A stretch of 43,382 bases of DNA from an uncultured Thiodictyon sp. (GTDB taxonomy: Bacteria > Pseudomonadota > Gammaproteobacteria > Chromatiales > Chromatiaceae): assembly GCF_903946935.1 (NCBI RefSeq), contig NZ_CAJAXH010000258.1, positions 1-43,382 on the forward strand, in the 5' to 3' direction. The notes below the pieces were generated by a model. That model had not been told where the DNA came from. It ran no database searches and was given only the letters and a program-made list of their open reading frames with translations. This document shows, piece by piece, positions 1 to 43,382 of the stretch (its first letter is position 1; every line of letters begins with the position of its first letter). The position numbers and the translations under genes were made by a program.

Positions 1-239
1 GCCGCTATCGCGACCGTCGCTACCAGGTGCCCAGCCGGACCGTCCTGCGCGAGGTGCTCACCCGCGTCGACCCGGATGCGCTCAGCGGCGCCTTGCAACG
101 CTGGAACACCCAGCACGCCAACGACGAGGCACTGGCCATCATCCAGCGCCTGGCACGCAACGTCCGCCTGGTGTTCGATTACCTGGGCATGACCGAAAAT
201 TCCCGTCGGCGGCGGGGATGGCCAGCCACGGCGGGCTAG
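1..239 (+). pseudogene. ISAs1-family transposase remnant (5' end outside window)
   Basis: The frame is open from the first bases and reads RYRDRRYQVPSRTVLREVL, then RVDPDALSGALQRW and DEALAI. This resembles the N-terminal associated domain of ISAs1/H-repeat transposases (usual pattern: PS..T..RVL.RVDP..L..AL..W......ALA.DGK). Where the DGKTLR part and the DDE catalytic core should follow, the frame switches to IIQRLARNVRLVFDYLGMT and an Arg-rich tail and stops. That tail looks like the extreme C-terminus of the same family, so an internal deletion is likely. The product cannot be an active transposase. The family assignment is from memory of the motif pattern only. Confidence 0.5.
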
Positions 240-362
240 AACGGATTTGCCGTGGGTGGCCGTTAGCCTGATGCGACGCGATGCCCAGTTCCTGATAAAA
301 TAGACGTTCATTGGCTCTTGATTCCGGTGCCGTCCCATTGCCTGGTACTCGCAACCAGGCCC

Positions 363-557
363 GAATGGCACTGACTTAATCTGCGGCGTTGACAAATCAG
401 CGGCTTGGAGACGAATCGCCAAGCAGTCGTTTGAGGGAAAGCGGAATTTTCCGGGGTGTTTCCTGGCGCCCGCCTAGTCCGCAACCGTTTTTCGCTCGCT
501 TCGCCGCATCGCAACCGATTGTTTCTGCGATGCTTGCGGCTTAAGTCAGTGCCATTC
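363..557. mobile_element. 195-bp MITE with 17-bp inverted ends and 11-bp target duplication
   Basis: The left end GAATGGCACTGACTTAA (363-379) is the exact reverse complement of the right end TTAAGTCAGTGCCATTC (541-557). The element is flanked by an exact 11-bp direct repeat, CAACCAGGCCC, at 352-362 and 558-568, which is the expected target-site duplication. It has no room for a transposase, so it is a non-autonomous element. Duplications of 10-13 bp are characteristic of IS4-type transposases, which suggests the mobilising family; this last point is inference. Confidence 0.8.
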
Positions 558-568
558 CAACCAGGCCC

Positions 569-944
569 CTAAGTTTTGCCTAGGCCTAGTATCACGCTAA
601 CGCAAGATCACGCGCCGCGACCGCAAACGGACCAAGTGGTGCCATAGGCGGCCTTGATCATAATCCCGGCCAGCGGCGTGCGTAGTCAGGGCTTCCAGCC
701 CTGACGGTGTCAGGCCAAGATGGCCTGACTACGCATCCGGCGAGCCCAAGTGGCCGGAATGACGATCAAGGCCTTTCATGATATTTGCTTCTTATGTAAT
801 TGTTCTGGACTGTTCCAGGTTGTTAGGGGAACGATGCTTTTATGTTCTCAATGTCGGACCTGGATTCCTCGTTATTTTGCGCCAGGGTTGGGAACGTTTA
901 CTCGATCAATTGGCTCCGACAGCCTGAAATGTCCGAAGTCAAAC
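569..944. other. Gene-free stretch, partly AT-rich
   Basis: No convincing gene is seen between the 195-bp MITE and the HEPN pseudogene. It contains the palindromic element at 650-773. The part from about 774 to 944 is clearly richer in A+T than the rest of the window. A 70-codon open frame at 750-962 has no recognisable motif and starts inside the repeat, so it is not called. Confidence 0.5.
650..773. repeat. Palindromic element with GGCCTTGATC termini, copy 1
   Basis: The 23-bp ends start GGCCTTGATC at 650 and, on the other strand, GGCCTTGATC at 773. They are inverted and differ at three positions. Between them lie two inner hairpins, GTCAGGGCTTCCAGCCCTGAC and a GTCAGGCC/GGCCTGAC pair. The copy at 1072-1196 has the same terminal sequences but different inner palindromes. 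No flanking duplication is evident at this copy. Confidence 0.65.
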
Positions 945-1471
945 TTATCGCATGCGCGCTAATTCATCTTCCGTCGACTGCTTGATCTGTTCTACCACGA
1001 CCGCTGTCTCGACCTCACGGAAAATCGGTAGGGTCCAAGGCCTCGTAGCGGAACCGCACGGCGAAGTTGTTGGCCTTGATCGTCGCTCCGGCCACCCCGG
1101 GACCGGAGTACAAGGCTTCAGCCTTGGATGGACAGGACCAAGGCTGAAGCCTTGGACTCCACACGATGGCCACTGGCCGGAACGATGATCGAGGCCAAGT
1201 TGTTCAGAATGCGCAGTGCATCTGTCTCGCTCGGAACCTGGATCTGATGGTCTGCGCACAGCGCGACGAGGACGGCAAGGTCATGCGTGGGTTCAAATAC
1301 GACACCATGCACTACAAGGACCGCCTTAATGAATTTCTCGCACGCCTGCTGGGCATGAAAGCCCATGACCTCTTGCGGTGCCTCACCGGCGTCACGCAAC
1401 AGACATAGTGTGAGGCGATCACGCAGGCCCGCGGCGAGCAGTGACTGTGCCTGCTTGCTATTGGCGCTCAT
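945..1471 (-). pseudogene. HEPN-domain toxin gene, disrupted by a palindromic element and a frameshift
   Basis: The N-terminal part is recognisably HEPN: residues LLRDAGEAPQEVMGFHAQQACEK..., then KAVLVVHGV and THDLAVL, then ILNN. The expected continuation (NNFAVRFRYEALDPTDFP, then REVETAVVVEQIK, then STEDELARMR and a stop at 945) is present on the far side of the 125-bp element at 1072-1196, which carries an 8-bp duplication, AAGTTGTT. Removing the element plus one duplication leaves one more frame error near 1016-1020 (FP, then stop, versus FREVE). Repaired, the protein would be about 131 aa, a normal HEPN length. The start overlaps the upstream MNT gene by 14 bp, as usual for HEPN/MNT pairs. 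HEPN partners in such pairs are toxins, often RNases, neutralised by the MNT protein. The RxxxxH-type motif lies in the disrupted half and cannot be judged. Confidence 0.8.
1072..1196. mobile_element. Palindromic element with GGCCTTGATC termini, copy 2, inserted in HEPN gene
   Basis: This 125-bp element is flanked by the 8-bp direct repeat AAGTTGTT (1064-1071 and 1197-1204). The 23-bp terminal inverted repeats begin GGCCTTGATCGTC (left) and GGCCTCGATCATC (right, reverse strand) and differ at three positions. An inner inverted pair, AAGGCTTCAGCCTTGG and CCAAGGCTGAAGCCTT, fills the centre. The duplication and the interrupted HEPN reading frame show that it transposed. No coding capacity. Confidence 0.8.
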
Positions 1472-1778
1472 ACAATACTTTTCCCTCGCGGGCGGCCCAA
1501 TAGACGGGTGTCGTCCACCAGTCCCGCTGTTGCTCGAACTCGGCCTCGGTAAACAGCAGTAGATCGACGCCGATCCTCAGATGGTCTAGGGTCTTATGTA
1601 CGCGCAGATACTCCTGTGGGTAATCGGGTATCTCCTGCTCCACCAACAGCAGGTCCAGGTCCGACCCGTCATCCGCATCCCCGCGGGCATAGGAGCCGAA
1701 GAGGATGACCTTGATGGGCGCATGGGCCGCAGCGGCAACGCGCTGAGCGGCCTCGCGGATAGCGGGTTCAGTCAACAT
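1458..1778 (-). CDS. MNT-type nucleotidyltransferase, antitoxin of a HEPN/MNT pair
   Basis: The 106-aa protein carries the minimal nucleotidyltransferase signature GSYARGDADDGSDLDLLLVE (GS...DxD) near residues 30-50, with a later VDLLLF segment supplying the third acidic residue. The start at 1778 is chosen because GGGAG lies seven bases upstream and the remaining N-terminus fits the family. A longer frame to 1820 has no such site. MNT proteins of this type neutralise the partner HEPN toxin, in studied systems by AMPylation-like modification. Its stop codon overlaps the start of the HEPN gene. Because that gene is broken here, this antitoxin is probably an orphan. The gene itself looks intact. 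Confidence 0.85.
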   Translation of the reverse strand: MLTEPAIREAAQRVAAAAHAPIKVILFGSYARGDADDGSDLDLLLVEQEIPDYPQEYLRVHKTLDHLRIGVDLLLFTEAEFEQQRDWWTTPVYWAAREGKVLYERQ

Positions 1779-1820
1779 GCGGGGGCTCCCTTGACGGCGA
1801 CCGGGTACAATGCCGGCCAC

Positions 1821-2255
1821 ATGAACAGCAAACGCCTAGTCGAACTCATTCTGGTGCTCGTGCTCTGGTATTTCCTCGCCGGAATGGTCCTCGGGCAGGT
1901 CCTGCATGTCCTGCCGCCCGGGTACGACCGCGAGGCCTTCTTCCTCGCCGGCGCGGCGCTGCCCTGGTCGCTCCTGTTGCTCGATTTCCTGGCGCCGCCC
2001 CGTTCGGCCCTCGGTGGGGTGGTTGAGCAGGTCCTGTTCCTGGTGCTGACCGCGGGGGCTATCGCCGTCAACGCCTGGCTATTGAATCAGGCGGTAGTAC
2101 AGGCCATGCGCATGATCCGCATCCGCCGCGCCGGGGCGCGGCGGCCCACGCCGCGAGGCGCCCAAGTGCCGGTGGCTAGTTCCGATCGAGCTCCAGATAA
2201 TCCCAGAACTTGCGCCCGAGGCTCACCTCGCCGGGGGCCGGTTCGTCCGAGATGA
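1821..2255 (+). CDS. Small hypothetical membrane protein
   Basis: The 144-codon frame starts MNSKRLVELILVLVLWYFLAG. It has three hydrophobic stretches at about residues 8-29, 38-57 and 66-88, followed by a basic and Pro/Arg-rich tail. The tail (from about residue 118) overlaps the 3' end of bamD on the other strand, so the true end of the functional protein is uncertain. It is divergent from the MNT gene, 42 bp away. I recognise no family. The hydrophobic pattern supports a real inner-membrane protein; the C-terminal overlap is a reason for doubt. Confidence 0.45.
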   Translation: MNSKRLVELILVLVLWYFLAGMVLGQVLHVLPPGYDREAFFLAGAALPWSLLLLDFLAPPRSALGGVVEQVLFLVLTAGAIAVNAWLLNQAVVQAMRMIRIRRAGARRPTPRGAQVPVASSDRAPDNPRTCARGSPRRGPVRPR

Positions 2256-3018
2256 AGCGCCCGGCCTTGCGGTTGACGTCCAAGACCCGCTGGGCATCCG
2301 CAGCCAGTTTCTGCTCACCCAGTGCCTGGTAAGCCTCCACCAGGACCTCCAATGCCTCCTTGACCGCGCTGGTGCGCTGGAAGTGTTCGATCACATAGTT
2401 AGAGCGGTTGGCCGCCGCCACATAGGCCCCACGCTTCATGTAGTAACGGGCCACGTTGACCTCGTTGTGAGCCAGGTTGTTGCGCAGATAGACCATGCGC
2501 TGGCGGGCATCGACGGCATACTTGCTATCCGGAAAGCGCTTGACCAGTTCGGAGAAGTCCGCGAAGGCGTCCAAGGCGGAACCGGGGTCGCGCTGCGCGG
2601 CGTCGGTGGGGACGTAGCGGTCCATATAGCCGACGCTGCGGTTATAGTTGATGATGCCCTTCATATAGTAGGCGTAGTCAACGTACGGGTTCTGGGGGTA
2701 CAGCTTGATGAAGCGGTCGGCCGCGGCGAGGGCGGCCTCCGGCTCCTCCGCCCGATAGTTGGCGTAGGCAACGTCGAGTTGCGCCTGCATGGCGTAGCGG
2801 CCGAAGGGGTAGCGGGACTCGAGTTTCTCGTAGAGTTCGATGGCCCTTTTGTAGCTGCCCGAGTCCATCTCGGAGGCGGCCTCGGCGTAGAGTTTGGAGG
2901 CGCTCCAGCCCTCGGTGTTGTCGTACTCCTTGCCTTTGAACATGGAGCAGCCGCTGAGGGTCCCGATCGAGAACGTAATCAGCAGTAAGGTGGCCAGTCG
3001 TGTTAGGGTGCGGCTCAT
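2176..3018 (-). CDS. bamD: BamD, outer membrane protein assembly lipoprotein
   Basis: The 280-aa protein has a lipoprotein signal peptide with lipobox LSGC (Cys24), followed by tetratricopeptide-like repeats: ASKLYAEAASEMDSGSYKRAIELYEKLESRYPFG, then DVAYANYRAEEPEAALAAADRFIKLYP, then YYMKGIINYNRS. These match BamD/ComL in order and spacing. BamD is the essential periplasm-facing scaffold of the BAM complex that inserts beta-barrel proteins with BamA. Length and signal peptide are normal. It is transcribed divergently from rluD, only 91 bp away, the neighbour arrangement common in gammaproteobacteria. Confidence 0.95.
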   Translation of the reverse strand: MSRTLTRLATLLLITFSIGTLSGCSMFKGKEYDNTEGWSASKLYAEAASEMDSGSYKRAIELYEKLESRYPFGRYAMQAQLDVAYANYRAEEPEAALAAADRFIKLYPQNPYVDYAYYMKGIINYNRSVGYMDRYVPTDAAQRDPGSALDAFADFSELVKRFPDSKYAVDARQRMVYLRNNLAHNEVNVARYYMKRGAYVAAANRSNYVIEHFQRTSAVKEALEVLVEAYQALGEQKLAADAQRVLDVNRKAGRFISDEPAPGEVSLGRKFWDYLELDRN

Positions 3019-3109
3019 GTCGGCAAGTTACCAAAATTTAAACAGGGCGAGTATACCCGATGGCACGGGGGCGGGTCCCGGCGCCGTGCCGATAGTTGCC
3101 GGGGTGCCC

Positions 3110-4090
3110 ATGAATGCCGCACCGGTGGTCCGCGTACAGCGTGCGTTGCGTCTCGACGGTGGGGCGGCCGGTCTACGCCTGGATCAGGCCCTGGCGCTGG
3201 CCTGGCCGGAGTTCTCCCGCGGTCGCGTCCAGCAGTGGATCGAGGCAGGGCAGGTCCTGGTGGATGGGGCGGTGCGCCGCTGTCGCGACCGGGTGTGGGG
3301 CGGTGAGGCGGTCTCACTCGACGTCGAACTGCGCGGGGATGGCCGGGACGCACCCCAGGCGATCGCGCTCAGGGTGGTGTATGAGGACGACGCGATCCTG
3401 GTGATCGACAAACCCGCCGGGCTGGTGGTCCATCCCGCCGCCGGCAATCCGGACGGTACCCTGCTCAACGCCCTGCTGCACCACGCCCCCGGGCTCGCCG
3501 CCCTGCCGCGGGCAGGGATCGTGCATCGGCTGGACAAGGACACCAGCGGTCTGCTGGTCGTGGCCAAGACCCTTGCCGCCCATTGCTCACTGGTGGAACA
3601 ACTCAAAGCGCGTAGCGTCCACCGGGAATATCGAGCACTGGTGGTCGGGGAACTGGTGGCCGGCGGGACGGTGGCGGCGCCCATCGGCCGGCACCCGACC
3701 CAGCGCACCCGCATGGCCGTGGTCGCCGGGGGGCGCGCGGCGCTCACCCGTTACCGGGTGCTCGAGCGCTATCCGGGCCACTGTTTACTCGGGGTGGAAT
3801 TGGATACCGGGCGCACTCACCAGATCCGTGTCCATATGGCCCATGTGCGCCACCCGCTGGTGGGCGACCCGGTCTACGGGGTGCGTCCGCGGCCGCCCAA
3901 GGGGTGTACCCCGGCCTTGACCGCGGCCATTCAGGGGTTTGGGCGTCAGGCCCTGCACGCCATCCGCCTCGGACTCGAGCACCCGCACAGCGGGCGGCCG
4001 ATGGTCTGGGAGGTCCCCATGGCCGCCGATCTCGAGTCGCTGCTCGGGCTCTTTCGACTGGAGCGCGCATGTGCAACTGATCCGACCTGA
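3110..4090 (+). CDS. rluD: 23S rRNA pseudouridine synthase RluD
   Basis: The 326-aa protein has an N-terminal S4 RNA-binding domain (LDQALALAWPEFSRGRVQQWIEAGQVLVDG, about residues 22-52). The pseudouridine synthase domain follows, with the catalytic motif HRLDKDTSGLLVVAK (Asp142) and the later RTHQIRVH motif. RluD converts uridines 1911, 1915 and 1917 of helix 69 in 23S rRNA. The frame is open further upstream into the bamD promoter region; the start at 3110 is chosen because it gives the usual 326-aa length. pgeF follows with a 20-bp overlap, so the two are co-transcribed. Confidence 0.95.
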   Translation: MNAAPVVRVQRALRLDGGAAGLRLDQALALAWPEFSRGRVQQWIEAGQVLVDGAVRRCRDRVWGGEAVSLDVELRGDGRDAPQAIALRVVYEDDAILVIDKPAGLVVHPAAGNPDGTLLNALLHHAPGLAALPRAGIVHRLDKDTSGLLVVAKTLAAHCSLVEQLKARSVHREYRALVVGELVAGGTVAAPIGRHPTQRTRMAVVAGGRAALTRYRVLERYPGHCLLGVELDTGRTHQIRVHMAHVRHPLVGDPVYGVRPRPPKGCTPALTAAIQGFGRQALHAIRLGLEHPHSGRPMVWEVPMAADLESLLGLFRLERACATDPT

Positions 4091-4847
4091 CTGGCCGGCC
4101 CCCCCCTGGGTCCAGGCCTGTTGTACCACCCGGTCGGGGGGCGTGAGCACCGGGGTCTGGGCCGGTCTCAACCTGGGGGACCATGTGGGGGATGAGCCGC
4201 GGCATGTCGCCCGCAACCGCGCGGCCCTGCGCACCGCCCTGAACCTGCCGGCCGACCCGCTGTGGCTCAATCAGGTCCACGGGTGTACGGTGGCGCAGAG
4301 CGCAACGGCGGTCCCCGGCTGCACGGCGGATGCCGCCGTCGCCTGCCGCCCTGGGGCGGTGTGCGCGGTGCTGACCGCCGATTGCCTGCCGCTGCTGATC
4401 TGCGACCGACGCGGTCGTCGGGTGGCGGCCGTCCATGCGGGCTGGCGCGGCTTGGCCGCGGGGGTCATCGAGGGTACGCTCAAGGCCCTGGGCGAGTCCC
4501 CCGCGGACCTCTTGGTGTGGCTCGGTCCGGCGATCGGTCCGGCTGCCTTCGTGGTGGGGCCCGAGGTGCGCGCCGCCTTCCTCGCGGCTGACCCGGCCGC
4601 GATCGGCGCCTTTCAACCCGCCGCTGGCGACCGCTGGTTGGCGGACCTCTTCGCGCTGGCCCGCGCCCGGCTTGCCCAGGCCGGGGTGACGCGGGTTTAT
4701 GGTGGCGGCGACTGTACCTACTCGGACCCCGAACGTTTTTTCTCCTTCCGTCGCGACGGTGTGACCGGGCGGATGGCGAGCCTGATCTGGTTGGGGGACT
4801 CCACGGGGAGCGATTTTTTTGCCTCACGGACCAATCTAACTCCTTGA
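4071..4847 (+). CDS. pgeF: PgeF/YfiH, multicopper-oxidase-fold peptidoglycan editing factor
   Basis: The 258-aa protein begins at a GTG codon inside the end of rluD (VQLIRPDWPAP). It contains the zinc-site motifs of the YfiH/laccase-domain family: LNQVHG (His), TADCLPLLI (Cys) and HAGWRGL (His). Members have been reported as purine nucleoside phosphorylases and as factors that remove wrongly incorporated L-Ser from peptidoglycan stem precursors. The rluD-yfiH pairing is conserved in proteobacteria. No other start with better spacing is seen; overlap with rluD suggests translational coupling. Confidence 0.93.
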   Translation: MQLIRPDWPAPPWVQACCTTRSGGVSTGVWAGLNLGDHVGDEPRHVARNRAALRTALNLPADPLWLNQVHGCTVAQSATAVPGCTADAAVACRPGAVCAVLTADCLPLLICDRRGRRVAAVHAGWRGLAAGVIEGTLKALGESPADLLVWLGPAIGPAAFVVGPEVRAAFLAADPAAIGAFQPAAGDRWLADLFALARARLAQAGVTRVYGGGDCTYSDPERFFSFRRDGVTGRMASLIWLGDSTGSDFFASRTNLTP

Positions 4848-5038
4848 AATCCACCTTTCCAACCTCTACCGTGCGATAATCGCTCGCCGTTTGCCTGGCG
4901 CCCGCGTCAGGGCGCCGAGCGATTCGGGTGGTCCAGCGCCGCACTGGCGGCCGGTGGCCGACCCGTTAAGCACCCGATCACAGGCTGCTTTATCCGTGAT
5001 GTCGCCGGCCCTATTCAGTCATTTTTATCGAGCATCTA

Positions 5039-7138
5039 ATGAGACCCCGCCTACCCCTGTTCCTGACCGCCGTGGCACTCTGTTTCAGCGCCTGGGTGGC
5101 AGGTGCCTCGCCGCGCCAGGTATCGCTCTCCGAGCTGTTTCCCTCCCAGTCGCAGGCCAAGACCGCGATCGTCATCAACAAGGTCCTGGAGCGTTACCAC
5201 TATCGCAAGGTCACCTTCGACGATGCCTTTGCCCGGTCGGTAATCGACAATTATCTGGAGGCCCTGGACCCCAACCGATCCTTTTTCCTGGCGCGGGATG
5301 TGGACCGCTTTCAGGGCGGCGCCCGCCGGCTCAACGACAACCTGCGGCGCGGTGAGTTGGACAGTGCATTCGATATCTTCCGCGTTTACCGGATGCGGGT
5401 AGACGAGCGGGTCAAGTACGCCCTGGGTCTGGTCGGGGGCAAGTTCGATTTCACCGTCGATGAAAGCTACGCCTTCGACCGCTCCAAGGCGCCCTGGGCC
5501 AAGACCGATGCGGAACTCGATGAGATCTGGCGCCAGCGGGTGAAGAATGACTTCCTGAGCCTGCGCATCGCCGGCAAGGGCGACGACGACATCCGTGAGC
5601 GGTTGCGTCAGCGCTACGAGAGCCTGGCCCGACGGATCCAGCAGTTCACCGGTGAAGACGTCTTCCAGACCTTCATGAGTGCCTACACCGAGACCCTGGA
5701 GCCGCACACCAGCTATATGTCGCCGGCCACCTCCGAGAACTTCGACATCAGCATGAAGTTGTCGCTGGAGGGGATCGGCGCGGTGCTGCGCTCCGACAAC
5801 GAATACACGGTCATCCAGCGCACGATTCCCGGCGGACCGGCGCGGGACTCCGGGCAGATCGCCTCCGGCGATCGTATCATCGGCGTGGCCCAGGGCCTGG
5901 ACGGGAAGTTCGAGGATGTGGTCGGCTGGCGGCTGCAGGACGTGGTCGACAAGATCCGCGGTCCCAAGGGCTCCGTGGTGCGCCTGCAACTGCTGCCCCA
6001 GACGGCGAGTCATGAGGGCGCCGCCCGCGAGGTGTCGCTGGTGCGCAACGAGATCAAGTTGGAGGACCAGGCCGCCAAGGAGTCCATCATCACGGACCTG
6101 CCCAACGCCCCTGGGCTCAAGATCGGGGTCATCGAACTGCCGGTGTTCTACCGTGACTTCGACGCCGAGACCAAGGGTAAACGCGACTTCAAGAGCACCA
6201 CCCGTGACGTGCGGCAACTGCTCAATAAGCTGGTCGCGCAGGGGGTCGACGGCGTCGTCATCGATCTGCGCGGCAACGGCGGCGGCTCCTTGGCCGAGGC
6301 CACCTCGCTTACCGGGCTCTTCATCGACACCGGGCCGGTGGTCCAGGTCAAGGACAGCTTCGGCAAGGTCGAAGTGGAGCGCGATACCGACCCTGGTGTG
6401 GCCTACTCCGGGCCCCTGGCGGTACTGGTGGACCGCGACAGTGCCTCCGCTTCCGAGATCTTCGCCGGCGCCATCCAGGACTATGGCCGGGGACTGGTGA
6501 TCGGTGAGACGACCTTCGGCAAGGGTACGGTGCAGACCCTGGTGGATCTGAACCGCTATGTGCCCGGGGACCAGACCGATTTGGGTCGCTTGCGTCTCAC
6601 CATGGCCGCGTTCTTCCGTATCAGCGGGGGCAGCACCCAGCTGAAGGGCGTAGAGCCGGACGTGGCCTTTCCGGCGACCGACGATTCCGGTGAGCACGGC
6701 GAGCGCTCGCTGCACAATCCGCTGCCCTGGGCGCGTATCGACGCGGCCGGCTATCGGCACGCCCAGGTCCCGGACGCGGCCGCGCTCACCCGGCAGTCGG
6801 CCCAGCGGATCGGCCAAGACCCGGGCTTCCAGATGCTTGAGCGGCGCAACCAGGTGCTGCGCGAGATCAAGGACGAGACCCGGGTCTCGCTACGCGAGGC
6901 CGACCGCCGCGCCGAGGACAAGCATCGGCGGACCCTGTTCGAGGACGAGAAGGACCGCTTCCTGCGTGCCCGCGGTATCACCCCGGTGAAGGAGGACGCC
7001 GATCAGGTCGACGAGGATGCACTTGACGCGCAGCGCGATGCGATCGCCCGCATCCAGGTGGAAGAGGCCGCGCGGGTGCTCGCCGACGGCATCCAACTGG
7101 AGAGTGCCAGCCGACCCAAGGCCGCCATGCGCAACTGA
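5039..7138 (+). CDS. prc: Tail-specific carboxy-terminal protease Prc
   Basis: The 699-aa protein has a signal peptide (cleavage near VAGA-SPRQ), a long N-terminal helical domain, and a PDZ domain (about residues 240-330, SLEGIGAVLRSDNEYTVIQR). The S41 peptidase core carries DGVVIDLRGNGGGS, and the Ser/Lys dyad lies in SASASEIF (Ser470) and FGKGTVQ (Lys495), spaced 25 residues as in E. coli Prc. The Prc-specific C-terminal domain follows. Prc is a periplasmic protease that processes penicillin-binding protein 3 and degrades proteins with nonpolar C-termini. Length is close to the family norm. The gene stands alone, 190 bp after pgeF. Confidence 0.95.
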   Translation: MRPRLPLFLTAVALCFSAWVAGASPRQVSLSELFPSQSQAKTAIVINKVLERYHYRKVTFDDAFARSVIDNYLEALDPNRSFFLARDVDRFQGGARRLNDNLRRGELDSAFDIFRVYRMRVDERVKYALGLVGGKFDFTVDESYAFDRSKAPWAKTDAELDEIWRQRVKNDFLSLRIAGKGDDDIRERLRQRYESLARRIQQFTGEDVFQTFMSAYTETLEPHTSYMSPATSENFDISMKLSLEGIGAVLRSDNEYTVIQRTIPGGPARDSGQIASGDRIIGVAQGLDGKFEDVVGWRLQDVVDKIRGPKGSVVRLQLLPQTASHEGAAREVSLVRNEIKLEDQAAKESIITDLPNAPGLKIGVIELPVFYRDFDAETKGKRDFKSTTRDVRQLLNKLVAQGVDGVVIDLRGNGGGSLAEATSLTGLFIDTGPVVQVKDSFGKVEVERDTDPGVAYSGPLAVLVDRDSASASEIFAGAIQDYGRGLVIGETTFGKGTVQTLVDLNRYVPGDQTDLGRLRLTMAAFFRISGGSTQLKGVEPDVAFPATDDSGEHGERSLHNPLPWARIDAAGYRHAQVPDAAALTRQSAQRIGQDPGFQMLERRNQVLREIKDETRVSLREADRRAEDKHRRTLFEDEKDRFLRARGITPVKEDADQVDEDALDAQRDAIARIQVEEAARVLADGIQLESASRPKAAMRN

Positions 7139-7166
7139 ATTTTGGCCCGCTGGGCCAAAATTCAGT
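7134..7166. terminator. 15-bp perfect hairpin overlapping the prc stop codon
   Basis: ACTGAATTTTGGCCC at 7134-7148 pairs exactly with GGGCCAAAATTCAGT at 7152-7166 around a 3-nt loop. The prc TGA stop is within the left arm. There is no long T run, so it may be a bidirectional or factor-assisted terminator or an mRNA-stabilising hairpin. Confidence 0.6.
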
Positions 7167-7178
7167 TTGTGTAAGATA

Positions 7179-7234
7179 GGGCGCTCGTGACACCGCTGCG
7201 CGGTGTCACGCATGGGTCGGGCGCTCTGCGCGTC
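7179..7234. repeat. Palindromic repeat with GTGACACCGC hairpin, copy 1
   Basis: The core is CGTGACACCGC-TGC-GCGGTGTCACG (11-bp stem, 7186-7210), flanked by GGGCGCTC on both sides. A near-identical sequence lies in reverse orientation at about 26948-27000. It sits in the prc-gshA gap. REP-like; no coding capacity. Confidence 0.65.
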
Positions 7235-7292
7235 GCAGCGATGATCAAGGCCCCGGTCGCTCACCCGTGGCCACCAAAACAAGGACCGCACC

Positions 7293-8897
7293 TTGAATGC
7301 TTCCTCTGCTACTCTGCTTCGGCGGCTGCGCGCGCTGGAGCGTGCCGCGCCTTCTAATGACTTGGCGCAGGCCCTCAAGGACAGCCGCATCGGGCTCGAA
7401 AAGGAATCGCTGCGGGTCTCCCCGACCGGGCGACTCGCCACCACCCCGCACCCGGCGGGGCTGGGCTCGCCCCTGACCCACCCACACATCACCACAGATT
7501 TCTCCGAGGCACTCATCGAGCTGGTGACCCCGGCCCTGGGAGACTGCGCGGCGGTGCTCGACTTTCTTGCCGACATCCACACCCTGGTCTATCGCCACCT
7601 GGGTGACGACCTACTCTGGGGCACGAGCATGCCCTGTGTATTGGACGGCGCGCGCACTATCCCGCTGGCGCGCTACGGAACCTCCAACGCGGCGACCATG
7701 AAAACGGTGTACCGCCGCGGCCTGGGTAACCGCTATGGGCGCACCATGCAGTTGATTGCGGGGATCCATTTTAATTTCTCCTTCGGCGACCGCTTTTGGC
7801 GCCTGTATCGGGACCAGGAAGGCGATCGCGGCGACCTTGGTTCATTCCGCTCCGAGTCTTATATGGCCATGATCCGCAACCTGTTGCGGCTCGGCTGGTT
7901 GGTCCCTTATCTTTTCGGCGCCTCGCCGACGGTGTGTCGCAGCTTTGTCCAGGGACGCGACACCGATCTGGCCCCACTCGATGCCAATACGCTGTATTAC
8001 CCCTATGCCACCTCGCTACGCATGGGTGACATCGGTTATCAGAACCAGCAAGAGCAGGGCACCGGCCTCAAGGCCAATTATGACAGCTTGGATGCCTATA
8101 TTCGCAGTCTCACCTGGGCGATCGAGACCGCCTGTCCGCAATACGAACGGATTGGGGTCAAGGTGGGTAACCGCTATGAGCAGCTCAATGCCTCGGTCTT
8201 GCAGATCGAGAACGAATACTACAGCACGGTGAGGCCCAAGCAGATCATCGACTGGCTGGAGAAGCCGAGCCTGGCCCTGCGTCGCCGCGGTATCCGCTAT
8301 GTCGAATTGCGCTCGGTCGATATCAATCTCTTCGAGTCCCTCGGGGTGGGCACGGAGCAACTGCTGTTCCTGGAGACCCTGATGCTCTATTGTCTGCTCA
8401 GCGACAGCCCGCGTATCAGCCCGGCGGAGCGACGTGCCATCGACGACAATCAGGTTCGCACCGCCCACCGCGGGCGCGAACCCGGGCTCACACTCAACCG
8501 CGACGGGGCGCCGCTTGAGCTGCGCCGCTGGGCGACGCAGACCCTGGAGGCTATGGCCCCGGTGGCGGAATTGCTGGATGGTGCCGCGGACGGTCCCCGC
8601 ACCCAAAGCCTGCGGCGCCAGCGCAATAAGGCGGTCGACCCGGACTGCACGCCCTCCGCTCTTATGTTGGCCGAATTACGTGCCACCGGCGAGTCGTTTT
8701 TCGCACTGGCCGAGCGCTACTCCAGCGCCCATCGGGAGCGCCTGCGCACCCGCACCCTGTCCCCCGAGCGCGAGGTCCTGTTTGACGAGCTTGCGGCCGA
8801 CTCCAACCGCCGCCGCGCGGCGATCGAGGCCGCCGACGATCTGGATTTCGACACCTTCCTGGCACGCTACTTCGCCCAGGGGCGTGCCGTCGATTAA
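7293..8897 (+). CDS. gshA: Glutamate-cysteine ligase (proteobacterial type)
   Basis: The 534-aa protein shows the GshA pattern: IGLEKESLRVSPTGRLA near the N-terminus, TDFSEALIELVTP, the YGTSNAATMKTVYRRGLGNRYG segment and IAGIHFNFSF. It then has RYVELRSVDINLFESLGV. It ligates glutamate and cysteine with ATP, the first and usually rate-limiting step of glutathione synthesis in the cytosol. The TTG start at 7293 is supported by AAGGA eight bases upstream. Length is close to E. coli GshA (518 aa). It is monocistronic; gshB is not in the window. Confidence 0.95.
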   Translation: MNASSATLLRRLRALERAAPSNDLAQALKDSRIGLEKESLRVSPTGRLATTPHPAGLGSPLTHPHITTDFSEALIELVTPALGDCAAVLDFLADIHTLVYRHLGDDLLWGTSMPCVLDGARTIPLARYGTSNAATMKTVYRRGLGNRYGRTMQLIAGIHFNFSFGDRFWRLYRDQEGDRGDLGSFRSESYMAMIRNLLRLGWLVPYLFGASPTVCRSFVQGRDTDLAPLDANTLYYPYATSLRMGDIGYQNQQEQGTGLKANYDSLDAYIRSLTWAIETACPQYERIGVKVGNRYEQLNASVLQIENEYYSTVRPKQIIDWLEKPSLALRRRGIRYVELRSVDINLFESLGVGTEQLLFLETLMLYCLLSDSPRISPAERRAIDDNQVRTAHRGREPGLTLNRDGAPLELRRWATQTLEAMAPVAELLDGAADGPRTQSLRRQRNKAVDPDCTPSALMLAELRATGESFFALAERYSSAHRERLRTRTLSPEREVLFDELAADSNRRRAAIEAADDLDFDTFLARYFAQGRAVD

Positions 8898-8920
8898 CCT
8901 GAAGAGCGCAGTTAAGCCTC

Positions 8921-9068
8921 AAATCAACGCAAAAAACGCAAAATAAAAGAGTGGGTTACTTACGTTTCGCCGAGCCGGCTCGACTCGCCCGTCGGGTGGG
9001 CTGCCTGCTTAAGCGATCGACATACAACTTCTTGAACCTATTTGCGTTCATTTGCGTTCATTTGCGTA
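8921..9068. repeat. Inverted-repeat element made of GCGTTCATTT direct repeats, copy 1
   Basis: The right border holds three tandem copies of ATTTGCGTTC-like units (9040-9068). The left border at 8921-8943 holds the inverse motif AACGCAAAAAACGCAAAAT. Between them are about 100 bp of unique sequence with no gene. Two elements of the same design occur at 15279-15417 and 19211-19341. Each sits between genes. Confidence 0.5.
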
Positions 9069-9086
9069 CAATGAATACCCGCAGGA

Positions 9087-9998
9087 TCAAGCCTCGGCGA
9101 TCCGGTCGTAATAGCGCGCCCGGTAGATGAGCCGTGGCGCCGGGCCATCGGTGAAGGCGGTGCGGGTGTGCAGGACGTTGTTGCAGATCAGTCCCCAGCC
9201 GGACTCCAGGCGGCCTTCGAGGTGCCAGGGGCTGGGTGTATTCAGAACGTTCTTGAGGCAGTCCACCGCCGCTTGGGTCAGCGGGTCGTCCCGCCAGTGG
9301 CAATGGCGGGCGCGGTTGGTGTAGCGCATATGCAGGTGTCCGTGCGCACTCACCGAGAAGACCGGGCCCGTTTGCTCCGGGCGCAGTTCGCCGCCGCCAT
9401 CGCCCGGGTTGGCGGGGATGGTCATGCAGTGGGGGTGCATCAGTGCGGTAATGAACGCCGGGGCCTGGTCGCGAACCAGGCAATAGGCGACTTCATGGTC
9501 CAGCAAGGCGTTGGCGCCGCCCGCGGCGGCCGGGTGGACGCAGTGCAGCAGCAGGCCCCGGACCTGCCGCTCGGGCGTGTTGTAATAGCCGTCGGTGTGC
9601 CAGGCGATGGGGCGATTGGTGTAGGGGATATAGCCGGCATGGCCCGCGTCCGTCTGGACCTTGAGTGAGGTGATGGCATCGGCATCCGCGCCGCGATTGT
9701 GGTCCAGGCGGTGCAGTCCGAAGCGGGCACCGAGTGCGGCCGGGATCGACTTGTCCGGGTCGTCGCCGCTGGCGCCGACATAGATCGCCATGTTGGCGCG
9801 GCGGCAGCGGTCCAGTAGGGCCTGGTATTCGGCGGCGGTCAGGCGGTGCGGGTCCCCGACCTCGACGATCAACTCATCCACGCGGGTCGGGGCGCCGGTC
9901 AGGCGGGCGTCGCGCCAGCGTTGGTAGGCGTCGATGTCAGTGAGATCGAATGGATTGCCCGGCGCCGTGCCGGCGGGACTTGACTGAGGTTTCATCAT
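9087..9998 (-). CDS. Fe(II)/2-oxoglutarate-dependent dioxygenase, TauD/TfdA-like
   Basis: The 303-aa protein has the facial-triad motif HTD in IAWHTDGYYN, a distal histidine in NNVLHTRTAF, and the 2-oxoglutarate-binding arginine region PRLIYRARYY at the C-terminus, all in TauD/TfdA order. Such enzymes hydroxylate small substrates using O2 and 2-oxoglutarate; the substrate here cannot be told from sequence. Its ATG overlaps the stop of the preceding glycosyltransferase fusion gene (ATGATGA), so the two are translationally coupled. That context hints at modification of a product linked to the polysaccharide pathway, but this is inference. Confidence 0.85.
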   Translation of the reverse strand: MMKPQSSPAGTAPGNPFDLTDIDAYQRWRDARLTGAPTRVDELIVEVGDPHRLTAAEYQALLDRCRRANMAIYVGASGDDPDKSIPAALGARFGLHRLDHNRGADADAITSLKVQTDAGHAGYIPYTNRPIAWHTDGYYNTPERQVRGLLLHCVHPAAAGGANALLDHEVAYCLVRDQAPAFITALMHPHCMTIPANPGDGGGELRPEQTGPVFSVSAHGHLHMRYTNRARHCHWRDDPLTQAAVDCLKNVLNTPSPWHLEGRLESGWGLICNNVLHTRTAFTDGPAPRLIYRARYYDRIAEA

Positions 9999-12900
9999 GG
10001 CTGTACCACCGTCGCCTTGCGTTCCAATTTGGCCCAACCGACCACCACGCCGCGCAGTGAGGCGAGCGTCGCCTTGATGGCCACGTAATACATCAATTGG
10101 CGGTAAAAGAAGCGTTGCCACACCAGCCAGACCAGCAGCCACTTGTTCTCCTTGGGCTCCAGGGCGAAGGCGAGCGCGGCGGCGAGGAAGTCCACCGCCA
10201 GGAACAGGGCATAATAGAAGGCGACCCGCCACAGTGCGTCCGGCGAATACTGGTCCGGGTGCTGGGCGTGGTCGAAGGCGGCCAGCAGCAACGAGCCGAT
10301 CAGCACGAAATCCATGATCGGGGAGACCAAGGGAAACAGGACCTGGAAGACGAGCACATTGGGTAATGCGACGAAGCCCAAGGCCCCATAGCGCCGACGG
10401 AATAAGACATCGCGATGCTTCCAGCTCGCCTGCATGGTGCCAAACATCCAGCGGTAGCGCTGGCGGATGAATCCGCGCACGGTGTCCGGGGCCTCGGTGA
10501 GCGCCACCGCCTCGTCCTCATAGACGATCGCATAGCCCAGACGGCGGATGCTCAGGGTGAGGTCGGTGTCCTCCGCCAGGGTCTCGTGGTTGAAACCGCC
10601 GGCCGTGAGGATCAGGTCGCGCCGCCAGGCCCCCACCGCGCCGGGGACCACACTGACACAATTGAGCACGTCGAAGGCCCGCCGGTCGAGGTTCTGACTG
10701 GTGATGTACTCCAGGGCCTGCCAGCGCGTCATCAGATTGGTGCGATTGCCGACCTTGGCGTTGCCCGCCACGGCGCCCACCCGTGGGTCGGCGAGGTGGC
10801 GGACCAGCTTGCTGATGGTGTCGCGGGCAAAGACGGTGTCGGCGTCCATCGCCACGATGATCTCGGCCTGGGTCTGGGCGATGCCGAAGTTGAGCGCCGC
10901 CGGCTTGCCGGCATTGGGCTCGGTGAAGACCCGCACGCGCGGGTCGTCGGCGAAGGTGTCGCGGGCCACCCTAAAGGTGGCGTCGGGGGAGCCGTCGTCG
11001 ACCACGATGATCTCAAAGCGGCTGGGGTGGTCGCTGGCCAGCAGCGAGGTGATGGTCTGCACTATCACCTTCTCCTCGTTGAAGGCCGGCACCACCACCG
11101 CGACCATCGGCGCATAGTCCGGATCGAACGCCTGGCCGCGGCGCCGGTAGCGCTGGTAGACCGCCAGCACGCCGATGAACAGCAGGCGTGCGACCCCCAA
11201 ACCGATGCCGAGCATGAACAGCCACTGGATGGCCGTCGCCGCGAGGTTGATGAAGCCGAAGGCGGCCCAGTCGGTCCAGGTCTGCCAACGGCTCTCCGCC
11301 GGCACCACCGGCATGATCTGGTCGCGGGTCTGCCCCAGCAGTTGGGCCACCGAGACGAAGGTGAAGCCCCGTTCGCGCAGCGCCGCGATCAGCTTGGGCA
11401 GGGCGGCAATGGTCTGGGTGCGGTCGCCGCCCGCGTCGTGCAGCAGGACGATATTGCCCTCCCCGGACTCGGCCGCCGCCACGCTCCGGCGCACGATCTC
11501 ATCCACCCCCGGGCGCTGCCAGTCGTCGGGGTCGATCTGCATCCCCACCGTCACATAGCCCAACTTACTCGCCAGTTCGATGGGTCGGACCTGGTCCGGG
11601 GTCTCAGGTTCCGCGTCGACCGCATAGGGCGGGCGGAACAGAAGCGATTGGCGACCCACCGCGCTCGCCAGCAGGCGCTGGGTGGCGGTCAGTTCCATCT
11701 GGAATTGGGTGGGCGAAATGGCCGCGATATTGGGATGGGTGAAGGTATGGATGCCAATCTCGTGGCCCTCCCGCACCTCGCGCCGCAGCAGGTCGGGGTG
11801 CATCTCGCCATTGGTGCCGATGATGAAAAAGGTGCCAGGGACTTGCTCCTTCGCCAGTATATCCAGGATCCGCGGCGTCCACACCGGGTCCGGGCCGTCG
11901 TCGAAGGTGAGCGACACCTGGTGGTCCACGGCGCCGTGGCGGGTGATGACATAGGGCGAGGGGAAGGTGGTGTAGTGCTCCTTGCTGATGAGCTTGCGCT
12001 TGGGGTCGAAGGTGAGTTCGCGCTCTCCGGGCTGGGGTTGAGCGGTGATCTGCAGGATCTCCCCCTTGCCTTCATAGTCCAGGTCGTAACCGAAGCGCAT
12101 GTCTCTGAGTTGGGACGCCATGTCGGCATCCAGTGGTGCGTCCTTGCCGAAGAACTTCCACAGGGTCGGGTCCTCGCTGCCCAGCCGCCACAGTGCGTAA
12201 CCGCGGGCCCCTAATGCGCGGACCACCTGGAGTTGGTCGAAGGCGGTGACTGCGTCCAGCATCCAGACGTGGTGGATGCGATTCTCATCGTCGGCATAGT
12301 CGAAGGTCGGATTCAGCGAGGCCGGGTCCAGGCGGATGTTGCCCTCGGACTCGCGGGCGGTGAGTACCGCCTCCTCGAAGGTGCGCTCCTCCGCCGGTTG
12401 TCCCTTGGGCCAGTCGTAGGCATAGCCGCCGATGCCGACGATGGTCTTGTCCGCCGGCAGGTCGCGGGCGTGCTCGCGAAGCACCTTGGCGAACCAGGAC
12501 AGGCTGGCGATGGGGCCCGGGGCGCCGGTGGACCAGTGCTCGTCGTAGGCCATGAGGATGACCAAGTCGACGCTGGCGGCGATCTTCTTGTAATCGAAGG
12601 ACGCGTCGCTGGCGGGGACATTGACCGATACCGTCAGGCCTTGCGGCTTAAAGGCGGAAGAGAATTCGGCCAGCAGACTGTAATAGCCCGCGTGGGACTT
12701 GGCCGGGAGGTTCTCGAAGTCGACGCTGATCCCGGCGTAGCCGTGGCCCTGCACGAATGACAACACCTGCGCGACCACCCGGGCGCGCGCCTTGGGATCG
12801 CCCAGCATCCGCCCGAGCTTGGTCCCCTCCCATTCGGTCCCGCTCCAATTATTGATCAACGGCACGATGGCCACCTCGGGGCGGTGTGCGCGGATATAGG

Positions 12901-13414
12901 CGGTGGCTGCCGCGGTGCGTTCCGGGTCGTTCTCGCGCAGGGTCCCATCGGCCTCCTTGAGGTGCAGCCACTCGCCGATGACCATATCCAGGTTGCTCAG
13001 GTTTTCCTTGAGCGAGAGTGTGCTGGTGTCGTCCCAATTGACGAAGAAGCCGATGGCCAGCGGATGCCCGGCCGCCGCGCTACGCGCTCGGGGCCGGGCG
13101 AGGGTCAGTTGCAGGCCGCGCTCGCGCTCCTTTAAGAGCTTGGTCTTGGCCTCGCTCAGGGCATGTTCCTGCCGGGTCTCCGGGTGGGTGGCGGCGGGCG
13201 CGGCGATCGTCGGCAGGGCGTGGGCACCGTGGGGGAGGAAACTCACCCCCGGCAGTGCCAGCGTCGGCAGCGCCGGGCTGAGCAGGATGCTGACCACCAA
13301 GGCGCCGAGCAGGACCGACAGGACCAGCCACAGGAACAGCATCCCGAAGCGCAGGCGCGGCCAGCGCTTGCGCTCGGGGTCGAAAAAAACGGGATGGGTC
13401 GGCTGCTCGCTCAT
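9995..13414 (-). CDS. Trifunctional membrane protein: GH18-like domain, polysaccharide deacetylase, family 2 glycosyltransferase
   Basis: The 1139-aa protein has a cytoplasmic N-terminus and a transmembrane segment at about 22-46. A GH18-like domain follows (AIGFFVNWDD at about 119; catalytic-type GISVDFEN with Glu234). Then comes a NodB-type deacetylase (TFDDGPD with Asp505/506, later HTFTHPN metal histidines). A further membrane segment leads to a GT2 synthase domain with VVVPAFNEE (about 776), VDDGSPD, MDADT (Asp857/859), the ED acid and QRYRW (about 986-990), and C-terminal membrane helices. This layout fits a processive beta-glycan synthase with periplasmic deacetylation and trimming activities in one chain, probably for an exported N-acetylhexosamine polymer. 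The polymer is unknown. It follows the carboxylase subunit gene by 16 bp and overlaps the dioxygenase gene. Confidence 0.9.
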   Translation of the reverse strand: MSEQPTHPVFFDPERKRWPRLRFGMLFLWLVLSVLLGALVVSILLSPALPTLALPGVSFLPHGAHALPTIAAPAATHPETRQEHALSEAKTKLLKERERGLQLTLARPRARSAAAGHPLAIGFFVNWDDTSTLSLKENLSNLDMVIGEWLHLKEADGTLRENDPERTAAATAYIRAHRPEVAIVPLINNWSGTEWEGTKLGRMLGDPKARARVVAQVLSFVQGHGYAGISVDFENLPAKSHAGYYSLLAEFSSAFKPQGLTVSVNVPASDASFDYKKIAASVDLVILMAYDEHWSTGAPGPIASLSWFAKVLREHARDLPADKTIVGIGGYAYDWPKGQPAEERTFEEAVLTARESEGNIRLDPASLNPTFDYADDENRIHHVWMLDAVTAFDQLQVVRALGARGYALWRLGSEDPTLWKFFGKDAPLDADMASQLRDMRFGYDLDYEGKGEILQITAQPQPGERELTFDPKRKLISKEHYTTFPSPYVITRHGAVDHQVSLTFDDGPDPVWTPRILDILAKEQVPGTFFIIGTNGEMHPDLLRREVREGHEIGIHTFTHPNIAAISPTQFQMELTATQRLLASAVGRQSLLFRPPYAVDAEPETPDQVRPIELASKLGYVTVGMQIDPDDWQRPGVDEIVRRSVAAAESGEGNIVLLHDAGGDRTQTIAALPKLIAALRERGFTFVSVAQLLGQTRDQIMPVVPAESRWQTWTDWAAFGFINLAATAIQWLFMLGIGLGVARLLFIGVLAVYQRYRRRGQAFDPDYAPMVAVVVPAFNEEKVIVQTITSLLASDHPSRFEIIVVDDGSPDATFRVARDTFADDPRVRVFTEPNAGKPAALNFGIAQTQAEIIVAMDADTVFARDTISKLVRHLADPRVGAVAGNAKVGNRTNLMTRWQALEYITSQNLDRRAFDVLNCVSVVPGAVGAWRRDLILTAGGFNHETLAEDTDLTLSIRRLGYAIVYEDEAVALTEAPDTVRGFIRQRYRWMFGTMQASWKHRDVLFRRRYGALGFVALPNVLVFQVLFPLVSPIMDFVLIGSLLLAAFDHAQHPDQYSPDALWRVAFYYALFLAVDFLAAALAFALEPKENKWLLVWLVWQRFFYRQLMYYVAIKATLASLRGVVVGWAKLERKATVVQP

Positions 13415-13430
13415 CTTAATGGTCCGTCAT

Positions 13431-15254
13431 TCAGGCCGGTGTGATCTCCAACAGGACCTCGTCCGGGTTTACCGCGTCCCCCTTGATGACGAAGACCGCG
13501 CTCACGGTGCCGGCGATGGGGGCCTGGATTTCGGTCTCCATCTTCATCGCCTCGGCCACCAGGACCGGCTGACCGGCCGCGACGCTGTCGCCCTCCTTCA
13601 CCAGCACATCGACGATGTTCCCCGGCATGGAGGTCGTGACATGGCCAGGTGCGCTGGGCTTCGGTCGCCGGCCGACGATCGCCTTCTTCACCGCCCCCTC
13701 CACCCCGCCGGTCAGTACCAGTTCATCCAGGGTTTCGACCACGACCTCCTCGGGCACGCTGTCGATCTCCAGATAGAAATGCCGGTCCGCCTGGCCCTTG
13801 GGGCCGACGCCGGTGACCTTGATGTGGTAGGTCTCGCCATGGACCGCCACGTTGAACTCGGTGGGTGCGGTGCCGGTTGTCCCGGCGCCGGCAGGCGGGA
13901 CCAGCGTCTCCGGTTGCAGAGTGCCGGCCGCCCGGTGTTCCAGGAAGGCGCGCCCGACATCCGGGAACATGGCAAAGGTGAGCACGTCCTCTTCCGAGTG
14001 TGCCAGCGGCCCGATGTCATGGGTGAGACGCTCCAACTCGGGTTTCAGCAGGTCCGCGGGTCGGCACTCGACCACCTCCTCGTTGCCGATCGCCTGTTGT
14101 TGCAGGGTCGGATTGACCGGCCCCGGGGCGCGGCCATAGCGGCCCTGGAGATAGAGTTTCACCTCGTTGGTGATGGTCTGGTAGCGCTTGTCGGTGAGTA
14201 CATTGATGACCGCCTGGGTGCCGACGATCTGGGAGGTCGGGGTCACCAGCGGGGGAAAGCCCAGGTCCTTGCGTACCCGTGGGATCTCCTCCAGCACGGC
14301 GGACATCCGCTCCAGTGCGTTCTGCTCTTTTAATTGGTTGGCCAGGTTGGAGATCATGCCGCCCGGCACCTGATTGACCTGGACCCGGGTGTCGACACCG
14401 GTAAAATCGCTCTCGAACTGGTGATAGCGCTTGCGCACTTGATAGAAATAGATACCGATCTGTTGGATCGCCTCTAGATCGAGCCCCGTGTCGTAGGCGG
14501 TGCCGCGCAGGGCCGCCACCATGCTCTCGGTCGGCGGGTGAGAGGTCCCGCCGGCCATGGACGAGATGGCGGTATCAATCGTATCGCAGCCGTTTTCGAT
14601 GGCCTTGAGGTGACACATATCCGCCAGCCCGGAGGTGGCGTGCGAGTGCAGGTGCAGCGGCAGGTCCACCGCGTCCTTCAAGGCCTTGACCAGTTCGGCG
14701 GTGACATAGGGTGTGAGGAGTCCAGCCATATCCTTGAGGGCCAGCGAGTCGCAGCCCATCTGCGCCAATTCCTTGGCCAAGCCGACGAAGGCGGCAATGT
14801 CATGGACCCGGCTTTGGGTATAGCAGATCGTGCCTTGGGCGTGCTTACCCGCGGCCTTGGTGGCATCGATAGAGGTCTTCAGGTTGCGCGGGTCATTGAG
14901 TGCATCGAAGATGCGAAAGACATCCATACCGTTGGCCGCGGCGCGGGTGACAAAGGCGCGCACTACGTCATCTGAATAATGGCGATAGCCCAACAGGTTC
15001 TGCCCCCGCAGGAGCATCTGCAGCCGGGTCTTGGGCAGGGCCTCGCGCAGCTTCGCCAGGCGCTCCCAGGGGTCTTCCTTCAGGAACCGCACGCAGGCGT
15101 CGAAGGTCGCCCCGCCCCAGCACTCCAGCGACCAATAGCCGATGGCGTCGAGTTGCGGACAGATCGGCAGCATGTCCTCCAGGCGCAGGCGGGTGGCAAA
15201 CAGCGACTGATGGGCGTCACGCAGGACGACCTCGGTGATATTGATCTTCGGCAT
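13431..15254 (-). CDS. Pyruvate carboxylase subunit B / oxaloacetate decarboxylase alpha-type carboxyltransferase with biotin domain
   Basis: The 607-aa protein starts with the carboxyltransferase domain (VLRDAHQSLFATRLR, metal and substrate motifs DALNDPRN, LALKDMAG and HLHSHATSG). A conserved PYC/OADA domain follows, and then a C-terminal biotinyl domain with EAMKMET (Lys at about 573). The family name is usually oxaloacetate decarboxylase alpha (oadA), but no beta or gamma membrane subunit is nearby. The gene lies downstream of a biotin carboxylase gene, so the pair most likely forms a two-subunit pyruvate carboxylase making oxaloacetate. It is followed after 16 bp by the glycosyltransferase fusion. 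Confidence 0.88.
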   Translation of the reverse strand: MPKINITEVVLRDAHQSLFATRLRLEDMLPICPQLDAIGYWSLECWGGATFDACVRFLKEDPWERLAKLREALPKTRLQMLLRGQNLLGYRHYSDDVVRAFVTRAAANGMDVFRIFDALNDPRNLKTSIDATKAAGKHAQGTICYTQSRVHDIAAFVGLAKELAQMGCDSLALKDMAGLLTPYVTAELVKALKDAVDLPLHLHSHATSGLADMCHLKAIENGCDTIDTAISSMAGGTSHPPTESMVAALRGTAYDTGLDLEAIQQIGIYFYQVRKRYHQFESDFTGVDTRVQVNQVPGGMISNLANQLKEQNALERMSAVLEEIPRVRKDLGFPPLVTPTSQIVGTQAVINVLTDKRYQTITNEVKLYLQGRYGRAPGPVNPTLQQQAIGNEEVVECRPADLLKPELERLTHDIGPLAHSEEDVLTFAMFPDVGRAFLEHRAAGTLQPETLVPPAGAGTTGTAPTEFNVAVHGETYHIKVTGVGPKGQADRHFYLEIDSVPEEVVVETLDELVLTGGVEGAVKKAIVGRRPKPSAPGHVTTSMPGNIVDVLVKEGDSVAAGQPVLVAEAMKMETEIQAPIAGTVSAVFVIKGDAVNPDEVLLEITPA

Positions 15255-15278
15255 GGTGTGAACCTCTAATTCGTATCA

Positions 15279-15417
15279 GTCCGCAAATGAACGCAAATGA
15301 ACGCCAATGGGAAAGAAACTCTTGGCGCTGGGTGGAGCTTGCATGATGGCACGCCGTAATCCAGCCTCCCGATCTTCATTCTTCCAAATTTGCGTTCATT
15401 GGCGTTCATTTGCGGAC
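15279..15417. repeat. Inverted-repeat element made of GCGTTCATTT direct repeats, copy 2
   Basis: Borders GTCCGCAAATGAACGCAAAT (15279-15298) and its near-perfect inverse at 15398-15417 bracket about 100 bp of non-coding sequence. Each border is itself a tandem of ATGAACGC units. It separates the two carboxylase subunit genes. Confidence 0.6.
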
Positions 15418-15448
15418 AATAATCTTTGTTGCGACCCGCGACAGTGGG

Positions 15449-16870
15449 CTACAGCCCAGCATGGGCCGCGATGGCGGCGGCCAGGGCGGCGGCGATGTCC
15501 TCTCTGCGGCGCTTGTCCGAATAGGTCAGGAGCTCCGGGTGGGCGTCCAGAAAACCGGTGTTGAAGCGTCCGGAGCGGAACTCGGGATGGCGCAGGATTT
15601 CCTGGTAGAAGGGGATCGTGGTCTTGATTCCGAACACGCCCATATCCTTCAGCGCGCGGGCGCCGCGGTTGAGTAAGTCGTCCCAGGACAGGGTCCAGAC
15701 GACCACCTTGGCGAGCATCGAGTCGTAATAGGGCGGGATCGTATAGCCGGTATAGATACAGGTGTCGGTGCGGACCCCAGGCCCGCCCGGGGCATAATAG
15801 CGAGAGATGCGGCCGAAGCTCGGCAGGAAGTTGTTCTTGGGGTCCTCCGCATTGACGCGGAACTGCATGGCAAAGCCGCGGCGGCTCACCTCGTGCTGCT
15901 TGAAACGCAATGGCAACCCGGCGGCCACGCGGATTTGCTCCTCCACCAGGTCGACCCCGGTGATGGTCTCGGTGATGGTGTGCTCCACCTGGATGCGGGT
16001 GTTCATCTCCATGAAATAAAAGCGGCCGTCGGTGTCCTGCAAGAATTCCACCGTGCCGGCATTGGTATAGCCGACCGAGCGCGCCGCCAGCACGGCAAGT
16101 CCGCCCACATACTGGCGCTCGGCCTCGTCGATCTGGGGGGAGGGGGCGATCTCGATCAGTTTCTGGTTGCGGCGCTGGATCGAGCAGTCACGCTCAAAGA
16201 GGTGGATGCAGTTGCCGTGATGGTCGCCCAGGACCTGGACCTCGATGTGGCGCGGGTTCAGCACACATTTTTCCAGGAAGACCTCAGCCCGCCCGAAGGC
16301 CTTGGTCGCCTCCGAGATGACCCGTTCAAAATTGTGGCGCAGGGCCTCACCGTCGTCGCAGCGGCGGATGCCCCGCCCGCCGCCGCCGGAGGTGGCCTTG
16401 AGCATGACCGGGTAGCCAATCTGCCCGGCCACCCGCAGGGCCTCGTCCAGGTTCTCCAGGTTGCCGACGCTGCCCGGGGTGATCGGCACCCCCGCCTTCT
16501 GCATGGCGAAGCGCGCCTGGGTCTTATCGCCCATGCGCGCGATCACCTCCGCGCTGGGACCGATGAAGACGATGCCGCGCCGCGCGCAGGCGAGGGCGAG
16601 TTCCGGGTTCTCCGAGAGGAAACCATAGCCGGGATGGATGGCATCGCAACCGGTGGACAGGGCGAGGTTGACGATATTGTGTACGTTGAGATAGCCGGCC
16701 AGCGGGTCGCTGCCCAGGCTGTAGGCCTCGTCGGCCTTCTTGACGTGCAGCGAGAAACGGTCGGCCTCGGAATAGATGGCGGCCGAGCGGATGCCCATCT
16801 CGGCACAGGCGCGGATCACGCGCACCGCAATCTCGCCGCGGTTGGCGATCAGGATCTTTCGCAGCATCAT
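15449..16870 (-). CDS. Biotin carboxylase subunit (pyruvate carboxylase subunit A / AccC-like)
   Basis: The 473-aa protein opens LRKILIANRGEIAVRVIRAC. It contains the ATP-grasp fold: the glycine-rich loop SGGGGRGIR, then EVQVLGDHHGNCIHLFERDCS, the catalytic FMEMNTRIQVEHTITE, and a C-terminal biotin-carboxylase domain. It carboxylates a biotin carrier using ATP and bicarbonate. Its neighbour 195 bp downstream supplies both carboxyltransferase and biotin domain, so a pyruvate carboxylase role is more likely than fatty-acid synthesis; accB is not adjacent. Two Met codons open the frame; either could be used. Confidence 0.9.
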   Translation of the reverse strand: MMLRKILIANRGEIAVRVIRACAEMGIRSAAIYSEADRFSLHVKKADEAYSLGSDPLAGYLNVHNIVNLALSTGCDAIHPGYGFLSENPELALACARRGIVFIGPSAEVIARMGDKTQARFAMQKAGVPITPGSVGNLENLDEALRVAGQIGYPVMLKATSGGGGRGIRRCDDGEALRHNFERVISEATKAFGRAEVFLEKCVLNPRHIEVQVLGDHHGNCIHLFERDCSIQRRNQKLIEIAPSPQIDEAERQYVGGLAVLAARSVGYTNAGTVEFLQDTDGRFYFMEMNTRIQVEHTITETITGVDLVEEQIRVAAGLPLRFKQHEVSRRGFAMQFRVNAEDPKNNFLPSFGRISRYYAPGGPGVRTDTCIYTGYTIPPYYDSMLAKVVVWTLSWDDLLNRGARALKDMGVFGIKTTIPFYQEILRHPEFRSGRFNTGFLDAHPELLTYSDKRRREDIAAALAAAIAAHAGL

Positions 16871-17054
16871 GGGGGATTCTCGGGGCTATCAAGGGGCGGC
16901 GCAGCAGACCGGGCGTCGGGTGGCCTGCCCAATTTTGTTGCTATGCAGCAATATACCGGACCCGGTGGAATCTGCAAGCCTTCGCGGAAAGCTGACGGCG
17001 AACGGCGCTTTCCAGGATAATTGCCGCTTGACCGGCAACTGAAACTGAAGGTGC

Positions 17055-17534
17055 ATGATGGACAGCGGACACTACACTCACCTGTTACTGGCGGTGGATT
17101 TCGATCCGAGCGGTGCGCCCGTGATCGCGCGCGCCGGGCAGTTGCGCACCCTGTTCGGGGCGCGACTCACCTTGCTGCACGTGCTGGAGCATGTGAGCGC
17201 GGCCCAGGAATACCTGCCGCTGGGCTTTGGCGGGGACCTGCCAGTCCCGGACGACTTGGGTTTGGAGCAGGAGCTGCTGGACATCGCCCAGCACCAGTTG
17301 GACGTCGTGGGAGATGCCTTGGGGGTCGCGGCCGGGGATCGGCTGGTGCGGGTCGGTCCGCCCGGCCATACCATCGATGCGGTCGCCGCCGAGGTCGGGG
17401 CCGACCTGGTGATCGTCGGCAGCCATGGTCAGCATGGCTTCCTCGGGCTGTTCGGTTCCACCGCCAAGGCCGTGTTGCGTAGTCTCAAATGCGATGTGCT
17501 ATGCGTGAAGCTGGCTGAGGCGAGCGACGTCTAA
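17055..17534 (+). CDS. Universal stress protein, UspA family
   Basis: The 159-aa protein has an N-terminal HLLLAVDFDPS strand and the C-terminal ATP-binding signature VGSHGQHGFLGLFGSTAKAVL (G-2x-G-9x-G-S/T), the mark of the ATP-binding UspA subgroup. Usp proteins are cytosolic stress-survival factors without a defined reaction. The start is supported by GAAGG shortly upstream. It is convergent with the next gene and separated from it by a hairpin. Confidence 0.9.
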   Translation: MMDSGHYTHLLLAVDFDPSGAPVIARAGQLRTLFGARLTLLHVLEHVSAAQEYLPLGFGGDLPVPDDLGLEQELLDIAQHQLDVVGDALGVAAGDRLVRVGPPGHTIDAVAAEVGADLVIVGSHGQHGFLGLFGSTAKAVLRSLKCDVLCVKLAEASDV

Positions 17535-17549
17535 ATGCCGCGGGAGCGC

Positions 17550-17574
17550 CCACCCTCGGCGACGCCGAGGGTGG
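17550..17574. terminator. 11-bp hairpin between convergent genes
   Basis: CCACCCTCGGC and GCCGAGGGTGG form an 11-bp stem around GAC, 15 bases after the Usp stop and 11 bases before the stop of the Ala-rich gene on the other strand. The position suits a bidirectional terminator, although a T tract is missing. Confidence 0.6.
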
Positions 17575-17585
17575 TTGATGCCCGC

Positions 17586-18011
17586 TTATTTGATCATCGG
17601 CGCGCTGTCCTTCAGCACCGCATCAGTGTCCGCACCTTCGGCCTTCTGGAGGTCGGCGCCCTCCTTGCCGGCCTCGGCCGCCGCTGCCTTATCGACCGCC
17701 TCGGCCTTCTCTGCTGCCTCGACGGCCTTCTCGTCCGCCTTGATGGCCGCCTTGCGGTCAGCCTTGTTCGCCGGGTGGGCCACCGACTTGGCATCCGCGT
17801 CCGCCGCCGCCTTCATCGCCGCGTCCTTCGCCTCGTCGGCCGCAGTCACGGCCTTCTGGTCTGCCGCAACGGCGCGCACATCGGCCTTTTCGGTGGCCTT
17901 GTCGGCGGCGGCTGCCTTGTCCGCGGGGCTGGCGGTTTCCGCGCACACGGCGGCGGAGAGTGCGATGGCGGCCGCGGCAGCGGAGGTCAGGATGAGTTGC
18001 TTCATTGACAT
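17586..18011 (-). CDS. Ala/Lys/Asp-rich secreted protein of unknown function
   Basis: The 141-aa protein has a signal peptide (MSMKQLILTSAAAAAIALSA, cleavage after AVCA at about residue 24). The mature chain is almost entirely Ala, Lys, Asp, Glu and Val, predicted as continuous helix, with repeated KA..AD/DKAAAAD units. GGAG precedes the ATG at 18011. No family is recognised. Such chains resemble periplasmic or envelope-associated low-complexity proteins. The signal peptide, the ribosome-binding site and the terminator support a real gene. Confidence 0.65.
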   Translation of the reverse strand: MSMKQLILTSAAAAAIALSAAVCAETASPADKAAAADKATEKADVRAVAADQKAVTAADEAKDAAMKAAADADAKSVAHPANKADRKAAIKADEKAVEAAEKAEAVDKAAAAEAGKEGADLQKAEGADTDAVLKDSAPMIK

Positions 18012-18243
18012 GCGGTGTTTCTCCAGGGTTGATGTAGCAGGGCCGTGGGCCCGTCATAACGCCGATCGACGCGGGCCTCGAGCGGTCCTCGGGTCCTTGA
18101 CGATCAGCAGAAATCGCGTGCGCGGAACGCAAAAAGTTCAATCTGGTGTTCGTTTCGGGGCTGCACAGCCCTCGCCACGATCTTCGCCCGAGTCTGCGAT
18201 CCGTGCCTGACATTTCGCGACATCGCCGCCACCGATGTTGCCC

Positions 18244-19191
18244 TCAGGTATAGAAATAACGCACCGTATGAAAGAACACCGGGGCGGCAAAACACAATGA
18301 ATCGATCCGGTCCAGCACCCCGCCGTGCCCCTCGATCAGGGTGCCGAAGTCCTTCACCCCGCGGTCGCGCTTGATCGCCGACATGACGAGCCCCCCGGCG
18401 AAACCGACCACGCAGACCAACAGGGCGATGCCGCCCGCCGCCGCCGGGCTGAATGGCGTCACCCACCAGAGCGCGGCCCCGATCAGGCTGGCGGTGGCGA
18501 TGCCGCCGACAGTGCCCTCCCAGGTTTTGTTGGGGCTCAACTTGGGGACGATGCGATGTTTCCCCAAGGTTTTGCCGAAGACATACTGGAGCACGTCGCT
18601 CAGTTGCACCACGACGATCAGATAGAGCAGGAGCTTGGCCCCCTGACCCTGGTAGCCCGGGATCTGGAGCATCAGGAGCGCCGGGGCGTGGCTCACGCAG
18701 TAGACGGCGATCATCAGCCCCCACTGTATGGTGGCGGTGCGGGCCAGGAAGTCCTCGGTGTCGCCGGCCAGCGCGCTGCGCACCGGGATGAACAGAAAGG
18801 CATAGACCGGGATGAAGATGACGAAGAGCCCATACCACTGGATGCCCACCAGCAGGTATTGCGCCGGTGCGAAGATGAAGAAGGCCCAGAACAGGGTGCG
18901 GTGATCGGCCCGGTGGGTGGGGGTGAGGGTGATGAATTCCCGCAGGGCAAAAAAGGACGTCAGGGCAAACAGGATCACCGACCCCAGGCCGCCGGTGGCG
19001 AGCGCCGCCACGAACACCGCCGTCATCACCCACCAGGAGCGGATGCGGGCATTGAGGTTCGCGACCACCAGGCGCGCCTGCTCATCCCGCACGCGCCGGG
19101 CCAGCACCCAGCCGATGGCGCTGCTCAGTGCCAGCAGGCCGCCGATGCCGCCGAGCAGGAGGAGCATCTGCGGGTCAGTGAGTAAGTTCAT
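18244..19191 (-). CDS. cdsA: Phosphatidate cytidylyltransferase, CdsA family
   Basis: The 315-aa protein has about eight hydrophobic segments and the C-terminal CdsA signature: SPNKTWEGTVGG, then SAIKRDRGVKDFG, then LIEGHGGVLDRIDSL. The enzyme makes CDP-diacylglycerol from CTP and phosphatidic acid at the inner membrane. It is longer than the classical housekeeping CdsA and sits with an acyltransferase and a CDP-alcohol phosphatidyltransferase. This resembles the second copy of phospholipid genes found in some proteobacteria (E. coli ynbA/ynbB-like set) rather than the rseP-bamA-linked cdsA. The gene symbol is therefore family-level. Confidence 0.88.
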   Translation of the reverse strand: MNLLTDPQMLLLLGGIGGLLALSSAIGWVLARRVRDEQARLVVANLNARIRSWWVMTAVFVAALATGGLGSVILFALTSFFALREFITLTPTHRADHRTLFWAFFIFAPAQYLLVGIQWYGLFVIFIPVYAFLFIPVRSALAGDTEDFLARTATIQWGLMIAVYCVSHAPALLMLQIPGYQGQGAKLLLYLIVVVQLSDVLQYVFGKTLGKHRIVPKLSPNKTWEGTVGGIATASLIGAALWWVTPFSPAAAGGIALLVCVVGFAGGLVMSAIKRDRGVKDFGTLIEGHGGVLDRIDSLCFAAPVFFHTVRYFYT

Positions 19192-19210
19192 CCCAGGCTC
19201 CGGTCATTGC

Positions 19211-19341
19211 TCACGCCAAGGCGCCAAGACGCCAAGCACAGATCGAGGGTGTTCGTACACTCCCCGTCACCCGCTGCGTGCGCTGTCCGCCGCGGATAGC
19301 GCATTGAAATTCGTTGGCGAGCTTGGCGCCTTGGCGTGAGA
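19211..19341. repeat. Inverted-repeat element with CTCACGCCAAGGCGCCAAG ends
   Basis: The 19-bp border CTCACGCCAAGGCGCCAAG (from 19210) recurs exactly in reverse near 19323-19341, bracketing about 95 bp without a gene. The left border continues with a further GCCAAG unit. Same design as the elements at 8921 and 15279, with a different repeat sequence. It separates the acyltransferase and cdsA genes. Confidence 0.65.
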
Positions 19342-19357
19342 ACGGTCTTTTCCCGCG

Positions 19358-19978
19358 TCATGTGGGTTCTCCCAGGGCGATCAAGGCCGCCCGGGCGCGT
19401 TGCAGGAAGGCGTGGCGATCCTCGCCCGCGGCCAGGGTGAGCGGTGCGCCGAAGGTGGCACTGCCCAGCAGCGGCACCGGCAGCACCTCGCCCTTGGGCA
19501 GGATGCGGCTCAGATCCTGGAGATACACCGGCACCAGTTCGACCCCGGGCCTTTGATGGGCGATGAAATAGAGCCCCGGCTTCAAGTCGCCGATGCTGGT
19601 GCCGTCGCCCCGGGTGCCCTCGGGGAAGATGATCAATGAGTCGCCCGCCGCGAGCGCCTGGTCGATCCGGTGCAGCGCCTCGCGGCTGCCGCTGCCCGTG
19701 GAGCGGTCCACCAGCAGGGCGTTCAGGACCTCGCAGGCGAGCCAGCGGCGCAGCCCCGGTCGGTCCCAATAGTCCGCGGCGGCCACGGGGCGGGTGCGGG
19801 CGCGCAGCGGGGCGGGCAGGGCGGCCCAGATTACCAGGGTGTCCAGGTGGCTGCTGTGATTGGCGTAATAGACCCGCTGCGCGCTGGTCGGGGCCGAGCC
19901 GACCCAGCGTGCCCGCACCCCGGTGATCAGCCGGGTCAGAAAGGCGAGTAGCCTGGCCGCGACCGGCGCCGCGGTCAT
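19358..19978 (-). CDS. 1-acyl-sn-glycerol-3-phosphate acyltransferase, PlsC family
   Basis: The 206-aa protein carries acyltransferase motif I NHSSHLD (HX4D), the substrate-binding motif FPEGTRGDG, and VPVYL as motif IV. It transfers an acyl chain to lysophosphatidic acid or a related acceptor on the inner face of the membrane. The ATG at 19978 overlaps the stop of the upstream CDP-alcohol phosphatidyltransferase (ATGA), so translation is coupled. It probably supplies phosphatidic acid to the CdsA gene downstream. Confidence 0.87.
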   Translation of the reverse strand: MTAAPVAARLLAFLTRLITGVRARWVGSAPTSAQRVYYANHSSHLDTLVIWAALPAPLRARTRPVAAADYWDRPGLRRWLACEVLNALLVDRSTGSGSREALHRIDQALAAGDSLIIFPEGTRGDGTSIGDLKPGLYFIAHQRPGVELVPVYLQDLSRILPKGEVLPVPLLGSATFGAPLTLAAGEDRHAFLQRARAALIALGEPT

Positions 19979-20628
19979 CGTGCCTCCAGCGCGGCCAGGA
20001 TCGCCCGGGTGCGGCGCACGGCGGTCACGCTGGCGCCGATGACGATCATGATGAGCGCCAGCATCAGCACCACCCCGTCCAGCCCCCAGGGGGCGAGGAG
20101 TGCGGCGGTGATGAGCGCGATGGTCATCGCCGCCATCCGGTGCGGCTTGGCCATCGGCCCCGCGAAACTCTGGGGCAGGCCGAGCGTACCGCCGAGCGCC
20201 CGGATATAGGCCGTGAGCAGGGCCAGCAGTCCCGCCGTCCAGGCCAGTTCCGGCCCCCAGGCGAGACCGCAGGCATAGCCGGCCGGGACGATCAGCAGCG
20301 GATCGGCGAGCCGGTCCGGGACCTCGTTGAAGACATCCCCGGAACGCGAGCCCAGTCCCCCTTCCACCGCGACCATGCCGTCGAGCAGGTTGCACAGCAG
20401 CCGCAATTGGATGCAGACGGCGGCGGCCAGATAGAGCCAGAAGCGTACCCCCGGGGGCGCGGCCGGCGACGCGAGCATGGCGATGGCCCCCAGCGCGGCA
20501 AAGCCCAGGCTCGCAAGTGAGATATGGTTGGGTGCCACCCGCCGCGCCACGAGCCAATGGGCGAGCCCCCGCGCCCAAGCGGTGTCGCGGGTCTTGAGTG
20601 GCCGGCGGGCGGGTGGGGTGGCTGACAT
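19975..20628 (-). CDS. CDP-alcohol phosphatidyltransferase (YnjF-like)
   Basis: The protein has several hydrophobic helices and the CDP-alcohol motif in variant form: LLDGMVAV, then G, then DVFNEVPD. The usual Ala-Arg is Ala-Val and one of the four acidic residues is Asn. This variant is typical of the YnjF-like subgroup. The enzyme exchanges CMP from a CDP-linked lipid or alcohol for an acceptor alcohol; the acceptor is unknown. The ATG at 20628 is preferred; a GTG at 20664 is an alternative. It heads the three-gene lipid cluster with PlsC and CdsA. Confidence 0.83.
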   Translation of the reverse strand: MSATPPARRPLKTRDTAWARGLAHWLVARRVAPNHISLASLGFAALGAIAMLASPAAPPGVRFWLYLAAAVCIQLRLLCNLLDGMVAVEGGLGSRSGDVFNEVPDRLADPLLIVPAGYACGLAWGPELAWTAGLLALLTAYIRALGGTLGLPQSFAGPMAKPHRMAAMTIALITAALLAPWGLDGVVLMLALIMIVIGASVTAVRRTRAILAALEAR

Positions 20629-20718
20629 CGGCGGGGTCTCGGTGGGCGAGGCGCGGTTCAGCACACATAGGCACGCGCGACCTTACAAACAATACCAGTC
20701 ACCTCGGAAAATGAAGGT

Positions 20719-20812
20719 CCCCGTGGGAGCGGCATCCGGCCGCGATGCGACGCCGCGATCACTGCGGCAACCGGCGAGCTTCCGTCGCGGCCGGAGGCCG
20801 CTCCCACGGGGT
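20719..20812. repeat. REP-type palindrome (GTGGGAGCGGC family)
   Basis: CCCCGTGGGAGCGGCATCCG at 20719 and its near-exact inverse ending 20812 form a long imperfect hairpin with a short inner part. The GTGGGAGCGGC...GCCGCTCCCAC pattern is typical of REP/BIME sequences. It lies in the 320-bp gap between the phosphatidyltransferase and the CHAT gene. Nothing else is seen in that gap except the ribosome-binding site AAGGA at about 20931. Confidence 0.7.
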
Positions 20813-20948
20813 ACTCGCGTTCCAATGGGTAACGCCTGGCGGCCGTCCGCAACGGATGTAGCGATTCCCCTCCCGCTTTCATCGTGCTTTAATCGCCCTG
20901 CCCGGATCGACCTCTGTCCCCTTAAGCCAAACCAAGGACCGAATCGCC

Positions 20949-23900
20949 ATGGCCGCCCCCGAACTCGTATTGCGCTTCCCCGGCCCCGCCCAGGTCAGTG
21001 TTGCCTACGGCGGCAACGACTCCGGCCAGTTCGCATTCACCAACCCGGTCACCGACAAGGACCGCAACGACATCCGCTGGTATGTGGAGACCTACGGCGC
21101 CCAGTCGCTGGCCGACCCGGATGACGATGAGGCGCGGCGCATCCAGGCGCGGCTGCCGGAGATCGGCAAGGCGTTGTTCAACCCCGTCTTTTCCGACAAC
21201 CGCGCCGCCGGGCGATTGTTCAACCGCTATCAGGACGCCGATGGGGAGCACCGTGTACTCACCATCGACACCGAGAGCGCCGCCATCCTCTCGTTACCCT
21301 GGGAACTGCTGCACGACCCCACCGGCGTCTACCTGTTCCGTGAGCGTCCTCACATCAGCGTGCGGCGGCGCATCTCCGGGGCCACCGGCGGGCGCAGCCC
21401 CTTTGCGCTCCAGCCCAAGCGCCAACTGCACCTGCTCTTCGTAATCAGCCGACCCGCGGACGCCGGCTTCATCGACCCCCGCACCGACCCCCGCGCCGTG
21501 CTCGATGCGCTGGAGACCCATGCCCCTGGCCGGGTCACCTGGGAGTTCCTGCGCCCTGCCACCCTCAACGCTCTGCACGATCGGTTGAACGACGACACCA
21601 GACCTTCCCTCGACATCCTACACTTCGACGGCCACGGCGCCTTCCACCGTGTTTCGGAGCAGGACGTGGTGCGCGGCATCGGCTACCTGCTGTTCGAGCG
21701 GGACGATGGCAAGAGCCACCTCGTCTCCGCCCAGGACCTCGGAGACAATTTGTTTGGCGCTAAAGTGGGCTTGGTGGTGCTCTCCGCCTGCCAGACCGCC
21801 GCTCTGGACCAGGAGGGCGACCCCATGGCATCGGTCGCCGGGCGGCTCACCGCCACCGGCATCCCGGCGATACTCGCCATGACTCACTCGGTGCTGGTAG
21901 CCACCACCACGGCCCTCTTCGGCAACTTCTACAAGAGCCTGGCCAAGGGGCGGGGCATCGCCAGCGCACTGGACGACGCCCGCGCCTGGCTTGCCAACAA
22001 CCCGGAGAAGTTCGAGGTGCGGCGGGACGATGGCCCCCGCATGCTCGAACTCCAGGACTGGTTCCTGCCCGCCCTGTTCCATGCCGGCGCGGACGCCCCG
22101 CTCCTGACCGGTGAGGCCGCGCCCGCCGCCGCCCCGCCGCTCACCCACAACCTGCGCCCCGCTCACGAGGCCGGCTTCTTCGGTCGGCGCCGGGAGCTGT
22201 GGCAGATAGAGCGTTGGTTCGCCGCCGAGACCCGGCGCCTCTCCATCACCGGTTTTGGCGGTCAGGGCAAGACCGAACTGGCCCAAGAGGCCGGGCGTTG
22301 GCTACTGCGCACCGGCCTGTTCGAGCGCGCCGTCTTCGTCGACTTCAGTCAGGTCCGCTGCGACGACCCGCTGGCCGTGGCCGTCAGCACCATCGGGATC
22401 GTTCTGGACAAAACCCTTGCCGATGCGGTTGAAGCCGGTCGAGCACTTGAGATTGCACCGACCCTGGTCATCCTCGACAACCTGGAGGCCCTCGTCCCCC
22501 AAGGTCTAAGGGATTTGCTGGACGCAGCCTCCGACTGGTCTGAACAGGGCCAGACCCGGCTGCTGCTCACCAGCCGCATCCCCGACCTCGATCATCCCGC
22601 CTACCGCATCAAGATGACCCGCGTGCACCGCCGCATCGCCTTGGAGGGGCTGGGCTCGGCTGCCTACCCGGAGGACGCACTGGACTGGTTCGCCGCACTA
22701 TCCCGCCTGCCGGGGGCGGACGAGGATCTGGCGGTCAAACCTCCTAAGCGCGAGGAGCTGATCGAGCTGTTCGACCGGGTCGCTTTCCACCCGCTCTCCA
22801 TCGCCGTCCTTGCCCAGCAGTTGCGTACCCGCACCGCCAGTGAGGTCGGCGAGCGCCTGACTGCGCTGCTGGACGACCAGGCCGACTCCGGGATCGCGAG
22901 CCCCGGCACTCCGCCCAGCCTGATCGCCTCGGTGCGGCTCTCACTGGATCGGCTGAGCGATACCCAGCGCCAGATCCTGGGCCGGCTGGGGGTTCTTCAG
23001 GGTGGGGCCATGGAAGACAACCTGCTTGCGATCACTGGCCTGGTCGAGTGGCGACAGGACGGTGGCCCGTCGAACAGCGAAGGCACTTGGCCTGGGTTGC
23101 GCCGCCAACTGGAGACCGCCGCCCTGAGTGAGGTAGAGCGCATTCCCAGCGTTGATCAGCTCTTCCTGCGCTTCCACCCCACACTGACCCCCTTGCTCTG
23201 GGCCGGGCTTGGCGGTGAGGAGCAGGCCCGCCTCACCTTGGCTCATCAGCGGTGCTATCAAGCCCTTGCTAACCATCTCTACCTCAATGATCACACAAGT
23301 CCCGACCAGGTTCGGGCCATCGCGTGGCGCGAGCTGCCCAACTTGCTGTACGCGGTAGACCAGGCACTCGCGGCGGGGGACGAGAGCGCGGTGGAGTTCG
23401 TAAATTCGGTCAACCTATTTCTCAACTTTTTCGGCCGGACCCGCGAGGCCGCGGCACTCGGCCGCCGTGCGGAGCAGGCCGGCAGTGCGGTGGGTTCAGA
23501 TGCCTGGTACCTGGCGCAGTCCAACCGAGGCGAGCAACTGCTCGGGGCGGGGCAGGCGACCAAGGCCGCCGAGTGTTTCGAAGTCATACTGCGGACCTTG
23601 GGTGAGGCACCCACCTATCAGCTTGCCATGACGCTCAGTCGCCTGGGCCGCTGCTACGCAGACGGCGGCCGCCACGACATCGCTGAGGCCCATTACCGTC
23701 GGGGGATCAAGGTCACGGAATCGTTGGAACAGCAAGAGATCGTCAAACGACAGAATGGACTATTGCAGACAGATCTTGGCGATGTGTTGACGGCTCAAGG
23801 CAGGTTCAGTGAGGCCCGAACGGTCTACGCGATCAGCCTCGGAATAGTCCGTGAGATCAAAGATATCCGAAGCGAAGCGGTGGTCCTGGGGCAACTCGGC

Positions 23901-24155
23901 AGCGTGGCGATGCATGTGGGCAACCTGGTTGATGCAGTGCGGCGTTACCAAGACGGCCTCGCGCTGTTCAAGCAGCTCAAGGAGCCAGCTTCGGAGGCAG
24001 TGTTTGAGAACTTGCTTGGAGTAGCCTTCCGGCAGATGCGAGACTGGAATCAGGCCGAGCGGCACTTAAGGAATTCAGCTGACCTAAGGGAACGAGTCGG
24101 CGACCTTGCGGGGGCCGCTAAGACTTGGAACAACCTAGCAGGCTGTCGGACTTAG
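20949..24155 (+). CDS. CHAT protease-STAND ATPase-TPR protein, truncated by a MITE
   Basis: The present frame encodes 1068 aa. The N-terminal third is a CHAT (caspase-HetF-associated) domain: SLPWELLHD, catalytic FDGHG (His229) and LSACQTA (Cys281). An NB-ARC/NACHT-like ATPase follows: a GRRRE entry motif, Walker A GFGGQGKTE (435-443), Walker B LVILDN (about 506-511) and LLLTSR. A winged-helix region leads to tetratricopeptide repeats from about residue 800. The frame ends inside a 114-bp MITE, adding GCRT and stopping. Removing the MITE restores NNLANVCADSG and 211 codons up to 24888, giving a 1273-aa original. The family acts as ligand-sensing, protease-activating switches in immunity or cell death. 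The partner hydrolase is encoded immediately downstream. AAGGA precedes the ATG. Confidence 0.88.
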   Translation: MAAPELVLRFPGPAQVSVAYGGNDSGQFAFTNPVTDKDRNDIRWYVETYGAQSLADPDDDEARRIQARLPEIGKALFNPVFSDNRAAGRLFNRYQDADGEHRVLTIDTESAAILSLPWELLHDPTGVYLFRERPHISVRRRISGATGGRSPFALQPKRQLHLLFVISRPADAGFIDPRTDPRAVLDALETHAPGRVTWEFLRPATLNALHDRLNDDTRPSLDILHFDGHGAFHRVSEQDVVRGIGYLLFERDDGKSHLVSAQDLGDNLFGAKVGLVVLSACQTAALDQEGDPMASVAGRLTATGIPAILAMTHSVLVATTTALFGNFYKSLAKGRGIASALDDARAWLANNPEKFEVRRDDGPRMLELQDWFLPALFHAGADAPLLTGEAAPAAAPPLTHNLRPAHEAGFFGRRRELWQIERWFAAETRRLSITGFGGQGKTELAQEAGRWLLRTGLFERAVFVDFSQVRCDDPLAVAVSTIGIVLDKTLADAVEAGRALEIAPTLVILDNLEALVPQGLRDLLDAASDWSEQGQTRLLLTSRIPDLDHPAYRIKMTRVHRRIALEGLGSAAYPEDALDWFAALSRLPGADEDLAVKPPKREELIELFDRVAFHPLSIAVLAQQLRTRTASEVGERLTALLDDQADSGIASPGTPPSLIASVRLSLDRLSDTQRQILGRLGVLQGGAMEDNLLAITGLVEWRQDGGPSNSEGTWPGLRRQLETAALSEVERIPSVDQLFLRFHPTLTPLLWAGLGGEEQARLTLAHQRCYQALANHLYLNDHTSPDQVRAIAWRELPNLLYAVDQALAAGDESAVEFVNSVNLFLNFFGRTREAAALGRRAEQAGSAVGSDAWYLAQSNRGEQLLGAGQATKAAECFEVILRTLGEAPTYQLAMTLSRLGRCYADGGRHDIAEAHYRRGIKVTESLEQQEIVKRQNGLLQTDLGDVLTAQGRFSEARTVYAISLGIVREIKDIRSEAVVLGQLGSVAMHVGNLVDAVRRYQDGLALFKQLKEPASEAVFENLLGVAFRQMRDWNQAERHLRNSADLRERVGDLAGAAKTWNNLAGCRT

Positions 24156-24252
24156 TGATGCAACCGATTGAATGCAAAGAGTTTCCTCTTTTGCGCCAAA
24201 AAGTCGTTTTCCTGTTTAATCAATCGGTTACGCCATCAAGTCCGACAGGCTG
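24139..24252. mobile_element. 114-bp MITE with CTAG target duplication, copy 1 (inside the CHAT gene)
   Basis: The ends CAGGCTGTCGGACTT and AAGTCCGACAGGCTG are inverted repeats with one mismatch. CTAG flanks both sides (24135-24138 and 24253-24256). The sequence is identical to copies at 26302-26415 and 27022-27135. The insertion adds 118 bp, which introduces a stop and a frameshift in the CHAT gene. A 4-bp YTAR-type duplication is usual for IS5-like transposases, a tentative clue to the parent element. Confidence 0.9.
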
Positions 24253-24888
24253 CTAGCCAACGTCTGTGCGGACTCCGGTAGACCGGAGGTGGCCGAAACT
24301 TGGTTTCGCAAGGTCATCCAAGTCGGTAAGGCGACTGGCAATACCTTGATCACTGCGGGCGCCCTTCATAACCTTGCGGCCCTCCTGCAATACCAGCCCG
24401 GCCGCCTGTCTGAAGCGCGCCAGTTCGCCGACGAGGCCTTGGCGATCAAACAGACCCTGGACGCTGGCACGGTAAACATCTGGGCAACTCATGGCCTCCT
24501 CGCAGAGATCGCTGATCAGCAGTCACGACCCGGCGAGGCAGCCGAGTACCGCCGCCTGGCCCGAGAGGCGAAACGCCAATTCCCCGGAACGGCCCAAGAG
24601 CTGAGACGTTTCGCGCCGGTGATAGTCGCTGTGGTGCAAGCCGTACACGACGATACGAAGGCCAATTCTACGACGGACGAGCACATACGCCAAGCTAACC
24701 AGGCCGGCGGGGAGGCCGCCGAGTTTGCCCGCGTTATCCAACGGATCCTCGCCGGTGAACGGGACCGGGACCCCCTCTGTCAGGGCCTCTCGTATCAGTT
24801 CTCCCCGGTGGTCGAAACCATCCTCGAAGCCCTCGCCGACCCCAGCACCCTGGACTCCCTTCTGTCCGCTCCGGAGACCGCCGAATGA
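24253..24888 (+). pseudogene. C-terminal TPR fragment of the interrupted CHAT protein
   Basis: From the CTAG duplication the reading continues LANVCADSGRPEVAETWFRK, then TPR-like AGALHNLAALLQYQPGRLSEARQFADEAL and a C-terminal helical region. It ends four bases into the next gene (ATGA overlap). This is the displaced end of the CHAT/STAND/TPR protein. Translation could restart at GTG 24289, giving a 199-aa fragment, but no strong ribosome-binding site is visible. The TPR array is the usual ligand-sensing part, so its loss may silence or deregulate the protein. Confidence 0.85.
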
Positions 24889-26237
24889 AACCCTTGCACC
24901 TCCTGATCCAACCCACCCTGGACGGCACCCGGGTCAACTGCCAATGGTTCGGCCAGTCCGCTCTGCGCCCCGAGGGCACGCTGACCTTGGCTTATGGACC
25001 GCAGGCCGCGCTGGCGGTGCTGCCAGACTACTTCACGATCGACCTCGCTCCGCTGCTGGCCGAGATCGGCGCCGGCCTGGTTGCCAGCGCCGCTGCCCTC
25101 GCGGACACGGACGACCTGCTGCCCCTGCGCGACCTGCTGGGGCCGGACGGTCTCGCGGGGCTGTGCGCGGCCATCTATCCCTTCCTCTGGCGGGCGTCGC
25201 GCACCACCCCGACCACTCTCAAGCGCGCCCCCGGTGTTCACGCCTGGGCCGACCCGGACCGCCGCCTGGTGCGGGTCTGGTTTGCCACCAACCGCAAGCG
25301 TGAGCCGACTGGCGACCCGGTGCGGCTCTTCAGCGATGAGAAATCCAACGAGGGGTTGATCTACGGTCGCTGCAGTGTCTTCATCCCCAAGAGCCACAAG
25401 CCCGGCTCCACCGGCACCCCCTGGTGGCGGCGGCTGATCCGACTGGAATCGGACGACACCCTCAAGCTGCGCGCCACCGTGCCCCTGCCCGAGCCCGTCT
25501 TCTGGGGTCGATTTGCCCAGGCGCTCGCCACCGACTGGCGATCCGGCGAGCGCAACGCCTTCGTGCTCATCCACGGCTTCAACGTGAGCTTCGAGGAGGC
25601 GGCGATCCGTGCCGCCCAGATCGGCTACGACCTCAAGCTGCCGGGTGAGATGGCCTTCTACAGTTGGCCCTCGCGCGGCGGGGTCCTGGACTACGCGGCC
25701 GACGAGTCGACCATCACCGCCAGCGTCGGCCCGCTCGCCCAGTTTCTTGAGGATCTGTGCGCGCGCTCCGGGGCCGAGCGCGTACACCTCTTTGTCCACA
25801 GCATGGGCAATCGCGGTTTCCTGAGCGCACTGGAGCGGCTGGCGGCGCGGCAGCACCCGCCGCTGCGCCTGGGCCAGGTCTTCTTCTGCGCCCCGGACGA
25901 GGACGTGCGCACCTTCGCGGACAAGACCCGGCTCTTCCCCCAGGCGTGCGAGAACCGCACCCTGCTGGTCTCACCGCAGGACAAGGCGGTGGCCCTGTCG
26001 CGCTGGCAGCACCAGCACGACCGCGTGGGTATCGTCCCGCCGCTGTATCCGTACGAGGGCATCGAGACCATCGCGGTCACCGGCTTCGGCCTGCTGGACC
26101 TGGGCCATGGCTACTTTGCCGCCGCCGAGCCGGTGATCCTGGACCTTCGCGAGGCCATCGAGAGCCGCCGCCCCGCCGCGGAGCGTCGGGGTCCACGGGC
26201 AGAGCAAGGCCATTTCGTGATCGATGTCCAGTCGTAG
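24885..26237 (+). CDS. DUF900-type alpha/beta hydrolase, partner of the CHAT protein
   Basis: The 450-aa protein has an N-terminal region of about 128 aa with no recognised domain. The alpha/beta hydrolase follows: RVWFATNRKR entry, FVLIHGFNVSFEEAAIRAAQ (oxyanion strand), nucleophile elbow VHSMGN, an acidic DEDVRTF and a late LGHGYF histidine, giving a plausible Ser-Asp-His triad. The family includes esterase/lipase-like enzymes; the substrate is unknown. Its ATG overlaps the stop of the CHAT gene frame (ATGA), which implies stoichiometric, coupled production. A protease-STAND sensor with a coupled hydrolase suggests an effector relationship; this is inference. Confidence 0.85.
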   Translation: MKPLHLLIQPTLDGTRVNCQWFGQSALRPEGTLTLAYGPQAALAVLPDYFTIDLAPLLAEIGAGLVASAAALADTDDLLPLRDLLGPDGLAGLCAAIYPFLWRASRTTPTTLKRAPGVHAWADPDRRLVRVWFATNRKREPTGDPVRLFSDEKSNEGLIYGRCSVFIPKSHKPGSTGTPWWRRLIRLESDDTLKLRATVPLPEPVFWGRFAQALATDWRSGERNAFVLIHGFNVSFEEAAIRAAQIGYDLKLPGEMAFYSWPSRGGVLDYAADESTITASVGPLAQFLEDLCARSGAERVHLFVHSMGNRGFLSALERLAARQHPPLRLGQVFFCAPDEDVRTFADKTRLFPQACENRTLLVSPQDKAVALSRWQHQHDRVGIVPPLYPYEGIETIAVTGFGLLDLGHGYFAAAEPVILDLREAIESRRPAAERRGPRAEQGHFVIDVQS

Positions 26238-26301
26238 TCGGGCGTTTCACCTTGTCTTGCGCCCAGCCCAAGCCCCGAAGGGGCGTGACATACCAGCCTA
26301 G

Positions 26302-26415
26302 CAGGCTGTCGGACTTAGTGATGCAACCGATTGAATGCAAAGAGTTTCCTCTTTTGCGCCAAAAAGTCGTTTTCCTGTTTAATCAATCGGTTACGCCATC
26401 AAGTCCGACAGGCTG
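26302..26415. mobile_element. 114-bp MITE with CTAG target duplication, copy 2
   Basis: Identical in sequence and orientation to copies 1 and 3. CTAG lies at 26298-26301 and 26416-26419. It is inserted in a non-coding palindromic repeat. Confidence 0.9.
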
Positions 26416-26451
26416 CTAGGGCAACGCCCTGGGATTGCATCGTGTTCAGCC

Positions 26452-26511
26452 TAGCCCTGAAAGGGCGTGACATACGGCCCTGCGCCGTTATGTCACGCCC
26501 TTTCAGGGCTA
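26452..26511. repeat. 23-bp perfect hairpin
   Basis: The arm starting TAGCCCTGAAAGGGCGTGAC (26452-26474) pairs exactly with 26489-26511 around a 14-nt loop. It is the first strong structure downstream of the hydrolase gene apart from the MITE, and could end its transcript. No T tract follows. Confidence 0.6.
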
Positions 26512-26580
26512 AACTCCCTCATATGCCTCACACCCAGGGCGTTGCCCTGGGCTGGTATGTTCGACCCCGTTGGGGTCGGC

Positions 26581-26733
26581 CAGCAAGTGCTCACATGGAA
26601 CTGCCGACACATAGACAATGCAACCAAAAAGCCGATCATTCGGGCCATTTGCAACAGCCTCGGTTATTCCTGCCCGGAGATATGCACGCCGTTGGAACTG
26701 CTGACGGAGGGTGACGACGATGTACCAAGATGA
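26581..26733 (+). pseudogene. C-terminal remnant of a PIN-domain (VapC-like) gene
   Basis: The frame reads QQVLTWNCRHIDNATKKPII, then RAICNSLGYSCPEICTPLELL and a stop. LLTWN.RHI.NA....I......GY..P.ICTPEELL is a common C-terminal end of PIN-domain RNases of the VapC type. The N-terminal part with the acidic active-site residues is gone, replaced by palindromic repeats. The remnant overlaps the start of the next small gene by 14 bp, the usual arrangement with its antitoxin-like partner. Confidence 0.6.
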
Positions 26734-26911
26734 AATCATAGCGGAAGTCTGGCGCAATCGGGATGCCTACGCCGCCCAGCACCATTACAGCCTCGCCGAG
26801 ATGGTGTCCGATCTGCGGGCCAGACAGGGACGGCCGGGCTGCAAACTGGTCGATCGCCGTGACCAAGCGAAGCCGTCCAGCCAACTTTGTTCATCAACGG
26901 CTTCGACCTGA
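26720..26911 (+). CDS. Small antitoxin-like protein downstream of the PIN remnant
   Basis: The 63-aa frame starts MYQDEIIAEVWRNRDAYAAQ and continues HHYSLAEMVSDLRARQGR. This resembles the short proteins (DPIVEEVR..RE.YAA.F..DL..I..DLR..E...G) commonly encoded next to PIN-domain genes. The last 20 residues look unrelated to the family and may be run-on into decayed DNA. With its PIN partner truncated, it is probably non-functional or an orphan. Confidence 0.5.
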   Translation: MYQDEIIAEVWRNRDAYAAQHHYSLAEMVSDLRARQGRPGCKLVDRRDQAKPSSQLCSSTAST

Positions 26912-26946
26912 GTCACAGGGTGGGCAACCGCGGTTTCCTGATGGAC
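26887..26946 (+). pseudogene. Scrap of a second DUF900-like hydrolase gene
   Basis: One frame reads LFINGFDLSHRVGNRGFLMD. Its first part matches the oxyanion strand of the neighbouring hydrolase (VLIHGFNVSF) and its second part matches that protein's nucleophile elbow (VHSMGNRGFLSA), as if about 70 residues between them were deleted. The DNA match to 25566-25590 and 25797-25826 is also visible. It is short, so the assignment is tentative. Confidence 0.4.
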
Positions 26947-26947
26947 T

Positions 26948-27000
26948 CCGGGCGCGGAGCGCCCGACACATGCGTGACACCGCCGCAGCGGTGTCACGAG
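26948..27000. repeat. Palindromic repeat with GTGACACCGC hairpin, copy 2 (inverted)
   Basis: The reverse strand reads CTCGTGACACCGCTGCGGCG followed by GTGTCACGCATGTGTCGGGC. It matches 7179-7234 closely, including the flanking GGGCGCTC. It lies just before MITE copy 3. Confidence 0.6.
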
Positions 27001-27021
27001 AGCACGCGAGGTTTTCCCTAG

Positions 27022-27135
27022 CAGGCTGTCGGACTTAGTGATGCAACCGATTGAATGCAAAGAGTTTCCTCTTTTGCGCCAAAAAGTCGTTTTCCTGTTT
27101 AATCAATCGGTTACGCCATCAAGTCCGACAGGCTG
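27022..27135. mobile_element. 114-bp MITE with CTAG target duplication, copy 3 (at the valS stop codon)
   Basis: Identical to copies 1 and 2. CTAG lies at 27018-27021 and 27136-27139. The right-hand CTAG contains the valS stop codon (TAG on the minus strand), so the insertion left the coding sequence intact and replaced the 3' untranslated region. Confidence 0.9.
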
Positions 27136-29994
27136 CTAGAGCGCCGCAATCCGCTCCCGTTGCGTCTTGAGGTTACCGATGGCCGTGGCGTGCTCGGCCA
27201 GCTTGTCGCGCTCTTTCTGCACCACCGCCGCTGGGGCCTTGTCGACGAAGGCGGGGTTGGTGAGCTTGGTCTCGGTGCGCGCCACGTCGTCGGAGAGACG
27301 CCCGATCTCCTTGTCCAGGCGCTTCAACTCCGCATCCTTGTCGATCAGCCCGGCCATGGGGATGAGGATCTTCATCTCGCCGACCAGGGCGATGGCGGAC
27401 TCAGGGGCCAGTGACTCGTCGTCGAGCACCGTGATGGACTCGGTGCGCGCCAGGAAGTCGAGATAGGGGCGGGCGGCCTGGAGCCATCGGCGGTCCTGGT
27501 CGGAGGCGTTGGCGATCAGCACCGGCAGCGGCTTGCCCGGCGGGATGTTCATCTCGCCCTTGATCCGGCGTACGCCGAGGATGAACTGGCGCACCCAGTC
27601 GATCTCGGCCACCACCTCCCGGTCGCCCTCCGGATCGGCTGACACGGCCGGCGCGGTGGGGTAGGGGGCCAGCATGATGGTCTCGCCCGCCACGCCTGCC
27701 AGGGGCGCCACCTTCTGCCAGATCTCTTCCGTGATGAAGGGCATGATGGGGTGGGCCAGACGCAGCAGGGTCTCCAGCGTCGTGACCAGGGTGCGACGGG
27801 TGCCGCGGCGGGCGGCCTCTGAGGCATCGGCGCCGGTCAGGACCGGCTTGCAGAGCTCCAGGTACCAGTCGCAGAACGCATTCCAGGTAAAGTCATAGAT
27901 CGCCTGGGCGGCCAGGTCGAAGCGGTAGCCGTCCATGGACTCGCGCACCGTGTTGGTGGTGGCCGCCAGCCGCGCGGCGATCCAGCGGTCGGCGGGGGAG
28001 AGTTCGATCGGGTCTGAGCCGAGCCCGCAATCCTGCTCCTCCGTGTTCATCAACACATAGCGCGACGCGTTCCAGATCTTGTTGCAGAAGTTGCGGTAGC
28101 CCTCGATGCGGCCCAGGTCGAATTTCACGTCCCGCCCAGTGGTGGCGAGTGCTGCAAAGGTGAAGCGCAGCGCATCGGTGCCGAAGCCGGGGATGCCGCC
28201 GGGGAAGTCGGCGCGGGTCTGTTTGGCGATCTTCTCGGCCAGGTGCGGCTGCATCATGCCCTTGGTACGCTTCTCGACCAGGGCCTCCAACTCGATGCCG
28301 TCGATCAGGTCGATGGGGTCGAGCACATTGCCCTTGGACTTGGACATCTTGTCGCCGTGGGCGTCGCGCACCAGGCCGTGGATGTAGACGTCCCGGAACG
28401 GCACGTCGCCCATGAACTTGAGCCCCATCATGATCATCCGGGCGACCCAGAAAAAGATGATGTCGAAGCCGGTGATCAGGACCGAGGTGGGGTAATAGTC
28501 GCGCAGGCGCTGCGTGTCCTCCGGCCAGCCCAGGGTGCTGAAGGGCCAGAGTGCGGAACTGAACCAGGTGTCGAGCACGTCCTGGTCCTGCTCCAGGGCT
28601 AGCTCCGCGCCCAGACCGTGGGTCTCGCGCACCTCCTGCTCGTTGCGCCCGACATAGACGTTGCCCTCGGCGTCATACCAGGCGGGGATGCGGTGGCCCC
28701 ACCAGATCTGGCGGCTGATGCACCAGTCCTGGATGTTGCGCATCCACTCGAAATAGGTGTTCTTCCAGTTGTCCGGGACGAAGCGGATGCGCCCGTCCTC
28801 CACCGCGGCGATGGCGGGCTCGGCCAGCGGGGCGACGCGCACATACCATTGATCGGTGAGATAGGGCTCGATTAGCGCGCCGGAACGGTCGCCGCGTGGC
28901 TGCTGCAACCGGTGGTCTTTGACCAGGGCGAGAAGTCCTAAGGCCTCCAGGTCTGCCACCACCCGCTTGCGTGCATCATAGCGGTCCAGGCCGATATAGG
29001 CGGCGGGGAGCAGGTCGCCTTCCTCGGGCAGGTTGGCGCGTATCGCCGCGTCGATGGTGAAGATGTTGATCAGGCCGCCGTGGGGCTGATCGGCGATGCC
29101 GAGCTCGTCGCGGTGACGCTCCCAGACCGCATAGTCGTTGAAATCGTGGGCCGGGGTGATCTTCACACAGCCGGTGCCGAAGGCCGGGTCGGCGTAGTCG
29201 TCGGCGACGATGGGGATGCGCCGGCCGGTGAGCGGCAGCTCGACGAACTCGCCGATCAGGTGCTGATAGCGCTCGTCGTTGGGGTTCACCGCCACCGCGC
29301 AGTCGCCCAGCAGGGTCTCGGGGCGGGTGGTGGAGACCACCAGGTGTCCGGTCCCGTTGGTGAGGGGATAGCGCATATCCCACATATTCCCGGATTCTTC
29401 TTCCGACAGGACCTCCAGGTCCGAGACCGCGGTGTGCAGCACCGGGTCCCAGTTCACCAGACGCTTGCGCCGGTAGATCAGGCCCTCCTGGTGCAGGCGC
29501 ACGAAGACCTCGCGCACGGCCTCAGACAGGCCAGCGTCCATGGTGAAGCGCTCGTTTTCCCAGTCGAGTGAGGAGCCCAGCCGGCGTAACTGACGGGTGA
29601 TGGTGCCGCCCGACTCCGCCTTCCACTCCCAGACCCGCTCGATGAAGGCCTCCCGGCCCAGGTCGTGGCGCTTCTTGCCCTGCTGTTCCAGTTGGCGTTC
29701 CACGACCATCTGGGTCGCGATGCCGGCATGATCGGTGCCCGGCTGCCACAGGGTGCGGTCGCCGCACATTCGGCGGTAGCGGATCAGTGTATCCATCACC
29801 GTGTTGTTGAACCCGTGGCCCATGTGCAGGCTGCCGGTCACGTTCGGCGGCGGGATCATGATGCAATAGGTCCCGGCCCCGGCGCTCTGCTGGGCGCCGT
29901 CGGCACTCGGCCCGGGGGCAAACCAACCCTTGTCCTCCCAGTGGCTGTACCAGGTTTTTTCCAGGGTTTGGGGGTCGTAGTTCTTGTCCAGCAT
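27136..29994 (-). CDS. valS: Valyl-tRNA synthetase
   Basis: The 952-aa class I synthetase starts [20 protein letters not shown]-type motif HMGH lies at 57-60 in [14 protein letters not shown], and [12 protein letters not shown] near 550. An editing (CP1) domain lies between them, followed by an anticodon-binding domain and a C-terminal coiled coil ([14 protein letters not shown]...). It charges tRNA-Val. The start at 29994 is chosen over a longer open frame because it matches the conserved N-terminus. Length is normal. Confidence 0.97.
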
Positions 29995-30107
29995 GGCGTT
30001 GCGTCGATCCGCGGGGTGGGCGAGGGTGGATGGGGAAAGGGGGCAAGTATACGTTGATCTTTGACCCGGCCCGCCGGTCAGGGTGAGGTCGTTGGTCCGC
30101 ACAGCGG

Positions 30108-30145
30108 ACCCGGCGGGCGCCGGGTGAGTGGGCCGCCCGCCGGGT
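30108..30145. terminator. 12-bp GC hairpin downstream of the L,D-transpeptidase gene
   Basis: ACCCGGCGGGCG (30108-30119) pairs with CGCCCGCCGGGT (30134-30145) around a 14-nt loop. It sits 62 bp after the transpeptidase stop codon on the minus strand, upstream of valS. No T run follows. Confidence 0.5.
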
Positions 30146-30206
30146 TGGGGCGATGATCGAGGGGGCGGCTAGCCGTCAGGCTCCCACCCCCTCAGTGGGC
30201 GGCGAA

Positions 30207-31676
30207 TCAGCCCCCGGCTGGCTTCTCTCCTGCCGGCTGGGCCGGTGCCGGTGCCGGCGCTGCGGCGGGTGCCGGTGCAGCCGGTGCCTCGGCCGCCACC
30301 TGGGGCGCCTTGACGATGGGTGCAGCGGCCGCTGGTGCGGGCGTCGGGGCTGGTGCGGCCGCCGGTGCCGGTGCGGGCGCCGGGGCTGGCTGAGGACTAG
30401 GCACAGCGGCGGCGGCGACCGGCGCGGGCGCTGGGCTGGGCGCCGGTTGCGCCGGGGCTGCCGGCGCACTCGGTTCCGGGGTGGCCGGCGTATGGGCGAC
30501 GGTGGGGTTTGCGGGGGCGGCGGCAGGCGCCCCGGTCAGGGTCGCCGGGGCGGCCTGGGCGACCGTGCTCGGTTCGGGGCTCGCGGCCGGGGTGGCTTCC
30601 GCAGGGTTGGCGGTGGGGATGGTCGCCTTGGGCCGGGCGACGCGCGCCACGGCGGTGCGGCGCGGTGCCGGTGCGCGCTCGCGCGGGGCCCGGGCCGCGG
30701 GCACGCTGCGCGCAACGACAGGCTCGGCGGCGGGCTCGGCCATCGCAATCTGGGCGCCGCTCGCCTTGGGTTCGGTCGCGGCCGGTGCGGTCGCAGTCGC
30801 AGCGGGGGTGGCGCCCGCGGCGCCTGCTTGGGCGACGGTCTGGGCGCGTGCCGCGGCGTCGCGGCGCTGCTGCGCCAAGGCGCGCTGTTCGGCGGCATAG
30901 GCGCGTTGCTTGGCCGCGTAGTTGCCATAATCCGGACCGTTGCCGACGATGCTCACCTGGGTGCCGACACCCACATGCTCGAACAGGACGGGTGCCAGCT
31001 TGGCCGGCAGGCGGATGCAGCCATGGGATGCGGGGTGGCCAGGGTGCGGGATCGGACCCGCGTGCAGGCCCACGCCATCATAGGTGATGCGCAGGTAATA
31101 GGGCATGCTGGCGCCCTCGAAGCGCGCCCCCGACGGGAACTGTCCCTGGCCCGACTTGGCATTGGTGCTCAACACCCGGCCGCCCTTGCCCAACACCTTG
31201 CCATAGAGATTGGAGCGCTTGTTGGCGGACTTCTCCAGGACCTCGAAATGCCCCACCGGGGTCGGGTGCGACTTCAGCCCGGAGGCCACCGTGGTCCAGC
31301 CCACCTGCTCATCGCCGACATAGAAGCGCGCCTTCTGTTCGTCGGTATTGACTATGATCCGCGTGAGTTTCCGATCCTTCGCGTCCCACTCATAGAGCTT
31401 GCCCGGTTTGGGCTTCTCCTGGGGCGCCGGGATGGGACCCGGTGCGACCTCGGTGGGTGCCGCCGCCTGGGCCGCGACCTTGGGTTGTGCTTCCGCGGCG
31501 GGCCGCGGCTCGGGCCGGGCGATCCAGCCTTGCAAGCCCTCCAGGCCCTGCAAGCCAGATAGTTCGGCGCAGGCGCTCAGTGTCAGGAGCAGCGGCACGG
31601 CCAGGGCGACGCGCGCCAGGCCCAGGTGCGGGGTCAGTCGGTGGCAAACGGGGTCGGGGGTCTTTTCAAAGGCCAT
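30207..31676 (-). CDS. L,D-transpeptidase (YkuD domain) lipoprotein with long Ala/Pro tail
   Basis: The 489-aa protein has a signal peptide with lipobox LSAC (Cys36) and a YkuD catalytic domain with HPASHGCIRLP (catalytic Cys near 219). The C-terminal tail from about residue 265 is long and Ala/Pro-rich, ending in PAPAPAAAP-type repeats. YkuD enzymes make 3-3 peptidoglycan crosslinks or attach proteins to peptidoglycan in the periplasm; this one may be anchored to a membrane by its lipid. The tail may span the cell wall, as Pro/Ala tethers do. It is divergent from ychF with a 211-bp gap that shows no clear promoter. Confidence 0.87.
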   Translation of the reverse strand: MAFEKTPDPVCHRLTPHLGLARVALAVPLLLTLSACAELSGLQGLEGLQGWIARPEPRPAAEAQPKVAAQAAAPTEVAPGPIPAPQEKPKPGKLYEWDAKDRKLTRIIVNTDEQKARFYVGDEQVGWTTVASGLKSHPTPVGHFEVLEKSANKRSNLYGKVLGKGGRVLSTNAKSGQGQFPSGARFEGASMPYYLRITYDGVGLHAGPIPHPGHPASHGCIRLPAKLAPVLFEHVGVGTQVSIVGNGPDYGNYAAKQRAYAAEQRALAQQRRDAAARAQTVAQAGAAGATPAATATAPAATEPKASGAQIAMAEPAAEPVVARSVPAARAPRERAPAPRRTAVARVARPKATIPTANPAEATPAASPEPSTVAQAAPATLTGAPAAAPANPTVAHTPATPEPSAPAAPAQPAPSPAPAPVAAAAVPSPQPAPAPAPAPAAAPAPTPAPAAAAPIVKAPQVAAEAPAAPAPAAAPAPAPAQPAGEKPAGG

Positions 31677-31887
31677 GGTGTGGTTTCTGCCGGTGCCGTT
31701 GTCGGTCCGGTTCCATGTTGATTTTCAATGGCGCATAGCATAACCGACCGGCGCCGTTGCGGCACCTGTCGATGCCTTTGAGAGGGCCCGTGGGCCGAAT
31801 CGCAACTGGTCCGGCGGGGCGTCCCTGCTGTAAGATGGGCGGCTTTTCGCACGGAAACCGGGCGAAACCCTCTACGGGACTGAAATT

Positions 31888-32979
31888 ATGGGCTTCAAAT
31901 GTGGAATCGTGGGCCTGCCCAACGTGGGTAAGTCTACGCTATTCAATGCGTTGACCCGCGCCGCCATCGCGGCCGAGAACTACCCCTTCTGCACCATCGA
32001 CCCCAATGTGGGTGTCGTCCTGCTGCCCGACCCGCGACTCGATGTCATCGCCGCCATCACCAAGCCCCAGGCGGTCCTGCCCACCGCCATGCAGTTTGTG
32101 GATATCGCCGGGCTGGTGGCCGGTGCCTCCAAGGGCGAGGGGCTGGGCAACAAGTTCCTGGCCAACATCCGCGAGACCGACGCCATCGCGCATGTGGTGC
32201 GCTGCTTTGAAAACGACGACGTGATCCACGTCTCCGGCGGCGTCGACCCCCTGCGTGACATCGAGATCATCGACACCGAGTTGGCCCTGGCCGACCTGGA
32301 ATCGGTCGAAAAGGCCCTGGACCGGGCCAGCCGTGCCGCCAAGGTTGGGGATAAGAAGGCCATGGTGCGCCGCGACTTGCTGGAGCGGGTGCGCGTGCAT
32401 CTCGACCAGGCCAAGCCGGTGCGCACCTTGGATATCAGCGACGATGAGCGCGCCGAGCTGCGCGAGCTCTTCCTGCTCACCAACAAGCCCACCATGTATA
32501 TAGCCAACGTCGCTGAGGACGGCTTCACCGCCAACCCGCTGCTGGACGCCGTGCTCAAGCACGCCGCGGATGAGGGTGCCCTGGTGGTTCCGGTCTGCGC
32601 CGCCATCGAGGCCGAGATCGTCGAGCTGGCCGATGACGAGCGCGGTGAGTTCCTGGCGGAACTGGGCCTGGAGGAACCTGGCCTGAACCGGGTGGTGCGG
32701 GCCGGCTACCAACTCCTGGGGCTGGAGACCTATTTCACGTCCGGCCCCAAGGAGGTCCGCGCCTGGACCGTCCCGGCGCGCTCGCGGGCGCCGCAGGCGG
32801 CCGGGGTGATCCACTCCGACTTCGAGCGTGGCTTCATCCGGGCGGAGGTCATCGCCTACGCCGATTTCGTCGCCTGTAAGGGCGAGCAGGGGGCCAAGGA
32901 GGCGGGCAAGCTGCGCTCCGAGGGCAAGGAGTATGTCGTCAAGGATGGCGACGTCATCCACTTCCGCTTTAATGTTTAA
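31888..32979 (+). CDS. ychF: Redox-regulated ATPase YchF (Obg-like)
   Basis: The 363-aa protein starts [25 protein letters not shown] (P-loop). It has the YchF NxxE-type nucleotide specificity region (NVAED), the coiled-coil insert and the C-terminal TGS domain ending VIHFRFNV. YchF binds ATP, associates with ribosomes and is linked to oxidative-stress control. The last codons (TTT AAT GTT TAA) contain the left attachment core of the integrated element. The protein end is preserved, as expected of site-specific insertion. Confidence 0.96.
32968..32978 (+). other. attL core of the integrated element (in ychF 3' end)
   Basis: TTTAATGTTTA overlaps the last ychF codons and stop. An exact copy is at 43219-43229, 10,251 bp away. 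The integrase gene starts 219 bp downstream and reads inward. Both junctions keep the ychF reading end FNV-stop. Confidence 0.7.
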
Positions 32980-33083
32980 ACCGTTTGCCGGCTTTCTGCG
33001 GAACTGTCCGGAAGCATAAATCTCTGTTCTGGATCGAAAACAGGCGCGGTTTACGTCCTCAGTGTTCCGGGTTGTTCCGTTGC

Positions 33084-33150
33084 AAGCGGGTACGGAAGCG
33101 GGTATAAAAGCGGGTACGCCCCCCGCACCCTCCCAGGAAAAAGCGGGTAC
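33084..33150 (+). promoter_or_regulatory. Integrase arm-type sites, left end (four AAGCGGGTAC repeats)
   Basis: AAGCGGGTAC (third copy onward exact; second ends TAT) occurs at 33084, 33096, 33108 and 33141, all in the same orientation. The first three have 12-bp spacing. Two more lie next to the right core at 43137 and 43149, again 12 bp apart. This layout is typical of arm-binding sites of lambda-type integrases. They may also control the integrase promoter. Confidence 0.65.
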
Positions 33151-33197
33151 GGCCGGAAAGCCCATAACCTGAACCTGGCCAAGAGGATAACCGCGCC

Positions 33198-34451
33198 ATG
33201 CTGACCGACGCCAAATGCCGAACCGCCAAGCCCCAGGCGACGCCCTACAAGCTCCCGGACGGGCAGGGGCTCTATCTGGAGGTGAAGCCCAACGGGGTGA
33301 AAGCGTGGCGCTACCGCTTCAAGCTGGCGGATCGCGAGAGCACGTTTGCTGTCGGCAACTATGGGGCGGCCCCCGCGGGCGAAACCCAGGACTCGGCACA
33401 GGCCCGGCGCGACGGTGGGACCTTCACCCTGGCCGAAGCGCGCGAGGAACGCGCCAAGGCCCGCGGACTGGTCAAGCAGGGGATCAACCCCGCGGCGGCC
33501 CGGCAACTGGAGCGCACCAAACAGGCACAGGCGAACGCCATTACCTTTGAGTCCGTGGCCGGTGAGTGGCTGGCCCTGAAGGACTGGACCGAGGACACCA
33601 AGGCCCGGCGCCTGGATATGCTCAAGCGTGTGGTGTTCCCGAAGATCGGGGCGCTTCCCGTGGGTCAGGTCACACCGGCGCACGTCCTGGACGTCCTGAA
33701 CACTTCGGCCAAGGACAACGGGCCAGCAGTCGCGGTTGAGGCCCGCCGGGCAATGTCTGGGGTGTTCGACCTGGCCGTGTCCACCCTGCGCGCCGCGACC
33801 GATCCGGTTCACCCCGTGCGCAAGGCACTCCCCAAGAACAAGACCCAGCACAAGCGCGCCTTGGCCGCTGAGGAAATCGGGCAACTGCTGAGGGACATGG
33901 CCGCGCACCCGGTGCGGCATGAAACCTTGGCGGCATTCCGCCTGATGTGGTTCACGCTGGCCAGGCCGTCAGAGGTAATCGAGGCCCAATGGGCAGAGTT
34001 CGACCTTGATGCAGCCATCTGGCGCATTCCTGCCGAGCGGATGAAGCTCCGCAAGGAGCACACCATACCGCTACCGACCCAGGCCGTTGCGCTACTGCGC
34101 GCGCTCCAAGGCGTTACCGGGCACCAAGCGCACCTGTTCCCTGGCCGTGACAACCGCACCAAGCCAATGAGCGGCGCGACCTTTCGTCAGGCACTCATGA
34201 CTATCGGATGGTCCGGGCGCTACAGCCCGCACGCGACCCGCACCACGGGCAGTACCCGCCTAAACGAAATGGGCTATACGTCCGACTGGATAGAGCGGCA
34301 ATTAGCCCACGCCGAACCCAACGCCGTGCGGCGCACCTACAACCATGCCGAGTATCTGAGCGACCGCGCCAAGATGATGCAGTCATGGGCGGATTACTTG
34401 GATCGAATCAAGACGGGCTCTAACGTGGTGGAGTTCCGGCGCACCGCGTAA
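33198..34451 (+). CDS. int: P4-type tyrosine integrase
   Basis: The 417-aa protein has the DUF4102-like N-terminal arm-binding domain (LTDAKCRTAKPQATPYKLPDGQGLYLEV), a core-binding SAM-like domain, and the catalytic domain. Catalytic residues are Arg256 (LARPSEV), the HATR box (His345, Arg348) and the nucleophile Tyr381 (RRTYNH). It recombines the element with the ychF 3' end. It is the first gene inside the left end and points inward, as usual for P4-type islands. Confidence 0.95.
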   Translation: MLTDAKCRTAKPQATPYKLPDGQGLYLEVKPNGVKAWRYRFKLADRESTFAVGNYGAAPAGETQDSAQARRDGGTFTLAEAREERAKARGLVKQGINPAAARQLERTKQAQANAITFESVAGEWLALKDWTEDTKARRLDMLKRVVFPKIGALPVGQVTPAHVLDVLNTSAKDNGPAVAVEARRAMSGVFDLAVSTLRAATDPVHPVRKALPKNKTQHKRALAAEEIGQLLRDMAAHPVRHETLAAFRLMWFTLARPSEVIEAQWAEFDLDAAIWRIPAERMKLRKEHTIPLPTQAVALLRALQGVTGHQAHLFPGRDNRTKPMSGATFRQALMTIGWSGRYSPHATRTTGSTRLNEMGYTSDWIERQLAHAEPNAVRRTYNHAEYLSDRAKMMQSWADYLDRIKTGSNVVEFRRTA

Positions 34452-34550
34452 CCAGTTCGGCCGGGTCTAGGGTAGCTCCCGAACGGCGGCACCTTCACCG
34501 CCTGACCTGGCCACCCTCCTTGAAGGCTTGCGCTTAGAAGGTGCGCAACC

Positions 34551-35324
34551 ATGAGTGTCAACACACGCTGCCCGGACTATATCCCGGCAAACGCATGGGC
34601 TGCATTCAATGCCTGTCGTGCCGAATGGAGTAGAGCGGAAAAGGGCCGAGTCGCGGTTTTAAATGTGCGCTCGCCATTCGACCCTGCACGCGATTGGGCT
34701 CCCCCGTCTGTCTGGATACCTGAAGGGCGAGGCCCGCAACGCGTAGAACTGTTCCAGCCTTGTGCAACCCATCGCGCCATTCTTGATCGTCTGGCCACGG
34801 ATGTGGACTTGGGCAAAACGTGGCGCAACCTGCGACGCGCATCCGTGGATGAGTTGACCGAACTACTGCGGTTCCTGGTCAATGTTGCCATGGCCTTTAA
34901 AGCCAAACAGCGCGAGACTGAACAACGTATAACGCGCCTGAGTGAAGCGGTAGCCGAAAGCGCCAAGCTGCTTGCCGAAGATTTACGCGGTCTTGAGCGG
35001 GTTGCCCGCGATGGGCGGCTGCCCACCCTGGTTACTTGGCTGACGAACGCGGCGGCACTCGACACCCTCAGTGGCGCTACTGCCGACTACCCGCGTCTCC
35101 TGAGTGCGCCACAACAGAAGTCAACCAAACAGGCAATTATCTCCCACCTGTTTTCGAGCATAGCGCTCCATCGCGATGTTAGAGAAATAACGCCCCCGTA
35201 CCGTCGCGCGGCCGAGCTACCAAACCTAGGAGACACCGACATAGCACGACTGTTGAGCGCCATGTTTGACCCAGAATCCTTTAAGCGCAAAGACATAGGG
35301 AACTCGCCCGCACGCAAGCGGTAA
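34551..35324 (+). CDS. Hypothetical protein
   Basis: This 257-aa protein belongs to no family I recognise. It has a Trp-rich N-terminus (AWAAFNACRAEW), a predicted coiled coil around residues 115-150 (FKAKQRETEQRITRLSEAVAESAKLLAEDL) and a basic C-terminus. AAGGTG precedes the ATG at good spacing. It lies between integrase and the AlpA-like regulator, where such elements often carry accessory or control genes. Coding character is good. Confidence 0.65.
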   Translation: MSVNTRCPDYIPANAWAAFNACRAEWSRAEKGRVAVLNVRSPFDPARDWAPPSVWIPEGRGPQRVELFQPCATHRAILDRLATDVDLGKTWRNLRRASVDELTELLRFLVNVAMAFKAKQRETEQRITRLSEAVAESAKLLAEDLRGLERVARDGRLPTLVTWLTNAAALDTLSGATADYPRLLSAPQQKSTKQAIISHLFSSIALHRDVREITPPYRRAAELPNLGDTDIARLLSAMFDPESFKRKDIGNSPARKR

Positions 35325-35430
35325 AGATCGCTGCGCACTTTCGCGCGATCCATACCGCCCGGTCTAGCGTCGCCCGGCTACCGTTTGCCCCACGCCGGTA
35401 TGTTCCGGCCCTGGCTACCGAGACGCGCAC

Positions 35431-35745
35431 ATGGCCCAACAAGCCGCCCCCGCCCCCCTGAAGATCATCCGCCGCCCGGCTGTCGAGGATCGCACCGGGC
35501 TTTCACGCTCAACCATCTATGGGAAGCTCCGCCAGAACCCCAAGCGCCCGGCGGAGTTCGATCCGACATTCCCCCGCCCGGTGTCGATCAGCAAGAAGGC
35601 CGTCGGCTGGGTCGAAAGCGAGGTTGACGCCTGGCTTGCTGAGCAGGTCAGAAAGAGCCGTCCCGATGTCGCGCCGACGCCGAAGCCCAAGGCCCGCCCG
35701 CAGTATCGGCCGGCGCCCGTGGCAATCCTGGACAGCGCAGCATGA
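35431..35745 (+). CDS. AlpA-family DNA-binding regulator
   Basis: The 104-aa protein has a MerR/AlpA-like helix-turn-helix: IIRRPAVEDRTGLSRSTIYGKL, then FPRPVSISKKAVGWVESEVDAWL. The rest is a Pro/Lys-rich tail. AlpA-type proteins activate integrase or excision in cryptic prophages and P4-like elements, so it may act as excisionase or activator here. The next small gene overlaps by four bases. Confidence 0.85.
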   Translation: MAQQAAPAPLKIIRRPAVEDRTGLSRSTIYGKLRQNPKRPAEFDPTFPRPVSISKKAVGWVESEVDAWLAEQVRKSRPDVAPTPKPKARPQYRPAPVAILDSAA

Positions 35746-35930
35746 GCCGCCGATCAGTCGAACGCCGCACGGCCCGCCAGGACAAGGGCAAGGCCCGCTG
35801 GACCTCCAGCACCCCCAGAAACGAGAAAGCCCGACCGGGGGCGAGCCGGTCGGACTTGGGGCGGGGCACTATCGAGATTATCCTTGAACCGTCGCGGCAT
35901 CCCCAGCAAGGGACACCGCGCAAAGCCTAG
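35742..35930 (+). CDS. Small basic hypothetical protein
   Basis: The 62-aa, Arg/Lys/Ser-rich frame starts MSRRSVERRTARQDKGKARW. It begins in the ATGA overlap with the AlpA gene, which is the main support. There are no recognisable motifs; composition suggests nucleic-acid contact or simply an unstructured chain. Confidence 0.4.
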   Translation: MSRRSVERRTARQDKGKARWTSSTPRNEKARPGASRSDLGRGTIEIILEPSRHPQQGTPRKA

Positions 35931-36046
35931 GCCGCCGTAACGGCTCAAGCACCGGAGGATGCGATTGTACCCCGCCCGGGTGCCGCCCTGCATCACCGCT
36001 GCCCGCCTGCGCGCGGTCATCATCCAACCGGAGAGATGACCAGATC

Positions 36047-39022
36047 ATGAGTGCCACCAACACCAAGCGCCCTGCCGGCGCATCCATCGACACCGGCCTG
36101 ACCGTCACCGTCTTGCGCTCCACGCGCCCGGCGCTGCTGACCAAGCGGTTCGAGCTCGCCAGCACTGGCGAGCTCAAGAAAACATCCATCGCGCAGATGA
36201 CCGAGGGCACCGCCGCCCAGGCCATCGTTGCGGACCTGTCCGGGTTCCTGGCGCTGCTGGACAGTCTGCCGCCATCCGCGGCCCTGACCTATGGCATTGC
36301 CACCGGACACCCGTCCGCGCGCATCGTGGCGAGCGCCAAACACACCGAGGACAGCACCGCGATCACCCGGACGCGCCGCTTTTTTCAGTTCCGCCGCGCG
36401 CCCGGGATCATGTTCCTGGACTACGACCCGCCCAAACCGATTTCGGAATGTTCGGAAACAAACCCACCTAAACCCACCAAACCCACCATAGGGCCAGAGT
36501 CGATAAGTCCCGCCGACCTGATCGCCACCCTGCGAGCAGTTGCCCCGTGCCTGGCCGATGCGCCGATGTTGTGGCGCCCGTCAGCATCGTCGGGCATCGT
36601 CCACGCCACCACGGGCGAGCCGTTGACCGGGCTTGCAGGGCAGCGGATTTACATCCCGGTCGCTGATGCGGCCCTGATTCCGGACGCCGGCAAGGCCCTG
36701 GTCACGCTCCTGTGGGCGGCCGGTTACGGTCGGATCGAGATCGGCGCCGCTGGGCAGGCCCTCGAACGAACCCTGGTGGATGCGTCCGTCTGGCAGCCCG
36801 AGCGCCTGGACTTCGCCGCGCCGCCGTCGCTCGGTCCTGGACTTCGCCGCGAACCTCAGGCCGCATTTATCGATGGTGAGCAGGGTGAACTGTGCGACCT
36901 GCGGCGGCTGATCGATGCCGCTGACGGCACCATCAAGGCCCAGGCCGCCACCGCGCGCAAGATCGCGAAAGCCGCAGCACGCCCGGCAATCGCCGCCGCC
37001 CAAGCTGCCTGGATCGACGTTGAGGCCCCAGTGCTGGTGCAGCACGGGATTCCCCTTGATGTTGCCCGCGCCGTGCTGGCCCGCGCCTGTGACGTCCACG
37101 ACCTGACCGGCGAGTTCCGCCTACAGTGCCCCGACGGCACCACAACGACAGTCGGCGACCTGTTAGACAACCCGGCGAAATGGCACGGCAAGCGGTTTGC
37201 CGATCCGCTGGAGCCCAACTATGGGCAGGACCCGCGCATTGCTTGGGCCAACCTGCGCAGCGGCGGCCGGCCCTACCTACACAGTCACGCCCACGGCGGC
37301 CGAAAGTTCCGTCTGGTGCGTCCGAGCGCGCGCATCCGTCTTGCTGTCGGCGAACGCGCCCGAGTTCTGGACAACCTCCTTGACCTGCTGCGGACCCGCG
37401 CGGAGCTCTACGATCACGGCGAAGGCTCCGCTCTGGCCAGGATCACCGAAGATGCGCGCGCCCTCCCAGCGTCGCGCGAGTGGCTGACCGACCATCTGGA
37501 CCGGACGGCCCAGTTCTATTCCGAAAAGGTCGACGGGCAAAACGAAGACAAAACCGCAAAAATCATCCAAGTGACGCACGACGCACCCGCTTGGGCTGCG
37601 ATGCGAATCATCGCCAAAGACGGCGAGCGGGGACTGCCCAAGCTGGACGCGGTAATCTCCGCGCCGACCTTGCGCGCGGACGGCTCGGTACTCTCTGAGC
37701 CCGGATATGACTCCGCGTCGCGCCTCCTCTTGCTGGCCGATGCCCCGGACATCCCGCATATCCCGGACGCACCGACGATCAGTCAGGTCCGCGCCGCCCT
37801 GGAACTGCTGTGGTCGCCTGTCGCGCTGTTCCCCTTGGTGGACTCGGTTGACCGCGGGGTGATACTCGCCGCGCTGCTGACTGCGGTTGTGCGGGCGAGC
37901 ATCCCGACGGCGCCCGGGTTCGCCTTGGACGCGCCCACGGCGGGTACCGGAAAAACCCTGCTGGCCGAAGTCATCGGCGCCCTGTCGCTCGGGTACGCGC
38001 CCACCGTGTTCTCGCCGATCAGTTCGGACGATGAGGAGACCCGCAAGCTCCTGTTCGCCGCCTTGCGTGATGGGCAGCGCGTGCTGATATGGGACAACAT
38101 CCGCGAGCCGCTCGGTAACGGCACGCTGGATGCGTTCTTGACCGCGCCCACGTTCTCCGGGCGCATCCTGCAGACCAGTTCCACGGCGACCCTGCCGAAT
38201 CGGGCGCTGTTCCTCGCCACCGGCAATAACCTAGTCTTGAAGGGCGACACCTGCCGGCGCCTGTTCCCGGTGCGGCTGGACGCGCGGATAGAGCGCCCTT
38301 ACGCGCGGATGTTCGACTTCGATCCTTTGCAGGTTGTCCTGGCCCGCCGTTTGGAGTTCGTCACAGCCGCCTTGACCATCATGCGCGGATGGATCGCCGC
38401 CGGGCGCCCGCGCCACGGGGCAGGGCGCAGCGCGTCCTTTGGCGACTGGGACAACCTTGTGCGGCAAACCGTCTGCTGGGTCGGCACCCTAGACCAGCGG
38501 TTTGCCGATCCGCTCAAGGCCACTGATCGCGCCTATGAGATCGACCCCGAAACAACGAAGCTGTCGGCGCTGCTGTCGGCTTGGAGCGACGCCGTCGGCA
38601 CCATGGCGACCACGACCGGGCACCTCATCACGCTGGCCATGAGCGGGGATCGGGTGCGCCAACAGATTTCGCAGCAAAAGGCCATGCAGCGCGAAGAGGT
38701 TGTCGCCTCTTTGATCGCCGAAGAACAGCGCGTTGAAGCGCTGCGTGACGCGGTGGAGGAAATAGCCGGGAATCCGCGCGGGGACATCAACCGGCGCAGT
38801 CTTGGGCGATGGATCGAGAGCCACCTTGAGCGGCGGCACGCGGGCGCCCGGCTGACGCGGGGAAAGCTCAGTGCGGGGTCGCAAACCTGGCTGCTGGCAC
38901 ACGACAAGCCCGCCGCTCAGTCTGGCCCTATGGTGGGTTTGGTGGGTTTAGGTGGGTTTGTTTCGGAACATGGCGAATTGCCCGCCACCGCCGCCGCGGA
39001 TGTGATCGAGGTGGAGGCATGA
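36047..39022 (+). CDS. Primase/helicase-like ATPase of the integrated element
   Basis: The 991-aa protein has an N-terminal region resembling primase-polymerase domains of mobile elements (ATGHPSARIV, then RRFFQFRRAPGIMFLDYDPP). A helical middle follows, then an ATPase with Walker A APTAGTGKT (629-637), a DNI acidic segment (VLIWDNIREP) in the Walker B position, and LFLATGNN as sensor. It is the likely replication protein of the element, comparable in role to P4 alpha. The exact family is not certain. Two arms of a 51-nt inverted repeat lie within the gene, at codons 134-151 and 958-975. GGAGA precedes the ATG. The next gene overlaps the stop by four bases. Confidence 0.78.
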   Translation: MSATNTKRPAGASIDTGLTVTVLRSTRPALLTKRFELASTGELKKTSIAQMTEGTAAQAIVADLSGFLALLDSLPPSAALTYGIATGHPSARIVASAKHTEDSTAITRTRRFFQFRRAPGIMFLDYDPPKPISECSETNPPKPTKPTIGPESISPADLIATLRAVAPCLADAPMLWRPSASSGIVHATTGEPLTGLAGQRIYIPVADAALIPDAGKALVTLLWAAGYGRIEIGAAGQALERTLVDASVWQPERLDFAAPPSLGPGLRREPQAAFIDGEQGELCDLRRLIDAADGTIKAQAATARKIAKAAARPAIAAAQAAWIDVEAPVLVQHGIPLDVARAVLARACDVHDLTGEFRLQCPDGTTTTVGDLLDNPAKWHGKRFADPLEPNYGQDPRIAWANLRSGGRPYLHSHAHGGRKFRLVRPSARIRLAVGERARVLDNLLDLLRTRAELYDHGEGSALARITEDARALPASREWLTDHLDRTAQFYSEKVDGQNEDKTAKIIQVTHDAPAWAAMRIIAKDGERGLPKLDAVISAPTLRADGSVLSEPGYDSASRLLLLADAPDIPHIPDAPTISQVRAALELLWSPVALFPLVDSVDRGVILAALLTAVVRASIPTAPGFALDAPTAGTGKTLLAEVIGALSLGYAPTVFSPISSDDEETRKLLFAALRDGQRVLIWDNIREPLGNGTLDAFLTAPTFSGRILQTSSTATLPNRALFLATGNNLVLKGDTCRRLFPVRLDARIERPYARMFDFDPLQVVLARRLEFVTAALTIMRGWIAAGRPRHGAGRSASFGDWDNLVRQTVCWVGTLDQRFADPLKATDRAYEIDPETTKLSALLSAWSDAVGTMATTTGHLITLAMSGDRVRQQISQQKAMQREEVVASLIAEEQRVEALRDAVEEIAGNPRGDINRRSLGRWIESHLERRHAGARLTRGKLSAGSQTWLLAHDKPAAQSGPMVGLVGLGGFVSEHGELPATAAADVIEVEA
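36448..36498 (+). repeat. 51-nt inverted repeat, left arm (AAACCCACC iterons)
   Basis: This arm contains three tandem AAACCCACC-type units and encodes the Pro/Lys/Thr linker NPPKPTKPT. Its reverse complement at 38921-38971 matches at 50 of 51 positions. It lies inside the primase/helicase gene. The opposite strand is G-rich (GGTGGG three times) and could form a G-quadruplex. Confidence 0.85.
38921..38971 (-). repeat. 51-nt inverted repeat, right arm (GGTGGGTTT iterons)
   Basis: On the plus strand this arm reads GGTGGGTTT-type units three times and encodes MVGLVGLGGFVSE. The arm ends 51 bp before the end of the primase/helicase gene. It pairs with 36448-36498 with one mismatch. Confidence 0.85.
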
Positions 39023-39582
39023 CCGCCGCCGCCACACTCGCCCGCGCCCGCGCCGATGGGGTAACGCTGGCCCTGGACCCGGCCGGCAAGCTCAAGGTCC
39101 GTGGCACTGACGCCGCCGTCGCTCGCTGGCTGCCGGAAGTCCGCGCCCACAAGCCCGCCCTGCTGGCGATTCTCAGCGGCACCGGCCCGGCCCCCGCCGG
39201 TGAACCGGCCGACCCCGCCACCAACTGGCGCTGGCTGATCTCCCCTGCGGACGGCTGCCGGTTCTCCCTGTCCAGCACCCCGCCAGCCACCCGGGCAGAG
39301 GTCGAGGCCCTGCACCCCGGCGCCCTGGTCGATCTCGAACCCAGCCCCGCGCCCGTCGCGCCGCACCACCTGGAGCAGGCGGCCGCCATCCTCGAGCCGG
39401 TGCCGACGCCGACGCCCGCCCTGGTGACCTGCCGGACCTGCGGCCACTGGCGCCGCGATCAGGTAGGCGACGGGTCAGGGCTTGGCCGGTGCCTGGCCAG
39501 TGCGCCCGCCAGCTTCAAGCCGGGCTCATGCTGGCCGCGGGGCGAGATCGTCTGTCGTGAGCATCAAGGGGTGACGGAATGA
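39019..39582 (+). CDS. TubC-docking-like protein with C-terminal Cys cluster
   Basis: The 187-aa protein starts with a short module (ATLARARADGVTLALDPAGKLKVRG, then EVRAHKPALLAIL). It resembles the TubC-like N-terminal docking fold often encoded beside primase genes of mobile elements. After a Pro-rich linker comes a Cys-rich end: CRTCGHWR, then GRCLA, SCW and VCREH, possibly a zinc site. Function unknown. It overlaps both neighbours by four bases, so it belongs to the replication operon. Confidence 0.6.
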   Translation: MTAAATLARARADGVTLALDPAGKLKVRGTDAAVARWLPEVRAHKPALLAILSGTGPAPAGEPADPATNWRWLISPADGCRFSLSSTPPATRAEVEALHPGALVDLEPSPAPVAPHHLEQAAAILEPVPTPTPALVTCRTCGHWRRDQVGDGSGLGRCLASAPASFKPGSCWPRGEIVCREHQGVTE

Positions 39583-39896
39583 TCCTGAATGACCCGTGGG
39601 AATTGATCGACACCCTTGCAGCCGAAGGCATCGAACTGCGATTGAAGTCGCGCGAGTGCGCGAATGTATTTGTAGCGCCTGGCCAAGAGCAGCGGTATTG
39701 GTCGCATTGGCAGGCCATCATAGTCGAGCACGCCGGCCCCTTGTTCGCGGTACTCAGCGGGCAAGCGGTACGCATTGACACGCCGCGCCCGCGCCCCCTC
39801 TGCGGGAAGTTCAGGCCCAAGGCGAAGCGCGCCACCAAGCCGACGAAAGCGCGCGGCCCGCATGGGGCAGGACCGGCCCCAAGGGGTGCAGCATGA
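39579..39896 (+). CDS. Hypothetical protein of the replication operon
   Basis: This 105-aa protein starts MILNDPWELIDTLAAEGIELR and continues to HAGPLFAVLSG. The order of helix, strand and HAGPLFAVL vaguely repeats the docking module of the preceding gene (LARARADGVTLAL ... HKPALLAIL), so the two may be paralogues. The C-terminal third is basic (RPRPLCGKFRPKAKRATKPTK). Four-base overlaps on both sides indicate coupled translation. Confidence 0.55.
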   Translation: MILNDPWELIDTLAAEGIELRLKSRECANVFVAPGQEQRYWSHWQAIIVEHAGPLFAVLSGQAVRIDTPRPRPLCGKFRPKAKRATKPTKARGPHGAGPAPRGAA

Positions 39897-40234
39897 ACCC
39901 CGCCGACATCCGCACCATAATGCGCGCGTGTCCTGTCAGCACGCGCCACGACCGCACCGGCCGACTGCGCGAAGTCTGTGGCGTCGCCTACAAGATAGCG
40001 GAATGGCAGCCGATCTTTCGCGCCAACCGCGCCGCTATCTCCGTGCATATCGCGCTGTTTCACGCCGGATTCTTGGCCTATGTCGACGAGCTGTGCGCCA
40101 ATGGCCCGGCTGGTGTGTCTGTCCGGCTGGCAGCGGACGTCGATCCCGAGACGGAAGAACAGGTCTTGTTCCTGATAGATCAGGCCGTCTGGTCTGTTCG
40201 GCTGGCGATGGCGAGAGAACCGACCTTGCATTGA
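39893..40234 (+). CDS. Hypothetical protein
   Basis: This 113-aa protein starts MNPADIRTIMRACPVSTRHD. No family is recognised. The overlap ATGA with the upstream gene and typical codon use support it. About 120 bp without a gene follow. Confidence 0.55.
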   Translation: MNPADIRTIMRACPVSTRHDRTGRLREVCGVAYKIAEWQPIFRANRAAISVHIALFHAGFLAYVDELCANGPAGVSVRLAADVDPETEEQVLFLIDQAVWSVRLAMAREPTLH

Positions 40235-40354
40235 CCGCCACCGCCGCAGGGACGCGGCCCAACAAGGCGTGTCGGCGATGGGGTGCAGGAATTGCACCCA
40301 GCACACTCGCGTGAAGGTATCATCAACCGAACCACCCACCCATAGAGAACCCAA

Positions 40355-40627
40355 ATGATCCAATCCGGCGGTCACGACCTGAACAGCTACCGCGAGGCGT
40401 TATTGTGGAACCTTGAGCCGCACCGCCGCCACCTGGCGACGCCCGCGGTATCTCAATACCTGATGATGAAGTCGATCCCGCCCGGCCGTGCGCGCGGCTG
40501 CGTCGAGCAAGTCACTGTCGAGATGGCCCGCGAAGAGCTGCGCGGCTTGGTCGGCAAGATCCCGAGTAGCGAAATCGCCAAACGCGAGGTCGCACTCAAC
40601 TTGCTGGCAAGCAGACTGGGAGGCTAA
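40355..40627 (+). CDS. Hypothetical protein
   Basis: This 90-aa, helix-rich protein starts MIQSGGHDLNSYREALLWNL. No motif is recognised. It is the last plus-strand gene before the minus-strand operon. A GAGA sequence lies just upstream of the ATG. Confidence 0.5.
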   Translation: MIQSGGHDLNSYREALLWNLEPHRRHLATPAVSQYLMMKSIPPGRARGCVEQVTVEMAREELRGLVGKIPSSEIAKREVALNLLASRLGG

Positions 40628-40683
40628 CCCCGCCGGGTGAATTGACGGTCCCCAGTTTTGGGGACAGGTGCAGCCCAACAAAA

Positions 40684-40702
40684 AGCCCGCACAAGGCGGG
40701 CT
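40684..40702 (-). terminator. Intrinsic terminator of the minus-strand operon
   Basis: On the minus strand AGCCCGC-CTTGT-GCGGGCT is followed by TTTTTGTTG. The hairpin with a T run lies 26 bp after the stop codon at 40728, as expected for a rho-independent terminator. Confidence 0.85.
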
Positions 40703-40727
40703 CGGTGGGCCTGGGATCTGTCAGGGT

Positions 40728-41007
40728 TCAGGCGACTTGCCGCTTGCGCCAGTCGGCCTTGGCCCGGTCCCGCTCGCGGTCAAGGAACTCGGCCAGGTCG
40801 GTGACGCGCACCAGCCAGGGGGCTTTCTGCGATCCGGCGCGGACGACTGCCCCAGCGCCGCCTCGGTCGCAGCTCGGCCAGGAAGCGCGACACGTCCGCC
40901 TGACTGGCTGGTCCTCGATCGGTCACGGTCAGGGCCGTGTCGGGCTCAAGGCGGGCCGCCAGTCGGCGCGCGGTCTCCAGGTCCACGGCCACCAACCGAA
41001 TGAGCAT
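40728..41007 (-). pseudogene. Hypothetical gene with an apparent one-base frameshift
   Basis: Starting at ATG 41007 the frame reads MLIRLVAVDLETARRLAARL, then VTDRGPASQADVSRFLAEL, and then becomes Arg-rich nonsense. A second frame with natural-looking sequence (SQKAPWLVRVTDLAEFL, DRERDRAKADWRKRQVA) ends at 40728, just before the terminator. The span is 280 bp, one base more than a multiple of three, so a single-base insertion around 40830-40870 would explain it. A sequencing error, decay or programmed frameshifting are all possible. No family recognised. Confidence 0.5.
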
Positions 41008-41266
41008 CGTCGGCCACCTCCAACACAAAGACGCGCAACCGATCAGCCAGGCGGGGCACCCGCCCGCGGCGATCCCTGCCATTGGCGACCTCGTTCAGCC
41101 GGTTGAAGCAGGACACGCAGAGCGCACTGTAAAGCAGCGCCCTACCTGGCAGTTGACCGCCGCAATAGACGCAGGCATCGACTGGCCAGGGATCTGCACC
41201 AGGCGCCTCGCAGTCGGCATTCTGGGCACCGGCATCGGTAAGCCGGGCGGGTGCGCGGTAAACCAA
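40946..41266 (-). CDS. Small protein with CxxC zinc-ribbon motif
   Basis: The protein contains CVYCGGQLPGRALLYSALCVSCF, two CxxC pairs 15 residues apart and so a likely zinc ribbon, followed by NRLNEVANGRDRRGRVPRLADR. The only usual start is TTG at 41266 and no clear ribosome-binding site is seen, so the start is unsure. The same frame stays open upstream to the stop of the 67-aa gene. It overlaps the following gene by about 60 bp. Confidence 0.5.
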   Translation of the reverse strand: MVYRAPARLTDAGAQNADCEAPGADPWPVDACVYCGGQLPGRALLYSALCVSCFNRLNEVANGRDRRGRVPRLADRLRVFVLEVADDAHSVGGRGPGDRAPTGGPP

Positions 41267-41389
41267 GCAGGTGGGGCGTAAACCAGCGGAAAAGGTGGCC
41301 GACCCGGGGTGACGAATCCCCGTGCCCGCCGTGCCGCGTTGTCGGTCCCGCGCGGCGTCGGTCGGAGTCTCGGCCGACAGAGGTTCAAC

Positions 41390-41593
41390 TCATTGCGCGG
41401 ACGGCGGCGGGGCCTTCCCTTGGTTGGCCAGGTCGATCAGTGCGGTCACCGCCTGAACGTCGCCCAACAGAGCGGCCTGTTCGAGCGTCTTAAGCAACGC
41501 GGGACCGTGGGCACGGACAACCCGTCTCGCCAGCTCTGGCAGGTTCGCGGGCCGACCCGGGCGGCTACCGAAGGACTGGGCACGGGGCGCCAT
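41390..41593 (-). CDS. Small hypothetical protein
   Basis: This 67-aa protein starts MAPRAQSFGSRPGRPANLPE and continues LARRVVRAHGPALLKTLEQA. It begins directly at the stop of the preceding gene (TAAATG). No family known. The Ala/Leu-rich middle looks helical. Confidence 0.55.
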   Translation of the reverse strand: MAPRAQSFGSRPGRPANLPELARRVVRAHGPALLKTLEQAALLGDVQAVTALIDLANQGKAPPPSAQ

Positions 41594-42355
41594 TTAGATC
41601 ACAGCTCCCGCCTGGCCGGCACGGATCAACCGCGAATCGACGCGGACCCGCAGGTGCGTGCGACCACGGGCGCGGGCTGCCAGGTGCAAACCGACGGTAA
41701 TCAGGGCCTCTTGCAAGGCCGTCCCCAAGTCGTGCAGGGCTGAAAGCTCGGCCACCTCAACCGCGGCGGTCCAGTTGGCCAGGGCCGCCGCTTCGGTATG
41801 CGGTTCAGCCGGGCGGGCCGCCGCGTGGTCGGCCAGCAGCCGCGCCAGACCAGCCTCGTCAGCCCCCAGCAAGGCCAGCGCCGGGCCGTCTGCGGCATCG
41901 CCACCCCCACCGTCCAGCCTGCGGGCAAGCAGGACGTCACGCTTGCCCTGAACGGCTGCCAGGCGCTCACGCAGGACCAGGGCGCGGGCGTCGTGCGCCT
42001 CGATGTCCTGCCAGGTAGCCGCGTCTGCTCGACTGGCCAGGATCGCAGAGCGCGCCAAGCCCACGGGCGGGGCGGTCGCCACGGGTACGCGGGGGGCGAA
42101 GCCTGCCAGGGCCGCCGCGATCCGGTCACCGGCGTCGCGGGCCATGACCGCGGTCAGTTCATTCAGCCGGGCTTCGGCGGCCAGGTCTACCGGCGTCGTG
42201 CTGGCGGCGGCTTCCAGTTCGTTCAGGCGGGCTACGGCTGCCTCCAGGCGGCCACGGGTGGCGATGGTATCGGCCCCTTCAGCAAGGGCCGTGTCGAGGG
42301 CTTGTTGAGCGTTGCGGACTTGGTCGCGTGCTTTCGAGAGTAGGGTGGGTGTCAT
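41594..42355 (-). CDS. Hypothetical Ala-rich helical protein
   Basis: This 253-aa protein starts MTPTLLSKARDQVRNAQQAL. Long stretches (ARDQVRNAQQALDTALAEGAD, LEAAVARLNELEAA, LVLRERLAAVQGKRDVLLARR) look like coiled coil. It heads the minus-strand operon. Two GGGTTGCCCC repeats lie just upstream. No function recognised; no structural phage motif is clear. Confidence 0.6.
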   Translation of the reverse strand: MTPTLLSKARDQVRNAQQALDTALAEGADTIATRGRLEAAVARLNELEAAASTTPVDLAAEARLNELTAVMARDAGDRIAAALAGFAPRVPVATAPPVGLARSAILASRADAATWQDIEAHDARALVLRERLAAVQGKRDVLLARRLDGGGGDAADGPALALLGADEAGLARLLADHAAARPAEPHTEAAALANWTAAVEVAELSALHDLGTALQEALITVGLHLAARARGRTHLRVRVDSRLIRAGQAGAVI

Positions 42356-42379
42356 GGCGGTTGCTCTGGGGTTTCGGCA

Positions 42380-42419
42380 GGGTTGCCCCTAGGCTACTGT
42401 CACGACATTGGGTTGCCCC
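42380..42419 (-). promoter_or_regulatory. Two GGGTTGCCCC direct repeats upstream of the minus-strand operon
   Basis: GGGTTGCCCC occurs at 42380-42389 and 42410-42419, 30 bp (three helical turns) apart, 25 bp before the start codon at 42355. Each contains the partial palindrome GGG..CCC. They look like operator half-sites for the operon. Confidence 0.5.
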
Positions 42420-42444
42420 ATCCGCAAGCCGCTGAAATCGCACG

Positions 42445-42502
42445 GCCCAAAATTGGGCACCCCCCAAATACACACCCGCCCCCGGCTCAAAACTGAGCCG
42501 GG
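42445..42502. promoter_or_regulatory. Two palindromes in the divergent control region
   Basis: GCCCAAAATTGGGC (42445-42458) and CCCGGCTCA-AAAC-TGAGCCGGG (42481-42502) lie between the two divergent operons. They may be terminators facing each other or binding sites. The sequence alone does not decide. Confidence 0.45.
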
Positions 42503-42506
42503 CCCC

Positions 42507-42565
42507 TTGCATTTCCCGTTTCAGCAACGATAATCGGGACACCTTGAACCGTTGCGGAAACGACA
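42507..42565 (+). promoter_or_regulatory. Promoter with overlapping operator and iteron at the ribosome-binding site
   Basis: TTGCAT (42507-42512), a 16-bp spacer and GATAAT (42529-42534) form a sigma-70-like promoter. The spacer contains CCGTTTCAGCAACG (42516-42529), the inverse of the motif CCGTTGCGGAAACG. A direct copy at 42549-42563 lies in the leader, and its GGAAA serves as the Shine-Dalgarno sequence. Binding of one protein could block both transcription and translation. Confidence 0.6.
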
Positions 42566-43252
42566 ATGACAGACACCACCACCACGAAGCGCGGACGGCC
42601 AGCCACGGGACGCGCCCGCACCCCGGCCCAGCGATCCGCAGACCTGCGAGCACGGGCGCGAACCCAGGTATTCGAGGGCAGCCCGACGCCGCTCGGTGAG
42701 GTTGCCGCGTCGGTCCTGCTGGAAGGGATCGCCACGGCCTACCGCGCCCGCCTGCCGTTCGAGGTTGAGCGGATCGCGGGTGAGCTGGTTCGGCGCTTAT
42801 CCGTTGCAGCAACGGAAATAGAGTCCGTTGCGGAAACGGTAATTCCTGAACCCTTAACCGTTGCGGAAACGAATAAGGGCGAAGCCAGAGGCTACCCGGC
42901 TGCGGTTCAGCGCATGGCCCTGGGCATGGCCGACCGTGGGGACAAGCCCGCCGACGTCCGCGCCGCGATCATGGCAGCGTGCGGCAAAGCCCCGAGCCGA
43001 CAGAACTTCGGCAAGAGCCTGCGTCGCTGGCGCGAGGGCGACACCGCGCGGAACAGGCGGCGCGGTCGGGATCGAGGTCCGGGAGCGGGGCAGGGGGCAG
43101 CCCTCCCAGGGTGCGAAAAGCCCCAAGCGATCCTAAAAGCGGGTACAAAAGCGGGCACAAAACGCCGCACACGAAACGCGAAGCTAGCAACGGCAAGGCT
43201 TACAGGCGAGACTACGCGTTTAATGTTTAGGCTGACGGCGACGAGCCGGTAG
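42566..43252 (+). CDS. Hypothetical protein, possible self-regulating DNA-binding protein, reading through attR
   Basis: The 228-aa frame starts MTDTTTTKRGRPATGRARTP, then AQRSADLRARARTQVFEGSP. The N-terminus is strongly basic; the middle includes three SVAET-like repeats encoded by DNA copies of the upstream operator. The C-terminal part (PADVRAAIMAACGKAPSRQN, then FGKSLRRWREGD) has a helix-turn-helix-like run. The last eight codons lie beyond the attR core in flanking DNA. In an excised circle the frame would instead end [16 protein letters not shown]. Function unknown; a regulator or partition-like role is inferred from the repeats only. Confidence 0.6.
   Translation: MTDTTTTKRGRPATGRARTPAQRSADLRARARTQVFEGSPTPLGEVAASVLLEGIATAYRARLPFEVERIAGELVRRLSVAATEIESVAETVIPEPLTVAETNKGEARGYPAAVQRMALGMADRGDKPADVRAAIMAACGKAPSRQNFGKSLRRWREGDTARNRRRGRDRGPGAGQGAALPGCEKPQAILKAGTKAGTKRRTRNAKLATARLTGETTRLMFRLTATSR
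42801..42872 (+). repeat. Three CCGTTGC-AACGG iterons inside the coding region
   Basis: CCGTTGCAGCAACGG (42801-42815, perfect palindrome), CCGTTGCGGAAACGG (42825-42839) and CCGTTGCGGAAACGA (42858-42872) repeat the motif found twice in the promoter region. They are in frame, 24 and 33 bp apart, and encode SVAAT, SVAET and TVAET. Confidence 0.75.
43137..43158 (+). promoter_or_regulatory. Integrase arm-type sites, right end (two AAGCGGGTAC repeats)
   Basis: AAGCGGGTAC at 43137 and AAGCGGGCAC at 43149 share sequence, orientation and 12-bp spacing with the four copies at the left end. They lie about 60 bp inside the attR core. Confidence 0.6.
43219..43229 (+). other. attR core of the integrated element
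   Basis: This is an exact copy of the TTTAATGTTTA at the end of ychF. The following base completes GTT TAG, so the original chromosomal ychF would also have ended FNV-stop before integration. Confidence 0.65.
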
Positions 43253-43299
43253 CGGTGTCGGTAAGTCTCTGAAGTAACAAACCGCCTGAGTAGGGAACA

Positions 43300-43382
43300 T
43301 TTTCGTTTACCCCAGCGCAGAACAAACGATCAAGGGCTTACGCGCATAGCGTCGGGCGAGAAGCGAAAATTCACCCCAGCAC
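43300..43382. repeat. Direct repeats of a CACCCCAGC-type motif at the window edge
   Basis: TTTTCGTTTACCCCAGCGC (43300-43318) and CGAAAATTCACCCCAGCAC (43364-43382) share a CCCCAGC core with a similar flank. Repeated terminal sequences of this type occur at ends of IS21-like elements, so another element may begin here. Too little sequence to decide. Confidence 0.35.

What the first reader, a model, noticed from the sequence alone, without database searches (positions are those of the whole stretch)
36448..38971. 51-nt inverted repeat with iterons at both ends of the replication gene
Two arms, 50/51 identical and inverted, each with three AAACCCACC/GGTGGGTTT units, lie 2.4 kb apart within one gene; they encode unrelated peptides (NPPKPTKPT and MVGLVGLGGF). 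Coding need cannot explain this DNA-level identity. Options are replication iterons bound by the encoded protein (compare ori and crr of P4), a G-quadruplex-forming pair, or recombination sites of an invertible segment.
Basis: partly seen in the sequence, partly recalled or inferred. Interest (0 to 1): 0.75.

Follow-up and report, generated by a model that had tools for sequence, protein, structure and literature searches.

The report
Split replication origin inside a gene
A small mobile DNA element seems to carry the start site for its own copying inside the gene for its copying enzyme, as two mirror-image groups of three short repeats, one near each end of the gene, where many relatives keep both groups side by side at the end of the gene.

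Summary
The inverted repeat is real: 57-nt arms at 36442-36498 and 38921-38977 (54/57; core 50/51), each with three AAACCCACC/GGTGGGTTT units, 2.4 kb apart in one 991-aa gene, with no third copy found in the genome. The gene encodes a PrimPol/D5-type primase-helicase without a Pfam match, in a probable ~10.3-kb integrative element. Relatives explain the repeat: 38 of 69 homolog loci carry a compact inverted pair of ~9-nt iteron clusters at the 3' end of the gene, against 1 of 225 control ORF ends. Iteron sequence differs between elements and follows the C-terminal region more than the helicase core. One relative is the only large gene of a 6.5-kb plasmid. So the arms are most likely the two half-sites of a P4/PICI-like origin. 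Unusually, they are split: the 5' arm is a 57-nt in-frame insertion, an inverted copy of the 3' arm, absent from 23 of 23 aligned homologs. Two-ended layouts also occur in L133, L006 and L213; L224 has a third cluster near its 5' end. G-quadruplex and invertible-segment readings are disfavoured. 24 of 69 loci show no pair. Binding and replication are untested. New variant of a known kind.

The parts
36047..39022 (+). Primase-helicase gene, 991 aa: N-terminal PrimPol-like part, D5/SF3-type AAA+ helicase, C-terminal winged-helix-like region, disordered tail
   Evidence: ORF; PHROG 'DNA primase' phrog_16593 3.1e-53 and phrog_29234 (unknown function) 7.3e-80; no Pfam match at E 1 for this protein and no NCBIfam match at 0.1; AlphaFold model pLDDT 85, Foldseek matches to ASFV PrimPol, D5/E5, NrS-1 and PriRep1 at low whole-chain TM-score
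36442..36498 (-). 5' half-site (arm 1): three iterons AAACCCACC at 36460-36468, 36470-36478, 36479-36487 (G-rich strand is minus); 57-nt in-frame insertion encoding S133-E151
   Evidence: 23 of 23 aligned homologs have 0-5 residues opposite these 19; encoded peptide predicted disordered, pLDDT <50 at 133-150
38921..38977 (+). 3' half-site (arm 2): three iterons GGTGGGTTT at 38932-38940, 38941-38949, 38951-38959, followed by GTTTCGGAAC; encodes about residues 959-977 of the disordered tail
   Evidence: the coding 3' end holds iterons in relatives L133, L135 and L137-L141; pLDDT <50 at 956-991
38759..38905 (+). Codes for residues 905-953, C-terminal helix/two-strand (winged-helix-like) region, the proposed iteron-binding part
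   Evidence: secondary structure H916-925, E934-938, E947-952; iteron similarity follows this region; 'winged helix' is my reading
36419..36427 (+). Asp-x-Asp motif (D125, D127) of the PrimPol-like domain, five codons before the insertion
   Evidence: both residues invariant in the 24 aligned sequences; name of the motif recalled
33198..34451 (+). Tyrosine integrase of the element
   Evidence: PF00589, PF13356, PF22022; phrog_1
35431..35745 (+). Excisionase / AlpA-like regulator
   Evidence: phrog_66 2.4e-07, phrog_2790 1.4e-06, 'excisionase and transcriptional regulator'; 'AlpA-like' is a recalled label
32968..32978 (.). Candidate left attachment core TTTAATGTTTA at the 3' end of ychF (31888-32979)
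   Evidence: homology to the other genus genomes ends between 32975 and 33004 in 6 of 7; the seventh matches to the end of the query, 33200
43219..43229 (.). Candidate right attachment core TTTAATGTTTA
   Evidence: 6 of the 8 plus-strand AGCGGG(T/C)A sites of the window lie near the two ends: 33085, 33097, 33109, 33142, 43138, 43150; no empty-site homology found

Best explanation
The two arms are the two half-sites of the element's replication origin. Each is a cluster of three ~9-bp iterons bound by the C-terminal winged-helix-like region of the primase-helicase in whose gene they lie. Inferred working: protein binds each cluster, a hexameric helicase assembles there, the opposite orientation of the clusters lets two helicases start in opposite directions, and the N-terminal primase lays primers; in the window the clusters are 2.4 kb apart, so they would meet by looping or each load a helicase alone, as may hold for P4 ori and crr. 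Shown by sequence: the repeat, its place, the frequent inverted iteron pairs of relatives, their change from element to element, and the link between iteron sequence and the C-terminal region. Also inferred: the 5' half-site arose as an inverted 57-nt copy of the 3' half-site inserted in frame into a loop that tolerates it.
For: Compact inverted pair at the 3' end of 38 of 69 homolog loci (<90% identical to each other), against 1 of 225 control ORF 3' ends in the same loci, score >=14. Iteron sequences differ between elements. Across 45 loci (946 usable pairs), iteron similarity follows the C-terminal region given the core (partial r 0.276, permutation p 0.0005) more than the core given the C-terminal region (0.127, p 0.07); the highest of 26 sliding windows is residues 901-945. 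Spacers of 21 convergent pairs, two near-duplicate couples included, are AT-rich (0.56 against 0.41 in flanks, p 2e-6). Psychrobacter plasmid pA32H2 (6,547 bp) has a homolog as its only ORF above 167 aa, with an inverted iteron pair around an AT-rich spacer 99 nt after it. pRN1 and pRN2 carry 21- and 20-nt inverted arms 3' of their replication genes; in pRN1 this region is experimentally essential (PMC4234260, passages). PICI origins: two iteron sets flanking an AT-rich region 3' of rep, one shown to work in E. coli (PMC6092414, passages). P4 has iterons on both sides of alpha. Two-ended arrangement also in L133, L006, L213, plus a third cluster in L224, each 0 of 300 in codon-shuffled controls. 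The 5' arm is an insertion absent from 23 of 23 aligned homologs. Apart from residues 1-14, the arm-encoded peptides are the disordered parts of the model.
Against: No binding or replication experiment. 31 of 69 homolog loci show no compact pair at this threshold; six of these have a wide-spaced pair and L170 one upstream of the gene, leaving 24 unexplained, though the method is strict: P4's known sites score only 12. Close relative L132 has no cluster at its gene end; its two clusters lie about 4 kb upstream in the same orientation. L134 has only same-orientation copies upstream of the gene. The window lacks the AT-rich spacer of the convergent origins (gene 33% AT). The covariation is moderate, and window 541-585 is second (0.217). 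The right end of the element is not confirmed by an empty site.
Confidence: 0.8

Rival explanations
1. Only the 3' cluster (with some unrecognised partner) is a working site; the 5' arm is a recent, neutral templated inverted duplication.
For: Arm identity runs past the iterons into flanks with no obvious binding role, as expected of a fresh copy; the 5' arm is an insertion absent from 23 of 23 aligned homologs.
Against: Two-ended arrangements recur with different iteron sequences and positions (L133, L006, L213, and a third cluster in L224). The window has no compact partner at the 3' end, so without the 5' arm it would have half an origin. All three 5' iterons are intact.
Confidence: 0.25
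2. Inverted recombination sites that flip the 2.4-kb segment between them.
For: Long, nearly identical inverted arms.
Against: Flipping would place a stop at codon 152 of the replication gene. The 29 compact pairs measured in relatives are 20-150 nt apart, with no room for a gene cassette, and arms are repeated ~9-nt units that differ by element.
Confidence: 0.04
3. A pair of G-quadruplex-forming sequences.
For: The window's G-rich strand has six short G runs per arm; a relaxed motif occurs in 20 of 44 iteron sets.
Against: A strict motif occurs in 1 of 44 sets and 24 of 44 lack even the relaxed one, for example L141, L006, L160 and L185, although an inverted layout is kept.
Confidence: 0.05
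4. A stem-loop (cruciform) origin as proposed for pRN1: the arms pair with each other and structure, not repeated sequence, is recognised.
For: pRN1's 100-bp stem-loop region is essential and a similar one was proposed for Bordetella phage BIP-1 (PMC4234260, passages); many of the compact pairs have arms ~60 nt apart.
Against: Arms are tandem ~9-nt units; in the window, L133, L135, L136, L006 and L213 they are 1.2-2.7 kb apart, too far for a local hairpin. No ungapped inverted pair was found 3' of the primase of BPP-1, a phage related to BIP-1, whose own record was not held. pRN1/pRN2 arms can themselves be read as two 9-nt units (inference).
Confidence: 0.08

Closest known systems
Phage P4 alpha / ori / crr replicon
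   Same: One protein with primase, helicase and an origin-binding region; 8-nt iterons in both orientations on both sides of the replication gene: crr 4291-4590 just 3' of alpha, ori 9086-9809 upstream
   Different: In P4 both sites are outside alpha and ori is ~2.1 kb upstream of it; P4's primase is of the bacterial TOPRIM type (PMC4234260, passages); the window's arms lie inside the gene and one looks copied from the other
PICI / SaPI rep-ori
   Same: Integrase, regulator and primase-replicase gene; two iteron sets in or just after the 3' end of the gene in many relatives; fold match to PriRep1 (7pds; that it is a SaPI protein is recalled)
   Different: Window half-sites are 2.4 kb apart with no AT-rich spacer; no match to a Pfam or NCBIfam family; no packaging gene recognised among the ten element ORFs scanned
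Sulfolobus pRN1/pRN2 replication origin
   Same: PrimPol-helicase-winged-helix protein, essential ~100-bp inverted element 3' of the gene (shown for pRN1), 58 and 57 nt between arms
   Different: Published as a stem-loop, not iterons; archaeal plasmids; compact
SCCmec Cch2 origin
   Same: Self-loading helicase whose C-terminal domain binds a site with three short iterons just after its gene (PMC7581432, passages)
   Different: 5-nt direct iterons; separate polymerase-primase; no two-ended layout in the passages seen

Membership tests
P4/PICI-type primase-helicase replicon | Replication protein with helicase core and primase | tested here: met
   PHROG primase match and Foldseek matches to PrimPol/D5/PriRep1; enzyme activity not tested
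P4/PICI-type primase-helicase replicon | Two sets of short iterons in opposite orientation | tested here: met
P4/PICI-type primase-helicase replicon | Iterons just 3' of the gene, flanking an AT-rich region | tested here: not met
   Met by many relatives; in the window one set is in the 3' coding end, the other 2.4 kb upstream, with a GC-rich gene between
P4/PICI-type primase-helicase replicon | Protein binds the iterons; rep plus ori replicate autonomously | not testable with these tools
   Indirect: C-terminal covariation, plasmid pA32H2
Phage-inducible island / satellite | Integrase, regulator, replication module, ~10-15 kb, att sites | tested here: inconclusive
   Genes present; att repeat and arm-type repeats found, but no empty site; the size range is recalled
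Phage-inducible island / satellite | Phage induction and packaging by a helper | not testable with these tools
   No capsid or terminase family among ten element ORFs scanned
pRN1-type stem-loop origin | Arms close enough to form a local stem-loop 3' of the gene | tested here: not met
   2422 nt between arms
Invertible DNA segment | Dedicated recombinase and both orientations observed | not tested
   No reads available; the inverted gene would be truncated at codon 152
G-quadruplex element | G-tract motif kept among relatives | tested here: not met
   1 of 44 strict, 20 of 44 relaxed

The most novel reading that the evidence does not exclude
The PICI origins, the pRN1 'stem-loop' and the pairs seen here are one widespread origin type, two inverted clusters of 2-3 ~9-bp iterons read by the C-terminal region of a PrimPol-SF3 helicase, in bacteria and archaea. 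The half-sites act as separate modules: they can be copied, inverted and moved kilobases apart into coding sequence, as in the window, and still fire together. Iteron sequence and C-terminal region evolve together, so recognition could be predicted.
Probability: 0.4. Interest if true: 0.75.

Novelty: new variant of a known kind. Interest (0 to 1): 0.6.

Why it matters
It gives a simple rule for locating the origin in many members of a primase-helicase family that Pfam does not recognise. It offers natural cases (half-sites 1.2-2.7 kb apart) that could separate the iteron model from the stem-loop model put forward for pRN1-type origins. It also makes testable how one helicase recognises quickly changing 9-bp sites, and how an origin can be moved into a gene without breaking it.

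Tried and rejected
PDB sequence search with the family profile gave no credible relative. BPP-1 phage primase: no ungapped inverted pair 3' of the gene, only a short direct repeat. P4's own sites 3' of alpha score 12, below my threshold of 14, so the count of 38 of 69 is likely conservative. The 9-nt periodicity filter missed the window and L136; both were redone without it. A search for the empty chromosomal site downstream of the right end found no homology, so the right end rests on the 11-bp repeat and the arm-type repeats. Papers: searches (P4 terms; PriRep, P4/crr, coding-embedded origin), gave listings of which I saw titles and abstract starts; none speaks of a two-ended layout, nor do the passages I read of four papers. 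That is the whole basis for calling it undescribed, in this open-access library only. No held paper has both 'Psychrobacter' and 'pA32H2'.

Error corrected: (and 80 for the covariation windows) read minus-strand loci from the genome search on the wrong strand (L192, L195, L198, L199, L201, L202 in 60; those of them in use in the others), and one search did so for a further set, redone. One search repeats the count and the covariation with the right strand. The first results were 33 of 63 against 2 of 263 and partial r 0.276. For one search, 16 loci were left out by name as duplicates, partial genes or half matches (L004, L005, L007, L009, L181, L182, L190, L204, L205, L206, L211, L212, L219, L220, L222, L225); L217 (same place as L008) and the named records L174-L176 and L227 were never entered; six failed quality control (L155, L163, L184, L185, L186, L194); seven were >=90% identical to a kept locus (L147, L150, L152, L178, L179, L203, L207). 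L139, which has an internal stop, was kept. Nine of the 69 proteins are under 600 aa, so some are partial relatives; L187 matches the primase half only. One search used 29 hand-listed compact pairs, near-duplicates L145/L147 and L177/L179 and L185 included; one search used 19 of them; neither holds a mis-read locus.
Full report
OBSERVATION. The window holds a 57-nt inverted repeat, 36442-36498 against 38921-38977, 54 of 57 positions complementary, with a 51-nt core of one mismatch. Each arm has three units of AAACCCACC / GGTGGGTTT, spaced 9 or 10 nt. It is the best inverted pair of the window by a wide margin (48 against 26) and 300 codon-shuffled controls reach at most 18. A search of the own genome with arm 1 and its edges found these two places only. 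Both arms lie in one ORF of 991 codons, 36047-39022.

THE GENE. No Pfam model matches it at E 1 and no NCBIfam model at 0.1; eight diverse homologs have no Pfam match at 0.01 either. PHROGs match families called DNA primase and DNA polymerase/primase. An AlphaFold model from an alignment of 24 sequences has mean pLDDT 85. Foldseek matches it to ASFV PrimPol, poxvirus D5/E5, NrS-1 primase and PriRep1 with dsDNA, at low TM-scores for the whole chain, so the assignment is a fold-level resemblance. D125 and D127 are invariant among the 24. The model ends in a helix and two strands (916-952), which I read as a winged helix. Its low-confidence parts are residues 1-14, 133-150 and 956-991: apart from the N terminus, these are the stretches that hold the two arm-encoded peptides.

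THE ELEMENT. Upstream lie a tyrosine integrase (33198-34451) and an excisionase-like gene (35431-35745). An 11-bp repeat, TTTAATGTTTA, occurs at the 3' end of ychF (32968-32978) and at 43219-43229, and 6 of the 8 plus-strand AGCGGG(T/C)A sites of the window lie near these ends. Homology to the seven other genomes of the genus ends between 32975 and 33004 in six; in the seventh it runs to the end of the query at 33200. This suggests a ~10.3-kb element in ychF, laid out like a PICI or P4-like satellite. The sequence after the right end found no homology in those genomes, so no empty site is shown. No packaging gene was recognised among ten element ORFs scanned.

RELATIVES SHOW WHAT THE REPEAT IS. 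In homologs, inverted pairs of clusters of ~9-nt repeats often stand at or just after the 3' end of the gene. In the corrected count, 38 of 69 loci (under 90% identical to each other) have such a pair in the stretch from 250 before to 400 after the stop codon, against 1 of 225 control ORF ends from the same loci. The units differ between elements: for example ACAGCACTG (L141), TTGCAGGTTC (L154), AAACCTACC (L164), AGTGGGTTT (L171), TAGGGTTTC (L008). In 21 pairs whose G-rich strand comes first, spacers of 46-150 nt are AT-rich (0.56 against 0.41 in the flanks, p 2e-6); in 8 pairs of the other orientation spacers are 20-102 nt and not clearly AT-rich (0.44 against 0.37, p 0.2). In L137, L138, L139, L141, L145 and L147 the whole compact pair lies inside the coding sequence; in L140 and L197 it overlaps the stop.

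A FUNCTIONAL ANCHOR. Plasmid pA32H2 of Psychrobacter (6,547 bp) has a 933-aa homolog; its other five ORFs of 80 aa or more are 83-167 aa, so the homolog is the likely replication protein. It is followed by an inverted pair of GGTAGGGATA-type clusters around an AT-rich spacer. [quoted passage not shown] coli (PMC6092414, passages). pRN1 needs a 100-bp inverted element 3' of its replication gene, a PrimPol-helicase-winged-helix protein (PMC4234260, passages); its 21-nt arms, and those of pRN2 (20 nt), can be read as two 9-nt units each (my reading). P4's record shows 8-nt iterons in crr, just 3' of alpha, and in ori, upstream of alpha.

RECOGNITION. Over 45 loci with iterons, iteron similarity follows identity of residues 905-953 after allowing for the helicase core (partial r 0.276, p 0.0005 by permutation), while the reverse is weaker (0.127, p 0.07). 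The highest of 26 windows from 526 to 945 is 901-945 (0.236), with 541-585 second (0.217). Leaving out pairs above 60% identity changes little (0.266 over 914 pairs). This points to the C-terminal region as reader of the iterons but does not prove binding.

THE SPLIT. In the window the two clusters are 2.4 kb apart. Arm 1 encodes S133-E151; in the 24-row alignment 23 of 23 other sequences have 0-5 residues opposite these 19 (first seen), so arm 1 is an in-frame insertion of about 57 nt. The coding 3' end, in contrast, holds iterons also in L133, L135 and L137-L141. The similarity of the arms outside the iterons argues for a copy made not long ago, from the 3' arm into the 5' part. Other two-ended cases: L133 (N-terminal extension and 3' end, 2.7 kb), L006 and L213 (2.4 kb, GAAACCGAT-type units), and L224, which has a compact 3' pair and a third cluster near its 5' end, 2.8 kb away. 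L135 and L136 have one cluster in the 3' coding end and one 1.2 and 1.9 kb downstream. Codon-shuffled controls reach none of these in 300 trials each. As 5' positions and iteron types differ, two-ended origins probably arose more than once; L006 and L213 look like one case, and relatedness of the others was not tested with a tree.

AGAINST. 31 of 69 loci lack a compact pair. Six are the wide-spaced cases (the window, L133, L135, L136, L006, L213) and L170 has a pair upstream of its gene. The other 24 remain without an explanation, some perhaps because the method is strict (P4 scores 12) or because they are partial relatives. L132 and L134, among the closest relatives, have same-direction clusters upstream and no inverted pair. 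The window has no AT-rich spacer.

RIVALS. Inversion would stop the gene at codon 152. A strict G-quadruplex motif occurs in 1 of 44 sets. A stem-loop cannot be the general requirement where arms are kilobases apart, if those origins work, which is untested. That the 5' arm is only a neutral copy remains possible (0.25).

CONCLUSION. Most likely a split, gene-embedded iteron origin of a PrimPol-helicase replicon: a known kind of origin (P4, PICI) in an arrangement of which I saw no sign in the titles and abstract starts listed or in the passages read.

Noticed in passing
L143-L197, spacers of convergent origins: Hexamer TGTCAG occurs in 8 of 19 spacers, in some as AACTGTCAG...TGACAGTT; shuffled spacers give mean 0.56, maximum 3. 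The commonest hexamer of shuffled sets averages 5.2, maximum 8, so it is notable rather than certain.
   Followed up: partly
39019-39582; also L132, L133, L134, L137-L139, L141: The next ORF overlaps the stop of the primase gene and, judged by eye from the DNA after the stop, several relatives have a similar start there; no Pfam or PHROG match in the window.
   Followed up: no
L166:83-568 and L005:4731-5330: Small ORF with CPSC...CRHCLN / CPVAGC...CRHCLN (zinc-finger-like by eye) near the origin in pA32H2 and after the primase in L005: a possible companion gene.
   Followed up: no
L134:825-1177: C-rich iteron block repeated in tandem (about 100-nt and 78-nt steps) just before the gene start, like an origin being amplified.
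   Followed up: no
window 9040-9066, 15282-15308, 15388-15417: Dispersed ATTTGCGTTC-type short tandem repeats outside the element, in both orientations.
   Followed up: no
L174 and L175, 3' of the replication genes: The pRN1 and pRN2 'stem' arms can each be read as two 9-nt units (TGTCCATAG/TGTCCAACT; GGACCGATA/GGACAGGAA), so the published stem-loop may be an iteron pair.
   Followed up: partly
L202 (partial homolog in a genome of the same class): Has GGTGGGTTT x3 followed by AATTCCGG, nearly the window's half-site, but as a compact pair 44 nt apart.
   Followed up: no
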